Position numbers and translations under genes: made by a program. Positions 1-64,000 of a stretch of DNA of 64,000 nucleotides are shown piece after piece. Below the pieces are notes generated by a model, which was not told the DNA's origin, searched no databases, and saw only the letters and a list, made by a program, of their open reading frames with translations. Source of the stretch: Burkholderia ambifaria (lineage in GTDB: Bacteria > Pseudomonadota > Gammaproteobacteria > Burkholderiales > Burkholderiaceae); contig NZ_LKPJ01000011.1 in NCBI RefSeq assembly GCF_001443045.1, forward strand, positions 1 to 64,000, read 5' to 3'. The first letter of the stretch is position 1. Each line of letters starts with the position of its first letter.

Positions 1-596
1 AAGAGCTTGATCGCCTCGGCTTCCGTGCTGCCCGTGAACAGCGTCGGAATATCCTGCTTGATCGCCCCCTGCTTCAGCAGATCGGCGAATGCTTCGGCTC
101 GCTCGGAACGCTCACCGATCACGATCCGCGACGGGTGCAGGTTGTCGTACAGCGCCCGGCCTTCGCGAAGGAATTCCGGTGAAAAGATCAGGTTGTCGGT
201 GCCGAGTGCCGCACGCGCGCGCTCGGTGTAGCCGACCGGAATGGTGGATTTGATCACCATCACCGCCCGCGGGTTGATCGCCATCACGTCGCGGATGACG
301 ACCTCGATCGAGCGGGTGTTGAAGTAGTTCGTATCCGGATCGTAGTCGGTCGGCGTGGCAATCACCACGTAGTCGGCCCGCGCATAGGCATCTTCCTTGT
401 CCAGCGTCGCGCGGAAGTTCAGATCCCTGTGGCGAAGGTAGTCTTCGATCTCGTCATCCTCAATCGGAGACTCCTTACGGTTTAGCATTGCCACCTTTTC
501 AGGGACGATGTCTAGCGCCACGACTTCATTGTGCTGCGACAGCAGGACGGCGTTGGACAGGCCGACATAACCGGTGCCGGCGATAGCGATTTTCAT
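1..596 (-). CDS. ugd: UDP-glucose 6-dehydrogenase, C-terminal part outside window
   Basis: Oxidises UDP-glucose to UDP-glucuronate with NAD+, supplying a uronic-acid donor for surface polysaccharide. The 198 visible residues start at an ATG (594-596) and open with the Rossmann fingerprint [14 protein letters not shown]. They continue with the family's VIATPTDYD and [13 protein letters not shown] segments and [19 protein letters not shown], the start of the substrate-binding and catalytic Glu region. The central and C-terminal domains, including the catalytic Cys, lie beyond base 1. The N-terminus resembles the short enterobacterial Ugd type rather than WecC. It is the last visible gene of the capsule region, with 286 bp of AT-rich spacer before the next gene, and may have its own promoter. 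The family is clear; UDP-GlcA as product is inferred from family. Confidence 0.9.
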
Positions 597-882
597 GCAA
601 ACATCTCTCAGACAGGGTGGAAACTCCTCCTTCGCCCTCCGCACGCACAATGCGTGTAGGCGCCGAACGAGGAATCAATATCGTGCGGGAGACGCCATTA
701 TTTCACGATGATCATCAAAAAAGACTTCCCAAATTGTTTGGTGTTCGAATTTGAGTTTCAATCGACTCCCATTCGGATTCCATGCGCGCCGCACCTCTCT
801 TCGACGCACAGAGCACATCCGATCCACGAAAACGCTATGTCAAAAACCAAGCGTCTGTACCTCTACTAATGCCGCGGCGGCC

Positions 883-2070
883 CTACGATGGAAGTGGGTA
901 CCGCCCATAAGACTCGATGGTAGCCTGCCGGTCGAGATCTCTCTCAAGAGTCGACAGCGCACGTCGGAGCGTGGGAAGATCGACTTGAAAATCGTTTCGA
1001 TGATACAACTTGTGCTCGGAACCGCTTATTGGACCACGAACTTCATACCAGCGCATACCCCCTAACGCGGCAAGGTCATAAAAAAACATATCATCCCAAT
1101 AAGCTGGAATCATTGGAAGGATCGACGTACCCGACCGCGAAAATGCGATATTTGTCAGCGCAGAGCCCAAAGGGCCGGCGATCACGGACGCAGAGGAAAA
1201 CAATTCAATCTGATCTGCGAACTCGTATTCCGAGATGCGAATGTACTCGAACCCGTGCTCGCTCAGCACTGACATAACCTCACTTTCGTTGTGCAGACGC
1301 CTATCCACAGCATCGTTGCGAGTCACATAGATTCGACGGCCACTAGCTCTAGCGCCGGACCGTCCAACTAGCTCGCGAAAACACTCGTAAATCGCAGGCG
1401 CCTTCCGATCGGTCGGTCCCATCTTCGTGATATAGCGTAGCCGCGGAATACGAATCCCCTTCTCGGGAAGCGAGACAACTCCTCCAAACTCTACGTCGGC
1501 AAGGGCCAACGAACTTTGAATCGCCTTCCACATACCAGAAGGATGCCCACCGTGTGGACTATTGAAACTACTAGGCATCAAAATGCTAGCATCCGGTGGA
1601 ATTTCATGCCGTGCCGCGTAAACTCTCGGCAGAATCTCAGCAAGCCAATGCCCGTAATATTGAATACCATAACGAGTCGTACATACAGCGAATGGAACGG
1701 GAGAATCTACAACTCCCGATGCGTCTACTTCCCATTCATTCTCGCCGACCGGCGTGAGAAGGCGATAGCGCTCTCGGTTTTTCGTTACCATTCCGGGAAC
1801 CGTATCTCTGATAATGACTCCATCGGTCACGATGGTTCCGTCCATCAGAACAACAACATCATGCAGATCGACACAGATACATGGATCGACCGAAACACTC
1901 TGCTCCCGGCATTGCGCCTGAATATAATTCAATCTCGGAAAAAAATAATCCTGTATGTTAGTGAAGCGCACAATGGATGGCCTAACATATTCCATCGACG
2001 GAGACATAACTCGAAAACCAAGCCCCCGCTCCTTTACAACTTCGAAAATTCCCTTGATTTCACAGCGCAT
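883..2070 (-). CDS. GT61-family (DUF563) glycosyltransferase
   Basis: Probable capsule glycosyltransferase of 395 aa. The C-terminal two thirds match the GT61/DUF563 pattern. There is a YGHWLAEILPR motif around residues 139-149, RRIYVTRND around 245-253, the stretch GFEYIRISEYEFADQIELF, and GPLGSALTNIAF around 299-310, which is the typical family signature. There is no signal peptide or membrane segment, so it should be cytoplasmic. The ATG at 2068-2070 was chosen. It stands apart from its neighbours (about 200 bp upstream and 286 bp downstream) and is AT-rich like the rest of the cluster. Donor and acceptor sugars cannot be read from the sequence. Bacterial members of this family act in capsule or LPS assembly. 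Confidence 0.8.
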   Translation of the reverse strand: MRCEIKGIFEVVKERGLGFRVMSPSMEYVRPSIVRFTNIQDYFFPRLNYIQAQCREQSVSVDPCICVDLHDVVVLMDGTIVTDGVIIRDTVPGMVTKNRERYRLLTPVGENEWEVDASGVVDSPVPFAVCTTRYGIQYYGHWLAEILPRVYAARHEIPPDASILMPSSFNSPHGGHPSGMWKAIQSSLALADVEFGGVVSLPEKGIRIPRLRYITKMGPTDRKAPAIYECFRELVGRSGARASGRRIYVTRNDAVDRRLHNESEVMSVLSEHGFEYIRISEYEFADQIELFSSASVIAGPLGSALTNIAFSRSGTSILPMIPAYWDDMFFYDLAALGGMRWYEVRGPISGSEHKLYHRNDFQVDLPTLRRALSTLERDLDRQATIESYGRYPLPS

Positions 2071-2269
2071 TGCAAGTTTACCAAATTATTATGTTGCAGC
2101 CTAATGTACGACAAATCCGCAATTCAACTGAAACATTTTACAAGACAAAATATGAGGCGAGCTGTCATTCTCGTTTCTTTTAATGCAGTCGTCAATTTAT
2201 TTGACATCGCACTACGCCACCCGCCTCAACGTGCTTGCCACTCGACTCAGAGCACCCTGCAACTGAACT

Positions 2270-3439
2270 TCACTGCACCATGCTCCAAAAGCACCTCGGA
2301 TAAACTCCCAATATGCTGTCAAAATCACTAGGCAATTGAATTTTCCCCTGCTCAATCAATTTACCGATTATCTTTGTATTTTCACTAGTCGGGAAATTCT
2401 GCATATAGGGAACAACCCATCCCATTTGAATCATCCCCCTATCTGGTTTCAGAAAATGCAATGCCTGCTTCCCATCCGGCTGAACCGGATCTGTTGGAGC
2501 AAAATCCGCAGCCGCATAGCCGGAAATAACGGACTCATTCTGAAGCGCATCAATCCAGAATTTAATCGCCTTATGAATATCGCCATTAGTTCCGCGGTAA
2601 GAGTAGAGATCACCACCCTTCACCAACTCCAACTCAGCAACCAACACCAGAAGCGCAATTGCGTTATTCTCATACTTCAACGCCGATTGACCGCGTTTCG
2701 ATTCGGCGGGAAAGCTCCCGTCACTTCTCATGGTATCGATATAGGCGTGATACGACCTGACTGCCGCCTTAGTCAAAGAATCGTCCGACGTGGTGATGCC
2801 GACAGCGAGCTGAGTCGCCGCCGAACTCAGCACTAGGTTCTGCGCCAGCTGTGTCTCGCTTTCATCCCCAGAGATGTGCGAATAATTGGCTGCCCGTCGA
2901 CGCATCCAGTCAAACACTTCATTGCGATTTGAAATATTGATAAGATTATGCCGCCGCAACATTGACGTGTAAATTGCAATCGGTCGGAGAGTGCTGTTTC
3001 CCGCCAATTCTCCCGTGACCATTGATGACTGACTATCTCTGTGTTTATCACGATTGAACTTTAATGCATCGGACTCTACCAATTTATCGAGCCAGCCAGA
3101 AAATTGATCACATGCACCTTTATTTCCAGCCATGCAATCAGAACCCAAACTGGCAAACGGATACCCGATCGACATGACAGGCGCGTATAGTTGCTGGGAT
3201 CCTAAATTGCGCCCGGGCGTGCCGTGAACTACTACCGGGAAGATCTCCGGAATCACCGTTTGCTTTGCGGAAGCAAGCACAGGCGCGGGCACCGAACATT
3301 CTTGCCCCCAACTCGATTTAGCATGAAAAAAATCCTTTGCATCACGAGCGTGCGCATCATGCACGCCGATCACCGCAACTACAAACAAAAGATACTTCCA
3401 TTTGACATCCATAAAGCTCTTCATGAGAGAACCAACCAT
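2270..3439 (-). CDS. Exported alginate-lyase-like (PL5-type) protein, catalytic His replaced
   Basis: Predicted periplasmic protein of 389 aa. It has an N-terminal signal peptide: a lysine-rich start, hydrophobic YLLFVVAVIGV, and a likely cleavage after AHA near residue 31. The body resembles the alpha/alpha-barrel PL5 alginate lyases (AlgL). Matching blocks are SSMVTGELAGNSTLRPIAIY, a helix starting QNLVLSSAATQLAVG at 200, and SKRGQSALKYENNAIALLVL at 247-266. In AlgL-type enzymes the second block reads NNH and the third YHN. Here the catalytic His is Leu (202), whereas Asn201, Arg249 and Tyr256 are kept. It may bind or slowly cleave a uronic-acid polymer, or act in periplasmic quality control of the capsule. 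The start with a good ribosome site (AGAGGGG) was kept; Met6 is an alternative. Family assignment is by eye and moderate. Confidence 0.6.
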   Translation of the reverse strand: MVGSLMKSFMDVKWKYLLFVVAVIGVHDAHARDAKDFFHAKSSWGQECSVPAPVLASAKQTVIPEIFPVVVHGTPGRNLGSQQLYAPVMSIGYPFASLGSDCMAGNKGACDQFSGWLDKLVESDALKFNRDKHRDSQSSMVTGELAGNSTLRPIAIYTSMLRRHNLINISNRNEVFDWMRRRAANYSHISGDESETQLAQNLVLSSAATQLAVGITTSDDSLTKAAVRSYHAYIDTMRSDGSFPAESKRGQSALKYENNAIALLVLVAELELVKGGDLYSYRGTNGDIHKAIKFWIDALQNESVISGYAAADFAPTDPVQPDGKQALHFLKPDRGMIQMGWVVPYMQNFPTSENTKIIGKLIEQGKIQLPSDFDSILGVYPRCFWSMVQ

Positions 3440-3580
3440 AATCCACCCCTCTGAAAGTCACTTCCAAAAATACCACGAATCGGCGTTAAAACCCGACGCG
3501 GTTAAGTCTGCACCCAGCGCCACACTCGTTACGACGGCGAATTCATTCAAAATTAAAACAATATTTACAAATACAATAAA

Positions 3581-4417
3581 TTAAACAACCAACGGCGAAT
3601 GTTGCACGCCTCCATCCGTCACAAGCATCCCACTTCCCACAGAAGAAATAAGCTCGTCTACGTGAGCCTCGAATCTTGCACTCCAACTATTCCGCTCCAC
3701 ATACTCCAGCATGTCTGGCGACGAGCTCACAGAACTACTGAGTATATCCGAGATATTCGCCAGAAAGTCTTCGTGAGAACCTGCAACTCGAACCAATTTT
3801 GCACTTCTATCTATATTGAATATCTCAGTAGAGACAACAGGAACCTTCCACGACAGATAAACGTAAAGCTTGAGAGGATTCATATGTTGCGTCATTTCAA
3901 GATTAAGATGTGGAACGATACCTACATCAAATCTTGAAACCCACGCACCAACCTCCTGATAAGGCACAACACCGGCAAAGCGGACATTTGGATAGTTTTT
4001 CAGTCGCAGAACATCAGGATTAGCATGTGTCGAACCAATGAGAACGAGCTGACTATCCGAGAATCTTTGAGCGATTTTCTCCAGAAGAGAAATGTCGATT
4101 TTCTTCTCCAGATTTCCCACAAAACCGATAGTTTTACCCGGCCACACCTTGAAATCATCAAATTCCGAATTGTGGAGTGGCTCAGTGACTGAAGGAGTCG
4201 CATCGCATCCATTGGGTACGAGTCGAATTTCAGGACAAAATTCACTCATAGCGCCGACCATTGGCTCACAATTTACAAACGCCATATCCGCCTTCGCGAG
4301 CGTTTCTCTGTAATTTTCAGTAAGGCGCTGGTGCTCTTCCACCGAAATTCCAGGCCATGCACGGTGATCATCCACAACATCAACAACAACCTTCGCCGGC
4401 TTGAAGTAATCAATCAA
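3581..4417 (-). CDS. C-terminal half of a glycosyltransferase, separated from its N-terminus by a frameshift
   Basis: This frame of 278 codons opens with a TTG that overlaps the upstream stop (TTGA). It carries the C-terminal GT4/GT-B part of a glycosyltransferase: DVVDDHRAWPG near residues 13-23, NCEPMV, VPNGCD, KTIGFVGNLEKKIDISLLEKIA, and LYVYLSWKVPVVST in the donor-site helix. The N-terminal Rossmann half it lacks is at the end of the gene at 4414-6144. Reading upstream of the TTG in this frame continues sensibly (NYSACDLIDYFKPAK) back to the T4 tract at 4434-4437. One extra A on the coding strand there would fuse the two frames. It is therefore best regarded as the 3' part of a broken gene or of a gene with a sequence error. 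Translation from the TTG by coupling is possible, but the product would lack half of the GT-B fold. Confidence 0.7.
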   Translation of the reverse strand: MIDYFKPAKVVVDVVDDHRAWPGISVEEHQRLTENYRETLAKADMAFVNCEPMVGAMSEFCPEIRLVPNGCDATPSVTEPLHNSEFDDFKVWPGKTIGFVGNLEKKIDISLLEKIAQRFSDSQLVLIGSTHANPDVLRLKNYPNVRFAGVVPYQEVGAWVSRFDVGIVPHLNLEMTQHMNPLKLYVYLSWKVPVVSTEIFNIDRSAKLVRVAGSHEDFLANISDILSSSVSSSPDMLEYVERNSWSARFEAHVDELISSVGSGMLVTDGGVQHSPLVV

Positions 4418-6144
4418 ATCGCAAGCCGAATAGTTTTACCCATTATCTTTTCATACGTGCCGGTATAAATCCATCGATGCTGACTAGCTTCGCTGCGGGA
4501 CGTCTGACGCTGCACAAGATCATGTTCAGATATCGGCGCGTCAAACACAACAATTTTACGAATATCCGATCTTGAGGCGAGATACTTGATAACCATATCA
4601 TGACGACGACCGTACAAGCGCGTGTCATTCTGCTTCCAGAAAAGGATAATATCAACGCCCGATTTTTGTGCCTTAGCTTGCGGTGCGAGCGACTGACCTA
4701 ATGCATACTCCATGACGCCCTGCAATCTGCTGAAGCTCACGCCTCTTCTAACCGCCCCGCGCGATAAGCAGCGTTTGATCATATCGTGCATCTGCCGCGC
4801 TGCCGCCGCATAGCTGTAGCGCCGCAAAAACCGATCACGTACATCACTACGCCATTTTTCGACGTCTTGCTCCCGTCCGGCGAGACGCTGCAGAGCCGCC
4901 GGAATATCAGTGGAGTTAACGAGTTCGGCGACTTTGTCGTCGACCAGCTGCCGCAGCGGCACTGTATTACTCACTAGCAGTGGTACACCCATCGCAACAG
5001 CATCAATTGCTTTCGCCGGCAGCTGAAATTTCGATATCGCATGCCCCTCATCCTGCGGCAAACAAACAACATCTGCCATCGCGAGAATCTCAGGAATCGC
5101 AGAAAATGGTTGATTTGGAAGATAGATGATTCTTCCCTTTGCCAATTTATCCAGCGTGCTATAGATGCTTCGATCTGGAGCAGCACCAACAATCATTAAC
5201 TGGAATCTTGAATCTGAAATCTGACTAATTGCCCGCGCTAATGTATCAACCCCTTTGTGAAGACGAGGGGTACCAAAGAACAAAACGATTCTTGCATCTT
5301 CAGATACACGATATCGCCGGCGAATTTCCAATTTATCATATTGTGCTGGATCGAATTTGGTCTCATCACGAACATGAGGAATAATCACGCCACCGAACTC
5401 GTTCTGCAACGCGACGTTCGACACAATAATTTCATCGGCGCTATCGCAAAGGGTTTGCGTAAGCCTTGTCCATAGTTCAGCATAAGGCTCGGTAACACTC
5501 GACGCAGAGCCTTTCGACATTGCGGCTAGCTCATCCAAACTTAGCGCATTCTGATTCTTGAAAAATGAAAGCTCATGATCGTCGATATCGAAAATCAATG
5601 GGCATCCCCATTTTTCCTTGATCGCCATACCCAGCGCCACCGACGGCAAGCGTGGCTTGCAAGCGATCACCACATCGGGCTTGATCCGTGCAGATATTCT
5701 ATCGAGGCTTTCATAGAATTCAGGAAGATTCGAACCAGGTAATGAAACGACCGGAAGGTCACCGGATCGAACAGGCTCCCAGATATCATTTCCGTACTTG
5801 GGAAACTGAAAGCCAATTAGCAACGTCTGTCGCGCAATTTTTTGCACAACCTCCGCAAGCATATAAGAGCGCCCCAGGCAGTTGTGCCCCACGTCCCAGG
5901 TGATAACCAATACGGTAATCGGAAGTTTTCTGGGAATGCCCAAATCCGTCGCCACAACAGATTTTTTTACATATTCTGACCGATTAGAATTTACCGAAAA
6001 ACCACGCCGACGCATCAATTCTATATTAAAATTAATGATCCTCGACAACTCTGGCATAGCAGTCAAAGCAGCTTGATAAGACCTGTACGCAGCCTCGTAG
6101 TCTTTATCAAAAAATTCCTTATTTGCCTTCTTCAAAAAATCCAT
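4414..6144 (-). CDS. GT4-family glycosyltransferase plus N-terminus of a second glycosyltransferase
   Basis: A 576-aa product. Residues 1-45 form a short TPR-like helical pair (ANKEFFDKDYEAAYRSYQAAL). Residues 75-455 form a complete GT-B glycosyltransferase with VITWDVGHNCLGRSYMLAE at the first Rossmann strand, DIDDHE at 186-191, LFFGTPRLHKGVDTLARAI at 288-306, and a donor-site region around 355-390. Residues 495-570 begin a second GT domain (IILFWKQNDTRLYGRRHDM, KIVVFDAPIS) that stops abruptly after GK570. Its remainder is in the next frame (3581-4417). The intact product would be a bifunctional transferase of roughly 860 aa able to add two different sugars. The ATG at 6142-6144 directly abuts the stop of the upstream gene. 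Sugar specificity is unknown. Confidence 0.75.
   Translation of the reverse strand: MDFLKKANKEFFDKDYEAAYRSYQAALTAMPELSRIINFNIELMRRRGFSVNSNRSEYVKKSVVATDLGIPRKLPITVLVITWDVGHNCLGRSYMLAEVVQKIARQTLLIGFQFPKYGNDIWEPVRSGDLPVVSLPGSNLPEFYESLDRISARIKPDVVIACKPRLPSVALGMAIKEKWGCPLIFDIDDHELSFFKNQNALSLDELAAMSKGSASSVTEPYAELWTRLTQTLCDSADEIIVSNVALQNEFGGVIIPHVRDETKFDPAQYDKLEIRRRYRVSEDARIVLFFGTPRLHKGVDTLARAISQISDSRFQLMIVGAAPDRSIYSTLDKLAKGRIIYLPNQPFSAIPEILAMADVVCLPQDEGHAISKFQLPAKAIDAVAMGVPLLVSNTVPLRQLVDDKVAELVNSTDIPAALQRLAGREQDVEKWRSDVRDRFLRRYSYAAAARQMHDMIKRCLSRGAVRRGVSFSRLQGVMEYALGQSLAPQAKAQKSGVDIILFWKQNDTRLYGRRHDMVIKYLASRSDIRKIVVFDAPISEHDLVQRQTSRSEASQHRWIYTGTYEKIMGKTIRLAI
4434..4437 (-). other. Probable frameshift site in the double glycosyltransferase gene
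   Basis: Four T on the plus strand (AAAA on the coding strand) within GGTAAAACTATT. Insertion of one A here would turn the reading from GKTIRLAI-stop into GKNYSACDLIDYF and join the two glycosyltransferase frames without loss. The context is not a canonical X XXY YYZ slippery heptamer. Mutation, phase variation at a very short tract, or assembly error are therefore likelier than programmed frameshifting. Confidence 0.6.
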
Positions 6145-8016
6145 TTACTCCCTCGCATTATTATTTTGCAATTCGGCGATTTTAAATTGAAAATCGACCA
6201 AAGTGGCTGAACAGTATAGTTCTCGATGTCCAACATCGTGATCGGGCTGCTCGCTATACTGCACAAACATGCTCAGAACATTATCTCGCGCCCACCGCAC
6301 TCTATCTATAATTGGCTCAGCGTACCCTAAATCCTCATCCCACAGAATTCTCACATCATCGGGGTCCCACCTGTATTCCGGCGCAGACAACAGCGTCGCC
6401 ATCATTCTCCCACCACTGTGGTCGCCTCGCGAAATTATATAAACATTATCGTTTTCATCCAGAATGATTTCCGGTCGACTTATCGGAATTTGCAGCGTGT
6501 CCTTACCTCGCAGCGAGAACGGGAGTACGCGCCGCGACACAATTTGATGGCGCCACCGTTTACCGTCATATCGCAAATACTGATATTGCGGGATACCATC
6601 AGTATCATCCGCATAAAATGCGATATGCGGGCGTCCACCACTATCAAGCGCCATACTACATTGATTAATCAAGTTACTACCAGGTGATATCGGATATACC
6701 GTTTCTACATTCACCTGCGTAATTGGCAATCTATAATCACGCCCTTTAGATGTTGTCCACGTAACCCCGTTATCTGGCGAGCGCGCATATCCGATATTAA
6801 TATTATTAACAATCCCTTCCACACCTAAGGCGTGAGTCCGCCATACAAAGCTAAGATGCAAACTTCCGTCGGGGCCGATAGCCGGATGATTCCAATAGGC
6901 ATTACTCGTCCAAGGCCTCGAATCCGCTCCACTAAGAATCGGCGATGGATGATCAGCCCACGTTCCACCGATCTCGTCATATGTCTTGATACGAGCGACG
7001 CCACTGTCATGTCCGCCATCTCTATAAAGTATCGTAAGCGGATAACCGTGATGGGGCAGGATGAACGTAGGATAGGTAATCCTATCCTCGGCCTGCCCTG
7101 TCATTGACAACTCATCACTCCACCTAAAAATATCGTTAGGAGAAAGACTGCGCCGATAGCGAAGTTGAGTTGCATGCTGGTCATAGCAAATATGCAAATG
7201 ATTAGCACGATCGACACCCAAGCTTATGCTGTTGTGGGCATCGTATAAATTATAATTTCCTTCAAGATCAAAGAATTTTACCTCTCCAACATCCAAATCA
7301 CGACACACAATACGCAGTGCATGTGCATTCACATAAAAGGCAGAAAATTGCCTACCCTGATGCGTCATCACTCCGTGATGTCGAAAAATAACCGTGTTAA
7401 CCGCATTTCCGGCCCATGCATCACCGAGCCCAAACTCCGCTACGCGATCTACCTTAAAGCGGGGAACTTTATGGAAACCGACTTGCCTACTTGAGGCAGC
7501 ATTCGCCGTACCTTCTAGCTGCAAAGCCGTCAATCCGAGTTCACTGCATTGGTGATTGATTCGTGCCTTACTCTGGATTTTTTTGTCAGCTTCAGGTGTC
7601 TCGATGGCAATAGCCGATTCGAAATGGCTAAGCGCTCTGGGAAAAATACCCGCGATAACTGCGGCGCGTGCCAAGCTATTGTGAACCCCGGCGGCAAGGA
7701 TCTGCCCGACGAGCGTCTTGTTCACGCCCCAGTCTTGAGCGAGTCGAATGTACTGCCTAGCTTCTGATATTTGCCCAAGCTGCAAACGACCAGCTGCTGC
7801 AAGCAATGCAAGCTTCGATCTATCTGGATGATGCTGTAGAGTGTCGCGTCCGAGCCGGGCCAGACTTTGCCAGTCACCAAACTGCCACTGAGTGCGCGAA
7901 CGTTCGAGCAAATTTTCATCGTAAGGTACGATGAACCGCCCTGATTGAATATCGAACACCGTGATCGATTCACTAGAGTCGACCGGTTCCTTTCGGCAAA
8001 TTGGCTTCTCGCTCAT
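6145..8016 (-). CDS. TPR plus BNR-repeat (BNR_4-like) protein of the capsule cluster
   Basis: A 623-aa protein without a signal peptide or transmembrane segment. Residues about 30-160 are helical and TPR-like (WQFGDWQSLARLGRDTLQHHP, KLALLAAAGRLQLGQISEAR, FPRALSHFESAIAIE). Residues about 190-610 look like a seven-bladed BNR propeller of the BNR_4 kind, with strands ending in FRHHGVMTHQGRQFSAFYV, HNSISLGVDRANHLHICYDQ, SNAYWNHPAIGPDGSLHLSF, SMALDSGGRPHIAFYADD and RPEIILDENDNVYIISRGD. BNR_4 domains occur in some polysaccharide lyases (PL24/PL25-type) and in sialidase-like proteins. The conserved His and Tyr residues are consistent with sugar binding or cleavage, but activity cannot be asserted. 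It overlaps the upstream gene by ATGA and so is co-translated with capsule genes. A cytoplasmic location would be odd for a lyase. Confidence 0.65.
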   Translation of the reverse strand: MSEKPICRKEPVDSSESITVFDIQSGRFIVPYDENLLERSRTQWQFGDWQSLARLGRDTLQHHPDRSKLALLAAAGRLQLGQISEARQYIRLAQDWGVNKTLVGQILAAGVHNSLARAAVIAGIFPRALSHFESAIAIETPEADKKIQSKARINHQCSELGLTALQLEGTANAASSRQVGFHKVPRFKVDRVAEFGLGDAWAGNAVNTVIFRHHGVMTHQGRQFSAFYVNAHALRIVCRDLDVGEVKFFDLEGNYNLYDAHNSISLGVDRANHLHICYDQHATQLRYRRSLSPNDIFRWSDELSMTGQAEDRITYPTFILPHHGYPLTILYRDGGHDSGVARIKTYDEIGGTWADHPSPILSGADSRPWTSNAYWNHPAIGPDGSLHLSFVWRTHALGVEGIVNNINIGYARSPDNGVTWTTSKGRDYRLPITQVNVETVYPISPGSNLINQCSMALDSGGRPHIAFYADDTDGIPQYQYLRYDGKRWRHQIVSRRVLPFSLRGKDTLQIPISRPEIILDENDNVYIISRGDHSGGRMMATLLSAPEYRWDPDDVRILWDEDLGYAEPIIDRVRWARDNVLSMFVQYSEQPDHDVGHRELYCSATLVDFQFKIAELQNNNARE

Positions 8017-10178
8017 AATCGCGGTTCTCGGAGAAACACCTCTTTGATAAGATCAAGCTGAGCTTCGGCGCGAACCATTTCCTCTTGCATAAGTTGCTGC
8101 CGGGTGGTCAACTCGACTTCACAAGCCTGACGGTTTTCGATTTGCTGGTGCAACTCATTGAGTTGCGCCAGACGGTCTGATGCCAACTTGACCGCGTCAT
8201 CGTGCGACGCGAGCAACGTTAGCTTCTCATGCTCAAGCCGTACCCTCGCTTGTTTTAACGCTTCGATTTCTTGCGCGTATCCCGCCCCCTGCTTGGCAGC
8301 CTCATCGTACCGACGAGCAAGTGTCTGTCGATCTTGTTCCAATTGCACATTGGCCTCTCTGAACGCGTCCGCCTCCTCGCTCCGACGTATCAACGCATGT
8401 TTGTCCAGCTCCAGTTGTTCTTTGCTGTGCTGAAGTGCAGCGATCTCGCGACTACAATTGTTCATCTGGCTCACAACTTCTTCACACCGGCGCGCCAGCG
8501 TCAATTTGTCCTTCTCCAACCTGGCCTTCGTTTGCTTGAGAGCTTCGATTTCTTGCGCACAACTGGCGACCTGACGAACGGTTTTCCTATGCCGTTCCAA
8601 CTGTGTCACTTTCTCCTGCTCCAATTGCGCCGCAGCTCGCCTCAAAGCTTCGAGTCCTCGTGAGTGCTCGATTGCTAACTTGGTTGCCTTTTCATATTGT
8701 GCCGCCAGAAGCATCTTTTCCTGCTTCAGTTTTGTTTTCGTCCGTTTCAGCACGTCAACCGCCTGAGTGCTCTCGGTCAGTTGCCTGGTAAATTCCTTAA
8801 CTTTCCGAACCAGTACGAGTTTCTCCTGACTCAATTCAATCTTGGCACTCTTTAGGACCTCAACCATTCCCCGAAGCTCAATCAGTTGCTCAGTAGAAAA
8901 TTTATACCGAGCTTCAGCTCCAGATTTTTCCAATTCAAGCCGAGTCTTTATCTCTTCCAGCGTGTCAATTTCGCGCCCTTGCTCAATCAAACGTCGCGCC
9001 GCTTCCTCACACCGATCCGTCAACGCAAATTTATCGCGTTCCAACAGAGCTTTCGCCTTTTTCAGTGCTTCGATTTCACTTCCACGTTCGATCACATGTC
9101 GCGTTGCTTTTTCATACCTGTCCGTCAACGCGGATTTATCTCGCTCCAACTGGGTTCTAGTTTTTTTCAGCGCTTCAATTTCACGCCCACGCTCGATTAC
9201 ATACTGTGCCGCTTCTTCATGCTTGATCGTCAACGCCGATTTATTTCGCTCCAACAGGGCCTTGGCTTGTTTCAGCGTCTCGATTTCCCGGTCACGTTCA
9301 GCCACCAGTCGTGACTTTTCATCGCAGTCTCGAACCAAATTCTCCAGTTTCTTCTTGATTTCATCCCGGCGCTCCAAGAATCCGGTCTCTAATCGAGCTT
9401 CGCTTATCCGAGCTTCATTTGCGTCAAACCTTAATTGATTGGCCTGCCTAGTTTCGGAGTCACTAAATGCAACATTCGCTGGCAAGATATCCAACATGGC
9501 TTCAGCTCGAACGAAATCACCTGCTTCGTGAAGCCGAAAAGCAAGCCACTTCAATCGATACGGTTTCGGATCCAGTGTATGCGCGCGCCGAGCGGCCTCC
9601 GCGGCATTGATGCGATCACGGTGCATCAAATTCCGCGCCAAAGCTGTATAACCATTAGCACGCATCACTGGGGAAAGCGCCGCGCTATTTAACATTTTCT
9701 CAACAGCGTCGAAACCGCCACCGCTATAGGCAGCAACAACGTTGTCGAATCCCTTACCCCCCAATGACTTAGGCGGCATTGCACGACTATGCGCTCGCCA
9801 TATTTTTGCGATCTTACTAGGCAATGTCAGAATCGCTGTCGGCGAATCCGCTCCCTCAATCAGAAGGTTCCCCAACTTCACGTTTAATGCGTTCTGGGTT
9901 TCAATCTGATAGATCTCTCGCTGAACGTCCACCAAGGCACGCAAGCGGCGACTTTCCGCCATAACGTCCGGCAGCTCGTTATCCACCCAATTTTTGGCGA
10001 TTACGGCACCGACCGTCGCGTCATCCAGAGCACCTTTTTCGAGAGACTTATTTCGAAAGTAATAACGCTCAATCTCTTCCTGAACATAATGAAGCTGATT
10101 AAGCAACAGGTCGTTCTCAGCCACGACCTCATTGAGACGCGATTCAAGGTCGATATGATTTTTATGATTTATCGTCAT
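8013..10178 (-). CDS. Long coiled-coil protein with a 35-residue internal repeat
   Basis: A 721-aa protein that I do not recognise. A short N-terminal coil (residues 8-50) is followed by a helical, TPR-like segment (about 150-235, including GYTALARNLMHRDRINAAEA and RLHEAGDFVRAEAMLD). An uninterrupted coiled coil then runs from about 260 to 705. From residue 297 the coil is built of near-identical 35-residue units (five heptads) opening REIEALKK and containing LERDKSALT. No signal peptide, membrane segment or catalytic motif is visible. It overlaps wecC upstream and the TPR-BNR gene downstream by ATGA, placing it firmly in the capsule operon. Long coils in O-antigen enzymes (WbdD of E. coli O9a) act as rulers of chain length, and a similar scaffold or ruler role is only a hypothesis here. 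Confidence 0.75.
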   Translation of the reverse strand: MTINHKNHIDLESRLNEVVAENDLLLNQLHYVQEEIERYYFRNKSLEKGALDDATVGAVIAKNWVDNELPDVMAESRRLRALVDVQREIYQIETQNALNVKLGNLLIEGADSPTAILTLPSKIAKIWRAHSRAMPPKSLGGKGFDNVVAAYSGGGFDAVEKMLNSAALSPVMRANGYTALARNLMHRDRINAAEAARRAHTLDPKPYRLKWLAFRLHEAGDFVRAEAMLDILPANVAFSDSETRQANQLRFDANEARISEARLETGFLERRDEIKKKLENLVRDCDEKSRLVAERDREIETLKQAKALLERNKSALTIKHEEAAQYVIERGREIEALKKTRTQLERDKSALTDRYEKATRHVIERGSEIEALKKAKALLERDKFALTDRCEEAARRLIEQGREIDTLEEIKTRLELEKSGAEARYKFSTEQLIELRGMVEVLKSAKIELSQEKLVLVRKVKEFTRQLTESTQAVDVLKRTKTKLKQEKMLLAAQYEKATKLAIEHSRGLEALRRAAAQLEQEKVTQLERHRKTVRQVASCAQEIEALKQTKARLEKDKLTLARRCEEVVSQMNNCSREIAALQHSKEQLELDKHALIRRSEEADAFREANVQLEQDRQTLARRYDEAAKQGAGYAQEIEALKQARVRLEHEKLTLLASHDDAVKLASDRLAQLNELHQQIENRQACEVELTTRQQLMQEEMVRAEAQLDLIKEVFLREPRL
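8166..9290 (-). repeat. Tandem 105-bp repeats encoding five-heptad coiled-coil units
   Basis: About ten degenerate copies of a 105-bp unit inside the 721-aa gene. Units begin at residues 297, 332, 367, 402, 437, 472, 507, 542 and 577 with exactly 35-residue spacing. The next follows at about 636, after one unit shortened by about 11 residues. The first three are the most alike (REIETLKQAKALLERNKSAL and its variants); later ones are diverged. The period keeps the heptad phase, so copy number could change without disrupting the coil. Confidence 0.8.
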
Positions 10179-11443
10179 TCTCTGCCTTCCCAGATGCCAC
10201 GCGTGTCGACAAGTACCTGGTGGTCGTTTAATTTCGGTTTAACGCATCTAAATTCCATGTGATCCACAAGGAGAACAAATATCCTCGTACTATCAATTAT
10301 CTCATCCAAAGTAGCGAGATTGGTGCTACCACCCTCCAACGCTGGCGGCAACAACTCGAGGTTTGGTTCAACTATCGAAACCTTCCCGGCATGATGTTGA
10401 GTTAGCGTTTGCGCAATTTTCATCGCGGGACTTTCGCGCAAATCATCAATGTCGGCCTTGTATGTGATACCCAAGCAAGCAATATCAATATCCTCGGCGG
10501 CGATGCCACGGTCAACGAGTGCAGCAACAGCTTTCTCCACCCTACGCACAACCCAGTCTGGCTTTGCGTCATTGACATGTCGCGCGGTTCGAATCAATTT
10601 CGATTGTTCCGGCTCACTATCGACGATGAACCAAGGATCGACTGCTATGCAATGCCCACCCACCCCACAGCCCGGTTGTAGAATATTAACTCTGGGATGC
10701 CGATTCGCCAGCTTTATAAGTTCCCATACATTAATATTTAGCCTGTCGCAGATCATCGATAGTTCGTTGGCGAATGCAATGTTGACATCACGAAAACTGT
10801 TTTCGGCCAATTTGCACATCTCGGCCGTTCGCACGTCCGTCACAATACAGTCGCCTTGCACAAATAAACGGTAAAGCGCAACTGCAGCGTCTGAGCATTT
10901 TTGCGTCATGCCACCGATCACACGATCGTTGACAACCAACTCGTGAACAATACGCCCGGGAAGAACTCGCTCCGGACAATGCGCAATACGAATATCAGAC
11001 TCATTGCCAATCTGGTGAGGAAAGGTCAGATCCGGACGCATTTCCGCCAACCATCCTGCCATCAACTCTGTTGCACCGACAGACGAGGTGGATTCGAGAA
11101 TGACGAGATTACCCTTGGTAAGTACCGGTGCGATCGACTTGGCAGCGGATTCGATGTAACTTAAATCGGGCCTTTGCCTTTCTGTCAGTGGTGTCGGAAC
11201 TGCGATGATGAACGCATCAGCGGGCTCGGCAATCGTAGTCGCGCGCAGATAGCCGGCCCCAACCGCAGCATGAACTAGAATGTCAAGCTCCGGCTCAACA
11301 ATATGAATGTTTCCTTGATTGATCGTATTCACGACTTGAGGAGATACATCCACGCCGATAACGCGTACCTTGCGCGAAGCAAACAGGGTCGCCGTAGGTA
11401 AGCCGATATACCCGAGACCAATGATTGAAATCCTATTCAACAT
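10175..11443 (-). CDS. wecC: UDP-N-acetyl-D-mannosamine dehydrogenase
   Basis: Oxidises UDP-ManNAc to UDP-ManNAcA in two NAD+-dependent steps. The 422 residues show the N-terminal Rossmann motif [14 protein letters not shown] (9-22), [17 protein letters not shown], the central helix [19 protein letters not shown], and the catalytic Cys in the [15 protein letters not shown] signature. The C-terminal UDP-binding domain is [20 protein letters not shown]. Length is normal for the family. It overlaps wecB by 7 bp, and the two enzymes form a dedicated route from UDP-GlcNAc. Another aminouronate dehydrogenase (for example WbpA/TviB type) is less likely because the paired epimerase is WecB-like. Confidence 0.9.
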
Positions 11444-12555
11444 GCTTTCACCAAAATATCACGAATACGTGAGGCGGCCTTTCCATCGCCATAGGGATTT
11501 GCGGCACGCGCCATGGTAGCGTACTCGACAGAATCATCAAGGAGCCGGTTTGCTTCATTGACAATCATTGCCACATCCGTACCGACAATTTTTGCCGTGC
11601 CAGCAGCGATCGCTTCTGGCCGCTCCGTAGTTTCACGGGTAACAAGTACCGGCTTGCCTAGAGCCGGCGCCTCCTCTTGAATGCCACCCGAGTCCGTAAT
11701 GACAAGAACTGCTCGATCCATCAGGTAAACGAAGGGCAGATATTCCTGCGGCTCAATAAGAAACACCCCTACGACATTGCCGAGAATATGATGAACGGAT
11801 TGCCTAACCTTTGGATTGAGGTGCACCGGGAAAACAATTTCAACGTCACCACGCCGAGCAATCTCCCTCAAAGCGCGGCAGACGGAGTCGAGACCGCCCC
11901 CTAGGTTTTCCCTTCGATGACCGGTAACAAGAATTAGACGCTTCTGCGGGTTCAGAAACCTGAATTGCCTTCCCAGCTGCCCGCGCTGCCCAGCCTCTTC
12001 ACGCGTCCGAGCGACCGTACTCAGCAACGCATCGATGACCGTATTGCCGGTAACATGGACATCCGCTTCGGCGATACCTTCCCGGAGCAAATTATCGCGA
12101 GCGTTCGGCGTGGGTGCAAAATGATATTTCGCCAAAACGCTTGTCAGCCGGCGATTTGCCTCCTCTGGCCACGGCGCAGACAAATCGCCGGTACGAAGCC
12201 CCGCCTCGACATGGCCGACCGCAATCTGCCGGTAGTGAGCTGACAGCGCCGCCGCAAGCGTAGTCGAAGTGTCTCCCTGCACGAGCACCAAGTCCGGCCG
12301 CGCGTTTCGCAAAACGGCATCCAGTCCGTCAAGTGCCTTGCTGGTTATCCCGGAAAGCGTCTGATCGGGTGCCATGATGTTCAGGTCATAGTCAGGACGA
12401 ATTCGAAAAAAATCGAGCATGGAATCAAGCATCTCCCTATGCTGCGCGGTCACGCAAACTTTCGTCTGAATTTTTGATCCACTCTTCAACGCGTTGACCA
12501 GCGGCGCCATCTTTATCGCCTCTGGTCGCGTTCCAAAGATAATCAAGGCTCTCAT
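11437..12555 (-). CDS. wecB: UDP-N-acetylglucosamine 2-epimerase (non-hydrolysing)
   Basis: Interconverts UDP-GlcNAc and UDP-ManNAc. The product is 372 aa from the ATG at 12553-12555. The frame extends six codons further to a TTG overlapping kpsE, but the ATG puts the family's opening [18 protein letters not shown] at the terminus. Other signatures are [44 protein letters not shown] and the UDP-binding [19 protein letters not shown]. It lies 14 bp after kpsE and feeds wecC directly, so the likely product used by the cluster is UDP-ManNAcA. Confidence 0.92.
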
Positions 12556-12569
12556 TACCTTACCCGACC

Positions 12570-13742
12570 TCAATCAACGTGATCCGAAATAATGCTCTCC
12601 AGTAGCTTTATCACTCCAACTACAGCTGCAGCAATTAACAACGTCACTAGAATGTTGTAGAGTCGCTCAGGCTCGAGCGGATAAGTCGGCATGGTCGGCG
12701 CTTGCAGTGTCGAAACCATCTTGAGAGTACGAGCAGCATCCATCCGCCCCTTTTCCAATGCAGAGAGAGCCGTTTTATACAAATCTTGAGCAAACGTAGC
12801 CTGCATTTGCAAGCGCTGGAATTCATCAACAGTATAGTTGAGGGTTCTTCTAGAAGGCGATGTAAGTTCCGCCCTTTTTTGCGCAATTTGTTGTTCAATT
12901 GCATTCAAATTATTCTTTAGCATTACCACTGTTGGCTGATTCGAATCCAACGACGTCGGCAATGCGGCCAGCTGTGTTTTGACGTCAGTCCTTTGAGCCT
13001 CCAATTTCTCAATAAGCGCGTTGATACTTTCTGCGGTGGCTTGAGGGGCTGCCAATCCCTTCTGATTTTGAAAATCAATTACGGATTGCGTCGCACTTAA
13101 AAATCGATCGTGCGCGAGCGTGACCTGTTTCGCTAGGAAATCAACCTGAGACTGAGCTAGCTCATGACCAATCTGATTCATGTGCAACTCACCCTCGCGA
13201 ACCATCATACTCACAATGGCGTGCGCCATCTTTGGATCATAGGCTTCTACCCGAATATGCAGGACACCACTGTAGCTATCGTAATCGACTCCGACTCGAG
13301 ACAGCCAATATTTATAAAACCACTCATCTGGCGCATTTTTGAACCACATCCGCGAAACCGGATCCCTGCGGTGACTACTAAAATGCGACCGCAAATCAAG
13401 GGACGCATCGAGCTTTTTAAGCATATCCGTAGATAACAGATACTCACGCAGCAAGAGTTGATCCCCACTATTAGGGCCACCGACACCGGCTATGATGGCA
13501 GGCAGCCCCGTACTACCGCCATCTATTTGATCCGTTCTTTGGATGATTACTGTGGCATCGGAAACATAGCGATTTGATGCCATCAACAACCAATATGGCA
13601 CGGACAATATCGCACCCGCAACGATCACGCGAACAATCAGCTTGAAAAGCCTGACAGAGGTAATTACTCGCTTTGCATTCTCGTAGGCCGCAACAAATTT
13701 TTCAGTCACGGATGAACCCTTTATTGTCGACATTTCTTTCAT
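12570..13742 (-). CDS. kpsE: Capsule polysaccharide export inner-membrane adaptor (KpsE/BexC/CtrB family)
   Basis: Periplasmic polysaccharide co-polymerase-type protein that bridges the KpsMT transporter and the outer-membrane channel. It has 390 aa. One membrane segment lies near residues 35-55 ([20 protein letters not shown]). A Wzz-like periplasmic part follows ([36 protein letters not shown]), then a long coiled coil from about 190 to 335. The second membrane segment is at the C-terminus ([20 protein letters not shown]), giving the usual N-in/C-in topology. The proline-rich [11 protein letters not shown] before the last helix is typical. It overlaps kpsT by ATGA. Confidence 0.9.
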
Positions 13743-14401
13743 ACCAGAGTCTTATTTTTATACGCACTCAATGCCTCATCCAGATCATCGAACCAGTGCG
13801 CCCGACCTTCATCGATCCAGATTCCAGATTGACAAAACTGCCGGAGAGTACCTTCATCATGAGAAACCATGATTACGCTCGCTCGATCCACCATGCTTTT
13901 GAAAGCATCGGCAGCCTTTTTTCTGAATTTCGCATCCCCTGCAGAAGTAACTTCATCGGAAATAAACACGTCGAAATCGAACGCCAGTGACAATGCAAAC
14001 TGCAGACGCGATCGCATGCCTGAGGAATAGTGCTGCACTGGCTCGTCAAAAGAATCACCCAGCTCAGCAAAATCCTGAATGAAAGCGAGACGATCTGCGA
14101 GTTCGTTCTGGTGACCATGCACGCGACAGACAAACTTCGCATTCTGGCGGCCGCTAAGTGTCCCTTCCAATCCACCGCCGCCCATCGGCCACGACACCCG
14201 GCATCGCCGTTCAACCCTTCCCCTAGTTGGGAAATCAATCCCACCGATGATGCGCAACAAAGTTGATTTTCCGGCGCCATTTCTGCCAATCAGTGCAACA
14301 CTTTGCTTTGGCGGAATGGTCATACTGATGCCACGTAGTACCCATTTCCCGATACCGTGCTCAGTCATATAGCGCTTATGAACATCCTCAATGACTATCA
14401 T
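13739..14401 (-). CDS. kpsT: Capsule polysaccharide ABC transporter ATP-binding protein
   Basis: ATPase of the ABC-2 exporter that moves lipid-linked capsule across the inner membrane. Its 220 aa match the KpsT/BexA/CtrD length. Visible motifs are Walker A GRNGAGKST (39-47), the signature SSGMRSRLQFAL (126-137), Walker B VFISDE (145-150) and the H-loop MVSHDEGTLRQFC. It lacks the C-terminal extension of O-antigen ATPases (Wzt), which argues for a capsule exporter without carbohydrate-binding selection. It overlaps both kpsM upstream and kpsE downstream by ATGA. Confidence 0.95.
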   Translation of the reverse strand: MIVIEDVHKRYMTEHGIGKWVLRGISMTIPPKQSVALIGRNGAGKSTLLRIIGGIDFPTRGRVERRCRVSWPMGGGGLEGTLSGRQNAKFVCRVHGHQNELADRLAFIQDFAELGDSFDEPVQHYSSGMRSRLQFALSLAFDFDVFISDEVTSAGDAKFRKKAADAFKSMVDRASVIMVSHDEGTLRQFCQSGIWIDEGRAHWFDDLDEALSAYKNKTLV

Positions 14402-15216
14402 CGCATTACCAGCTTTCTGGAAAAACGTTTATACAAGGCCAATCCGATAAGCAATGACATTAATGCCGAGACATAGAGATAAGTCAAACTCACGCCATCA
14501 AGAGCATGATATGTCGGCAAGAAACCCAATCTAATCAACTCAAGCCCGTTAACAACCGGATTAGCCAAAAATAAATATTGGTATGGTTGTGGAACGAACA
14601 ATGAAATAGGCAGCAGAGCGCCAGAAACATAATAAAGCGGCAAATACATGAGCTTAAATATATGATCCAATTCAGGCACAAAACTCATTGCCACCGATGT
14701 AATGAGACCAAACCCTAGCCCAAACAGCCATAGCCCAACAACACTAACAATCACCAAGAGAGGGTCTACGGGAAGCCATATCGGATTGATCAAATCCGGC
14801 GTCACCGCATGCCCTGCCGCAATTGCTATTAAAATGATGATGATAGATATCGGTATCATCAAAAATAGCTCCAACGCAGCTCTAACAAAAGCGACATCGA
14901 AAGGCTTGACTTGTCGATAGGCAAAAAATGCGCGATTGCTGTCTACTCCGTGCAATACCTGAACCCAAGTACGGCGCCAGAGAAGAAACCCAATAAATCC
15001 GGCGATAATCCACATATTTATAGCGATGCCACCGACCTCGTGGATGCGAAATGTCTCGAATCCGAACGCGTGGGTTGATATGTAAATGATCGGCTCGATC
15101 AACAACCATAGCCACGCAGCACGTGCCTCAAACAACCGATCCAGCGCCTCGCGCAAGAACATGGCTCTCCATACAGAGACCGTGACTTCGAACGGAGTAC
15201 GCACATTTCCCTTCAT
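14398..15216 (-). CDS. kpsM: Capsule polysaccharide ABC transporter permease
   Basis: ABC-2-type integral membrane partner of KpsT, 272 aa with about six hydrophobic segments. These include WLWLLIEPIIYISTHAFGF, MWIIAGFIGFLLW, ALELFLMIPISIIIILIAIA, PLLVIVSVVGLWLFGLGFGL and YLYVSALMSLLIGLALY. The segment YVSGALLPISLFVPQPYQYL near residues 195-215 is the family's re-entrant proline-rich region. The N-terminal FLREALDRLFEARAAWLWLL is the conserved cytoplasmic helix. The gene begins 6 bp after kpsD. Confidence 0.93.
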   Translation of the reverse strand: MKGNVRTPFEVTVSVWRAMFLREALDRLFEARAAWLWLLIEPIIYISTHAFGFETFRIHEVGGIAINMWIIAGFIGFLLWRRTWVQVLHGVDSNRAFFAYRQVKPFDVAFVRAALELFLMIPISIIIILIAIAAGHAVTPDLINPIWLPVDPLLVIVSVVGLWLFGLGFGLITSVAMSFVPELDHIFKLMYLPLYYVSGALLPISLFVPQPYQYLFLANPVVNGLELIRLGFLPTYHALDGVSLTYLYVSALMSLLIGLALYKRFSRKLVMR

Positions 15217-15222
15217 GGCGCG

Positions 15223-16389
15223 TTACTCCAGTTCCCGATTAATGGTCGCCGTCGGACTGGCCACCATCACAACAAGCGTGAGAAATTTCTTGAACTCGAC
15301 TTCAGGCGAATTCGAGACGTAAATCACATCGTGATTCTGAATCGGGAAATTCTGCGTAACGAAGAACGCTGCCGGATCCCGGAGGTTGATCTCGTAGACG
15401 ACGGGCACGGTGCCATTGACGGTCTTGACCGCCTTGTCCTTCGCATCGACCAGCTTCGCGTCTTCGAACCGGAACACGAACACGCCACGGGCGTCCGCAC
15501 GGTTGTCGTTGAGCCCACCCGAACGCGCGAGCGCCTGGGCCAGCGAAATGCCTTGTGCTTCGAACGGAATCTCGTCGTTCTTGCCTGTCGCGCCCAACAC
15601 CGAGAAGCTCTGCGACTGAAAGAGCGCTGTCACGACATCACCTGGCTTGAGCACGACGTTCTGGTGCGGATCGCGAATGACCGAATCAAGCGGCATCGTC
15701 GCGGTGACACTGCCTCGCGAGAGCTGCACGGCCATGCGATTGACCGACTGCTTCACGCCGCCGGCGAACGCCAGTGCATCGAGCAGACGCTCGCCCTTCG
15801 GGGTCAGCGGCATCAGTGCGCTCGTGTTGACTTCGCCCACGACCGTGATATTCGACGCATTGTTCTTGGTGACGCTGACGAGCACCTGCGGCAGGTTCGC
15901 CTTGCCCTTGAGATGACTGACGATGCTCGCCTCGATCTGCTCGGTCGTGCGTCCCTTGACCAGGATCCGTCCCGCGAACGGGATGGTGATCGTGCCGTCC
16001 GAGGCCACCATCTGATTGGGCAGCGTGACGCTATTCGCCGTGCTCGTCGTCATCGGCTGCGCGGGTGCCAGCGTGCTAAACAGCATCGCAGGCGGCGCCT
16101 CCCAGATCGTCACTTCGATGACATCGCCCGGGCCGATCAGGTAGTTATTGGTAACCGCACTCGGAAAGATGTTTGCAAACTGGCCCAACTTCTTGCTGTC
16201 GGCAAGTTTCCTCGCCAACGTATCGTTCACATCCACCAGTTGAATACCTTCGATCCGCCCACCGGTCTCGGGTGCTTCCTGCACTTTCTGGCGAGACGCA
16301 CCGGAAGCAGGTATCCAGTCCGGATAGGTTGCGCACCCCGAAAGCGCTACAGCGGCAAGAACGGAAATTGCCAATAAACTCTTTTTCAT
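15223..16389 (-). CDS. kpsD: Outer-membrane capsule export lipoprotein (KpsD/BexD/CtrA, Wza-like)
   Basis: Outer-membrane channel for capsule export, 388 aa from the ATG at 16387-16389. Five further upstream codons lead to a TTG but would spoil the signal. A lipoprotein signal is plain: MKKSLLAISVLAAVALSGC, with Cys19 as the lipidated residue. The Poly_export domain starts with YLIGPGDVIEVTIWEAPPA and continues with GTITIPFAGRILVKGRTTEQ. Two SLBB-like repeats follow (NITVVGEVNTSALMPLTPKG and SFSVLGATGKNDEIPFEAQG). It is the first gene of the operon. Its base composition is higher in GC than the genes downstream, close to the chromosome average. Confidence 0.92.
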   Translation of the reverse strand: MKKSLLAISVLAAVALSGCATYPDWIPASGASRQKVQEAPETGGRIEGIQLVDVNDTLARKLADSKKLGQFANIFPSAVTNNYLIGPGDVIEVTIWEAPPAMLFSTLAPAQPMTTSTANSVTLPNQMVASDGTITIPFAGRILVKGRTTEQIEASIVSHLKGKANLPQVLVSVTKNNASNITVVGEVNTSALMPLTPKGERLLDALAFAGGVKQSVNRMAVQLSRGSVTATMPLDSVIRDPHQNVVLKPGDVVTALFQSQSFSVLGATGKNDEIPFEAQGISLAQALARSGGLNDNRADARGVFVFRFEDAKLVDAKDKAVKTVNGTVPVVYEINLRDPAAFFVTQNFPIQNHDVIYVSNSPEVEFKKFLTLVVMVASPTATINRELE

Positions 16390-17096
16390 GGATCTTGAGG
16401 CCAAGACTTTCTACTATTGATATGCCAGCGTTATTTTCCTGGGCGTTCAATCAACGCACCCCCGAACACCCCGGTCGCTCATTCATCAGTCGATTGGCTC
16501 GATCCAGCCACCGACATCTCAAAAATTCTTCACGAAAATTTGCACTCTTTCGGCCATTGACGACCGAAAAAGCAACAAATCCCCCCTTCCGTGACAGCGG
16601 AAGAAATGGTAACAGCACGTCGATTCCCACCACGGATACAGGTCCGATGGCGAACGAACTTCAGAGAACCACGGGAAATAGCCCAAAAGACGGCGCGCCT
16701 GCAAAACACGTCCGGCATTGGCAGCCAGCTGACTGCGCCTGTTATCGCGGCGGTCAAACCTTCTCACGCAATCACACTATCCGCCCAGGTTCTCGCAACT
16801 GACAGCGCAGGGGCTTCCAAGCGCCGGCATTATCGCATGGAAATTGAAGACCTCGGAATTCAAACAAGTTCAGTCCACAACCGCGATCGGTCAGCAATAG
16901 ACGGTAATAAATACACGTTGCACTACTGATTTAAGGATGTTCGTGTCGTGACAAACGGCACGCGACGCGCTGATTGAAACGTTTTCGATACCAACGTAGA
17001 CGTAGGCGCGGCGATTGTCTTGGTCGCACGGGTCGGTTATAACCGTGCGACGGAAATCGGCCGCAGTCCATTCTTTAAATCCGCCACGGAGCCCCC
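16390..17096. other. 707-bp intergenic region between the capsule operon and mscS
   Basis: Divergent region that should contain the promoters of kpsD (minus) and mscS (plus). Open frames here are short, overlap one another on both strands and have no recognisable domains or good ribosome sites, so I call no gene. I looked for, and did not find, an ops/JUMPstart element (GGCGGTAG) upstream of kpsD. The only clear structure is the inverted repeat at 17023-17051. Confidence 0.6.
17023..17051. other. Perfect 9-bp inverted repeat upstream of mscS
   Basis: GTCGCACGG (17023-17031) is repeated in reverse complement as CCGTGCGAC (17043-17051) around an 11-nt loop that holds GGTTATAACC (17035-17044), itself a palindrome. 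It sits 46 bp before the mscS start. It could be an operator or a leader hairpin. There is no T tract, so a terminator is unlikely. Confidence 0.4.
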
Positions 17097-17909
17097 ATGC
17101 TGAACCTAGAATCCGCCCAGCAATTCCTGATGACCCGCGGCCTCGACTTCGGCCTCAACCTCCTCGCCGCGATCGTCCTGTGGTTCATCGGCCGCTGGGC
17201 GATCCGCATCGGCACCCGCCTGCTCGGCAAGGTCGTGCGCCGCAGCGGCAAGGTCGACCCGACGCTCACCGACTACCTGACTTCGGTCGTCAGCGTGCTG
17301 CTGACGATCCTGCTGATCCTCGCGATCCTGCAGGTCTTCGGCGTGCAGACCACGTCGTTCGCCGCGCTGCTCGCCGGCCTCGGCCTCGCGATCGGCACCG
17401 CCTGGGGCGGCCTGCTCGCGCACTTCGCCGCCGGCGTGTTCATGCAGGTGCTGCGTCCGTTCAAGATCGGCGACGTCATCAGCGCGGGCGGCGTCACGGG
17501 CACGGTGAAGGAACTCGGCCTGTTCGGCACGACGATCATCACCGCCGACAACATCGTGACGATCGTCGGCAACAACAAGATCTTCTCGGACAACATCGCG
17601 AACTACAGCGCGACGCCGCATCGCCGCGTCGACCTGACCGCGAAGATCGCGAACAGCGTCGACGCAGTCGATGCGATCAACCGCCTGAAGACGCAGATCC
17701 AGTTGATCCCGAACGTGATGAAAGTGCCGGCACCGGACGTCGGCGTGCTGCAGTTCACGCCGGAAGGCCCGCTGCTGTTCGTGCGCCCGTCGACGCAGCC
17801 GGAGAACTACTGGCAGGTGTACTGCGATACCAACCGCGTGATCCTCGAAACGTTCCGCGACGCGCAATACCCGACGCCCGAAACGCCGATCTCGCATCGC
17901 ACTACCTGA
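17097..17909 (+). CDS. mscS: Small-conductance mechanosensitive channel
   Basis: Inner-membrane pressure-relief channel of the MscS family, 270 aa, close to the E. coli length. Three N-terminal membrane segments are visible: LNLLAAIVLWFIGRWAIRIG at about 20, VVSVLLTILLILAILQVFGV, and the pore helix TSFAALLAGLGLAIGTAWGG with its Ala/Gly ridge. The beta-domain signature FKIGDVISAGGVTGTVKELG follows, then TIITADNIVTIVGNNKIF. The ATG at 17097 follows a GGAG-type site (CACGGAGCC). It is a single gene closed by a terminator. Confidence 0.93.
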   Translation: MLNLESAQQFLMTRGLDFGLNLLAAIVLWFIGRWAIRIGTRLLGKVVRRSGKVDPTLTDYLTSVVSVLLTILLILAILQVFGVQTTSFAALLAGLGLAIGTAWGGLLAHFAAGVFMQVLRPFKIGDVISAGGVTGTVKELGLFGTTIITADNIVTIVGNNKIFSDNIANYSATPHRRVDLTAKIANSVDAVDAINRLKTQIQLIPNVMKVPAPDVGVLQFTPEGPLLFVRPSTQPENYWQVYCDTNRVILETFRDAQYPTPETPISHRTT

Positions 17910-17921
17910 ACCGCACGGACG

Positions 17922-17961
17922 AAAAAAAAGCGTGGCAGTTCACAACCGCCACGCTTTTTTA
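17922..17961. terminator. Bidirectional Rho-independent terminator between mscS and dedA
   Basis: A run of A, then GCGTGGC (17930-17936), a loop, GCCACGC (17948-17954) and six T. It is flanked by A on one side and T on the other, so it can stop both convergent transcripts. Confidence 0.9.
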
Positions 17962-17986
17962 TTGCAAGAAAGGAAAACGCGCCGGC

Positions 17987-18670
17987 TCAGCGACCGCCTG
18001 TCTTCTGCGTGCTGTCCGAGTGCCGCCCGCGCACCAGCTTCCACAGCGCGCCGAGCACAACCGGCACGATCGCCGCGCCGATCCCCGCCAGCACGATCAC
18101 GTTCAGGTACTGGCGGATGAACGGAATATTGCCGAAGAAGTAACCGAGCAGCACCAGCAGCAGCACCCAGACCAGCGCGCCGATCACGTTGAACAGCTGG
18201 AAGCGCGCGAAGCTCATCGACGACGCGCCGGCAACGAACGGCGCGAACGTGCGCACGACCGGGATGAAGCGCGCGAGCACGATCGTCTTGCCGCCGTGCT
18301 TGTCGTAGAACGAGTGAGTCTTCTGCAGCGCCGCGCGATCGAGGAAGCGCTCGAGCACCGGGATATGGGTATTGAACACCTTCGGGCCGATCCAGCGGCC
18401 GATCAGGTAGTTCACGGTGTTGCCGGTAATCGCCGCGACGAGCAGCAGCATGATGAGCGCGCCGACGTTCATGTCGCCCGTCGCCGCGAACGCGCCGCCG
18501 ATGAACAGCAGCGAATCGCCCGGCAGGAACGGCAATACGACGAGCCCCGTCTCGCAGAACACGATCAGGAACAACACCAGATACACCCATGCGCCGTACT
18601 GCCGGATGAAGTCGCCGAGGAACGCGTCGATATGCAGGACCAGGTTGACGAAATGAAGCAGCGTATCCAA
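17987..18670 (-). CDS. DedA-family membrane protein
   Basis: Polytopic inner-membrane protein of the DedA/SNARE-associated family, involved in lipid-carrier or membrane homeostasis. The signature FCETGLVVLPFLPGDSLLFI lies in the first re-entrant/membrane region, followed by NYLIGRWIGPKVFN and the conserved GGKTIVLARFIPVVRTFAPF. C-terminal membrane segments are ALVWVLLLVLLGYFFG and VIVLAGIGAAIVPVVLGALW. I chose the TTG at 18668-18670 (product starting MDTLLHFVNLVLHI, 227 aa) because GAGGAA lies upstream. The frame runs open further upstream without a better site. Confidence 0.88.
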   Translation of the reverse strand: MDTLLHFVNLVLHIDAFLGDFIRQYGAWVYLVLFLIVFCETGLVVLPFLPGDSLLFIGGAFAATGDMNVGALIMLLLVAAITGNTVNYLIGRWIGPKVFNTHIPVLERFLDRAALQKTHSFYDKHGGKTIVLARFIPVVRTFAPFVAGASSMSFARFQLFNVIGALVWVLLLVLLGYFFGNIPFIRQYLNVIVLAGIGAAIVPVVLGALWKLVRGRHSDSTQKTGGR

Positions 18671-18833
18671 ATGCGATTCCTCGAAGGCGAAAGGGCCGGA
18701 ACGGCCGGAAAAAGCGGAAGTGCCCGCCGGACAAGGCGGCGCGCGCAACTGAGCCCCATGATACCGAAACTACCTTAAGGCTCCGTGAAAAAACGTAACC
18801 GTTCGCGGCCCCGGCACGCCCCCGCCGCCTCGC

Positions 18834-18839
18834 TATAAT
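18834..18839 (+). promoter_or_regulatory. -10 element of mutL, implying a leaderless transcript
   Basis: A perfect TATAAT ends 6 bp before the mutL ATG (18846), so transcription should begin at or next to the start codon. No convincing -35 is visible 16-18 bp upstream and there is no Shine-Dalgarno sequence. Confidence 0.6.
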
Positions 18840-18845
18840 TCGGCC

Positions 18846-20852
18846 ATGTCCGAAATCACCGAAACGGCCGCGGGCGCCGCACCCGCCCCCGCTCCGCGCC
18901 CGCTGCGCGCGATCCAGCCCCTGCCCGACCAGCTGATCAGCCAGATCGCCGCCGGCGAGGTCGTCGAACGCCCGGCGTCGGTCGTCAAGGAACTGCTCGA
19001 GAACGCGATGGACGCGGGTGCGACGACGCTGCGCATCGTGCTCGAGGAAGGCGGCGTCAAGCGCATCTCGATCACCGACGACGGCTGCGGGATTCCGCCC
19101 GCCGAGCTGCCGCTCGCGCTGATGCGCCACGCGACGAGCAAGATCCGCTCGCTCGAGGAGCTCGAGGCCGTCGCAACACTGGGTTTTCGCGGCGAAGCGC
19201 TCGCGTCGATCGCGTCGGTCGCCGAGATGTCGATCACGAGCCGCACGGCCGAGCTCGCGCATGCGACGAAAATCGACGCGACCACGGGTGCGCTGTCGCC
19301 AGCCGCCGGCGCGGTCGGTACGACGATCGAAGTGCGCGAGCTGTACTTCAACACGCCCGCGCGCCGCAAATTCCTGAAAAGCGAGCAGACCGAGTTCGGC
19401 CACTGCCTCGAAATGATCCGCCGCGCGGCGCTCGCGCGGCCGGATGTCGCGATCTCGGTGCTGCACAACGGCAAGGCCGTCGAGCACTGGAACGCGACCG
19501 AACCCGCGCAGCGCGTCGCGAAGATCCTCGGCGACGGCTTCGCGACCGCGCACCTGCCGCTCGACGAACAGGCCGGGCCGCTCGCCGTCTACGGCTGCGC
19601 GGGCCTGCCGACCGCGAGCCGCGGCCGCGCCGACCAGCAATACTTCTTCGTCAACGGCCGCTTCGTGCGCGACAAGCTGCTCACGCATGCGGTGCGCGCC
19701 GCTTACGAGGACGTGCTCCACGGCGATCGCTACCCGTCGTACGTGCTGTTCCTCGACCTGCCGCCCGAAGCGGTCGACGTGAACGTGCACCCGTCGAAGA
19801 TCGAAGTGCGGTTCCGCGATTCGCGCTCGATCCACCAGTACGTCTTCCATGCGGTGCAGCGCGCACTCGCCCGTCATGCGGGCGCGTCGCCGGAAACCAC
19901 TGCGGGCGGCCATGCCGCGCAACTCTCACCCGCGCCGAGCGGCCCCGCGTCGTTCCTGAATACCCCGCTCGGCCAGGGCGCAGCCACCGGCACGGGCGGC
20001 AGCGGCTTCTCGCCCGCCTCGTCGTCGTCTTCGTCGTCTTCGCCGACGGGCAACACGTGGATGCGCCAGGCGCGCATGACGCAGGGCACGCTGCCGGTCG
20101 CGCAACCGCTCGCACTCTACGACGCACTGTTCGGCCGCAAGGACACGGGCGCGGACACACCGGGCGGCACGACGATCGTCGCGCGCGATTCGGCGGATGC
20201 AGCTGACGCGCCGATTGCGCCGCGGCCGGGTTTCGTCGCGTCGCCGCTCGCTACCAGCGCGCACGACGAGCAGCCGCTCGGCTTCGCGCTCGGCCAGATC
20301 CACGGGATCTACGTGCTCGCGCAGAACGCGCACGGCCTCGTGATCGTCGACATGCACGCGGCGCACGAACGGATCCTGTACGAACAGTTCAAGAACGCGC
20401 TGGCCGACCGCACGGTCGCCGTGCAGTCGCTGCTGCTGCCGGTATCGATGACGGCGACGCCGGTCGAGATCGGCACGGTCGAGGAAGAACGCGACACGCT
20501 CGAATCGCTCGGCTTCGACCTCGCGGTGCTGTCGCCGACGACGCTCGCGATCCGCGCGGTGCCCGCGCTGCTGAAGGACGCGGACCTGCAGTCGCTCGCG
20601 CGCGCCGTGCTCGCCGACCTGCACGCGTTCGGCGGCTCGCGCGTGCTCACCGAGCGCCAGCACGAGCTGCTCGGCACGCTCGCGTGCCACCACGCGGTGC
20701 GCGCGAACCGGCGTCTGACGCTCGACGAGATGAATGCGCTGCTGCGCCAGATGGAAGCAACCGAGCGCGCAGATCAATGCAATCACGGCCGGCCGACGTG
20801 GTATCAGCTCACGCTGAACGATCTCGACCGCCTCTTCATGCGCGGGCAATGA
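18846..20852 (+). CDS. mutL: DNA mismatch repair protein MutL
   Basis: Couples MutS mismatch recognition to strand incision. The 668 residues comprise an N-terminal GHKL ATPase ([20 protein letters not shown] at 31-50, then DDGCGIPP and [13 protein letters not shown]), a linker and a C-terminal dimerisation domain. The linker (about 345-470) is low in complexity and includes a run of eight serines. The C-terminal domain holds [12 protein letters not shown] starting at residue 502, which fits the D-x-H-A-x2-E-x4-E metal-binding pattern of MutL endonucleases, as expected in an organism without MutH. A 24-residue extension precedes the usual first strand. Its stop overlaps miaA by ATGA. Confidence 0.96.
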
Positions 20853-21823
20853 GCGATTCACCGCAGTCCCGTCCGACGACGATCGCCTGCCTGCTCGGCC
20901 CCACCGCATCGGGCAAGACGGCCGCCGCGCTGGCGCTCGCCGCGCGCCGCCCGATCGAGATCGTCAGCGTCGATTCGGCGCTCGTCTACCGCGACATGGA
21001 TATCGGCACCGCGAAACCGACGCGTGACGAGCGCGCGAGCGTGCCGCACCATCTGATCGACATCATCGACCCGGCCGATGCATATTCGGCGGCCGAATTC
21101 CGCGCGGACGCGCTGCGCCTGATCGGCGAGATCGCCGCACGCGGCCGCACGCCGTTGCTCGCGGGCGGCACGATGCTGTACTACAAGGCGCTGACGCAAG
21201 GCCTCAACGACCTGCCGACCGCCGACCCGGCCGTGCGCGCGGCGCTCGACGCCGACGCCGAGCGCGACGGCTGGCCCGCCCTGCATGCGCGGCTCGCGCA
21301 GGTCGATCCCGCGACGGCCGCGCGGCTCGCGCCGAACGATTCGCAGCGGATCCAGCGCGCGCTCGAAGTGTTCATGCTGAGCGGTCAGCCGATGTCGGTG
21401 CTGCTCGCCGGGCCGCGGCGCGCGGACGACGAGGCCGCCGCGTACCGCTTCGTGCCGGTCGCGCTCGAACCGTCGGACCGCGCGGTGCTGCACGCGCGCA
21501 TCGCGCAACGCTTCGACGCGATGCTCGACGCGGGCTTCATCGACGAGGTCGAACGTCTGCGCCGCCGCGAGGATCTGCATCTCGGCCTGCCGTCGATGCG
21601 TTGCGTCGGCTACCGGCAGGCATGGGAATTCCTCGACGGCGACACCGACTACCGGACCATGCGCGACAAGGGCATCTTCGCGACGCGCCAGCTGTGCAAA
21701 CGGCAGATCACCTGGCTGCGCGCGATGCCCGAGCGGATCGTCGTCGACTGCGTCGCGCCGGATGCGACGGCGCAGGCACTCGACACGCTCGAACGCGTGC
21801 TGGACGAGCGCCTGCCGGCCTGA
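20849..21823 (+). CDS. miaA: tRNA dimethylallyltransferase
   Basis: Transfers the isopentenyl group of DMAPP to A37 of tRNAs reading UNN codons. The product is 324 aa from the ATG at 20849, which overlaps the mutL stop; the frame is open further upstream only as overlap with mutL. Signatures are the P-loop [63 protein letters not shown] and [13 protein letters not shown] near the C-terminus. The mutL-miaA pair is a conserved neighbourhood in Proteobacteria. Confidence 0.96.
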
Positions 21824-21889
21824 TTCGCCGCTCGCGGCCCAGCCGCGTGCACGGCGGCCAGCCGCCCGGAGGCACTCACGCCGCCTCGC

Positions 21890-22285
21890 TCAGTGCGCGA
21901 GCGTCACGAGATTGGCGTCGCGCGTGAGCTGCCAGCGGCCGTCCAGCTTGCGAAAGATCGTCAACGTATGGCCGGAGCGGCGCACGGTATCGCCACCGGG
22001 CGGCGTCACGTCGATCTCGAGGAAATTGCGCAGGTACGCCCAGTCGCCCATCACGCGCAACTCGTCGATCCGGTAACGGCCGTCGATTTTCGGCCCGTTG
22101 CCGGCCGCCGCATGCGCGTCGCGCGACACGGCCGCGAACGCCGCCTTGTCGAACGGCGGCTTACCGGCCACCATGAAAATCGCGTCGTCGGCGATCAGGT
22201 CGAGCACGGTCGCCAGATCGCCGCGCCGGCTCGACACGAACCAGGTTTCCACCAGATCGCGAATCGCGCGTTCGTCTTCGGTCAT
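21890..22285 (-). CDS. SnoaL-like/DUF4440-type small protein
   Basis: 131-aa cone-shaped alpha+beta barrel protein of the NTF2/SnoaL superfamily. Features are ERAIRDLVETWFVSSRRGDL at the first helix, LDLIADDAIFMVAGKPPFDK, and the strands WAYLRNFLEIDV, SGHTLTIFRKLDGRWQLTRD. Such proteins carry varied enzymatic or binding roles, and no substrate is evident here. The ATG at 22283-22285 is chosen because a strong GGAGG lies 5-11 bp upstream; the frame is open further. It is separated from purM upstream by a terminator, so it has its own promoter or depends on read-through. Confidence 0.75.
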   Translation of the reverse strand: MTEDERAIRDLVETWFVSSRRGDLATVLDLIADDAIFMVAGKPPFDKAAFAAVSRDAHAAAGNGPKIDGRYRIDELRVMGDWAYLRNFLEIDVTPPGGDTVRRSGHTLTIFRKLDGRWQLTRDANLVTLAH

Positions 22286-22330
22286 CGTCGCTCCTCCTTG
22301 GGTGTTGCGCCACCACGCCAGGCCGCGCCA

Positions 22331-22366
22331 GAAAAAAAGCCGCCCGGATCGACTCCGGGCGGCTTT
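22331..22366 (-). terminator. Rho-independent terminator of purM
   Basis: Perfect 10-bp stem GCCGCCCGGA (22339-22348) / TCCGGGCGGC (22354-22363). Seven A on the plus strand give a U run in the minus-strand transcript leaving purM. Confidence 0.88.
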
Positions 22367-22392
22367 CCTTGCTGCATCCTGCTTGCGGTGCG

Positions 22393-23448
22393 TCAGACCA
22401 CGACCGTCTGCGCCTCGCCTTCGCGGCTCGCACGCACGGTGCCGATCTTCCACACCTGTTCGCCGGCGGCCGTCAGGTCGGCGATCGCCGCGTCGGCGTC
22501 CGCCGCCGACACGATCACGGCCATCCCGATCCCGCAGTTGAACACGCGGTGCATTTCCGCATCGGCGACGCCGCCGTGCTCCTGCAGCCACTTGAACAGC
22601 GGCGGCAGCGGCCATGCGTTCTGGTCGAGCTCGGCCGTGAGGCCTTCGCGCAGCACGCGCGGAATGTTCTCGACGAGGCCGCCGCCGGTAATGTGGGCCA
22701 TGCCCTTCACCGACAGCTTCTGCATCAGTGCGAGCAGCGGCTTCACGTAGATGCGCGTGGGCGCCATCAGCGTGTCGGCCAGCGAGCGGCCGTGGAAGTC
22801 GGCCGACAAGTCGGGATTCGCGCGCTCGATGATCTTGCGCACGAGCGAGAAGCCGTTCGAGTGGATGCCGCTCGACGCGAGACCGAGCACCACGTCGCCT
22901 TCGGCGATCGTGCTGCCGTCGATGATCTTGCTCTTCTCGACCGCACCGACCGCGAAACCGGCCAGATCGTATTCGCCGTCCGGGTACATGCCCGGCATTT
23001 CGGCCGTTTCACCGCCGATCAGCGCGCAGCCCGACAGCTCGCAGCCGTGCGCGATGCCCTTGACGACCGTGGCGGCCGTGTCGACGTCGAGCTTGCCGCA
23101 CGCGAAGTAATCGAGGAAGAACAGCGGCTCGGCACCCTGCACGAGGATGTCGTTCACGCTCATCGCGACCAGATCCTGGCCGACGGTGTCGTGTTTGTTC
23201 AGATGAAAGGCCAGCTTGAGCTTGGTGCCCACGCCGTCGGTGCCCGACACGAGCACGGGCTCCTTGTACTTCTTCGGCACTTCGAACAGCGCGCCGAACC
23301 CGCCGATGCCGCCGAGCACGCCGTCGCGCAGGGTTTTCTTCGCAAAAGGCTTGATCTTGTCGATGAGCGCGTCGCCCGCGTCGATGTCGACGCCTGCGTC
23401 GCGGTAGGACAGACCCTGAGCGTCGGGAGCGGATTTCGGAGGATTCAT
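22393..23448 (-). CDS. purM: Phosphoribosylformylglycinamidine cyclo-ligase (AIR synthetase)
   Basis: Converts FGAM to AIR with ATP in de novo purine synthesis. The 351 residues show [20 protein letters not shown] at the N-terminus, [15 protein letters not shown] (about 69-83), [20 protein letters not shown], the conserved [29 protein letters not shown], and [16 protein letters not shown] in the C-terminal domain. Length is normal. The ATG is at 23446-23448 with a GGAGG upstream. It is divergent from hda, with a palindrome in the shared promoter region. Confidence 0.96.
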
Positions 23449-23467
23449 GGGGGAATGCGAGAAGGTC

Positions 23468-23486
23468 GGTAAAATGCGATTTTACC
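23468..23486. promoter_or_regulatory. 19-bp palindrome with overlapping divergent -10-like hexamers (purM/hda)
   Basis: GGTAAAAT, a GCG spacer, then ATTTTACC forms a perfect 8-3-8 inverted repeat. It contains TAAAAT, a plausible -10, on each strand. The minus-strand copy would start transcription about 25-30 nt before purM. The plus copy could serve hda, leaving a roughly 200-nt leader. An operator role is inference only. Confidence 0.4.
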
Positions 23487-23686
23487 CGAAGCCGGCCCGT
23501 TGGCCGGAATTCCCAGCACCGAATCGTCAGGGATTGCATCTTGGTCGACACGTCCCCGTTTTCTTCGCTACGCGAGCCGCGCCGAAACCCGCGCGCCGCC
23601 GTGCGTGCGGCCGCGTGTGCAGGCACCGGAGCAGCCCCTCGCGCGTGCCCGCCGTACGGCGCGCGTTTCATCAACCGACCCGCATT

Positions 23687-24430
23687 GTGACTGTTGTGTC
23701 CCGTCAACTGACGCTCGATCTCGGCACGCCGCCGCCGGCCACGTTCGACAACTTCATCATGAATGAGGAGAACGACGAGCTCATCTCGCGGCTCCAGAAG
23801 CTCGACCTCGCGCTCGCGGCGGGGCCCGTGCCCGACCGGTCGTTCTACATCTGGGGCGAGCCCGGCTGCGGCCGCACCCACCTGCTGCAGGCGCTCGTGA
23901 GCGACGCGTCGTACGGCTACGCGCGCTATCTCACGCCGCAGAGCCCGCTCGGCGCGTTCACGTTCGACCCGCGCATCGGCATCTATGCGATCGACGACTG
24001 CGACCGGATGAGCGATACGCAGCAGGTCGCGCTGTTCAACCTGTTCAACGAGGTCCGCGCGCACCCGTCGAGCGCGTTCGTCGCGGCGGGCCCCGCGGCA
24101 CCGCTCGCGCTCGACGTGCGCGAGGATCTGCGCACGCGCCTCGGCTGGGGGCTCGTGTTCCACCTGTCGCCGCCGTCCGACGCCGGCAAGATCGCCGTGC
24201 TGAAACTGGCGGCGAAGGAGCGTGGGATCGCGCTCACCGACGACATCGCCGCTTACCTGCTGACCCATTTCCGCCGCGACATGCCGAGCCTGATGGCGCT
24301 GCTCGACGCGCTAGACCGCTTCTCGCTCGAGCAGAAACGCGCCGTCACGCTGCCGCTGCTGCGCCGGATGCTGGCACGCCCCGGCGACGACATCGCACCA
24401 CCGGGCACAGGCCCGAACCGCTTCGAGTAA
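23687..24430 (+). CDS. hda: DnaA regulatory inactivator Hda
   Basis: AAA+ protein that, with the sliding clamp, promotes hydrolysis of DnaA-bound ATP and so prevents re-initiation. Visible are the clamp-binding N-terminus SRQLTLDLG (QL-x-LxL type), the P-loop-like YIWGEPGCGRTHLLQAL, the Walker B-like IYAIDDCDRM, the arginine-containing sensor region REDLRTRLGWGLVFHL, and a C-terminal lid with LLTHFRRDMPSLMALLDALD. The start is not certain. GTG at 23687 (247 aa) and GTG at 23696 are both possible, and the clamp motif is retained with either. No strong ribosome site is seen. Confidence 0.88.
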   Translation: MTVVSRQLTLDLGTPPPATFDNFIMNEENDELISRLQKLDLALAAGPVPDRSFYIWGEPGCGRTHLLQALVSDASYGYARYLTPQSPLGAFTFDPRIGIYAIDDCDRMSDTQQVALFNLFNEVRAHPSSAFVAAGPAAPLALDVREDLRTRLGWGLVFHLSPPSDAGKIAVLKLAAKERGIALTDDIAAYLLTHFRRDMPSLMALLDALDRFSLEQKRAVTLPLLRRMLARPGDDIAPPGTGPNRFE

Positions 24431-24441
24431 AATGCCCTCCC

Positions 24442-25119
24442 ATGACTAATCTGGCACTCTTTGACCTCGATCACACGCTGATCCCGACCGATAGCGACCA
24501 CGAATGGGGTCGCTTCATGGTGAAACTCGGCATCGTCGACGCGGAAAGCTTCTCGCGTCAGAACGACCAGTTCTTCGCCGACTACAAGGCCGGCAAGCTC
24601 GACATCCATGCGTACCTGTGCGCGATGCTCACGCCGCTCGCGAAGTACTCGCGCGCGCAGCTCGCGCAATGGCACGAGCAGTACATGCATGAAGTGATCC
24701 GCCCCGCGATGACGCCCGCCGCGCTCGAACTCGTGCGCAAGCACCTCGATGCCGGCGACCTGTGCTGCGTCGTGACCGCCACCAACGAATTCATCACGCG
24801 TCCGATCGCGACCGCGTTCGGCGTCGACACGCTGATCGCGTGCGAGGTCGAAACGACCGACGGGCATCCCGACTCGCCGTACACGGGCCGACCGACCGGC
24901 ACGCCGAGCTATCGCGAAGGCAAGATCGTGCGCACCGAAGCGTGGCTCACGTCGCTCGGCAAGCACTGGGACGACTTCGAACACAGCTACTTCTACAGCG
25001 ACTCGCACAACGACATCCCGTTGCTCGAGAAAGTCACCGACCCGATCGCGACCAACCCCGACGACACGCTGCGCGCGCATGCAAGCGACCGCGGCTGGCG
25101 CATCCTCGATCTCTTCTGA
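24442..25119 (+). CDS. HAD-superfamily (IB, SerB-like) phosphatase
   Basis: 225-aa phosphohydrolase. Motif I is FDLDHTLIPTDSDHEW with nucleophile Asp8 and Asp10. Motif II is around VVTATN (Thr), and motif III/IV is YSDSHNDIPLLEKV. The cap is the small helical insert of the IB family, to which phosphoserine phosphatases belong. Some annotation systems call close relatives histidinol-phosphatase of an alternative type; substrate cannot be decided here. It starts 11 bp after hda and ends 5 bp before pcnB, so it is probably in the same transcript. Confidence 0.85.
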   Translation: MTNLALFDLDHTLIPTDSDHEWGRFMVKLGIVDAESFSRQNDQFFADYKAGKLDIHAYLCAMLTPLAKYSRAQLAQWHEQYMHEVIRPAMTPAALELVRKHLDAGDLCCVVTATNEFITRPIATAFGVDTLIACEVETTDGHPDSPYTGRPTGTPSYREGKIVRTEAWLTSLGKHWDDFEHSYFYSDSHNDIPLLEKVTDPIATNPDDTLRAHASDRGWRILDLF

Positions 25120-25124
25120 ACGTC

Positions 25125-26663
25125 GTGATCAAAAAATTCATTCGCAAGCTGCTCGGCCAGGACGGCGCCGAACAAACGACGCCCGCCGCGGCGCCCGCCG
25201 CCGACACGGCCCCCGCTCCGCGCGCCGCGAAGGGTAGCCGCAGCAGCGGCGCCGCCAGGAAATCGCGCAGCAATCACGAACCGACCGTCGTGCCGTCCAG
25301 CGTGCACCGGATCGATCCGGCACTGATCTCGAAGAACGCGGTACGCGTGACCGACACGCTGCAGCAGGCGGGCTTTCGCGCGTTCATCGTCGGCGGCGCC
25401 GTGCGCGACCTGCTGCTCGGCATCGCGCCGAAGGACTTCGACGTCGCGACCGATGCGACGCCGACCGAGGTTCAGCGCCTGTTCCGCCGTGCGCGCCTGA
25501 TCGGCCGCCGCTTCCAGATCGTCCACGTGCAGTTCGGCCAGGAACTGATCGAGGTGTCGACGTTCCGCGCACTGGTCGACGCGCCGCCCGAAGCGGCCGC
25601 CGCCGAGCCGCCGAAGCGCCTGAAGCGCGACGAACTCGACCGCCGCACGCACGCGGTGGACGCCAGCGGCCGCGTGCTGCGCGACAACGTCTGGGGCGAA
25701 CAGCACGAAGACGCCGCGCGCCGCGACTTCACGATCAATGCGATGTACTACGACCCGTCGACGCAGACGGTGCTCGACTACCACGACGGGATGGCCGACA
25801 TGCGCGCCCGTCTGCTGCGAATGATCGGCGACCCGGCCACGCGCTTCCGCGAGGATCCGGTGCGGATGCTGCGCGTCGTGCGCTTCGCGGCCAAGCTCGG
25901 CTTCGAGATCGAGCCGCACACGCGCGAGCCGATCAACGCGCTCGCCGACCTGATCAACAACGTGCCGGCCGCGCGCCTGTTCGACGAAATGCTGAAGCTG
26001 CTGCTGTCGGGTCACGCACTCGCGTGCCTGAAGCAGCTGCGCAAGGAAGGCCTGCACCACGGGCTGCTGCCGCTGCTCGACGTCGTGCTGGAACAGCCGC
26101 AGGGCGAGAAGTTCATCACGCTCGCGCTGAACAACACCGACGCGCGCGTGCGCGCCGGCAAGCCGGTATCGCCGGGCTTCCTGTTCGCGACGCTGCTGTG
26201 GCACGACATGCGCCAGCGCTTCGAGCAATACACGGCCGAAGGCGAATTCCCGGTGCCGGCGCTCCATCGCGCGATGGACGACGTGCTCGACATGCAGACC
26301 GAGAAGCTCGCGATCCACAAGCGCTACTCGGCCGACATGCGCGAGATCTGGGGCTTGCAGCTGCGCCTCGAAAAACGCTCGGGCCGCAGCGCGATGCGGC
26401 TGCTGGAACACCAAAGGTTTAGAGCGGGGTATGATTTCCTCCTGTTACGCTGCGAATCCGGCGAGCTCGATGCGGAAGTCGGACAGTGGTGGACGGATTT
26501 CATCGAAGGCGACGCGGCCGCCCGTGAGACACTCCTCACGCAGGGCGGCTCGAAGGAAAAATCGCCCCGCAAGCGGCGCCGCCGCGGCGGTGCGCGAAAC
26601 CGCAAGCCGGACGAAGGCGCAGCCGAGCAGGCGCCGGACACCGCAGACGGTTCCGACGACTGA
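25125..26663 (+). CDS. pcnB: Poly(A) polymerase I
   Basis: Adds 3' poly(A) tails that target RNA for decay. The product is 512 aa from a GTG at 25125, 5 bp after the HAD gene. The basic N-terminus IKKFIRKLLG is followed by an Ala/Pro-rich linker. The nucleotidyltransferase core has FIVGGAVRDLLLG, then DFDVATDATPTEVQRLFRRA with the two catalytic Asp, RRDFTINAMYYDP, and FREDPVRMLRVVRFAAKLGF. The C-terminus is basic and disordered (KSPRKRRRRGGARN). The gap in the core at about 150-170 (PPEAAAAEPPKRLKRDELDR) is a family-typical insertion. CCA-adding enzyme is excluded by the N-terminus and tail. Confidence 0.93.
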   Translation: MIKKFIRKLLGQDGAEQTTPAAAPAADTAPAPRAAKGSRSSGAARKSRSNHEPTVVPSSVHRIDPALISKNAVRVTDTLQQAGFRAFIVGGAVRDLLLGIAPKDFDVATDATPTEVQRLFRRARLIGRRFQIVHVQFGQELIEVSTFRALVDAPPEAAAAEPPKRLKRDELDRRTHAVDASGRVLRDNVWGEQHEDAARRDFTINAMYYDPSTQTVLDYHDGMADMRARLLRMIGDPATRFREDPVRMLRVVRFAAKLGFEIEPHTREPINALADLINNVPAARLFDEMLKLLLSGHALACLKQLRKEGLHHGLLPLLDVVLEQPQGEKFITLALNNTDARVRAGKPVSPGFLFATLLWHDMRQRFEQYTAEGEFPVPALHRAMDDVLDMQTEKLAIHKRYSADMREIWGLQLRLEKRSGRSAMRLLEHQRFRAGYDFLLLRCESGELDAEVGQWWTDFIEGDAAARETLLTQGGSKEKSPRKRRRRGGARNRKPDEGAAEQAPDTADGSDD

Positions 26664-26698
26664 CGCGCTCGCCGGCGAACGACGTAGGAAGTGATGCC

Positions 26699-27241
26699 AT
26701 GACGGTTGCATATATCGGACTGGGGGCGAATCTCGGCGATGCGCGCCAGACCCTGAAGGACGCGGTGGTGTGCCTTGCGCAGCAGCGCACCATCTCGATC
26801 CTCGGCAAGTCGAGCCTGTATCGCACGGCGCCCTTCGAAGCCGGCGGCGACGATTACTACAACTGCGTCGTCAAGCTCGACACGACGCTGTCGGCCCGCG
26901 AGCTGCTCGCGCTCTGCCAGAAGATCGAACATCACTTCGGGCGCGAGCGCCCGTATCGCAACGCGCCACGCACGCTCGACCTCGACATCCTGCTGTTCGG
27001 CACCGATTCGATCGACGAACCCGACCTGATCGTCCCGCATCCGCGCCTCACCGACCGCGCATTCGCGCTCGTGCCGCTCGTCGAAATCGACCCGGCGCTC
27101 GACATCCCCGCGCGCGGCCGCGCCGATGCGTTCCTCGCCGCCGTCGCCGATCAGCGCGTCGAGAAGGTGCAGACCTGTCAATGCCTGATGCAGAAGGCCC
27201 TTGCCGCCGGCGCAGATGCCGACAAGAACCGCTGCCGATGA
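26699..27241 (+). CDS. folK: 2-amino-4-hydroxy-6-hydroxymethyldihydropteridine pyrophosphokinase (HPPK)
   Basis: Pyrophosphorylates the pterin precursor of folate. The 180 residues show YIGLGANLGDARQTL at the N-terminus, SSLYRTAPFEAGGDDYYNCV, the Mg-binding RTLDLDILLFGTDSIDEPDL (family RxLDxDIL motif) and VPHPRLTDRAFALVPL. The ATG at 26699 follows GTAGGAAG. Its stop overlaps the next gene by ATGA. It lies close to another folate gene, the pabB-pabC fusion, on the opposite strand. Confidence 0.95.
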   Translation: MTVAYIGLGANLGDARQTLKDAVVCLAQQRTISILGKSSLYRTAPFEAGGDDYYNCVVKLDTTLSARELLALCQKIEHHFGRERPYRNAPRTLDLDILLFGTDSIDEPDLIVPHPRLTDRAFALVPLVEIDPALDIPARGRADAFLAAVADQRVEKVQTCQCLMQKALAAGADADKNRCR

Positions 27242-27924
27242 ACACTACTCCGCTGACCGTCACCGCCCCCGACCTGCGCGCCCCGCATCGCTATCTCGTG
27301 ATCGAAGGCCCGATCGGCGTCGGCAAGACGACGCTCGCGCGCCTGCTCGGCGAGCGCTGGTCGATGCAGACGCTGCTCGAACGCCCGCAGGACAACCCGT
27401 TCCTCGAGCGCTTCTATCGCGACACCGCGCGCTATGCACTGCCCGCGCAGCTGTCGTTCGCGCTGCAGCGCGCGCAGCAGGCACGCGAACTGATCGGCGC
27501 GCTCGAAACGGGCCGCCCGGTCATCGCCGATTTCATGCCGCAGAAGAACGACATCTTCGCGCGGCTGAACCTGCCGGAAGACGAATGGCAGCTGTACCGG
27601 TCGGTCGCGACGCACGTCGACGTGCCGCAGGCCCCCGCGCCCGATCTCGTCGTCTACCTGCAGGCGAGCCCCGAGGTGCTGTTCTCGCGCATCCAGAAGC
27701 GCGGGCTGCCGATGGAGCTGCAGATCAGCGACGCGTATCTGCGCTCGCTCGTCGACGCCTACAACGAATTTTTCTATCACTACGACCGCACGCCGGTACT
27801 GACGGTCGCAGCCGAACACCTGAACCCGCTGGATTCCCCCGAAGACCTCGCGCTGCTGATCGAGCGCATCGAGACGATGCGCGGCCGCAAGGAATTCTTC
27901 GTCAAGGGCGAGACGACGCGCTGA
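27238..27924 (+). CDS. Deoxynucleoside (deoxyadenosine/deoxyguanosine) kinase family protein
   Basis: 228-aa nucleoside kinase. Signatures are the P-loop YLVIEGPIGVGKTTLARLLG (about 20-39), ERPQDNPFLERFYRD, PVIADFMPQKNDIFARLNL (DRS-like region), and the lid VVYLQASPEVLFSRIQKRGL. A potential substrate is a purine deoxynucleoside for salvage, by family. The start overlaps the folK stop by ATGA, and folK-dnk-panB forms a compact block. Confidence 0.88.
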   Translation: MNTTPLTVTAPDLRAPHRYLVIEGPIGVGKTTLARLLGERWSMQTLLERPQDNPFLERFYRDTARYALPAQLSFALQRAQQARELIGALETGRPVIADFMPQKNDIFARLNLPEDEWQLYRSVATHVDVPQAPAPDLVVYLQASPEVLFSRIQKRGLPMELQISDAYLRSLVDAYNEFFYHYDRTPVLTVAAEHLNPLDSPEDLALLIERIETMRGRKEFFVKGETTR

Positions 27925-27966
27925 CGCGTCCTCGCCCGTCGTTTTCATCATCGAACCGGATTACCC

Positions 27967-28782
27967 ATGACCTATCTCCAGGACTCGAGCCGGCCTGCCG
28001 TCACGGTGCCCAAGCTGCAGGCAATGCGCGACGCCGGCGAGAAGATCGCGATGCTCACCTGCTACGACGCGAGCTTCTCGTCGCTGCTCGATCGCTCGGG
28101 CGTCGACGTGCTGCTGATCGGCGACTCGCTCGGCAATGTGCTGCAGGGTCACACGACTACGCTGCCCGTGTCGCTCGACGACATCGCGTACCACACCGCG
28201 TGCGTCGCGCGCGTGCAGCCGCGCGCGCTGATCATGGCCGACCTGCCGTTCGGCACATACGGCACGCCGGCCGAGGCATTCGCGAGCGCCGTCAAGCTGA
28301 TGCGCGCCGGTGCGCAGATGATCAAGCTCGAAGGCGGCGAATGGGTCGCCGAAACGATCCGCTTCCTCGTCGAACGCGCGGTGCCCGTGTGCGCGCACGT
28401 GGGCCTCACGCCGCAGTCGGTGCACGCTTTCGGCGGCTTCAAGGTACAGGGCAAGACCGAGGCCGGCGCCGCGCAGCTGCTGCGTGACGCGCGCGCGGTC
28501 GAGGAAGCCGGCGCGCAGGTCGTCCTGCTCGAGGCCGTGCCGACCCTCATCGGTTCCGAGGTCACGCATATGCTGCGCGTGCCGACGATCGGCATCGGTG
28601 CGGGCGCCGACTGCTCGGGCCAGGTGCTGGTGCTGCACGACATGCTCGGCATCTTCCCCGGCAAGCGTCCGCGCTTCGTGAAGGACTTCATGCAGGGCCA
28701 GCCGAACATCCAGGCAGCCGTCGAAGCCTATGTGCGCGCGGTGAAGGACGGTTCGTTCCCGGGGGCGGAACACTCGTTCTGA
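27967..28782 (+). CDS. panB: 3-methyl-2-oxobutanoate hydroxymethyltransferase
   Basis: First enzyme of pantothenate synthesis, transferring the hydroxymethyl group from methylene-THF to ketoisovalerate. 271 aa with [40 protein letters not shown] (metal-binding DS region), VMRAGAQ-type [36 protein letters not shown] and [20 protein letters not shown]. Length is normal. The THF dependence links it to the neighbouring folate genes. A strong terminator follows. Confidence 0.96.
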
Positions 28783-28824
28783 CACGCGGCCGGCGGCTCG
28801 CTCGCCGGCGCTCCCCGATACAAG

Positions 28825-28861
28825 AAAAGCGCGGCGCCCTTCCGGGGCGCCGCGCTTTTTT
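28825..28861 (+). terminator. Rho-independent terminator of panB
   Basis: Stem GCGCGGCGCCC (28829-28839) / GGGCGCCGCGC (28844-28854) with A on the left and seven T on the right. It may also act on the convergent pabB transcript. Confidence 0.92.
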
Positions 28862-28931
28862 GTCGGGATGCCGTGTTGCCGACGGCGGCCGGCACCGGTG
28901 CTTCGGGCTCGCGGCCCGAACCCTCATTGCG

Positions 28932-30851
28932 TCATTTCAATACCGCGTCGAGCGCGCCGCGCAATGCATTGGTCAGCAGCAGCGCTTGCGCGCGCGCAAG
29001 ATCGTCGCGCGTGACGACACGCTCCACCGCGCCGAACGCGCGGTCGTCGAGCAGCACGCCGCGCATCACGCCCGGCAGCACGCCGCACGACAACGGCGGC
29101 GTCACCCACACCCCATCAAGCTTCACGAACACATTCGAGCGCCCACCTTCGGTCAACTCGCCGCGCTCGTTAAAGAACAGCATGTCGAAGCCGCCGAGCG
29201 CTTCCGCCGCCTGCCATGCACGGTCGAATTCGGCGCGGCGCGTCGTCTTGTGCAGCAGCAATGCATCGTCCGTGCGGGTCGGCGCGAAGCCGTGCCCGGA
29301 CGCGAGCATCACGCCAACCGGCCCCGCGGGCAGCGGCTTCAGTACGGCGGCCGTGATGTCGACCGTGCCGTCCTTCGCGAGCGCGAGCTTCATCCGGTAC
29401 GGACCGTCGCCGTCGAGCGCCGCACAGCGCGCGTCGATCTCGCGGCGCAACGCATCGGCGTCGAGGCGGAAGCCGAATGCATCGGCACTGCGCTGCAGCC
29501 GCGCGAGATGGCGCTCGAGATGCCGGATGCCGTCCGCGCGCGTCGCGGCGGTCGTCTCGAACAACTGGAAGCCGGGATCGGCGTCGGTCAGGAATCGTGC
29601 TTTCAATTCGCACTCCGCATATTCGTCGGCGGCGACGCTGTCGAGCACGATGCCCGCGCCAACGCCCATCGTGCCGCGCCGCCGGCCGGCAGCAGTCATT
29701 GCCGCGTCGCGCGGGTTGATCGTTGCCCCGGCATCGACATCGGCCGCTTCGAGCGTCAGCGTCCGGATCGCGACCGACAGGCAGAAATCGCCGCAGCCGG
29801 CCGCACCGTCAGGCGATGCATCGCCTGTCGAGCGGCTTTCCTTCGGCGCATCGAGCCAGCCGATCGCGCCCGTATAGAGCCCGCGCGGCGTCGACTCGAT
29901 CGCATCGATCAATTCCATCGTCTTGTGCTTCGGCGCACCGGTGATCGATCCGCACGGAAACAGCGCGCGCAGCATCTGCGCGAACGTCGTTCCATCGCGC
30001 CAGCCGGCCTCGACCGTCGACGTCATCTGCCACACCGACGCATACGGCTCGACCGAGAACAGCGCCGGCACCTTGACGGTGCCCGTGCGCGCGATCCGCG
30101 ACACGTCGTTGCGCAGCAGATCGACGATCATCACGTTTTCCGCGCGGTTCTTCGGATCGTTCGCGAGGAACGCGGCCGCGGCCGCATCTTCGCGCGGATC
30201 GGCCGAGCGCGGCGCGGTGCCCTTCATCGGTCGCGCGCGCAGCACGTCGCCGCGCTTCTCGACGAACAGTTCCGGCGAGCACGACACGACCCACGCGCCG
30301 TCGGGCAGCGCGATCAGCGCGCCGTAACGCACCGGCTGACGCGCGCGCAGCCGCCGGTACAGCGCGAGCGGCGTGCCGAACATGTCGAAATTCAGCCGGT
30401 ACGTGTAGTTGATCTGATACGAATCGCCTGCGCGCAGCGCGTCGTGCACCGCGGCGATTGCCGCGTCGAACGCGTCGCGCGACACGCTCTTCGCGACGTG
30501 CGCGACGCCCGCGATCGACGGCGGGCCGCCGCCATCCTGCTGCGCGAGCCATGCGTCGACTTCGTCACGCGACAGCCGCTCGCAGCGCGCATACAGCAAA
30601 AAGCGCAGCGGGGCATGGCCCGGCTGCGCTCTTTCCAGATTGCGTCCGAATTCGTAATCGCCGACGACGACCGCATGCAGCCCGTCGCGCAGGTCCTGCG
30701 CCACCGCCGCATCGACTTCGTCGAGCCGTGCCGGATCCGTGCATACGCGTTCGCGTACGAAACCGGAATACAAACGACTCGACCGCGCGGACGCGGTCGA
30801 GTCGCAATCGTCCAAGAGCGCGAATGACGCGCCCTCGTTGCCTTCAGTCAT
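28932..30851 (-). CDS. pabB: Fused aminodeoxychorismate synthase component I / aminodeoxychorismate lyase
   Basis: Makes p-aminobenzoate from chorismate. The 639-aa product is a fusion. Residues about 1-345 are PabB (ALIALPDGAWVVSCSPELFV, RPMKGTAPRSADPREDAAAA, MIVDLLRNDVSRIARTGTVK, FPCGSITGAPKHKTMELIDA). Residues about 400-639 are a PabC-like class IV PLP enzyme (FQLFETTAATRADGIRHLER, LLLHKTTRRAEFDRAWQAAE with the candidate PLP lysine, and ELTEGGRSNVFVKLDGVWVT). The linker around 345-395 is unusual in composition and includes a Ser/Gly stretch. The ATG at 30851 is 4 bp after dnaJ, so it is probably translated from heat-shock operon transcripts. A separate PabA amidotransferase is needed from elsewhere. 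Confidence 0.92.
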   Translation of the reverse strand: MTEGNEGASFALLDDCDSTASARSSRLYSGFVRERVCTDPARLDEVDAAVAQDLRDGLHAVVVGDYEFGRNLERAQPGHAPLRFLLYARCERLSRDEVDAWLAQQDGGGPPSIAGVAHVAKSVSRDAFDAAIAAVHDALRAGDSYQINYTYRLNFDMFGTPLALYRRLRARQPVRYGALIALPDGAWVVSCSPELFVEKRGDVLRARPMKGTAPRSADPREDAAAAAFLANDPKNRAENVMIVDLLRNDVSRIARTGTVKVPALFSVEPYASVWQMTSTVEAGWRDGTTFAQMLRALFPCGSITGAPKHKTMELIDAIESTPRGLYTGAIGWLDAPKESRSTGDASPDGAAGCGDFCLSVAIRTLTLEAADVDAGATINPRDAAMTAAGRRRGTMGVGAGIVLDSVAADEYAECELKARFLTDADPGFQLFETTAATRADGIRHLERHLARLQRSADAFGFRLDADALRREIDARCAALDGDGPYRMKLALAKDGTVDITAAVLKPLPAGPVGVMLASGHGFAPTRTDDALLLHKTTRRAEFDRAWQAAEALGGFDMLFFNERGELTEGGRSNVFVKLDGVWVTPPLSCGVLPGVMRGVLLDDRAFGAVERVVTRDDLARAQALLLTNALRGALDAVLK

Positions 30852-30855
30852 GCCG

Positions 30856-31992
30856 TTACTCGAAGAAGCTCTTCACTCGGTCGAACCAGCTCTTGCTCTG
30901 CGGGCTGTGACGCGCACCGCCCTCGGCCAGCGACTTCTCGAACTGCTTGAGCAGGTCGCGCTGCTGGTCGGTCAGCTTCACGGGCGTCTCGACCTGCACG
31001 TGTACGTACAGATCACCCGCGATGCTCGAACGCAGACCCTTGATCCCCTTGCCGCGCAGACGGAACGTCTTGCCCGACTGCGTGCCTTCCGGCACCGGGA
31101 ACGACGCACGGCCGGCCAGCGTCGGCACCTCGATCTCGCCGCCGAGTGCGGCGGTCGTGAACGGGATCGGCATCTGGCAGTGGAGATCGTCGCCGTCGCG
31201 CTCGAACACCGAGTGCGGCTTGATGTGGATCTCGACGTACAGGTCGCCCGGCGGCCCGCCGTTGATGCCCGGCTCGCCGTTGCCGGCCGAGCGGATCCGC
31301 ATCCCGTCGTCGATACCGGCCGGAATCTTCACTTCGAGCGTCTTGGTTTCCTTCACCTTGCCCGACCCGTGGCAATGCGCGCACGGTTCGGGGATGTAGG
31401 TACCGGTGCCGTGACACTTCGGGCAGGTCTGCTGGATGCTGAAGAAGCCCTGCGACATGCGCACCGTGCCCTGGCCATGACAGGTCGGGCAGGTTTCGGG
31501 CTTCGTGCCGGGCTTCGCGCCCGACCCGTGACAGACTTCGCACGATACCCAGCTCGGCACGCGGATCTGCGTGTCGTAGCCGTGCGCGGCCTGTTCCAGC
31601 GTGATTTCCATGCTGTAGCGCAGGTCGGCACCGCGATACACCTGCGGGCCGCCGCGGCCGCCGCGCGCGGCACCGCCCGCGGCCTGACCGAAGATGTCGC
31701 CGAAGATGTCGCCGAACGCATCCGCGAAGCCGCCGAAACCCTGGCCACCCGCACCACCCATGTTCGGATCGACGCCCGCGTGACCGTACTGGTCGTACGC
31801 CGCGCGCTTCTGGTCGTCCGACAGCATTTCATAGGCTTCCTTCACCTCCTTGAAATGCTCTTCCGCATCCTTGTTGTCCGGATTGCGGTCAGGGTGATAC
31901 TTCATCGCAAGCTTGCGATATGCCTTCTTGATTTCGTCGTCGCTCGCATTCTTTGCGACGCCCAGAACCTCGTAGTAATCCCGTTTCGCCAT
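30856..31992 (-). CDS. dnaJ: Chaperone DnaJ (Hsp40)
   Basis: J-domain co-chaperone that stimulates DnaK ATPase and delivers substrates. The 378 aa comprise the J domain (residues 1-70, with YHPDRNPD carrying the HPD motif), a Gly/Phe-rich region (about 75-115), four zinc-binding repeats ([32 protein letters not shown]) and the C-terminal substrate-binding domains. The ATG at 31990-31992 lies about 250 bp downstream of dnaK. The spacer holds a strong hairpin. Confidence 0.97.
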
Positions 31993-32200
31993 ATCGATTC
32001 ACTGTGCCGTCGCGCGTCACGCACGCGGCGGCTCCTTTCGCCCGCAGTAAAGTCTCTCGACTCGTCTGGCGCTGCGCCGTCCGCGGACGGCTCGCGCAGC
32101 ACCCGCCAAAAAACAAATGTGCCCGGAGGGCCGCGAAGCCCGCCAGGCGTGGAGTCGATCCGGCCATCCGGAAGGGAAAGACAGACCGCTGTTCAGCCGC

Positions 32201-32223
32201 GCCGCGCGCGTTTCGCGCGCGGC
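32201..32223 (-). other. Strong GC hairpin between dnaK and dnaJ
   Basis: Perfect 10-bp inverted repeat GCCGCGCGCG (32201-32210) / CGCGCGCGGC (32214-32223) with a 3-nt loop, 24 bp after the dnaK stop and without a U tract. It may be a 3'-protective or partial-attenuation hairpin that lowers dnaJ relative to dnaK. Confidence 0.5.
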
Positions 32224-32246
32224 GTGCGGTGCCATGGCAACCCGGC

Positions 32247-34199
32247 TTAGTCCTTCTTCACTTCCTTGAACTCGGCGTCGACGACGTCGTCGGCAGCCTG
32301 CTGCGCACCGCCCGCGTGGGCCGCGCCTTCCGCTGCACCCGCCGCACCGGCCGCACCGGCCTGCTGCGCCTGCATGTCGGCGTACATCTTTTCGCCGAGC
32401 TTCTGCGAAGCCTGACCGAGTTCCTCGACCTTCGCGTCGATCGCCGCCTTGTCGGCCGACGTATCCTTCAGGACGTCCTCGAGCGACTTCAGCGACGCTT
32501 CGATCTTTTCCTTCTCGCCCGCGTCCAGCTTGTCGCCGTACTCGGTGAGCGCCTTCTTCGTGCTGTGGACCAGCGCGTCGCCCTGGTTGCGCGAATCAGC
32601 CAGCTCGCGCAGCTTGTGGTCTTCCGCTGCGTTCGCTTCCGCGTCCTTGATCATCTGGTCGATTTCGGCGTCGGACAGGCCCGAGTTCGCCTTGATCGTG
32701 ATCTTGTTTTCCTTGCCGGTCGCCTTGTCCTTCGCGCCGACGTGCAGGATGCCGTTCGCGTCGATGTCGAAGGTCACTTCGATCTGCGGCACGCCGCGCG
32801 GCGACGGCGGGATGCCTTCCAGGTTGAACTCGCCGAGCAGCTTGTTGCCTGCCGCCATCTCGCGTTCGCCCTGGAACACCTTGATCGTCACGGCCGACTG
32901 GTTGTCGTCCGCCGTCGAATACACCTGTGCGTGCTTCGTCGGGATCGTCGTGTTCTTGTTGATCATCTTCGTCATCACGCCGCCGAGCGTCTCGATACCG
33001 AGCGACAGCGGGGTCACGTCGAGCAGCAGCACGTCCTTGCGGTCGCCCGACAGGACCTGGCCCTGGATCGCCGCGCCGACTGCGACGGCTTCGTCCGGGT
33101 TCACGTCACGGCGCGGATCCTTGCCGAAGAACTCCTTCACCTTCTCCTGCACCTTCGGCATGCGGGTCTGGCCGCCGACCAGGATCACGTCGTCGATGTC
33201 CGACACCTTGACACCGGCGTCCTTGATCGCGATGCGGCACGGTTCGATCGTGCGCTCGACGAGATCCTCGACCAGCGCTTCCAGCTTCGCGCGGGTGATC
33301 TTCAGGTTCAAGTGCTTCGGACCCGATGCGTCGGCCGTGATGTACGGCAGGTTGATTTCGGTCTGCTGGCTCGACGACAGCTCGATCTTCGCCTTTTCGG
33401 CCGCTTCCTTCAGGCGCTGCAGCGCGAGCACGTCCTTCGACAGGTCGACGCCCTGCTCCTTCTTGAACTCGCCGATGATGTAATCGATGATGCGCTGGTC
33501 GAAGTCTTCGCCGCCGAGGAACGTGTCGCCGTTGGTCGACAGCACTTCGAACTGCATTTCGCCGTCGACGTCCGCGATCTCGATGATCGACACGTCGAAC
33601 GTGCCGCCGCCGAGGTCATACACGGCGATCTTGCGGTCGCCCTTCTCTGCCTTGTCGAGGCCGAACGCGAGCGCGGCAGCGGTCGGCTCGTTGATGATCC
33701 GCTTGACTTCCAGGCCCGCGATGCGGCCGGCGTCCTTGGTTGCCTGGCGCTGGCTGTCGTTGAAGTACGCCGGCACCGTGATCACGGCTTCCGTGACCGG
33801 CTCGCCGAGGTAGTCTTCAGCCGTCTTCTTCATCTTGCGCAGCACTTCCGCCGAAACCTGCGGCGGCGCGAGCTTCTCGCCGTGCGCTTCGACCCATGCG
33901 TCGCCGTTGTCGGCCTTGATGATCGCGTACGGCATCAGGCCGATGTCCTTCTGAACTTCCTTCTCTTCGAAGCGGCGGCCGATCAGGCGCTTCACCGCGA
34001 ACAGCGTGTTCTTCGGGTTGGTCACGGACTGACGCTTGGCCGGCGCGCCGACGAGCACTTCGTTATCGTCCATGTAGGCGATGATCGACGGCGTCGTGCG
34101 CGTGCCTTCCGAGTTCTCGATGACCTTGACCTGGTTGCCTTCCATGATGGCGACGCACGAGTTCGTGGTGCCGAGGTCAATACCGATGATCTTTCCCAT
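32247..34199 (-). CDS. dnaK: Chaperone DnaK (Hsp70)
   Basis: ATP-dependent chaperone, 650 aa. The nucleotide-binding domain starts [20 protein letters not shown] and holds [40 protein letters not shown] and [15 protein letters not shown]. The linker is [20 protein letters not shown]. The substrate domain and lid follow, ending in a Gly/Ala-rich tail and the EEVD-like end [15 protein letters not shown] sigma32-like promoter lies about 95-115 bp upstream. Order grpE, trx, dnaK, dnaJ. Confidence 0.98.
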
Positions 34200-34290
34200 T
34201 TTTCCTAATCTCCAGAAATGCTTGTTTGCTGCGCGAAACCCGACGTTTTTGGGCGGTTTCGCGCGCCAGAATTCAACTCTGTTCCCGAAA

Positions 34291-34314
34291 TGCGTCCGAC
34301 CGATCCGTTTTCAA
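34291..34314 (-). promoter_or_regulatory. Sigma32-like promoter upstream of dnaK
   Basis: On the minus strand CTTGAAA (34314-34308) is followed after 12 nt by ACGCATTT, resembling the heat-shock consensus CTTGAAA-N(11-16)-CCCCATNT. It lies in the 147-bp gap between the thioredoxin gene and dnaK, so dnaK-dnaJ could be induced apart from grpE. Confidence 0.5.
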
Positions 34315-34346
34315 GACCCGCCAGGCGATGCGGATATTAAATTTTT

Positions 34347-34814
34347 TCAATCGCCGCCGGTAGCCGGATCGTGCGGGCCGCCATCGCGCTCCGACGGCGC
34401 ACCGGCCGCCGCCACGATCTTCGCGCGCGCCGCCGACACCGCCGCCTGGAACTGCGCGAGGCCATGCCAGCCGGTCGCGCGGCCGAGCCGCTTGCCACGG
34501 TGAAAGAAAAACCAGGTCGGCACGCCGTGCAGGCCGAAGCGGCGCCCCAGCTCGTGGTGTTCGTACACGTTGCAATGGAACCACTTCAGGCCCAGCGCGC
34601 GGATCGCGTCCGGCTGGGCGAGCATCGCCTTCTTCGCGATCTCGCAGTTGAAGCAGTCGACGCCCCAGAAGAACACCACGGCGAGCGCATCCCCCAAGGG
34701 GGCTTCCTGCGGGGCATCGCCGGCGCCGGCGATCGCGGCGTCGAACGTGTCGGGCGCCAGCGCCTGCATGCCGAACGCGTCGAACGCGGCCGGATCGACG
34801 CCGGCGGGAACCAT
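34347..34814 (-). CDS. Thioredoxin-family protein between grpE and dnaK
   Basis: 155-aa thioredoxin fold. The redox motif is in VVFFWGVDCFNCEIAKKAML, where C-x2-C is CFNC instead of CGPC. The cis-proline loop is GLHGVPTWFFFHRGKRLG. It starts with about 40 residues lacking the first thioredoxin strand's usual sequence, has no signal peptide and ends in a disordered tail. It begins 10 bp after grpE and so is in the heat-shock operon. Role in heat or oxidative stress is inferred from context; the partner protein is unknown. Confidence 0.85.
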   Translation of the reverse strand: MVPAGVDPAAFDAFGMQALAPDTFDAAIAGAGDAPQEAPLGDALAVVFFWGVDCFNCEIAKKAMLAQPDAIRALGLKWFHCNVYEHHELGRRFGLHGVPTWFFFHRGKRLGRATGWHGLAQFQAAVSAARAKIVAAAGAPSERDGGPHDPATGGD

Positions 34815-34824
34815 CGCGGCAGCC

Positions 34825-35370
34825 TTACTTCGGCTGGGCGACCGTGACGAGCGCCGGGCGCAGCACGCGGTCGGCGATCATGTAGCCCTTTTGCAGCACG
34901 GCGACGACGGTGTTCGGCTCCTGCTCGGCCGGCACCATCGAAATCGCCTGGTGCTGGTGCGGATCGAACTTCTCGCCGACCGGGTTGATCGCGACGACGC
35001 GGCCCTTCTCGAGCGCGCTCGTCAGCTGGCGCAGCGTCAGCTCGACGCCTTCGCGCACCTTCGCGATGTCGCCGGACGTGTCGCCGACGGCGGCCTCGAG
35101 GCTGTCCAGCACGGGCAGCAGGTGCTCGGCGAAGCTCTCGATCGCAAACTTGTGCGCCTTCGAGACGTCTTCCTGCGCGCGGCGGCGCACGTTCTCGGTC
35201 TCGGCCTTCGCCCGGAGGAAGCTCTCCTGCAGGTCGGCGACCTTGGCTTGAGCCTCCGCGAGCGCCGCGTCGGCTGCTTCGGCGGCGGGAGCAGCGCCTT
35301 GCGCCGCCTGCTTCTCGCTGCCGATGTCTTCGGCCGATTGGGTAGCCGGGTTCTCTTGCGTGTTTTCCAT
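34825..35370 (-). CDS. grpE: Nucleotide exchange factor GrpE
   Basis: Releases ADP from DnaK. 181 aa, with an acidic, Ala-rich disordered N-terminus, a long helix ([40 protein letters not shown]), and the C-terminal beta domain ([40 protein letters not shown]). The ATG is at 35368-35370. A sigma32-like promoter sits about 80 bp upstream. Confidence 0.96.
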
Positions 35371-35451
35371 GTCGCTGAAAGTCGATTAGAGGTTGAAGCC
35401 AAATCGGCAACCGCCGGCCGTATACCCGGCGGCACCGTACATTGTTGGTGC

Positions 35452-35479
35452 AAATAAGGGCGAAAACTGCAATTTCAAG
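35452..35479 (-). promoter_or_regulatory. Sigma32-like heat-shock promoter of grpE
   Basis: Minus-strand CTTGAAA (35479-35473), 12-nt spacer, then CCCTTATTT (35460-35452). The -35 is a perfect match to the sigma32 consensus and the -10 a partial one. Predicted leader about 75 nt. No CIRCE (HrcA) inverted repeat was seen here. Confidence 0.6.
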
Positions 35480-35721
35480 AGGGTTATTCGCCGGCATTCG
35501 CCAATGCCGCGAAACAACCGCGCCGCGCGCCGCCCAATTACGCGCATTTGCCGCCAGATCGACGGAAACGGCCGGTAACAACGCTTACCAGGCAAGTACT
35601 AGCTCGGCCCTAGAGGCTGCACTACACTCGACTCAAGCGTCGGAAAAGCGTGTTTACCCTAGCTGACCGCCGCCTGACATCCACCTGGCGCCGCATTCAC
35701 CCGTCCCGAGAGGCGAGTACC

Positions 35722-35883
35722 GTGAAACTGACCTTTGCCATATCGGTGGTCGCGCTGGTACTGATTGCCGGCACCACCACCATCTGCCTGTCCGGAGCCG
35801 TCACCGACCGCACGACCGAATACGGAAGCGCGCGGGCGACGTTCGACCAGATGTTCAGCTCCCACCAGAAAATCTGTCGATGA
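35722..35883 (+). CDS. Possible small single-pass membrane protein
   Basis: 53-codon frame starting at a GTG with AGGCGAG upstream. The N-terminal KLTFAISVVALVLIAGTTTI is a clear hydrophobic helix or signal peptide, followed by a polar tail (TDRTTEYGSARATFDQMF). No family is recognised. The last 29 bp overlap the 3' end of the convergent hslR, which is unusual. Against it: short, and only one of several open frames here. In favour: membrane-like N-terminus in an otherwise empty region. Confidence 0.4.
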   Translation: MKLTFAISVVALVLIAGTTTICLSGAVTDRTTEYGSARATFDQMFSSHQKICR

Positions 35884-36262
35884 TGCGCCGGTCGCGCTTG
35901 GTCGGCCGGCCGTGCAGTTCGGCCGCCGGCTCGCGATACGTGCGCCGCCGCTCCAGTTCGGCGAGCCGCGCGACGCGCCCCGCTTCCGTTTCCTGGTAAA
36001 GCGTCTGCGCGATGCTCGCGGGCCCGCGCACGTCGCAAATGCCCAGCACGGCAATGTGCCAGACGACACCGTCGATCGCAATCTCGACCTCGTCGCCGAC
36101 GCGCACGTCCTTTGCCGGCTTGACCGCCGCGCCGCCGATCTTCACGTGGCCCTTGTCGACCGCGTCCGATGCGAGCGAGCGCGTCTTGAAAAAGCGCGCC
36201 GCCCACAGCCATTTGTCGATGCGCAGCTTCGCGCCGGGTTCCGTCGAAATCCTGTAGTTCAT
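35855..36262 (-). CDS. hslR: Heat-shock RNA-binding S4-domain protein (Hsp15)
   Basis: 135-aa protein that in E. coli binds stalled 50S subunits carrying nascent chains. The S4 motif is LRIDKWLWAARFFKTRSLAS (about 14-33) with GHVKIGGAAVKPAKDVRVGD following. The C-terminus is basic (ERRRTYREPAAELHGRPTKR). The ATG at 36260-36262 was chosen because the S4 domain normally starts within 10-15 residues; the frame is open much further upstream inside hemH. It follows hemH by 5 bp. Confidence 0.9.
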   Translation of the reverse strand: MNYRISTEPGAKLRIDKWLWAARFFKTRSLASDAVDKGHVKIGGAAVKPAKDVRVGDEVEIAIDGVVWHIAVLGICDVRGPASIAQTLYQETEAGRVARLAELERRRTYREPAAELHGRPTKRDRRIIDRFSGGS

Positions 36263-36267
36263 CGCGT

Positions 36268-37332
36268 TCAACTCACCGTTTCGGGCTGCGCGGCCTTCAC
36301 CGGCCAGCCCTGCAGATTCTCGGCGACGATCTCGCCCACCGCGCCGATCCACGCGGGCGCGCCGTTCAGGCACGGAATCCGGTGGAACGCCCGGCCGCCG
36401 CCCGCGATGAACTCGTCGCGCACCTCCATCCCGATCTCCTCGATCGTCTCCAGACAATCGGCCGTAAAACCGGGACAGAACACGTCCGCACGCCGCACGC
36501 CGGCCTCGCCGAGCTCGCGCAGCGTCGGCGCCGTGTACGGCTGCAGCCATTCGGCCTTGCCGAAGCGCGACTGAAACGTCACGCGGCATTCGAGCGTCGA
36601 CAGCCCGAGCGCGGCCATCAGCAACGCGCCCGTCTGCTGGCATTGGTCGTGATAGGGGTCGCCCAGGTCGAGCGTGCGTTTCGGCACGCCGTGAAAGCTC
36701 AGCACGAGTTTGTCGCCGGCCGCGAAGTCGGGCCGGCCGTGCTGCGCCCAGTATTGGCGCACCTGCTCGGCCAGCGCGTGGATGTAGGCCGGATGGTCGG
36801 CGTACTGGCGCACCGTACGCACTTCCGGCTGGTTGCGCATCCGCGCGAGCGCGGCGAACGCGGCATCGAATGCCGTCGCGGTGGTGGACGCCGAGTATTG
36901 CGGATACATCGGCATCAGCAGCACGCGCTCGACGCCGGCGCGCTTGAACTGCGCGAGCGCGTGCGCAATATTCGGACTGCCATAGCGCATTGCGTAGTCG
37001 ACCATCACCTGATAGCCGTTCGAGGCGAGCAGGTGGCGCACGCCTTCGGTCTGGCGCTCGGTGTACACGCGCAGCGGCGAGCCCTCGGGCATCCAGACGG
37101 CCGCGTATTTCTTCGCGGACGCGCGGCCGCGCAGCGGCAGGATCAGCGTGCGCAGCAGCACCTGCCAGACGGCCTGCGGGATTTCGACGACGCGGGGGTC
37201 CGACAGGAATTCGGCCAGATAGCGCCGCACCGCGCGCGGCGTCGGGGCGTCCGGCGTGCCGAGATTGATCAGCAGCACGCCGATGCGATGGGCAGCCGCG
37301 ACGCTCGAAGGCGGCTCAAGATCGAAACGCAT
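36268..37332 (-). CDS. hemH: Ferrochelatase
   Basis: Inserts Fe2+ into protoporphyrin IX, the last step of haem synthesis. 354 aa from the ATG at 37330-37332 ([10 protein letters not shown]). Signatures are [32 protein letters not shown], the active-site His in [40 protein letters not shown] and the [17 protein letters not shown] segment carrying Cys and Glu. A -10 hexamer precedes it, so it has its own start between hrcA and hslR. Confidence 0.94.
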
Positions 37333-37373
37333 GGGCAGGAACGTGCTCGGGGCACGCAGTCGGACGGCCCTCA

Positions 37374-37379
37374 ATTATA
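37374..37379 (-). promoter_or_regulatory. -10 element of hemH-hslR
   Basis: Minus-strand TATAAT, giving a predicted start near 37367 and a leader of about 35 nt. No good -35 hexamer is seen. Confidence 0.45.
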
Positions 37380-37469
37380 GCGGGCCGCCTCGCTCGGGTC
37401 GGCTGGCCGTTCGGCCGACTGGCGGCACACGCTGCGCCGCGGCACGATGGCGGGGCGGTGTCGGTCAGG

Positions 37470-38492
37470 TTACTGCTGGCTCAGCGTGAGCGACAACAGG
37501 CGCGCGGTGATGTCGACGATCGGAATCACGCGGTTGTACGCCATGCGGGTCGGGCCGATCACGCCAAGCGTGCCGACGATCTGGCCATTCACCTCGTACG
37601 GTGCGGTAACGACGCTCATTTCCTCGATCGGCACGAGCGTCGATTCACCGCCAATGAAGATCTGCACGCCCTGGGCGTGGCTCGACACGTCGAGCAGTTG
37701 CAGGAGGCCCGTCTTTTGGTCGAACACGTCGAACAGCTTGCGCAGCCGTGCCATGTCGGACGACAGGTCCGCCACTTCGAGCAGGTTGCGCTCGCCGGAA
37801 ATGAGCACGGTGTCCTCGGTATCGGGCACCTCGGTGCTGGCCGTCACGGCGGCATGCATCAGCGTGGTCATGTCGCCGCGCAGCTGGTCGATCTCGTCGC
37901 GCAGGCGGCGGCGCACCTCGTCGAACGACAGCCCGGCGAAATGCGCGTTGATGTAGTTGGACGCCTCGGTGAGCTGCGACGGCGAATAGTCGCGCGGCGT
38001 CGCGAGCATCCGGTTCTGCACGTCGCCCTCGGGCGTGACGATGATCAGCAGGATGCGCTTGTCCGACAGGCGCATGAACTCGATCTGCTTGAACACGTGG
38101 CTGCGGCGCGGCGTCAGCACGACGCCCGCGAACTGCGACAGGTTCGACAGCACGCTCGCCGCGGCCGCCACGACCCGCTGCTGCGGCTCGCCGGCCTGCA
38201 GCGTGTTCTGCACCTGGCGCGCGACGGCCTCGGCGTCGATCGGCGCCTCGACCGTGAGCATCGTGTCGACGAACAGGCGATAGCCGCGCGGCGTCGGCAC
38301 GCGGCCGGCCGACGTGTGCGGGCTCGACACGAGGCCGAGTTCCTCCAGGTCGGACATCACGTTGCGGATCGTTGCCGGGCTCAGCTCGAGGCCGGAGTAA
38401 CGGGACAACGTGCGCGAGCCGACCGGCTGACCGTCGGCGATATACCGTTCGATCAGGGTTTTCAGGAGGGTTCGTGCGCGAGGATCTAGCAT
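37470..38492 (-). CDS. hrcA: Heat-inducible transcription repressor HrcA
   Basis: Repressor of CIRCE-controlled chaperone genes. 340 aa from the ATG at 38490-38492 ([20 protein letters not shown]). The winged-helix N-terminus has [20 protein letters not shown] and [20 protein letters not shown], followed by [19 protein letters not shown]. The C-terminal GAF-like part contains [20 protein letters not shown] and [20 protein letters not shown]. It is divergent from nadK with 130 bp between. Its likely target (groESL) is outside this window. Confidence 0.95.
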
Positions 38493-38607
38493 GGTAGAAA
38501 ATTTTAGCGCAACCGCGCGAGCACGGCGAGTGGCCGCGGCCACAGTCGCGCGGGCTGACCGATCCGGCCCCGTGTGCGCACAGCCGGTTCTTTTCGTCAA
38601 CGAGCTA

Positions 38608-38616
38608 TGGTGTAAT
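38608..38616 (+). promoter_or_regulatory. Extended -10 promoter of nadK, predicting a leaderless mRNA
   Basis: TGGTGTAAT fits an extended -10 (TGn followed by a TATAAT-like TGTAAT). It ends 6 bp before the nadK ATG (38623), so the start site would coincide with the first codon. No Shine-Dalgarno sequence is present. Confidence 0.5.
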
Positions 38617-38622
38617 GCCGGC

Positions 38623-39525
38623 ATGAAAACCGGTAATCAGTTCAATACTGTCGCGCTCGTCGGCCGGAGCAACACGCCCGGCATCGCCGAGCCGCTCGCC
38701 ACGCTGGCTGGCTGCATCGCGAAGCTCGGCTTCGAGGTCGTGTTCGAAGCCGACACCGCGCGCGAGATCGGCATCGCCGGCTATGCGGCGCTCACCCCGG
38801 CGGAAATCGGGGCGCGCGCGGACGTGGCGGTCGTGCTCGGCGGCGACGGCACGATGCTCGGCATCGGCCGCCAGCTCGCGCCGTACAAGACGCCGCTGAT
38901 CGGGATCAACCACGGGCGGCTCGGCTTCATCACCGATATCGCGGCGGCCGACATGCAGGCGCTCGTCCCGGTGATCCTGTCGGGCAAGTTCGAGCGCGAG
39001 GAGCGCGCGCTGCTCGAGGCCCGGATCATGCGCGACGGCGAACCGATCTACCACGCGATCGCGTTCAACGACGTCGTCGTGAACCGCAGCGGCTTTTCCG
39101 GGATGGTCGAGCTGCGCGCATCGGTCGACGGCCGGTACATGTACAACCAGCGCTCGGACGGCCTGATCGTCGCCACGCCGACCGGCTCGACCGCGTACGC
39201 GCTGTCGTCGGCCGGCCCGATCCTCCATCCGCAGCTGGCGGGCATCGTGCTCGTGCCGATCGCGCCGCACGCGCTGTCGAACCGGCCGATCGTGCTACCC
39301 GACGATTCGAAGATCGCGATCCAGATCGTCGGCGGCCGCGACGTCAACGTGAACTTCGACATGCAGTCGTTCACCGCGCTCGAACTGAACGACACGATCG
39401 AGGTGCGCCGCTCGAAGCACACCGTGCCGTTCCTGCACCCGGTCGGCTACAGCTACTACGCGACGCTGCGCAAGAAGCTGCACTGGAACGAACACGCATC
39501 GAACGAAGACGACAAGGCGTCCTGA
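38623..39525 (+). CDS. nadK: NAD+ kinase
   Basis: Phosphorylates NAD+ to NADP+. 300 aa from the ATG at 38623 ([20 protein letters not shown]). Signatures are [20 protein letters not shown] (GGDGT motif), [42 protein letters not shown], and [20 protein letters not shown]. The frame is open upstream, overlapping hrcA's promoter region, but those codons are not protein-like. recN follows after 19 bp. Confidence 0.96.
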
Positions 39526-39544
39526 CGCACCACCGCCCGACACC

Positions 39545-41194
39545 ATGCTCCGCCACCTCTCGATTCGCGACTTCGTCATCGTCGCCGCGCTCGATCTCGA
39601 ATTCGACAGCGGCTTTACCGTCTTTTCCGGCGAAACCGGCGCCGGCAAATCGATCCTGATCGACGCCCTCGCCCTCGCGCTCGGCGAACGCGCCGACGCG
39701 AGCGTCGTGCGCGCCGGCTGCGGCCGCGCCGACATCACCGCCGAATTCACGCCGCACGACCGCGTCGCGCGCTGGCTCGACGAACACGCGTTCGACGCCG
39801 AGGACACCGTGATGCTGCGCCGCGTGATCGACGCGAACGGCCGCTCGCGCGCGTTCATCAACGGCACCAGCGCGACGCTCGCGCAGTTGCGCGGGCTCGG
39901 CGAGATGCTGGTCGACATCCACGGCCAGCACGCGCACCAGCTGCTGATGCGGCCCGACGCGCAGCGCGAGCTGTTCGACACGCACGCGGGGCTCGTCGCC
40001 GATGCCGCGAACGTCGCCCGCGCGTGGCGCGTATGGCGCGACGCAACGCAGGCGATCGACGCCGCGAAGGCGCACGAGCGCGAACTGCAGCTCGAACGCG
40101 AAAAACTCGCGTGGCAGCTCGCCGAACTCGACAAGCTCGCGCCGCAACCGGGCGAATGGGACGAAGTCGGCAGCGAGCACAAGCGGCTGTCGCACTCGGC
40201 AAACCTGATCGCCGGCGTGCAGGGCGCGCTCAACGCGCTGTCGGAGGCCGACGACGCGATGCTCCCGCAGCTCGGCGCGATCGTGTCGAAACTGCGCAGC
40301 CTGGCCGACTACGACACGGGGCTCGGCGATGCGCTCGCATCGCTCGAACCGGCCGAGATCCAGCTGCAGGAAGCCGTCTATTCGTTGTCGCACTACGCGC
40401 AGCGCCTCGATCTCGACCCGGCCCGGCTCGCGCAGGTCGAAACGCGCCTCGACGCGCTGCACTCGACCGCCCGCAAGTTCCGGCTGCCGCCCGACACGCT
40501 GCACGAGGAACATGCGGCACGCCGCGCGCAGCTGGCCGCGCTCGACGCGGCCGCCGATCTCGGCGCGCTCGAAGCCGCGCAGGCGAAGGCATGGGAAGCC
40601 TATCTCACCGATGCGAAGCAGCTGTCGAAGGCACGCGCGCAGGCCGCGAAGACGCTCGGCACAGCCGTCACGGCCGGCATGCAGGAACTGTCGATGGCGG
40701 GCGGCAGCTTCGAAGTCGCGCTCGTACCGCTCGCCGACGGCGGCCCGCATGGGCTCGAGCAGGTCGAATTCCGGGTCGCCGGGCACCCTGGCGTGCCGTT
40801 GCGGCCGCTGGCGAAAGTCGCGTCGGGCGGCGAACTCGCGCGGATCAGCCTCGCGCTGGCGGTGATCGCGAGCGCGGCAAGCCCGACGCCGACGCTGATC
40901 TTCGACGAAGTCGACACGGGGATCGGAGGCGGTGTCGCCGAAGTGGTCGGCCGCCTGCTGCACCAGCTCGGGCGTGACCGCCAGGTGCTGTGCGTGACGC
41001 ACCTGCCGCAGGTCGCCGCGCGCGGCGACCATCACTTCCAGGTCGCGAAGGGCGCCGACGACCGCGGCGGCACCGTCTCGTCGGTCGTCCCGCTCGACAA
41101 GACGAGCCGGGTCGAGGAAGTCGCGCGGATGCTCGGCGGGCTCGAGATCACCGCCACGACGCGCAAGCACGCGAAGGAAATGCTGGCGGCCTGA
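39545..41194 (+). CDS. recN: DNA repair protein RecN
   Basis: SMC-like ATPase that helps join broken chromosomes. 549 aa with the N-terminal head LRHLSIRDFVIVAALDLEFD, Walker A FSGETGAGKSILIDALALAL, VDIHGQHAHQLLMRP (Q-loop region), and a coiled coil from about 155 to 370. The C-terminal head has the ABC signature VASGGELARISLALAVIAS and Walker B TLIFDEVDTGIGGGVAEVVG. The nadK-recN pair is conserved in Burkholderiales; a terminator follows. SOS control cannot be seen. Confidence 0.95.
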   Translation: MLRHLSIRDFVIVAALDLEFDSGFTVFSGETGAGKSILIDALALALGERADASVVRAGCGRADITAEFTPHDRVARWLDEHAFDAEDTVMLRRVIDANGRSRAFINGTSATLAQLRGLGEMLVDIHGQHAHQLLMRPDAQRELFDTHAGLVADAANVARAWRVWRDATQAIDAAKAHERELQLEREKLAWQLAELDKLAPQPGEWDEVGSEHKRLSHSANLIAGVQGALNALSEADDAMLPQLGAIVSKLRSLADYDTGLGDALASLEPAEIQLQEAVYSLSHYAQRLDLDPARLAQVETRLDALHSTARKFRLPPDTLHEEHAARRAQLAALDAAADLGALEAAQAKAWEAYLTDAKQLSKARAQAAKTLGTAVTAGMQELSMAGGSFEVALVPLADGGPHGLEQVEFRVAGHPGVPLRPLAKVASGGELARISLALAVIASAASPTPTLIFDEVDTGIGGGVAEVVGRLLHQLGRDRQVLCVTHLPQVAARGDHHFQVAKGADDRGGTVSSVVPLDKTSRVEEVARMLGGLEITATTRKHAKEMLAA

Positions 41195-41218
41195 CACGCC
41201 CCCCGTTGACCGAATGCA

Positions 41219-41249
41219 AGAAGACCGGCGCATGCGCCGGTCTTTTTTT
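41219..41249 (+). terminator. Rho-independent terminator of recN
   Basis: AGACCGGCGC / GCGCCGGTCT stem (41222-41242) followed by seven T. It lies between convergent recN and glnE. Confidence 0.9.
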
Positions 41250-41331
41250 GCGGAAGGCGGCCGCTCGATCGCGCCCGCCCTGCCCCGCGGATTCGAAGCC
41301 TCGAGTCACAGCCTCGACTCGAACGCCCGAC

Positions 41332-44133
41332 TCAAACGCCCGTTTCGGCTGCCCCGAACACCCGCTCCCACAGTGCCGTCACCGCCGCCCGCTCGTCGGC
41401 CACCAGGGCCGGATCGACCCGTGCCTTCTCCATCCCGTCGAGCCGCAGCTTGTGCTGCAGCTTCCGGTACTTGCGGTAGGCCGCGCCGACGCGCTCGGCT
41501 TCGTCCTCGCCCATCAGCCCGAACCGGGCGACCTCGCGCAGCAGTGCGATGTTGCCGGTGTTGCGGATCAGCTCGGCATCGCTCGACGCATGCAGCAGCA
41601 CCCAGTACTGGACGATGAACTCGATGTCGACCATCCCGCCGCGATCGTGCTTCAGGTCGAACAGTTCGGTCTGGTTCGGATGGCCCGCGAACACCTTGCC
41701 GCGCATGTCGACGATTTCCTTCGCGAGCACCGCCCCGTCGCGCGGCGTCGTCAGCACCTGCTGGCGAATCGCCTCGAAATCCGCGCCGATCTGCGTGTCG
41801 CCCGCGCTGTAGCGGGCGCGCGTCAGCGCCTGATGCTCCCACACCCACGCCGTGTTCGCCGCATCGCCCTCGCGCAGCTGGTAGCGACGGAACGCGTCGA
41901 GATCGGTCACGAGCAGCCCGGCCTCGCCGTTCGGCCGCAGCCGCAGGTCGATGTCGAACAGCGCGCCCGCGCCGGTCGCGGTCGTGAGCCACGTGATCAG
42001 CCGTCGCGTGAACGTCGTGTAGACGTCCGCCGAGCGCTCGTCGGGGTCGTCGTACAGAAAGATCAGGTCGAGATCCGATGCATAGCCGAGCTCCTTGCCG
42101 CCGAGCTTGCCATACGCGATCACCGCGAACTTCGGCACGTCGCGATGGCGCTTCGCGAGCTGCGACCAGACCACTTCGATCGTCACGTCGAGCACCGCGT
42201 CGGCGAGCTCGGACAGGCGGTCGCTCACGTGCTCGACCGACAACTGGCCCGCCAGGTCGATCAGCAGGATGCGGAACACCTCGGCGTGCTGCGCATGCCG
42301 CAGCAGGTCCATCTGCTGCTCGGGGCCGTCGGCTGCCGCAAGGCGCGCGCGCAATGCATCCTTGAATGCGGGCCAGTCGAACGGGCTCGCGATCGCTTCG
42401 TCGTCGAGCAGTTCGTCGAGCAGTTGCGGATGGCGGATCAGGTAGCCGCCGCCCCAGCGCGTCGCGCCGAGCACCGACAGCACGCGGTCGAGCGCGGCCG
42501 GATACTCGGTCAGGAGCGCGAGATAGACGCCGCGCCGGCTGACCGTCTCGAGCAGGTCGAACAGCCGCACGATGGTGTCGTCGCGGCGCGCGGCATCGAT
42601 TCGCGGCGCGGCCTCGAGCGCGCGCTGCGCGACGCTGTCGAAGCGCTGCCGGCTCTTTTCCGGCAGGCCCGCGTAGCGCGACGACTGCCAGATCGCGCGC
42701 AGCCGCGCGAGCACGGTTGCCGGATCGGTGAAACCCAGCCCGTCGAGACGCGCGAGCAGCGCATCGTCTTCGCCGTCGTCGGCGAGCGCCCCGCTCCAGA
42801 TCCACGCAGCCGCCGTGTCCTCGCCCGCCGCGCAGGGGCCGCCGCTCACCTTGTCGGCGAAAATCTGGTCGAACTGTGCTTCGACGAAGGTGCGGTAGCC
42901 ATCGAGCATCGTCATCAGCGCCGCGTAGTCGGCAAAACCGAGCGACGCGGCCAGCGCCGTGCGCTCGCCGGGATCGACCGGCATCGCATGCGTCTGCGCG
43001 TCGTCGCGGTACTGCAGCCGGTGCTCGAGCGTGCGCAGGAAGTTGTACGCGTCGGTCAGCCGCTCGCGCACGTCTTCGCCGATCAGCCCGCGCGCCTGCG
43101 CGTGGCGCAGCACCGCGAGCGTCGGCCGCACGCGGAATTCCGCATCCTGGCCGCCGCGGATCAGCTGGAACACCTGCGCGCTGAATTCGATCTCGCGGAT
43201 CCCGCCGCGCCCGAGCTTGATGTCGTCGGCCTTGTCGGGCCGCATCGACGCGCGGCGCGCGGCTTCGTGGCGAATCTGCTGGTGCAGCGAACGGATCGCG
43301 CCGATCACGCCGAAGTCGAGATAGCGGCGGTACACGAACGGCTTGACGATCGATTCGAGCTGCGACTCGAGCCGCTGCGCCGCGTCGCTGTCGCCCTCCG
43401 ACACGAGCCGCCCCTTGATCCACGCGTAGCGCTCCCATTCGCGCCCCTGCACGTAGAAATATTCCTCGAGCATCCCGAGGCTGCAGACGAGCGGCCCCGA
43501 ATCGCCGTTCGGGCGCAGCCGCATGTCGACGCGAAACACGTAGCCGTCGGCCGTGACCTCGGACAGCACGCCGATCAGGCGCCGGCCGAGCCGCGTGAAG
43601 TATTCCTGCGTGGACAGCGGCGAGCGCGTGCCGCCGGCCGTCTCGCCGTCGTCCTCGTAGACGAAGATCAGGTCGATGTCCGACGACACGTTGAGCTCGC
43701 GGCCGCCGAGCTTGCCCATCCCGACCACGCCCAGCACGACGCGCTGGCCGTCGGCGCCGCGCGGCTCGCCGTACATCGCCTCGAGTTCCGCCGACAGCAG
43801 CGCGAGCGAGCGTTGCACGGCCACTTCGGCGAGATCGGTCATCGCGCCCGTCACCTCGGCGACGTCCGCGAAGCCGCGCAGGTCGCGCTCCGCAACCGCG
43901 CCGAACACCTCGACACGCAACTGCCGCAGCGCGCGCTTCAGTTGCTCGTCGTTCGGCGCGGCCGTGCCGGCCGGTAGCGCGAGCAGCTCGCTCAGGCGCG
44001 CGTCGAGCTGCGCGCGGGAGAGCGGCGCGGCGGCCCACGCGGCGATCTGGTCGGACAGCGCGGGCCGCGCGGCGGCCGCGCGGGCGATGTAGCGGGAATA
44101 GGACTGGCTGATCAGGGCGGAAGCGTCGGTCAT
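41332..44133 (-). CDS. glnE: Bifunctional glutamine synthetase adenylyltransferase/deadenylase
   Basis: Controls glutamine synthetase by adding or removing AMP, in response to PII proteins. 933 aa from the ATG at 44131-44133 (MTDASALISQSYSRYIARAA). It has two nucleotidyltransferase domains: the N-terminal with VVGMGKLGGRELNVSSDIDL (removing) and the C-terminal with VIAYGKLGGKELGYASDLDL (adding). The helical linker contains HEAARRASMRPDKADDIKLG and GRGGIREIEFSAQVFQLIRG; the C-terminal helical domain contains DRGGMVDIEFIVQYWVLLHA. Length is typical. Divergent from yhdP. Confidence 0.96.
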   Translation of the reverse strand: MTDASALISQSYSRYIARAAAARPALSDQIAAWAAAPLSRAQLDARLSELLALPAGTAAPNDEQLKRALRQLRVEVFGAVAERDLRGFADVAEVTGAMTDLAEVAVQRSLALLSAELEAMYGEPRGADGQRVVLGVVGMGKLGGRELNVSSDIDLIFVYEDDGETAGGTRSPLSTQEYFTRLGRRLIGVLSEVTADGYVFRVDMRLRPNGDSGPLVCSLGMLEEYFYVQGREWERYAWIKGRLVSEGDSDAAQRLESQLESIVKPFVYRRYLDFGVIGAIRSLHQQIRHEAARRASMRPDKADDIKLGRGGIREIEFSAQVFQLIRGGQDAEFRVRPTLAVLRHAQARGLIGEDVRERLTDAYNFLRTLEHRLQYRDDAQTHAMPVDPGERTALAASLGFADYAALMTMLDGYRTFVEAQFDQIFADKVSGGPCAAGEDTAAAWIWSGALADDGEDDALLARLDGLGFTDPATVLARLRAIWQSSRYAGLPEKSRQRFDSVAQRALEAAPRIDAARRDDTIVRLFDLLETVSRRGVYLALLTEYPAALDRVLSVLGATRWGGGYLIRHPQLLDELLDDEAIASPFDWPAFKDALRARLAAADGPEQQMDLLRHAQHAEVFRILLIDLAGQLSVEHVSDRLSELADAVLDVTIEVVWSQLAKRHRDVPKFAVIAYGKLGGKELGYASDLDLIFLYDDPDERSADVYTTFTRRLITWLTTATGAGALFDIDLRLRPNGEAGLLVTDLDAFRRYQLREGDAANTAWVWEHQALTRARYSAGDTQIGADFEAIRQQVLTTPRDGAVLAKEIVDMRGKVFAGHPNQTELFDLKHDRGGMVDIEFIVQYWVLLHASSDAELIRNTGNIALLREVARFGLMGEDEAERVGAAYRKYRKLQHKLRLDGMEKARVDPALVADERAAVTALWERVFGAAETGV

Positions 44134-44361
44134 CGAAAAGCGGGCCTGGCGGTAAGGCCCGCCGCCGCGGGACGACGCATGCGCGCCCCGCTGCCGACAG
44201 GCCCCTTGGACTCGGCGCGGTGTCGCAACGCAGGTGCGCCGCCGCGAAAACCGCGCGCCGGAAAGCCCGTGCCGTGCTGCCGCAACGGCCGCCGGCACGA
44301 ACCCGTGTGATACATTTCAACGTCAGTCTGCAAAACTACCATATCGCCGCCCTTCCGCCGC

Positions 44362-47300
44362 ATGTCCGACCGTCAGGAATCCGCCGTAGCTGCGCCCGAA
44401 GCGGGACCTCCGAAGCACGATCATCCGGTCTTGCGTCGCGTATTCAGGGTGACGCTGGCAGTCGGGATCGGCACCTACTTCGTCGCGTCCGGCGCGCTCC
44501 TCGGGCTGCGCTACGTGCTGCTGCCGCGCATCGACGAATTCCGCCCGCGCATCGAGCGCGCGGTGTCCGACAAGCTCCACGCGCAGCTTTCGATCGGCAA
44601 ACTGTCACCCAACTGGTCCGGCATGCAGCCGGGCGTCGAAGTCACCGACCTCACCATTCGCGGCCGCGACGGCCGGATCGCGCTGTCGGTCCCGCACGCG
44701 ACGGCCGCGTTGTCGTGGATGTCGCTGCTGCGGCTGTCGCCCGCGTTGTCGAGCCTGATCGTCGATCACCCGGACCTCGTCGTCGCGCGCGCGGCCGACG
44801 GCTCGCTGAGCGTCGCGGGCGTCGGCGTCGCGACCACCCACGGCGGCAACGACACGTTCGGCACGTGGCTGCTGAAGCAGGAAGCGATCGTGCTGCGCAA
44901 CGGCACGCTGCGCTGGCGCGACGCGCAGCACGCCGCGCCGGAGCTCGCGCTGTCGGGCATCCGCCTCGCGGTGCTCAACCACGGCCGCGAGCACAAGGCC
45001 GCGCTGCAGGCGCCCGCGAACGGCACGCTGCTGCTCGGCCCGCTCGATTTCCGCGCGCGCTTCCGGCACAAGCCGCTCGCGCCGATCGGCAAGCCGACGA
45101 ACTGGACGGGCGACGCGTATCTGTCGACCGGCCCGGTCGACCTGCAGACGCTCGGCCGCTATCTCGACCTGCCGCTCACGGTCCACGCGGGCCGGATCGA
45201 CAACGCGATCTGGGCGACCTTCCAGGACGGCCACCTGCGCTCCGCCGGCGGCGACCTGCAGGGCGCCGACGTCGTGCTGCGCGTGCGGCCGACCCAGCCG
45301 CGCCTCGACGTGCCGACGGTCGGCTTCGGCTGGGACATGGCGCTGAACGCCGGCCGCGACTACACGCTGCACCTCACGCGCTTCAACGCGGAGCTCGGCC
45401 AGCCGCCGCTGCCGGACGGCACGCCGCTCGCCCGCTCGCTCGCGCTGTCGACGCTGACCGCCCGCTACCGCGTGCCGGCCGCCGACCAGGGGCAACTGCT
45501 GAGCGTCGTCGGCGATCGCGTCGATCTCGGCATCCTCAGCGAGTTCATCCGCGGGCTGCCGCTGCCGGCGCGCCTGCGCAACGAGCTGATCAAGCTCGAC
45601 CCGCGCGGGATGGTGTCGAACTATCACATCGAGGTCGAACGCGCGAAGCCCGCGCGTGCCGACCTCGCCGACGAAGAACGGCGCACGGGCGCGGCGCCGA
45701 TCGTCCGCTACCGCTTCCTCGGCGATCTGCAGGGCATCAGCGTCGCCGCGCAGGAGCCGCCGCCGGGCCTGTCCCCGCGCGGTCACCCGCGCGCCGGCTG
45801 GCCGGGCGTCGAGAATTTGTGGGGCCGCATCGACGCGAACGAAACGGGCGGCAGCGCGCACTTCGACACGGTCAACGCGGCCGTGACGGTGCCCGGCGAA
45901 TTCGACGAGCCGCGCCTGACTTTCGACCGGCTGCGCGGCAACGCGAAATGGGTGATCACGCCGGCGCCGGGCGAGAAGCACGCGCGCGTCGACGTGACGT
46001 TGCCCGACTTCTTCGTCGCGAACCCCGATGCCGAAATCGCGGTGTCGGGCTCGTACACGAACCCCGGCCACGGCCGCGGCTCGCTCGACCTGCGCGCGGA
46101 TTTCGCGCGTGCGTCGGTGGCGCGCATTCCGCGCTACCTGCCGACCGGGATGTCCGAGCATCTGCGCGACTATCTCGGCCATGCGCTGCAGGACGGCCGG
46201 GTGACCAAGGGCGCGTCGATCGTCGCGCGCGGCCCGCTCGAGAAATTCCCGTTCGAACACGAGCCGGATGCCGGCGTGTTCCATATCGTCGCGCCGTTCA
46301 CCGGCGGGCGCTTCGAGCCGACGCCGTACCCGCCGCGCAAGCTCGCGAACGGCACGCCGAGCGTCTGGCCGGCTCTCGACGGGATCGACGGCGTGTTCGA
46401 GCTCGCGCAGAACAAGCTGCGCTTCGACATCGCGCGCGCGCACTACAAGCGCGTCGCGCTGACGAAGGTCGCCGGCCGGATCGACGATCTCGGCAACCCG
46501 TCGAAGTCGCCGCTCATCATCGACGGCCATGCGCAGGGCCCGCTCGCGGACCTGATCGACTATGCGGACAACAGCTCGCTCGGCACGATGAGCGGGCACA
46601 TCGGCCAGCGGATCGATGCGCAGGGGCCCGCGGCGCTCGCGCTCAAGATCACGATTCCGCAGCACGTACCGCATCCGCATACGCACATCGAAGGCGCACT
46701 CGCGTTCGGCGGCAACACGCTGTCGACCGACGGCGTGCCGCCGCTGTCCGCGCTGCGCGGCAGCGTGCGCTTCACGGAGGCCGGCGCATCGCTGCAGGGC
46801 CTGTCGGGGCGTTTCCTCGGCGGCCCGGTACGCGCGAACGGCAACTTCCAGTCGCATGGCCCGTACGCGGTGGACGTCGACGGCAAGCTCGCGCTCGACG
46901 CGGCACGCGGCCTGAACCTGCGCGGCACGGCCGCGGCGCTGCTCGAGCACGTGGTCGGCGACGCGCCGTACCAGCTCGCCGTGCGCGGCGCGCCGGGCCG
47001 CCTGCCCGAGGTCACCGCACATTCCGACCTGACGGGCGTCGCGCTGAATTTCCCGGCGCCGTTCGCGAAACCGGCCGGCACGCCGATGCCGTTCCGCTTC
47101 ACGCTGCAGCCCGCCGCCCAGGAGAACGGCAAGCGCCTCGAGCATGCCGACCTGACGCTCGGCCCCGTGTCCGCGACCTACCTGCTCGACGCGACGCGCG
47201 GCCAGCCGCTGCGCGCGGTGCGCGGCGCGATGGGCATCCACCGGATGCCCGACCTGCCGCAGGACGGCGTGAGCGCCGCCGTCGACGTCGACGAACTGGA

Positions 47301-48558
47301 CGCCGACGCATGGCTCACCCTGGCCCGCACATTGCAACGCGACACGCCGCGCGCGCCGGAGCAGGCCGCGCCGCGCATCGACATCGCGAGCTTCACGCCG
47401 AAGCGCTTCGCGCTCCACTTCGGCACGCTGAAGCTGCTCAAGCGCAACTGGGAAAACGTGATCATCGGCGCGTCGCACGTCGACGAGCTGTGGCAGGCGA
47501 ACATCGCGTCGAACCAGGTCTCGGGCTACCTGTCGTGGGAGCCGGGCGGCGGCCATAACGGTGCGGGCGTGCTGAACGCGCGGCTCGCGAAGCTCGTGAT
47601 TCCGCAGAGCGCGCAGCACGACCTCGTCGGCCGCGCGATGAACCTGCCGACGCCGACCGACCGGCCGATGCCGTCGGTCGACCTGATCGTCGACCAGGTC
47701 GTCGCGCGCGATCACGACATCGGCCGGCTCGTCGTCAATGCGCGCAACATCGAGGAAGACGGCGCGCCGGTGTGGCAGCTCGACAAGCTCGAGCTGGCGA
47801 ACCCGGCCGCGAAGCTGACGGCGACCGGCAACTGGCGCACGTCGCGCCGCGCGCTGGCCCGCGGCGTCGACGAAAACGATGCGCCACGCCGCAGCGTGTT
47901 CGACTTCAAGCTCGACGTCGGCAACGCGGGCGCGCTGCTCGGCCTCGTCGGCCTGCCGCGCACGCTCGCGGACGGCCACGGCACGGTGACCGGCAAGGTC
48001 GGCTGGCGCGGCGGTCCGACCGCGGTCGATCTCCCGTCGCTCGGCGGCCAGGTCGCGCTCGACCTCGAGCACGGCCAGATCCTGAAGGTCGATCCGGGTG
48101 CGGCGAAACTGCTCGGCGTGCTGAGCCTGCAAAGCCTTGCGCGCTTCCTGACGCTGAATTTTCGCGATGTGGTCGGCAAGGGGCTGCCGTTCGACAAGAT
48201 CACCGGCACCAGCCGGATCTCGAACGGGATCGCACGCACCGACGACTTCTCGATGACGACGGCGCCAGCGAACGTGACCGTGCGCGGCGCGGTCGACCTC
48301 GGCACCGAGACGCAGGACCTGCACGCGCACGTCGCGCCGAAGATCGGCGCCGGCACGGCGGCGATCGCGGCCGCGATCATCAATCCACTGCTCGGCGTCG
48401 GCGTGCTGGCCGCGAACTACGCGCTGTCGGAGACGCTGTCGCACGCGTTCGCGCTCGACTACGCGATCACGGGCTCGTGGGCGCATCCGCACATCGAGCG
48501 GGTGCGGGGCGATCAGGGTAAGATGAATCACGGTCCGGCCGACGCGGCGACCCATTGA
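44362..48558 (+). CDS. yhdP: YhdP-family AsmA-like inter-membrane protein
   Basis: Very large envelope protein of 1398 aa, of the TIGR02099/YhdP family. YhdP-type proteins bridge the periplasm and help phospholipid transport to the outer membrane. One N-terminal membrane helix (RVTLAVGIGTYFVASGALLG) is followed by the DUF3971-like beta-rich groove (LHAQLSIGKLSPNWSGMQPG is the family's opening block). The C-terminal AsmA_2-like part has LGVLSLQSLARFLTLNFRDV, NGIARTDDFSMTTAPANVTV and INPLLGVGVLAANYALSETL. The start ATG at 44362 gives 23 residues before the helix. Confidence 0.92.
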   Translation: MSDRQESAVAAPEAGPPKHDHPVLRRVFRVTLAVGIGTYFVASGALLGLRYVLLPRIDEFRPRIERAVSDKLHAQLSIGKLSPNWSGMQPGVEVTDLTIRGRDGRIALSVPHATAALSWMSLLRLSPALSSLIVDHPDLVVARAADGSLSVAGVGVATTHGGNDTFGTWLLKQEAIVLRNGTLRWRDAQHAAPELALSGIRLAVLNHGREHKAALQAPANGTLLLGPLDFRARFRHKPLAPIGKPTNWTGDAYLSTGPVDLQTLGRYLDLPLTVHAGRIDNAIWATFQDGHLRSAGGDLQGADVVLRVRPTQPRLDVPTVGFGWDMALNAGRDYTLHLTRFNAELGQPPLPDGTPLARSLALSTLTARYRVPAADQGQLLSVVGDRVDLGILSEFIRGLPLPARLRNELIKLDPRGMVSNYHIEVERAKPARADLADEERRTGAAPIVRYRFLGDLQGISVAAQEPPPGLSPRGHPRAGWPGVENLWGRIDANETGGSAHFDTVNAAVTVPGEFDEPRLTFDRLRGNAKWVITPAPGEKHARVDVTLPDFFVANPDAEIAVSGSYTNPGHGRGSLDLRADFARASVARIPRYLPTGMSEHLRDYLGHALQDGRVTKGASIVARGPLEKFPFEHEPDAGVFHIVAPFTGGRFEPTPYPPRKLANGTPSVWPALDGIDGVFELAQNKLRFDIARAHYKRVALTKVAGRIDDLGNPSKSPLIIDGHAQGPLADLIDYADNSSLGTMSGHIGQRIDAQGPAALALKITIPQHVPHPHTHIEGALAFGGNTLSTDGVPPLSALRGSVRFTEAGASLQGLSGRFLGGPVRANGNFQSHGPYAVDVDGKLALDAARGLNLRGTAAALLEHVVGDAPYQLAVRGAPGRLPEVTAHSDLTGVALNFPAPFAKPAGTPMPFRFTLQPAAQENGKRLEHADLTLGPVSATYLLDATRGQPLRAVRGAMGIHRMPDLPQDGVSAAVDVDELDADAWLTLARTLQRDTPRAPEQAAPRIDIASFTPKRFALHFGTLKLLKRNWENVIIGASHVDELWQANIASNQVSGYLSWEPGGGHNGAGVLNARLAKLVIPQSAQHDLVGRAMNLPTPTDRPMPSVDLIVDQVVARDHDIGRLVVNARNIEEDGAPVWQLDKLELANPAAKLTATGNWRTSRRALARGVDENDAPRRSVFDFKLDVGNAGALLGLVGLPRTLADGHGTVTGKVGWRGGPTAVDLPSLGGQVALDLEHGQILKVDPGAAKLLGVLSLQSLARFLTLNFRDVVGKGLPFDKITGTSRISNGIARTDDFSMTTAPANVTVRGAVDLGTETQDLHAHVAPKIGAGTAAIAAAIINPLLGVGVLAANYALSETLSHAFALDYAITGSWAHPHIERVRGDQGKMNHGPADAATH

Positions 48559-48612
48559 TGATCGCTCGATGATGCCGGGCCGCACCCCATTTATGACGCA
48601 ACCGATCCTGCG

Positions 48613-49440
48613 ATGACCGATCACACCCGTTCCGCCACGCCCTTTCAGGTCGCCGCGCTGCAGATGGTGAGCACGCCGGACGTCGCGCGCAATCTCGCCG
48701 AAGCCGGCCGCCTGATCGCGGAAGCGGCGAGCGATGGTGCACAGCTCGTGCTGCTGCCCGAGTATTTCTGCTTCATGGGCCACCGCGACACCGACAAGCT
48801 CGCGCTTGCCGAACCCTACCGCGACGGTCCGATCCAGCGTTTTCTCGCGGAGGCCGCGCACCGCCACGGCATCTGGGTGATCGGCGGCACACTGCCGCTG
48901 AAGGCGCCGGAACCCGATCGCGTACTGAACACGACGCTCGTGTTCGACCCGAACGGCCACGAGGCGGCCCGTTACGACAAGATCCACCTGTTCAACTTCG
49001 AGAAAGGCGACGAATCGTTCGACGAGGCGCGCACGATCCGCGCGGGCGACACGGTCGTCACGTTCGACGCGCCGTTCGGGCGGGTCGGCCTGTCGGTCTG
49101 TTACGATCTGCGCTTTCCGGAGCTGTATCGCAGGATGGGCGACTGCGCGCTGATCGTCGTGCCGTCCGCGTTTACGTATACGACGGGCCGCGCGCACTGG
49201 GAAATGCTGCTGCGCGCGCGGGCCGTCGAGAACCAGTGCTACGTGCTCGCGGCCGCGCAGGGCGGCAAGCACGAGAACGGCCGGCGCACCTGGGGCCACA
49301 GCATGCTGATCGACCCGTGGGGCGAGATCGTCGCGGTCCACGACGAAGGCGCGAGCGTCGTGACCGGCGCGCTCGATCCGCAGCGCATCGCCGAGGTGCG
49401 CCAGAGCCTGCCCGCGTGGCGGCATCGCGTGCTGGCCTGA
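48613..49440 (+). CDS. Carbon-nitrogen hydrolase (Nit1-type deaminated glutathione amidase)
   Basis: 275-aa nitrilase-superfamily amidase with the Glu-Lys-Cys triad: Glu in QLVLLPEYFCFMG, Lys in RYDKIHLFNFEKG, Cys in LSVCYDLRFPELYRRMGDCA. The ending block HWEMLLRARAVENQCYVLAA and GHSMLIDPWGEIVAVHDEGA is typical of the Nit1/Nit2 branch. By family it probably repairs a transamination side product such as deaminated glutathione. ATG at 48613. It lies between yhdP and tldD, likely one transcript. Confidence 0.9.
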   Translation: MTDHTRSATPFQVAALQMVSTPDVARNLAEAGRLIAEAASDGAQLVLLPEYFCFMGHRDTDKLALAEPYRDGPIQRFLAEAAHRHGIWVIGGTLPLKAPEPDRVLNTTLVFDPNGHEAARYDKIHLFNFEKGDESFDEARTIRAGDTVVTFDAPFGRVGLSVCYDLRFPELYRRMGDCALIVVPSAFTYTTGRAHWEMLLRARAVENQCYVLAAAQGGKHENGRRTWGHSMLIDPWGEIVAVHDEGASVVTGALDPQRIAEVRQSLPAWRHRVLA

Positions 49441-49533
49441 ACCGCTGAACCGCCGCGGCGCTTGAAACCCCGCCCGGCCAACCCATCTGCCCAGAACGCA
49501 CCCGACAACTTTTTGAGAACCCTCGATACCCGC

Positions 49534-51000
49534 ATGAACATCATCGAACCCGGCATCCGCAATCTTGCGCTGGCGAAGGACATCCTCCTCACGCCGTACG
49601 GCCTCGACGAGAGCCTGCTCACGCGCACGATCGCCGACATCTTCACGCATCGCGTCGACTACGCGGATCTGTACTTCCAGGCGACCCGCAGCGAAGCGTG
49701 GAGCCTCGAGGAAGGCATCGTGAAGTCGGGCAGCTTCAGCATCGACCAGGGCGTCGGCGTGCGCGCGGTCGCGGGCGATCGCACCGCGTTCGCTTACTCG
49801 GACGACCTGTCGCCGGAAGCCATCGCGCAGGCGGCCGCGGCCACCAAGGCGATCGCGGCGGCCGGCGGCGGCCGTCAGAAGATCAAGGCCGCGACGTCGC
49901 TGAAGGGCATCTCGGGCCGCGACCTGTACCTGCCGTCCGATCCGCTCGCATCGCTCGACGCGACCGCCAAGGTCAAGCTGCTCGAGCGCATCGAGCAGAT
50001 GGCGCGCGGCCGCGATCCGCGCGTCACGCAGGTGATGGCGGGCCTTGCCGGCGAATACGACGTCGTGCTGGTCGCGCGCAGCGACGGTGCGCTCGCCGCC
50101 GACATCCGCCCGCTCGTGCGCGTGTCGGTCACGGTGATCGCCGAACAGAACGGCCGCCGCGAGATCGGCTCCGGCGGCGGCGGCGGCCGCTTCGACTACG
50201 GCTACTTCACCGATGACGTGCTGTCGCGCTACGTCGACGACGCCGTGCACGCAGCGCTCGTCAACCTCGACGCGCGCCCCGCGCCGGCCGGCGCGATGAC
50301 GGTCGTGCTCGGGCCGGGCTGGCCGGGCGTGCTGCTGCACGAAGCGATCGGCCACGGCCTCGAGGGCGACTTCAACCGCAAGGGTTCGTCGGCGTTCGCC
50401 GGCCGGATCGGCGAGCAGGTCGCCGCGAAGGGCGTGACCGTCGTCGACGACGGCACGCTGCCGAACCGCCGCGGCTCGCTGAACATCGACGACGAAGGCA
50501 ACCCGACGCAGTGCACGACGCTGATCGAGGACGGCATCCTGAAGGGCTACATCCAGGACACGCTGAACGCGCGCCTGATGAAGATGCCGGTCACCGGCAA
50601 CGCGCGGCGCGAATCGTACGCGGCGCTGCCGATGCCGCGCATGACCAACACGTACATGCTCAACGGCGACAAGGATCCGCAGGAAATCATCGCGTCGGTG
50701 AAGAACGGCCTGTACGCGGTGAACTTCGGCGGCGGCCAGGTCGACATCACGAACGGCAAGTTCGTGTTCTCGGCGTCCGAGGCGTACATGATCGAGAACG
50801 GCAAGATCACCTACCCGGTGAAGGGCGCGACGCTGATCGGCAGCGGCCCGGAATCGCTGAAGTACGTGAGCATGATCGGCAACGACATGTCGCTCGACTC
50901 GGGCGTCGGTGTGTGCGGCAAGGAAGGCCAGAGCGTGCCGGTCGGCGTCGGCCAGCCGACCCTGCGGATCGACAAGATGACGGTCGGCGGTACGGCATAA
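49534..51000 (+). CDS. tldD: Metalloprotease TldD
   Basis: Zn protease subunit that with TldE (PmbA) processes peptides such as the CcdA antitoxin and modified bacteriocin precursors. 488 aa from the ATG at 49534. The frame runs 24 codons further upstream, but the family start MNIIEPGIRNLALAKDILLT fits the ATG. Motifs are the metal-binding GVLLHEAIGHGLEGDFNRKG (HExxxH) and the C-terminal VNFGGGQVDITNGKFVFSAS, GKITYPVKGATLIGSGPESL with the Cys-containing GVCGKEGQSVPVGVGQPTLR. The partner tldE is not in the window. Confidence 0.94.
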   Translation: MNIIEPGIRNLALAKDILLTPYGLDESLLTRTIADIFTHRVDYADLYFQATRSEAWSLEEGIVKSGSFSIDQGVGVRAVAGDRTAFAYSDDLSPEAIAQAAAATKAIAAAGGGRQKIKAATSLKGISGRDLYLPSDPLASLDATAKVKLLERIEQMARGRDPRVTQVMAGLAGEYDVVLVARSDGALAADIRPLVRVSVTVIAEQNGRREIGSGGGGGRFDYGYFTDDVLSRYVDDAVHAALVNLDARPAPAGAMTVVLGPGWPGVLLHEAIGHGLEGDFNRKGSSAFAGRIGEQVAAKGVTVVDDGTLPNRRGSLNIDDEGNPTQCTTLIEDGILKGYIQDTLNARLMKMPVTGNARRESYAALPMPRMTNTYMLNGDKDPQEIIASVKNGLYAVNFGGGQVDITNGKFVFSASEAYMIENGKITYPVKGATLIGSGPESLKYVSMIGNDMSLDSGVGVCGKEGQSVPVGVGQPTLRIDKMTVGGTA

Positions 51001-51074
51001 CCGCATCATGGCGCAGACAATCCGCGCGCTTCGACGAATACGTGCGGATTATCCGCATTTTTGAGCACCCCCGG

Positions 51075-51103
51075 TTGCCAGCCGCACGGCGACCGGGTAT
51101 AAA
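51075..51103 (+). promoter_or_regulatory. Sigma70 promoter of the aroG leader
   Basis: TTGCCA (51075-51080), 17-bp spacer, TATAAA (51098-51103). Predicted transcription start near 51110, about 30 nt before the leader peptide start. Confidence 0.8.
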
Positions 51104-51140
51104 TTCCGAATCAACTTTTTTGACGAACCGAATCTCCGTC

Positions 51141-51206
51141 ATGTCCGCCAAGTTTTATTTTTACTTTTTTTGGCATCTCAGACCGCTGGCGGATCGAGAG
51201 GGTTGA
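51141..51206 (+). CDS. Aromatic leader peptide controlling aroG
   Basis: 21-codon frame from ATG 51141 to TGA 51204. After M-S-A-K come seven aromatic codons in a row (51153-51173): Phe-Tyr-Phe-Tyr-Phe-Phe-Trp. His-Leu-Arg-Pro follow, then LADREG. The mix of all three aromatic amino acids matches the end products of the DAHP synthase encoded 190 bp downstream. The ribosome site is weak. The AT-rich codons (TTT, TAT, TGG) contrast with the GC-rich genes around it. The role as a sensor of charged tRNA is inferred from its place before mutually exclusive hairpins. I know of comparable leaders for E. coli pheA and trp, but not of a described one for aroG in this genus. Confidence 0.82.
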   Translation: MSAKFYFYFFWHLRPLADREG

Positions 51207-51267
51207 TGGCGCGTAAAGCGCAACCGAAATTCCCGAAAAACCGCCGGCGAACCCGGCGGTTTTTTTT
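51144..51267 (+). promoter_or_regulatory. Ribosome-mediated transcription attenuator of aroG
   Basis: Four segments can pair in exclusive ways. 1:2 is TCCGCCA (51144-51150) with TGGCGGA (51187-51193), seven perfect pairs enclosing the aromatic codons. 2:3, the antiterminator, is CGCTGGCGG (51184-51192) with CCGCCGGCG (51241-51249), nine pairs including one G-U. 3:4, the terminator, is AAAAACCGCCGG (51236-51247) with CCGGCGGTTTTT (51253-51264), and T continues to 51267. A ribosome stalled on the Phe/Tyr/Trp codons covers segment 1 and frees 2 to pair with 3, allowing read-through. One that reaches the stop at 51204 blocks segment 2 and lets 3:4 terminate. Confidence 0.85.
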
Positions 51268-51396
51268 CGCCCTTCGCCATCCGGTCGCCGCCGCAGCGGA
51301 TCCCGCGGCCCCGACCGAAACCACTGAATCGCTTGAATTGATGAATCTGCCGCACGCGCATTGACCGAACGGCGCCCGGAACCAAGGAGAAACAAC

Positions 51397-52470
51397 ATGC
51401 CCCCGCACAATACCGACGACGTCCGCATCCGCGAACTCAAGGAACTGACGCCGCCCGCCCACCTGATCCGCGAATTCGCGTGCTCCGAGGCCGCGTCCGA
51501 GCTGATCTACAACTCGCGCCAGTCGATGCACCGCATCCTGCACGGGATGGACGACAGGCTGATCGTCGTGATCGGGCCGTGCTCGATCCACGACACGAAG
51601 GCGGCGATCGAGTACGCGGGGCGGCTCGTGAAGGAGCGCGAGCGCTTCAAGGGCGAACTGGAAATCGTGATGCGCGTGTACTTCGAGAAGCCGCGCACGA
51701 CGGTCGGCTGGAAGGGGCTCATCAACGATCCGCACCTGGACAACAGCTTCAAGATCAACGAAGGGCTGCGCACCGCGCGCGAACTGCTGCTGCAGATCAA
51801 CGAGATGGGGCTGCCGGCCGCGACCGAATACCTCGACATGATCAGCCCGCAGTACATCGCCGACCTGATCTCGTGGGGCGCGATCGGCGCGCGCACGACC
51901 GAGTCGCAGGTGCACCGCGAACTGGCGTCGGGGCTGTCGTGCCCGGTCGGCTTCAAGAACGGCACCGACGGCAACGTGAAGATCGCGGTCGACGCGATCA
52001 AGGCCGCATCGCAGCCGCACCATTTCCTGTCCGTGACCAAGGGCGGCCATTCGGCGATCGTGTCGACGGCCGGCAACGAAGACTGCCACGTGATCCTGCG
52101 CGGCGGCAAGGCGCCGAACTACGACGCGGACAGCGTGAACGCCGCGTGCGCGGACATCGGCAAGGCCGGCCTCGCCGCACGCCTGATGATCGACGCGAGC
52201 CACGCGAACAGCTCGAAGAAGCACGAGAACCAGATTCCCGTGTGTGCGGACATCGGCCGCCAGGTCGCGGCCGGCGACGAGCGCATCGTCGGCGTGATGA
52301 TCGAGTCGCACCTCGTCGAAGGGCGCCAGGACCTGAAGGAAGGCTTCCCGCTGACCTACGGCCAGAGCATCACCGACGCATGCATCGCGTGGGACGACAG
52401 CGTGAAGGTGCTCGAAGGCCTCGCGGAATCGGTGAAGGCACGCCGCGTCGCGCGCGGCAGCGGCAACTGA
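51397..52470 (+). CDS. aroG: 3-deoxy-7-phosphoheptulonate synthase (DAHP synthase, class I)
   Basis: Condenses PEP and erythrose-4-phosphate in the first step of the shikimate pathway. 357 aa from the ATG at 51397 with AAGGAGA upstream (51384-51390). Motifs are RLIVVIGPCSIHDTKAAIEY, RVYFEKPRTTVGWKGLINDP, PAATEYLDMISPQYIADLIS, WGAIGARTTESQVHRELASG, SCPVGFKNGTDGNVKIAVDA and LMIDASHANSSKKHENQ. It is the AroF/G/H family with the N-terminal extension that carries allosteric inhibition. I cannot tell which amino acid inhibits it. It is transcribed through the leader and attenuator described above. Confidence 0.95.
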   Translation: MPPHNTDDVRIRELKELTPPAHLIREFACSEAASELIYNSRQSMHRILHGMDDRLIVVIGPCSIHDTKAAIEYAGRLVKERERFKGELEIVMRVYFEKPRTTVGWKGLINDPHLDNSFKINEGLRTARELLLQINEMGLPAATEYLDMISPQYIADLISWGAIGARTTESQVHRELASGLSCPVGFKNGTDGNVKIAVDAIKAASQPHHFLSVTKGGHSAIVSTAGNEDCHVILRGGKAPNYDADSVNAACADIGKAGLAARLMIDASHANSSKKHENQIPVCADIGRQVAAGDERIVGVMIESHLVEGRQDLKEGFPLTYGQSITDACIAWDDSVKVLEGLAESVKARRVARGSGN

Positions 52471-52557
52471 CGCACACCAACAGGCCGACCGCATGACCCC
52501 GCCTGGCGTGGGGTTGGCCATGCGGTCAGCCTGCGGATGTCGTTTCGCCCTGCTAGA

Positions 52558-52580
52558 CTAGCTAACATTATCTAGCTAAC
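52558..52580 (+). promoter_or_regulatory. Direct repeats before the toxin-antitoxin pair, probable operator
   Basis: CTAGCTAAC occurs at 52558-52566 and again at 52572-52580 (14-bp period, 5-bp gap), 11 bp before the antitoxin start. The AT-rich sequence is out of character with the flanks. Phd/YefM antitoxins usually repress their own promoter by binding such repeats; binding here is inferred. Confidence 0.55.
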
Positions 52581-52591
52581 CAGGGACGATC

Positions 52592-52861
52592 ATGCCGACC
52601 ATCAACATGCACGACGCCAAGTCGAGGCTCTCGAGCCTCGTCGAAGCACTTGAATTGGGGCGTGAATCCGAAGTCGTGATTGCCCGCAACGGTCATCCGG
52701 TCGCCCGGATCGTGCCTTACGTGGCGCCGAAGCGGATCGGCGCCGCCCGCCAGTTGCTTGCCGGGCTCAACATCCCGACGACGGTCGAGGCATTCAATGC
52801 CGGCGATGAATCGATCGCCGCCGACTTCGACGCCAGTTCGGAGCAGGGACTCGCACCGTGA
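52592..52861 (+). CDS. Phd/YefM-family antitoxin
   Basis: 89-aa protein with the Phd-type DNA-binding start MPTINMHDAKSRLSSLVEAL and VVIARNGHPVARIVPYVAPK. The acidic C-terminus (AGDESIAADFDASSEQ) would neutralise the toxin. The ATG at 52592 follows CAGGGACG. Overlaps the toxin by 4 bp (GTGA), typical of a two-gene toxin-antitoxin unit. It probably neutralises the RNase and represses the operon. Confidence 0.88.
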   Translation: MPTINMHDAKSRLSSLVEALELGRESEVVIARNGHPVARIVPYVAPKRIGAARQLLAGLNIPTTVEAFNAGDESIAADFDASSEQGLAP

Positions 52862-53247
52862 AGCTGCTGCTCGATACGCATATCGCACTATGGGCCGCCG
52901 AAGGGGCGCCTCAACTTTCGGCGACCGCGGTCGCGTTGATCGAGCATCCCGAGAACACGCTGTACGTCAGCGCCGCGTCCATCTGGGAAATCGCGATCAA
53001 ATATCGCAAGGGCAATCTACCTGTTCATCCGCGCGATGCACGTTCAGCGTTCCGGCTCGCAGGATTTGCGGAGTTGCCGATCAGCAGCGATCACGTCGAA
53101 GGCGTCGCCGCACTACCGGATTTTCCGGATCATGTCGATCCGTTCGACCGCGTGATGGTCGCGCAGGCGCTCCATGAAGGCATGCCGCTCGTCAGCGCCG
53201 ATCCCAAAGTGTGGCGCTATCACGCCACGCTGATGCTGCGCGCCTGA
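52858..53247 (+). CDS. vapC: VapC-type PIN-domain toxin
   Basis: 129-aa PIN RNase. It has the acidic residues of the active site: Asp in KLLLDTHIALWA (6), Glu in AASIWEIAIKYRKGNLPV, Asp in DPFDRVMVAQALHEGMPLVS and Asp in SADPKVW. The start is a GTG at 52858 overlapping the antitoxin stop. By family it cleaves RNA (tRNA in several VapCs). It pairs with a Phd-type rather than VapB-type antitoxin, as is common for this subfamily (YhfG/YhhC-like names are not warranted here). A terminator follows. Confidence 0.88.
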   Translation: MKLLLDTHIALWAAEGAPQLSATAVALIEHPENTLYVSAASIWEIAIKYRKGNLPVHPRDARSAFRLAGFAELPISSDHVEGVAALPDFPDHVDPFDRVMVAQALHEGMPLVSADPKVWRYHATLMLRA

Positions 53248-53266
53248 TGCGCTGCCCGCTACACAA

Positions 53267-53295
53267 GCAAAGCCCGGCTCGCGCCGGGCTTTTCA
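53267..53295 (+). terminator. Rho-independent terminator of the toxin-antitoxin operon
   Basis: AGCCCGGC (53271-53278) / GCCGGGCT (53283-53290) with a TCGC loop and four T. Also faces the convergent hmp. Confidence 0.85.
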
Positions 53296-53325
53296 TTGCG
53301 TTGGCCGAAACCGTCCGTCAGGATC

Positions 53326-54534
53326 TCACTCGAGCGCGCCCGAGCCGAAGATCTCGGTATTGATGCGTTCCGGCGCGACGCCGAGCGCGACCAGCGCGTC
53401 GCGTTGCGCCTTCATGAACGCGATCGGGCCGCAGATGTAGTAGTCGGCATCCGGCACCAGCGCATATTGCTTCACGCGCTCCTGCGTCAGGCGCCCCTCG
53501 AGATCGTAATCGACGCCGACACGGTCGTTCGGGCCGACCACCTCGTACAGCACCGTGCGCTTCACGTTCGCGTGTTCGCGCACCGTATCGTTCAGCCAGT
53601 CGCGGAACGCATGCACCGCACCCGACCGGCATGCGTGGACGAACCGCACCTCACGCTTGCTGCCTTCGCCAACCAGCGTCGATGCCATCGACACCATCGG
53701 GGTCAGGCCGACACCGCCGGAGATCAGCACGACCGGCGTATCGACGCCGCGCTTCAGCGAAAACTCGCCCATCGGCGCCGTCACCTCGACGATCGCGCCC
53801 TCTTCCACGCCGTCATGCATCAGCGTCGACACCTTGCCGGCCGGGATCGCTTCCGGCTTGCCGGCCTCGCGCTTCACCGAGATGCGCAGCCACTTGCCGT
53901 GCGGCGCGTCGGACAGGCTGTACTGGCGCGGCTGGTCGACACCGAGGTCGCCGACGAAGCGCTTCACGGTGATGTACTGGCCCGGCTCGAAGGTCGGCGC
54001 CGCGCCACCGTCGGCCGGGCTCAGGTAGAACGACGTGATCTCGTCGCTCTCGCGCACCTTGCGCGCCACCTTGAACGGACGGAAGCCGCTCCATGCAGCC
54101 CCCGCGTACAGGTTGGCCTCGACGCCGATCAGGATCCGCGCGAGCTGGCCGTACGCGACGCGCCATGCCTCGAGCGTTTGCGCATCGACCGCGTCACCGA
54201 GCACCTCGACGATCGACGCGAGCAGGTTCTCGCCGACGATCGGGTAATGCTCGGGGCGAATGTTCAGGCTCGCGTGCTTGTGCGCGATGTGCGACACCGC
54301 ACCGCCGAGCGTGCCGAGATTGTCGATGTTCGCCGCATACGCGTAGACCGCCTTCGCGAGCGTTTCCGGCTGGCTGCCGCTCTTCTGGTGCGTCTGGTTG
54401 AACAGGTTCTTCAGTTCCGGATGGCGCGCGAACATGCGCTGGTAGAAGTGCTTCGTGATCGTCGCGCCGTGCACGGCGAGGACAGGGGCAGTGGCCTTCA
54501 CGCGAGCCATCTGATCAGCGGTGATATCGGTCAT
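53326..54534 (-). CDS. hmp: Flavohemoglobin / nitric oxide dioxygenase
   Basis: Oxidises NO to nitrate with O2 and NAD(P)H. 402 aa. The globin domain spans residues 1-138 (VKATAPVLAVHGATITKHFY, KHASLNIRPEHYPIVGENLL with the proximal His). The FAD domain has GQYITVKRFVGDLGVDQPRQ and YSLSDAPHGKWLRISVKREA. The NAD domain has VVLISGGVGLTPMVSMASTL and YYICGPIAFMKAQRDALVAL. An NsrR-like site lies just upstream, consistent with induction by NO. Confidence 0.95.
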   Translation of the reverse strand: MTDITADQMARVKATAPVLAVHGATITKHFYQRMFARHPELKNLFNQTHQKSGSQPETLAKAVYAYAANIDNLGTLGGAVSHIAHKHASLNIRPEHYPIVGENLLASIVEVLGDAVDAQTLEAWRVAYGQLARILIGVEANLYAGAAWSGFRPFKVARKVRESDEITSFYLSPADGGAAPTFEPGQYITVKRFVGDLGVDQPRQYSLSDAPHGKWLRISVKREAGKPEAIPAGKVSTLMHDGVEEGAIVEVTAPMGEFSLKRGVDTPVVLISGGVGLTPMVSMASTLVGEGSKREVRFVHACRSGAVHAFRDWLNDTVREHANVKRTVLYEVVGPNDRVGVDYDLEGRLTQERVKQYALVPDADYYICGPIAFMKAQRDALVALGVAPERINTEIFGSGALE

Positions 54535-54549
54535 GTTCGTTCTCCGTTA

Positions 54550-54572
54550 AACATGCACATACGATACATCTT
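54550..54572 (-). promoter_or_regulatory. NsrR-like operator of hmp
   Basis: On the minus strand AAGATGTAT (54572-54564), 5-nt spacer, GTGCATGTT (54558-54550). It matches the known NsrR motif AAGATGYAT-N5-ATRCATCTT in most positions and is 16 bp upstream of the hmp ATG. NsrR itself is not in the window. Confidence 0.7.
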
Positions 54573-54629
54573 TAAAAATCGATGCCCCTCGGGCAAATTG
54601 TCGCAGTGCGAAAAAAACGACAGCAGGCG

Positions 54630-55181
54630 TCAGCGGACGCGGCCGCGCTCCCACAGCACGTCCGAGCCGCCATCTGCGCGGTTCAGCACGCGCGCCAGCA
54701 CGAACAGCAGGTCCGACAGCCGGTTCACGTATCGCCGCGGCGCATCGTTGAGCGTCTCGGTGCGCCCGAGCGCGACGATCGAGCGCTCGGCCCGGCGGCA
54801 CACCGTCCGGCAGACGTGCGCAAGCGACGCCGCGCGCGAGCCGGCCGGCAGGATGAATTCCTTCAGCGGCGGCAGCGTCGCGTTGTAGTCGGCGAGCCAC
54901 CGGTCGAGGCGCGCGAGGTGCGTATCGTCGAGCACCGTATGACCCGGAATGCACAGCTCGCCGCCCAGATCGAACAGGTCGTGCTGGATCGTGACGAGCG
55001 CGGTGCGGACGTCGTCCGGAAGCGGCTCGGCGAGCAGCACGCCGAGGGTCGAGTTCAGTTCGTCGACGTCGCCGATCGCGGCGATCCGCGCGTCGTCCTT
55101 GCCGATGCGCCGCCCGTCGCCGAGACCGGTGGTGCCGTCGTCGCCCGTGCGCGTGGCGATCTTGCTCAAGCGGTTGCCCAT
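54630..55181 (-). CDS. PduO-type cob(I)yrinic acid a,c-diamide adenosyltransferase
   Basis: Transfers the adenosyl group of ATP to cob(I)alamin. 183 aa with the PduO-type start SKIATRTGDDGTTGLGDGRR, DDARIAAIGDVDELNSTLGV, FDLGGELCIPG, LKEFILPAGSRAASLAHVCR, TVCRRAERSIVAL and the C-terminal YVNRLSDLLFVLARVLNRAD. The family motif RxEE is here CRRAERS. ATG at 55181. Cobalamin users are not visible nearby. Confidence 0.92.
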   Translation of the reverse strand: MGNRLSKIATRTGDDGTTGLGDGRRIGKDDARIAAIGDVDELNSTLGVLLAEPLPDDVRTALVTIQHDLFDLGGELCIPGHTVLDDTHLARLDRWLADYNATLPPLKEFILPAGSRAASLAHVCRTVCRRAERSIVALGRTETLNDAPRRYVNRLSDLLFVLARVLNRADGGSDVLWERGRVR

Positions 55182-55321
55182 GCGAATGTCCTCTCGTGCG
55201 CGGCCGCAACGCGGCCCGGTTGCATTGGAACGCGATTATCGCAGCCTGCGGCGGGGGCCGCAGCAGGCGTTGCAGCGTAGAATGAGCCGAAAGTTCGACA
55301 AGCCGCCGTCAGGAGACATTC

Positions 55322-56731
55322 GTGAATCATCCCGCCACGCCGGCCGCCACGCGCCGTCCCCTTCCACCCGCGATGCTCGATGCGCTGCGCGCCGCCTTCG
55401 GCGAGCGCGTGTCGACCGCCGACGCCGTCCGCGCCCACCACGGCCGCGACGAATCGCCGTTCGATCCGCAACTGCCCGACGCCGTCGTGTTCGCCCGCAA
55501 CGCCGATGAAGTGCGCGAAGTCGTGTCGCTGTGCGCGCTCTACAGCGTGCCGCTGATCCCGTACGGCGCCGGCTCGTCGCTCGAAGGCCACCTGCTCGCC
55601 GTGCGCGGCGGCGTATCGCTCGACCTGTCGGAAATGAACCGCGTGCTGTCGATCAACGCGGAAGACCTGACGGTCACGGTCGAACCGGGCATCACGCGCA
55701 AGGCGCTCAACGAGGCGCTGCGCGACACCGGCCTGTTCTTCCCGATCGATCCGGGTGCCGACGCGAGCATCGGCGGGATGACCGCGACCCGCGCGTCGGG
55801 CACCAACGCCGTGCGCTACGGAACGATGCGCGAAAACGTGCTCGGCCTGAGCGCCGTGCTCGCCGACGGCCGCGTCGTGAAGACGGGCTCGCGCGCGCGC
55901 AAGTCGTCGGCCGGCTACGACCTCACGCGCCTGTTCGTCGGCTCCGAAGGCACGCTCGGCGTGATCACGGAGATCACGCTGCGCCTGCATCCGCTGCCCG
56001 AGGCCGTGTCGGCCGCGATCTGCGCGTTCCCGTCGATGGGCGACGCGGTGCGCACCGTGATCGAGACGATCCAGATCGGCGTGCCGATCGCACGCGTCGA
56101 ATTCGTCGACTCGCTCGCGGTGCGCTCGATCAACCGCCACTCGAACCTGACGCTCGCCGAAGCGCCGACGCTGTTCTTCGAATTCCACGGCACCGAGGCC
56201 GGCGTGAAGGAGCAAGCCGAGCTCGTGCAGGCGCTCGCGGGCCAGAACAATGGCCAGGGCTTCGAATGGGCGACCCGCCCCGAGGACCGCACGCGGCTCT
56301 GGGCCGCGCGCCACAACGCGTACTTCGCGATGCTGCAGCTGAAGCCCGGCTGCCGCGCGGTGACGACCGACGTGTGCGTGCCGATCTCGCAACTCGCCGC
56401 GTGCGTCGAGGAGACCGAAGCCGACCTGCGCGCGTCGTCGCTGCCCTGCCCGATCGTCGGCCACGTCGGCGACGGCAATTTCCACGTCGCGATCCTGATC
56501 GATCCCGACAAGCCCGAGGAAATCGACGAAGCCGAACGCATCAACGACCGGATCGTCGAACGCGCGCTGCGCCTCGGCGGCACCTGCACCGGCGAACACG
56601 GCGTCGGGCTGCACAAGATGCGCTTCCTGCCGAAGGAGCACGGCGACAACGCGATCGACGCGATGCGCGCGATCAAGCTCGCGCTCGATCCACGCAACCT
56701 GATGAATCCCGGCAAGATATTCACGTGCTGA
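55322..56731 (+). CDS. FAD-linked D-lactate dehydrogenase-like oxidoreductase
   Basis: 469 aa of the FAD-binding PCMH/VAO superfamily. The FAD part has VSLCALYSVPLIPYGAGSSL, RVLSINAEDLTVTVEPGITR, FFPIDPGADASIGGMTATRA and LGLSAVLADGRVVKTGSRAR. The C-terminal domain has PCPIVGHVGDGNFHVAILID (His/Asp near the flavin) and LGGTCTGEHGVGLHKMRFLP. It resembles mitochondrial-type D-lactate dehydrogenase (cytochrome) more than GlcD. Starts with GTG at 55322, preceded by AGGAGA. It is followed by glcD after 37 bp; substrate is D-lactate or glycolate by family. Confidence 0.85.
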   Translation: MNHPATPAATRRPLPPAMLDALRAAFGERVSTADAVRAHHGRDESPFDPQLPDAVVFARNADEVREVVSLCALYSVPLIPYGAGSSLEGHLLAVRGGVSLDLSEMNRVLSINAEDLTVTVEPGITRKALNEALRDTGLFFPIDPGADASIGGMTATRASGTNAVRYGTMRENVLGLSAVLADGRVVKTGSRARKSSAGYDLTRLFVGSEGTLGVITEITLRLHPLPEAVSAAICAFPSMGDAVRTVIETIQIGVPIARVEFVDSLAVRSINRHSNLTLAEAPTLFFEFHGTEAGVKEQAELVQALAGQNNGQGFEWATRPEDRTRLWAARHNAYFAMLQLKPGCRAVTTDVCVPISQLAACVEETEADLRASSLPCPIVGHVGDGNFHVAILIDPDKPEEIDEAERINDRIVERALRLGGTCTGEHGVGLHKMRFLPKEHGDNAIDAMRAIKLALDPRNLMNPGKIFTC

Positions 56732-56768
56732 CACGGCGGCGCGCCGCAGCGCGCCCGCAGGAGACTCA

Positions 56769-58262
56769 ATGAACGCTTCCGTCGAACTGTCGAGCGCGAC
56801 CCGCGCGCAGCGCCAGCGCGAAGTCGTGCAGGCGCTGATGGCCGTGCTGCCGACGCATTGCCTGCTGTTCCGCGACGAAGACACCGCACCGTACGAATGC
56901 GACGGCCTGTCCGCGTACCGGCGGCTGCCGCTCGCGGTCGCGCTGCCCGAAACCGAATCGCAGGTGCAGCGGATCGTGCAGATCTGCCGCCGCATGGAAG
57001 TGCCGATCGTGCCGCGCGGCGCGGGCACGAGCCTGTCGGGCGGCGCGCTGCCGATCGCGAACGGCGTCGTGCTGTCGCTCGCGCGCTTCACGCGCATCGT
57101 CGAGGTCGATCCGTACGCGCGCACGGCCACCGTGCAGCCCGGCGTGCGCAACCTGGCGATTTCCGAAGCGGCCGCACCTTACGGGCTCTATTACGCACCC
57201 GATCCTTCGTCGCAGATCGCCTGCACGATCGGCGGCAACGTCGCGGAAAACTCCGGCGGCGTCCACTGCCTGAAATACGGGCTGACCGTGCACAACGTGA
57301 TGCGCGTGCGCGCGGTCACGATCGACGGCGAGATCGTCGAATTCGGCTCGCTCGGCCTCGACACGCCGGGCCTCGACCTGCTCGCGGTGATGATCGGCAG
57401 CGAAGGGATGTTCGCGATCGTCACCGAGGTCACGGTGAAGCTGATCCCCAAGCCGCAGACCGCGCAGCTCGTGATGGCGAGCTTCGACGATGTCGTGAAG
57501 GGCGGCGAGGCAGTCGCCGCGATCATCGCGTCGGGCATCATCCCGGCCGGGCTCGAGATGATGGACAAGCCGGCCACGCAGGCCGTCGAGGCATTCACGC
57601 ACGCGGGCTACGACCTCAACGCGAAGGCGATCCTGCTGTGCGAATCGGACGGCACGCCAGAAGAAGTCGCGGAGGAGATCGTCCGCATGACGGCGGTGCT
57701 GCGCGAACATGGCGCGACGCGCATCCAGGTCTCGCGCAACGAACACGAGCGGCTGCGCTTCTGGTCGGGCCGCAAGAACGCGTTTCCGGCCGCCGGGCGT
57801 ATTTCCGCCGACTATTACTGCATGGACGGCACCGTGCCGCGTCGCGCGATCGGCCCGCTGCTCGCGCGCATCGAGCAGCTCGAGACGCGCTACGGGCTGC
57901 GCTGCATCAACGTGTTCCACGCCGGCGACGGCAACATGCATCCGCTGATCCTCTACAACGCGAACGATCCGGACGAGCTGCACCGCGCCGAGCAGTTCGG
58001 CGCGGAAATCCTCGAATGCTGCGTGGAATTCGGCGGCAGCGTGACGGGCGAGCACGGCGTCGGCATCGAAAAGCTCAATTCGATGTGCGTACAGTTCTCG
58101 CCGCAGGAGCGCGACGCGTTCTTCGCGGTCAAGCGCGCGTTCGATCCGGCCGGGCTGCTCAATCCCGACAAGGGCATCCCGACCCGCGCGCGCTGCGCGG
58201 AATACGGCCGCCAGCACGTGCGCGGGGGGCTGCTGCCGCACCCCGACCTGCCGCGCTTCTGA
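56769..58262 (+). CDS. glcD: Glycolate oxidase FAD subunit GlcD
   Basis: 497-aa catalytic subunit, VAO/PCMH-type flavoprotein. FAD segments: VPIVPRGAGTSLSGGALPIA, FTRIVEVDPYARTATVQPGV, YYAPDPSSQIACTIGGNVAE and NSGGVHCLKYGLTVHNVMRV. The C-terminal half has FHAGDGNMHPLILYNANDPD and GGSVTGEHGVGIEKLNSMCV. ATG at 56769 after CAGGAGACTCA. Forms a three-gene set with glcE and glcF, together oxidising glycolate to glyoxylate with electrons to the membrane. Confidence 0.93.
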   Translation: MNASVELSSATRAQRQREVVQALMAVLPTHCLLFRDEDTAPYECDGLSAYRRLPLAVALPETESQVQRIVQICRRMEVPIVPRGAGTSLSGGALPIANGVVLSLARFTRIVEVDPYARTATVQPGVRNLAISEAAAPYGLYYAPDPSSQIACTIGGNVAENSGGVHCLKYGLTVHNVMRVRAVTIDGEIVEFGSLGLDTPGLDLLAVMIGSEGMFAIVTEVTVKLIPKPQTAQLVMASFDDVVKGGEAVAAIIASGIIPAGLEMMDKPATQAVEAFTHAGYDLNAKAILLCESDGTPEEVAEEIVRMTAVLREHGATRIQVSRNEHERLRFWSGRKNAFPAAGRISADYYCMDGTVPRRAIGPLLARIEQLETRYGLRCINVFHAGDGNMHPLILYNANDPDELHRAEQFGAEILECCVEFGGSVTGEHGVGIEKLNSMCVQFSPQERDAFFAVKRAFDPAGLLNPDKGIPTRARCAEYGRQHVRGGLLPHPDLPRF

Positions 58263-58444
58263 GCGCCGCGCGGTTGCGCGGCCCGTGTCGACACGCGAGC
58301 CGCGCCGCACCGCCCTGCCCGCGCCTGCCGTGCGCGCGGCGGCGCCTGCATGCTTCGTTATACGGGGCTTAGGGATAGTCGCGATGTGGATTCGCGCCAC
58401 CCCGGTACAATCGACCGGACAACAAGACGAGGCAGCAACAGAAC

Positions 58445-59533
58445 ATGGAAGAGGACGACATCGTCGCCGGATGGGCCGAGCGCATCCGCGCCGCCAGTGC
58501 CGACGGCCGGCCGCTGCGGATTCGCGGCGGCGGCACCAAGGACTGGTACGGCCAGGCGCTGGACGGCGAAATACTCGACACGCGTGCGTATCAGGGCATC
58601 GTGTCGTACGACCCGGCCGAACTCGTCGTCACGGTCCGCGCGGGCACGCCGCTCGCGCAGCTTGAAACCGTCCTCGCCGAGTGCGGTCAGATGCTGCCGT
58701 TCGAGCCGCCGCACTTCGGCCGCTCGGCCACCGTCGGCGGCTGCATCGCGGCCGGCCTCGCGGGCCCGCGCCGCGCGACCTGCGGCGCCCCGCGCGATTT
58801 CGTACTGGGCGTCACGCTGATGAACGGGCGCGGCGAGCTGCTGCGCTTCGGCGGCCAGGTCGTGAAGAACGTCGCCGGCTACGACGTGTCGCGGCTGATG
58901 GCCGGCTCGCTCGGCACGCTCGGGCTGATGCTCGACCTGTCGATCAAGGTGCTGCCGGTGCCGGTCGCGGAAGTCACGCTGAAGTTCGAGATGACCGCGA
59001 CCGACGCGGTGCGCAAGCTCAACGAATGGGGCGGCCATCCGCTGCCCGTCAGCGCGAGCGCGTGGCGCAACGGCACGCTGGTGCTGCGGCTGTCCGGCGC
59101 CGAGGCCGCCGTGAAATCGGCAAAGACGCTGCTCGGCGGCGAAGTCGTCGACGCGGTCGAGGCCGAGCGCTTCTGGGCCGGCCTGCGCGAACACACCGAC
59201 CCGTTCTTCAACGGCATCCCGCCCGGCTATGCGCTGTGGCGCCTGTCGCTACCGTCGATCACCGAACCGATGCACCTGCCCGGTACCCAGCTGATGGAAT
59301 GGGGCGGCGCACAGCGCTGGTGGATCAGCGACGCCGACGCGCAGACGGTGCGCATGAGCGCGAAGCAGGCCGGCGGCCATGCGACGCTGTTCCGCGCGGG
59401 CGAGTCCTACGACCGCAGCGCGGGCGTGTTCACGCCGCTGCCCGCGCCGCTGATGAAGATTCACCGCGGGCTGAAGGCCGCATTCGATCCCGCACGCGTC
59501 TTCAACCGCGGCCGGCTCTATCCGGATCTCTGA
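58445..59533 (+). CDS. glcE: Glycolate oxidase subunit GlcE
   Basis: 362-aa FAD-binding subunit, shorter than GlcD and lacking its C-terminal half. Signatures are PLRIRGGGTKDWYGQALDGE, GIVSYDPAELVVTVRAGTPL, LPFEPPHFGRSATVGGCIAA, VLGVTLMNGRGELLRFGGQV and VKNVAGYDVSRLMAGSLGTL. The C-terminus MKIHRGLKAAFDPARVFNRG is typical of the family. ATG at 58445, 183 bp after glcD with no clear hairpin; glcF follows after 3 bp. Confidence 0.92.
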   Translation: MEEDDIVAGWAERIRAASADGRPLRIRGGGTKDWYGQALDGEILDTRAYQGIVSYDPAELVVTVRAGTPLAQLETVLAECGQMLPFEPPHFGRSATVGGCIAAGLAGPRRATCGAPRDFVLGVTLMNGRGELLRFGGQVVKNVAGYDVSRLMAGSLGTLGLMLDLSIKVLPVPVAEVTLKFEMTATDAVRKLNEWGGHPLPVSASAWRNGTLVLRLSGAEAAVKSAKTLLGGEVVDAVEAERFWAGLREHTDPFFNGIPPGYALWRLSLPSITEPMHLPGTQLMEWGGAQRWWISDADAQTVRMSAKQAGGHATLFRAGESYDRSAGVFTPLPAPLMKIHRGLKAAFDPARVFNRGRLYPDL

Positions 59534-59536
59534 GCG

Positions 59537-60763
59537 ATGCAAACGAACCTCGCCGATTTCATCCGCAACACGCCCGACGGCGACGAGGCCGACGCGATCC
59601 TGCGCAAGTGCGTGCATTGCGGCTTCTGCACCGCGACGTGCCCGACCTACCAGCTGCTCGGCGACGAACTCGACGGCCCGCGTGGGCGCATCTACCTGAT
59701 CAAGCAGATGGTCGAAGGCGCGCCCGTCACGCGCAGCACGCAGCAGCACCTCGACCGCTGCCTCACGTGCCGCAGCTGCGAGACGACCTGCCCGTCGGGT
59801 GTCCAGTACGGCCGGCTCGTCGAGATCGGCCGCAAGCACGTCGAGGCACAGGTGCAGCGCCCCATCCAGCAGCGCCTCGTGCGCCGCGTGCTCGCGAGCC
59901 TCGTGCCGAATGCGGCGCTGTTCTCACCGTTGATGCGGCTCGGCCAGCACGTGCGGCCGCTCTTGCCGAAACGGCTGCGCGACAAGGTGCCGCCGCGCAC
60001 GCGGCTGCTCGAATGGCCGCAGCGCACGCATCGGCGCAAGATGCTGATGCTCGGCGGCTGCGTGCAGCCGTCGATGCTGCCGAACATCAACATCGCGACC
60101 GCGCGCGTGCTCGACGCGCTCGGCGTCGAGACGATCGTCGCACCCGACGCAGGCTGCTGCGGCGCGATCCGCCTGCACCTGAACTACCATGACGAAGCGC
60201 TCGACGACGCGCGCCGCAACATCGACGCATGGTGGCCGCATGTCGAGCAAGGCGTCGAGGCGATCGTGATGAACGCGTCGGGCTGCGGTGCGACGGTGCT
60301 CGAATATGCGCACCTGCTGCGCGACGATCCGGCCTATGCGGAGAAGGCGCGGCGCGTCGTCGCGCTGACGCGCGACATCTCCGACGTATTGCTCGCGTTC
60401 GAGGCCGAGCTCGCGACGCTCGCGCGGCGCCGCGCGATCCATACCGTCGCGTACCACCCGCCGTGCACGCTGCAGCACGGCCAGCAGTCGCGCGGCAAGG
60501 TCGAGCGCCTGCTCGAGACGCTCGGCATCGACGTGCGGCTGCCGGCCGACAGCCATCTGTGCTGCGGGTCGGCCGGCACCTATTCGCTCACGCAACCGTC
60601 GCTGTCGTACCGGCTGCGCAAGCAGAAGCTGCTGAAGCTGCAGGCACTCGAGCCGCAGATGATCGTGTCCGGCAACGTGGGCTGCATCGCGCATCTGCAA
60701 AGCGGCACGCAGATCCCGGTCGCGCACTGGATCCAGCTCGTCGAGCATCTGCTGTACGGCTAG
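59537..60763 (+). CDS. glcF: Glycolate oxidase iron-sulfur subunit GlcF
   Basis: 408-aa electron-transfer subunit. Two 4Fe-4S motifs: CVHCGFCTATCPTYQLLGDE (about 25-45) and CLTCRSCETTCPSGVQYGRL (about 75-95). Two CCG domains follow, with GGCVQPSMLPNINIATARVL, DAGCCGAIRLHLNYHDEALD, YHPPCTLQHGQQSRGKVERL and LCCGSAGTYSLTQPSLSYRL. It delivers electrons from GlcD/GlcE to the quinone pool. Confidence 0.95.
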   Translation: MQTNLADFIRNTPDGDEADAILRKCVHCGFCTATCPTYQLLGDELDGPRGRIYLIKQMVEGAPVTRSTQQHLDRCLTCRSCETTCPSGVQYGRLVEIGRKHVEAQVQRPIQQRLVRRVLASLVPNAALFSPLMRLGQHVRPLLPKRLRDKVPPRTRLLEWPQRTHRRKMLMLGGCVQPSMLPNINIATARVLDALGVETIVAPDAGCCGAIRLHLNYHDEALDDARRNIDAWWPHVEQGVEAIVMNASGCGATVLEYAHLLRDDPAYAEKARRVVALTRDISDVLLAFEAELATLARRRAIHTVAYHPPCTLQHGQQSRGKVERLLETLGIDVRLPADSHLCCGSAGTYSLTQPSLSYRLRKQKLLKLQALEPQMIVSGNVGCIAHLQSGTQIPVAHWIQLVEHLLYG

Positions 60764-60804
60764 TACGGCGCCGGTCCGGCCGGTCACGCACGGCATCCCG
60801 TCCG

Positions 60805-60810
60805 TATAAT
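60805..60810 (+). promoter_or_regulatory. -10 element of yggS-proC
   Basis: TATAAT about 75 bp before yggS and 41 bp after glcF; leader about 70 nt. A clear -35 is not seen. Confidence 0.45.
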
Positions 60811-60885
60811 GGGCGAATCGATGCGGTGCGTGCCGTGCCGCATCCGCTGCCGTACTCGCTTCCCGTGCCTGCTTCCGTGCCCGTC

Positions 60886-61584
60886 ATGTCCGATTTCGCC
60901 GCCCGTCTCGACTCCGTTCACCGCCGCATCGCCGACGCCGCCCGCGCGGCCGGCCGCGATCCCGCCACCGTCTCGCTGCTCGCCGTGTCGAAGACGTTTC
61001 CTGCCGACGACGTGCGCGCCGCGCATGCGGCCGGACAACGCGCGTTCGGCGAAAACTACGTGCAGGAATCGATCGACAAGATCGACGCGCTCGCGGATCT
61101 CCGCGCCGGGCTCGAATGGCATTTCATCGGGCCGCTGCAATCGAACAAGACGCGCCCGGTCGCAGAACGCTTCGACTGGGTCCATTCGGTCGACCGGCTG
61201 AAGATCGCACAGCGCCTCGCCGAACAGCGCCCCGCCCACCTGCCGCCGCTGAACGTGTGCGTGCAGGTGAACATCAGCGGCGAGGCGTCGAAGAGCGGCG
61301 TCGCGCCGGCCGACGTGGCCGAAGTCGCGCGCGCGGTCGCCGCGCTGCCGACACTGCGGCTGCGCGGCCTGATGGCGATTCCCGAACCGGCCGGCGATAT
61401 CGACGCGCAACGTGCGCCGCATCGTGCGCTGCGTGCGCTGTTCGATACGCTGCGTGCCGACGGCCTGCCGCTCGATACGTTGTCGATGGGCATGTCCGCC
61501 GATCTCGAGGCCGCGGTGCTCGAAGGCGCGACGATCGTGCGCGTCGGCACCGCGATCTTCGGCGCACGCGACTATTCGCACTGA
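60886..61584 (+). CDS. yggS: PLP homeostasis protein, YggS/PROSC family
   Basis: 232-aa single-domain alanine-racemase-like TIM barrel that binds PLP and buffers it; not an enzyme by known family activity. [20 protein letters not shown] carries the PLP Lys; then [71 protein letters not shown] and [20 protein letters not shown]. The ATG at 60886 was chosen because the frame upstream overlaps glcF. proC follows after 50 bp, a very common pairing. Confidence 0.95.
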
Positions 61585-61634
61585 GCGCCGCCCTTTTTCG
61601 TCTTTCCGTTCACTCACTCGCTCAATCCGACATC

Positions 61635-62447
61635 ATGAAAATCGCATTCATCGGCGGCGGCAACATGGCCGCGGCCCTGATCGGCGGCCTGATCAAGCGC
61701 GGCGTCGCCGCTGACGGCCTGTATGCCATCGACGTCAACGAAGAGGTACGCACGCGCGCCGCGCAGCAATTCGGCGTGCGCACCGGCGCGGCCATCGACG
61801 CGACGCTCGCCGGCTACGACGCGATCGTGCTCGCGGTGAAACCGCAGGTACTGAAGGACGTCGCGCAGGCGCTCGCGCCGCACCTGAAGTCGCAGCTCGT
61901 GATCAGCATCGCGGCCGGCATCCGCGGCACCGATCTCGCGCGCTGGCTCGGCGGCTACGCGCGCATCGTGCGCACGATGCCGAACACGCCCGCGCTGGTC
62001 GGCATGGGCGTGACGGGCCTCGCCGCGCTGCCGGGCGTGGATGCGGCCGGTCGCGAACTCGCGTCGAACGTGCTGGGTGCGGTCGGCGAAATCGTATGGT
62101 TCGACGACGAGTCGAAGCTCGACGCCGTCACGGCCATTTCGGGCAGCGGCCCCGCGTACGTGTTCTATTTCATCGAAGCGCTGCAGGAAGCCGCGCGCCA
62201 GCTCGGCATGAACGACGAACAGGGCCGCGCACTCGCGGTCGCAACGTTCACGGGCGCCGCGCAACTCGCCGCGCAATCGGGCGAACCGGCGAGCGTGCTG
62301 CGCGAGCGCGTGACGTCGAAAGGCGGCACGACGGCCGCTGCGCTCGCGTCGTTCGACGCGCAGGGCGTGAAGGAAGCGATCGTGCGCGGCGCGCTCGCCG
62401 CCGAGGCACGCGCGAAGGAAATGGGCGACGAGCTCGGCCGCGCGTAA
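61635..62447 (+). CDS. proC: Pyrroline-5-carboxylate reductase
   Basis: Last step of proline synthesis, NAD(P)H-dependent. 270 aa from the ATG at 61635 with IAFIGGGNMAAALIGGLIKR, VLAVKPQVLKDVAQALAPHL, ISIAAGIRGTDLARWLGG, RTMPNTPALVGMGVTGLAAL, AISGSGPAYVFYFIEALQEA and LRERVTSKGGTTAAALASFD. Length and motifs are typical. Confidence 0.96.
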   Translation: MKIAFIGGGNMAAALIGGLIKRGVAADGLYAIDVNEEVRTRAAQQFGVRTGAAIDATLAGYDAIVLAVKPQVLKDVAQALAPHLKSQLVISIAAGIRGTDLARWLGGYARIVRTMPNTPALVGMGVTGLAALPGVDAAGRELASNVLGAVGEIVWFDDESKLDAVTAISGSGPAYVFYFIEALQEAARQLGMNDEQGRALAVATFTGAAQLAAQSGEPASVLRERVTSKGGTTAAALASFDAQGVKEAIVRGALAAEARAKEMGDELGRA

Positions 62448-62483
62448 GCGCGACAGCGGTGCCGGTTGCTCCGGCACTCGACG

Positions 62484-62514
62484 TAAAAAAAGCGGCCGCC
62501 CGGCCGCTTTTTTG
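62484..62514. terminator. Bidirectional terminator between proC and ubiA
   Basis: A run, AGCGGCCG (62491-62498), two-base loop, CGGCCGCT (62501-62508) and T run; it can serve both convergent genes. Confidence 0.88.
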
Positions 62515-62545
62515 TTGGCATCGCGCACCGGGTGCGCCATTTCGT

Positions 62546-63409
62546 TCAGTTGCCGGCCAGCAGGTAATGCATCGCAATGCCCGCGAACAGTACACCGCCG
62601 AGCCAGTTGTTGTGCCGGAACGCCGCGAAGCACGGCATCCGCTCGCGGCCCTTGATCAGCGTGTAGTGATACAACGCGCAGCCGACCGCCGCGGCCCAGC
62701 CGGCCCAGTATGCGAGACCGAAGCCGAGCGTCACGCCGATCCACACGTAGATCCCGAGCGTCACCGCATAGCACGCCATCACGGCCACGACGTCGAAGCG
62801 GCCGAACGTCAGCGCGGACGTGCGAATGCCGATCTTGATGTCGTCGTCGCGGTCGACCATCGCGTATTCGGTGTCGTACGCGACCGACCAGAAGATGTTC
62901 GCGACCAGCATCACCCATGCGATCGCCGGCACCGTGTCCTGCACGGCCGCGAATGCCATCGGGATGCCGAAGCCGAACGCAATGCCGAGATACGCTTGCG
63001 GAATCGCGAAGAAACGCTTCATGAACGGATACGAGCCGGCGACGAACAGCGCGACGACCGACAGCTCTTTCGTCAGCGTATTGAGCGGCAGGATCAGCAG
63101 GAACGAGATGAAGGCCAGCACCACCGCGATCGCGACGGCTTCCCATGCGCGGATCTTGCCCGACGTCAGCGGCCGGTCGGCCGTGCGCTTCACGTGACGG
63201 TCGAAATCGCGGTCGGCATAGTCGTTCATCGCGCACCCGGCCGAGCGCATCAGCAGCGTGCCGAGCGCGAAGATCACGAGCAGCGGCCAGCGCGGATGGC
63301 CGTCCGACGCGATCCACAGTGCGTTGAGCGTCGGCCAGAGCAGCAGCAGGCTGCCGATCGGCTTGTCCATCCGGACGAGCCGCAGATACAGGGGAAAGCG
63401 GGCAAGCAT
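62546..63409 (-). CDS. ubiA: 4-hydroxybenzoate octaprenyltransferase
   Basis: Membrane prenyltransferase of ubiquinone synthesis. 287 aa from the ATG at 63407-63409 ([20 protein letters not shown]). Asp-rich motifs are [20 protein letters not shown] (first) and [20 protein letters not shown] (second). Membrane segments include [37 protein letters not shown] and [20 protein letters not shown]. Ten more codons upstream to another ATG are possible but less typical. Confidence 0.95.
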
Positions 63410-63690
63410 GGCGAAGCACCGGGAAGATAATCCCGGCATTTTAGAGCCGAGCGGCGGTCCGCGTCATGTCGGAGCGGCCCTCGATCGGGTGCCGCGGCAC
63501 GCGCGGCGGCCGCCCGGGCCCGCTGCAAGCGGCCGGGCGGTCCCGCGCGTCAATGAAGGGACAGATGCATGGCAGGTGCGTACCCGGCCCTCGCCGGCAT
63601 TCGATCCCGATGCGGACACCCCAGACTCCGGTTTGTAGTCGGGACACCCGCTCATGCCGGCCACAGCGCATGCGACCGGCCGCACCGGAT

Positions 63691-64000
63691 TTACGCGAGC
63701 AGCGACCGCAGCATCCACGCGGTCTTTTCATGCGTCTGCAGGCGCTGCGTCAGCAGGTCGGCGGTCGGCTCGTCGCTCGCCGCGTCGGCGATGGGGAAGA
63801 TCTCGCGCGCGGTGCGCACGACGGTCTCGTGCCCTTCGACGAGCTGCCGGATCATCTCTTCGGCCGCCGGCACGCCGTTCGCCTCAGGCACCGACGACAG
63901 CTTCGCGAAATCCGCGAACGTGCCCGGCGCGACAACGCCGAGCGTGCGAATGCGCTCGGCGACCAAGTCGACCGCGAGCCACAGTTCGTTGTACTGCTCC
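63691..64000 (-). CDS. dps: Dps-family ferritin-like protein, N-terminus outside window
   Basis: C-terminal 102 residues of a Dps/starvation-inducible ferritin-like protein, entering the window from its right edge. Visible are [20 protein letters not shown] and [20 protein letters not shown], with [20 protein letters not shown] and [20 protein letters not shown] of the four-helix bundle. Dps cages bind and oxidise iron and protect DNA. The N-terminal helices with the ferroxidase His/Asp/Glu are beyond base 64000. Between this and ubiA (63410-63690) I see no gene. Confidence 0.9.

Follow-up and report, generated by a model that had tools for sequence, protein, structure and literature searches.

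Results

Anatomy of the aroG upstream region

The window, by which we mean the whole 64-kb stretch of Burkholderia ambifaria DNA that was analysed, carries tldD and, downstream of it, aroG, which encodes a DAHP synthase whose closest named relative among the matches listed comes from Burkholderia sp. LMG 13014 (99% identity). The interval between them contains a promoter, a short leader ORF with a run of aromatic codons and four RNA strands that can pair in alternative ways (Table 1). Direct reading placed the promoter, the 21-codon ORF, the seven aromatic codons and the terminator where an initial annotation of this DNA had located them. Transcription would start near position 51110. Between tldD and the aroG promoter we also observed a hairpin, TGCGGA-TTA-TCCGCA, followed by five T residues (51043-51062), which is likely to be the tldD terminator, separating the tldD and aroG units.

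Table 1. Positions of genes and regulatory features at the aroG locus of the window.
Feature	Position	Strand	Basis
tldD, upstream of the aroG leader	49462-51000		NF008006
Promoter, sigma-70-type: -35 TTGCCA, 17-nt spacer, -10 TATAAA	51075-51080 (-35), 51098-51103 (-10)	+	Direct reading
Leader ORF, 21 codons, MSAKFYFYFFWHLRPLADREG	51141-51206 (ATG 51141, TGA 51204-51206)	+	Direct reading
Regulatory codons Phe-Tyr-Phe-Tyr-Phe-Phe-Trp, contiguous; expected ribosome stall site	51153-51173	+	Direct reading
Strand 1 (partner 51187-51193)	51144-51150	+	Scripted pair check
Strand 2, within the final third of the leader ORF	51184-51193	+	Scripted pair check
Strand 3 (with strand 2, antiterminator; with strand 4, terminator)	51236-51249	+	Scripted pair check
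Strand 4, terminator 3' arm	51253-51264	+	Scripted pair check
Eight-T run: five T inside stem 3:4, three beyond	51260-51267	+	Direct reading
aroG, DAHP synthase, controlled gene (AAGGAG 51384-51389)	51397-52470	+	NF006723, 606 bits (cut-off 568)

A scripted check of every base pair reproduced, base for base, the three mutually exclusive pairings claimed earlier: 1:2 (51144-51150 with 51187-51193, 7 pairs), 2:3 (51184-51192 with 51241-51249, 9 pairs including one G-U) and 3:4 (51236-51247 with 51253-51264, 12 pairs). The terminator had been described as followed by eight T, which is correct for the run itself and not for its place, part of it belonging to the stem. The leader promoter and terminator were not listed by a mechanical scan of 50800-51500, which demands a second hexamer with a final T and, for terminators, five T per eight bases at 0-2 bases past the stem. 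Because these settings exclude both sites, the promoter and terminator calls rest on direct reading and conservation, and the scan is not counter-evidence.

Chance occurrence and uniqueness

Only one place in the 64 kb, both strands considered, has an ORF of 14-33 codons in which six or more of seven consecutive residues are aromatic; this place has two start codons and one stop, and the T run of the terminator begins 56 nt past the stop. Among 5000 first-order Markov shuffles of 51001-51396 the ORF arose in 2 and the terminator in 45, and the two together in the proper order in none, which bears out the earlier judgement that chance occurrence is very unlikely. The predicted fold of 51110-51275 has an energy of -56.5 kcal/mol (z -3.46), and none of 200 shuffles was equally low. 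Six Phe/Tyr codons in a row, frame and ORF being ignored, match 2 places in the 8.1-Mb genome, the aroG leader and C24; since a reversed control pattern matches 4 places, the six-codon pattern is rare, is not enriched and by itself provides no evidence. A second copy of the element in the genome was ruled out by the single DNA match and the single strong model match.

Conservation of the element in the genus and family

We fetched 140 DAHP synthase upstream regions, hand-picked from search matches rather than drawn at random, which together with the window make 141. An aromatic leader ORF, defined as 14-33 codons with at least five aromatic residues in seven, was found in 108 of these. A terminator was present in 106 of the 108, with the T run starting 43-72 nt past the leader stop; this count includes L120 and L139, although their scripted hairpin is weak. 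Where the leader ORF was absent, a hairpin above the script's score was detected in 2 of 33 regions. A laxer rule of four aromatic residues in seven gives 110/141, of which at least two (L097 and L144) look spurious; in L093 the five-of-seven count took the wrong ORF, and the likely leader is seen under the laxer rule.

Within the genus, leader and terminator are present in all 42 regions (the window and 41 others), with a near-identical ORF in every one. That close relatives had lost the aromatic run or the stems had been named beforehand as the finding that would speak against an attenuator; the run and the terminator are retained throughout these 42 regions. The exact sequence TTGCCA-17-TATAAA is the best promoter site in 33 of them. 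Over 106 leader regions the best promoter site averages 8.5 matches out of 12, versus 6.6 in shuffled sequence, and reaches 7/12 or fewer in 31 of the 106. Searching 61 genus genomes with a covariance model trained on 32 family sequences gave a single strong match per genome, at 144-156 bits, and no other match listed exceeded 32.4 bits; all 61 strong matches end 84-178 nt before the DAHP synthase match.

The seven-codon run varies mostly synonymously: across 67 distinct family sequences, 70 of 87 differences fall at third positions, a count in which related sequences repeat one event many times and which leans towards conservation, because the script required the aromatic pattern and skipped 12 rearranged but still aromatic loci. 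The start ATG is present in every family leader.

Covariation and predicted folding of the alternative stems

To follow the stems across sequences we used a family alignment of 32 of 33 representatives (L064 left out) and a cross-family alignment that first held 41 of 46 sequences, L120, L139, L193, L214 and L244 being set aside for irregular terminators, and that was then recounted with all 46. In the family, 100% of the cells of stem 3:4 are paired and 10 carry double changes, a number that 500 shuffles of the combined structure (1:2 with 3:4) never reached; across families 98.3% are paired, with 21 double-change cells (0/500 shuffles), compared with 98.9% and 17 in the 41-sequence first count. 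Stem 2:3 is 94.8% paired in the family with one double-change cell, a level reached by 135/500 shuffles. In the 46 sequences it is 83.9% paired with 9 double-change cells (3/500 shuffles; 84.7%, 8 cells and 8/500 in the first count), two of its seven pairs being unpaired, in 13 and 33 sequences. Further pair types were no better than shuffles for either stem in the 46 sequences (418/500 for 3:4 and 445/500 for 2:3); all these covariation shuffles ignore the relatedness of the sequences.

Stem 1:2 is paired in 84.8% of cells in the 32 family sequences, with no double change. It scores at least 16 in 60 of 79 sequences inside the family, where just 34/79 beat 49 of 50 shuffles, and in 1 of 20 outside. 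Since it is kept in the family and absent elsewhere, 1:2 is not an obligatory part of the element. A 2:3 match beating 49 of 50 shuffles was seen in 72/79 sequences inside the family and 8/20 outside, so that the antiterminator is well supported in the family and less so at a distance. The search for compensatory changes that had been suggested for the three stems accordingly found them for 3:4, to a modest extent for 2:3 and not at all for 1:2.

The cores of the strands are nearly invariant in the 46 cross-family sequences: strand 2 contains GGCGG in 42, strand 3 CCGCC in 44 as aligned, and strand 4 GGCGG in 44. The cores are not free to vary, because strand 3 has to pair with two partners. 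At one locus (L075) strands 2, 3 and 4 all differ from those of its neighbours, at the cost of a Leu to Pro change in the peptide.

Calculated hairpin energies in the window are -9.0 (1:2), -14.6 (2:3) and -18.4 (3:4) kcal/mol. RNA beginning at 51170 and ending before strand 4 is predicted to form 2:3, and RNA beginning at 51196 to form 3:4. Because 3:4 is the more stable once strand 4 is present, antitermination must be kinetic; the modelled energies and folds of the window are in the order expected of a kinetic switch. When strand 4 is left out, strands 2 and 3 form the outermost stem in the folds predicted for all 36 non-redundant sequences of the family. Single folds also suggested a conserved hairpin inside this stem; we rejected it, as the consensus fold of an alignment of 34 of these 36 (L064 and L087 left out) keeps the outer stem alone. 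The predicted fold also pairs the putative 5' end of the transcript (51110-51123) with 51194-51207, around the leader stop.

Codon content and start region of the leader ORF

The run in the window consists of four Phe, two Tyr and one Trp codon. Among 101 distinct leader peptides, which were selected as aromatic, Phe occurs in the run of 101, Tyr in 98 and Trp in 69; Trp is found anywhere in the peptide in 72 and is missing from 29, and 70 peptides contain all three residues. Codon 11 carries Gly, Ser or Ala in place of Trp in 10 of 67 family sequences. Judged by these sequences, joint sensing of Phe and Tyr is likely. The initial annotation held that the leader could sense all three aromatic tRNAs, which describes its codon content.

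A Shine-Dalgarno sequence is absent from the leader start: the mean 16S duplex energy over 106 leaders is -0.15 kcal/mol, compared with -6.46 at approximate gene starts and -2.10 in random nearby stretches. We noted a T-rich tract near the putative transcript start (51110-51140 in the window). The predominance of synonymous variation and the invariant ATG of the family leaders speak for leader translation, and the missing Shine-Dalgarno sequence speaks against it. A weak leader start would itself shape the response. Translation of a leader without a ribosome binding site has reportedly been described by Morbach et al. (2000) for ilvBNC of C. glutamicum.

Distribution beyond the family

In 200 genomes of the order, the family model gave a match with E ≤0.01 in 73. 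Comparison by eye placed 32 of the 33 matches below E 1e-5 immediately before a DAHP synthase gene, the exception being G156. At 80 named DAHP synthase loci kept from a larger search result, leader and terminator were found together at 40, a leader-like ORF without terminator at 5 and neither at 35; one of the 80 (L216) offers just 55 nt of upstream sequence. Among the 40 positive loci are some from Paraburkholderia, Caballeronia, Cupriavidus, Massilia, Janthinobacterium, Rugamonas, Herminiimonas and Oxalobacter, from Xanthomonas, Stenotrophomonas, Dyella and Pseudoxanthomonas, and from Devosia, Bradyrhizobium and Mesorhizobium, genera which we take to represent other Burkholderiales families, the Xanthomonadaceae and the Rhizobiales. 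The combination is absent at the Dickeya, Pantoea, Erwinia, Serratia and Citrobacter loci in this set, and likewise at those of Methylotenera, Thauera, Azoarcus, Chromobacterium and Polynucleobacter.

A cross-family covariance model of 41 sequences matched 86 of 398 phylum genomes at E ≤0.001, many of the matches being short and terminator-like. From the model matches we fetched 20 (15 outside the order and 5 inside), and 15 of these have a DAHP synthase gene directly downstream together with an ORF in which at least four of seven residues are aromatic. The other five (L260 and L263-L266; E of about 5e-7 to 1e-4) were rejected as elements, having neither DAHP synthase nor a convincing leader. 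In distant leaders the peptide is altered yet aromatic, and terminator pairs are altered on both sides. Rebuilt peptides that keep Trp include SFYFWYYGF in Xanthomonas and SYFWYFSY in Bradyrhizobium. Leaders of the Bradyrhizobium/Mesorhizobium type precede DAHP synthase at L237, L239-L241 and L251-L256, most of them ending SSLAAGG.RSI, and they indicate that the element reaches the Alphaproteobacteria; its presence there may reflect either descent or transfer with the gene.

A tree built by a quick method holds 117 rows, 66 with the leader, 50 without and 1 unknown, under a stricter leader rule that misses L259, L267, L188 and L244, whose leaders were seen separately. Some loci have unusual arrangements. 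In Undibacterium sp. TS12 (L188) the distance from leader and terminator to the downstream DAHP synthase gene is unusually long, at about 600 nt. Tandem DAHP synthase genes stand behind one aromatic leader at L162 (G292) and at G165:C1:2636360-2638529 (family f23). Short FYWY leaders lacking the PLA-type strand-2 motif, both ending SQRMRV.A, occur at L261 and L262 (family f91, genus g222).

Paralogues, regulators and published expression data

The second DAHP synthase gene of the genome (G000:C56:125379-126422; L128, L148) encodes a protein with an N-terminal extension, and its upstream region has no aromatic leader and no terminator. Both were absent from all six paralogue upstream regions inspected (L128 and L148, and L131-L134 from other genera). 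TrpR (PF01371) was not found in any of the 21 genus genomes searched; a control search of 14 genomes detected it in two, E. coli among them.

Published reporter data are available for Ralstonia solanacearum. According to the part of that report available to us, deletion of aroG2 raised the activity of an aroG1-lacZ fusion from 47 to 702 Miller units in rich medium and from 46 to 499 in limited medium; with 1 mM Phe the deletion strain gave 316 and 223, respectively, and in the wild type Phe barely altered expression (47 to 40) (PMC6379268). Its authors interpret the results as promoter activity, and the main text contains neither 'leader' nor 'attenuat' (PMC6379268). We infer that aroG1 is probably the leader-bearing orthologue, because aroG2 has an N-terminal extension like the leaderless Burkholderia paralogue. 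As aroG2, taken as the leaderless type, responds as strongly, the lacZ response is not specific to attenuation, and the data fit attenuation without proving it.

Discussion

The region before aroG has the hallmarks of an attenuator: an aromatic ORF after a promoter, a terminator before the gene, and an antiterminator competing with it for one strand, the last being weaker outside the family. These parts are conserved, and their pairings exclude one another. We consider it very probable, with little room for doubt, that DAHP synthase is controlled here by ribosome-mediated attenuation, aroG being switched on when aromatic amino acids run short. The reading first proposed for this locus is in this respect supported by anatomy and conservation, with the amendment that 1:2 is not obligatory outside the family. 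RNA polymerase would start near 51110 and a ribosome would translate the 21-codon leader. If charged Phe- or Tyr-tRNA (and probably Trp-tRNA) is scarce, the ribosome would stall within 51153-51173 and cover or block strand 1, so that 2:3 could pair before strand 4 is made; no terminator would form and aroG would be transcribed. When the aromatic tRNAs are charged, the ribosome would reach the stop codon at 51204-51206 and cover or shield strand 2, whereupon 3:4 would pair and transcription would end at the T run (51260-51267). Failure of translation would, within the family, give 1:2 and 3:4 and hence termination. Leader translation and stalling are what the anatomy leads us to expect, and our view of how large the response would be, and to which amino acids, has the same basis.

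The attenuator may be narrower than its codons suggest, sensing Phe alone or Phe and Tyr, with the Trp at codon 11 a passenger or, being last, of weak effect. This is a serious alternative, if a somewhat improbable one. The declining occurrence of Phe, Tyr and Trp in the runs and the replacement of Trp at codon 11 in part of the family speak for it, as does the aroF leader of C. glutamicum, which answers Phe limitation and not Tyr in the available portion of the account (PMC11802643). Against it, the Trp codon is retained in most leaders, even in the rebuilt ones of Xanthomonas and Bradyrhizobium, and a ribosome at codon 11, between strands 1 and 2, should on the presumed geometry also block 1:2. 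We regard it as very unlikely that the main product is instead the terminated transcript or its peptide acting in trans, and that aroG is controlled in cis as a side effect. At about 158 nt, the RNA predicted to end at the terminator (51110-51267) is well conserved in the genus, and the excerpts available describe a precedent in rnTrpL and peTrpL of Sinorhizobium meliloti (PMC7298713; PMC10117765), but the element has one strong copy in the genus, always at DAHP synthase, and the parts that cis action requires are those best conserved across families. Hardly credible is the view that tldD and aroG are separated by a constitutive intrinsic terminator and that the aromatic ORF follows from RNA structure or from a stretch rich in U. 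In its favour, strand 2 lies inside the ORF, so that part of the peptide (PLADREG) bears the mark of RNA constraint, and the leader has no Shine-Dalgarno sequence. Against it, the run varies mostly synonymously in the aromatic-selected set, aromatic residues are retained between families even where the RNA encoding them has diverged, and tldD is followed, upstream of the promoter, by a hairpin and T run of its own.

Returning to ribosome-mediated attenuation, a broader form of it can be put forward tentatively. It is quite conceivable, although we stop short of calling it probable, that one attenuator family in beta-proteobacteria, Xanthomonadaceae and Rhizobiales, tied to DAHP synthase and with a leader that starts without a Shine-Dalgarno sequence, governs how the shikimate pathway is entered by reading all three aromatic tRNAs at once, in lineages for which control of this step by TyrR/TrpR is lacking or undescribed.

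Comparison with known systems places the element in a classical mechanism class. The pheL-pheA leader of enterobacteria (RF01859, Phe_leader) is likewise Phe-rich and belongs to the aromatic pathway, but it controls pheA and not DAHP synthase; its switching logic is the one proposed here for the aroG element. The Phe_leader model scores the aroG element at 18.2 bits (E 1.3; gathering score 55). Attenuators of the trpL-trpE kind, in E. coli and rhizobia, share the mechanism class but respond to a single amino acid and act on another target. Leaders of the ilvGMEDA type combine, in a different pathway, codons for several end products in one leader. The aroR-aroF attenuator of Corynebacterium glutamicum is said to have been treated by Neshat et al. 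(2014), and proteobacterial attenuators have reportedly been surveyed by Vitreschak et al. (2004, FEMS). The aroR-aroF system is the closest precedent, since there, as here, a leader peptide with aromatic codons precedes DAHP synthase, as far as the accessible sections of two reports describe it (PMC11802643, PMC4046766). The attenuator was predicted in one of these (PMC4046766), and expression of aroF rises under Phe limitation, Tyr being without effect, in the other (PMC11802643). Compared by these partial descriptions, the two differ in that C. glutamicum belongs to the Actinobacteria and has a Phe-Tyr-Phe run for which Trp goes unmentioned, whereas the aroG leader is proteobacterial and has seven codons of three kinds.

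The initial annotation knew of no description of this leader for Burkholderia aroG. For DAHP synthase under an aromatic leader peptide the C. glutamicum system is a precedent; for Proteobacteria, none of the open-access papers listed in our searches described a DAHP synthase attenuator, and subscription papers may hold one. In main texts, neither 'attenuat' nor 'aroG' occurs in a B. cenocepacia start-site paper (PMC4603805), nor 'leader' or 'aroG' in a B. cenocepacia small-RNA paper (PMC10175445), nor 'aroG', 'DAHP' or 'aromatic' in a survey of premature terminators (PMC2965389), nor 'aroF', 'aroG' or 'DAHP' in an S. meliloti small-proteome paper (PMC10117765). A large regulon study, in the part available, reports regulons of TrpR and of TyrR (PhhR) for lineages of the gamma-proteobacteria (PMC5343134). 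At the gathering score, Rfam families, including riboswitches, T-boxes and other leaders, gave no match in the window and none in 20 related loci, and at a lax score no family was found for the aroG element.

The element is notable for its target, its codon run for three amino acids and its unusual spread. To our knowledge, control of the first step of aromatic synthesis is little described in Proteobacteria beyond the well-studied gamma lineages, and the element provides a concrete answer on DAHP synthase control for many of them. It represents an RNA family missing from Rfam, draws attention to a probable small protein and small RNA left unannotated in many genome sequences, and is a control point for strains that produce aromatic compounds. 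With a reporter, the leader also lets one ask whether entry into a branched pathway depends on whichever of three tRNAs is in shortest supply.
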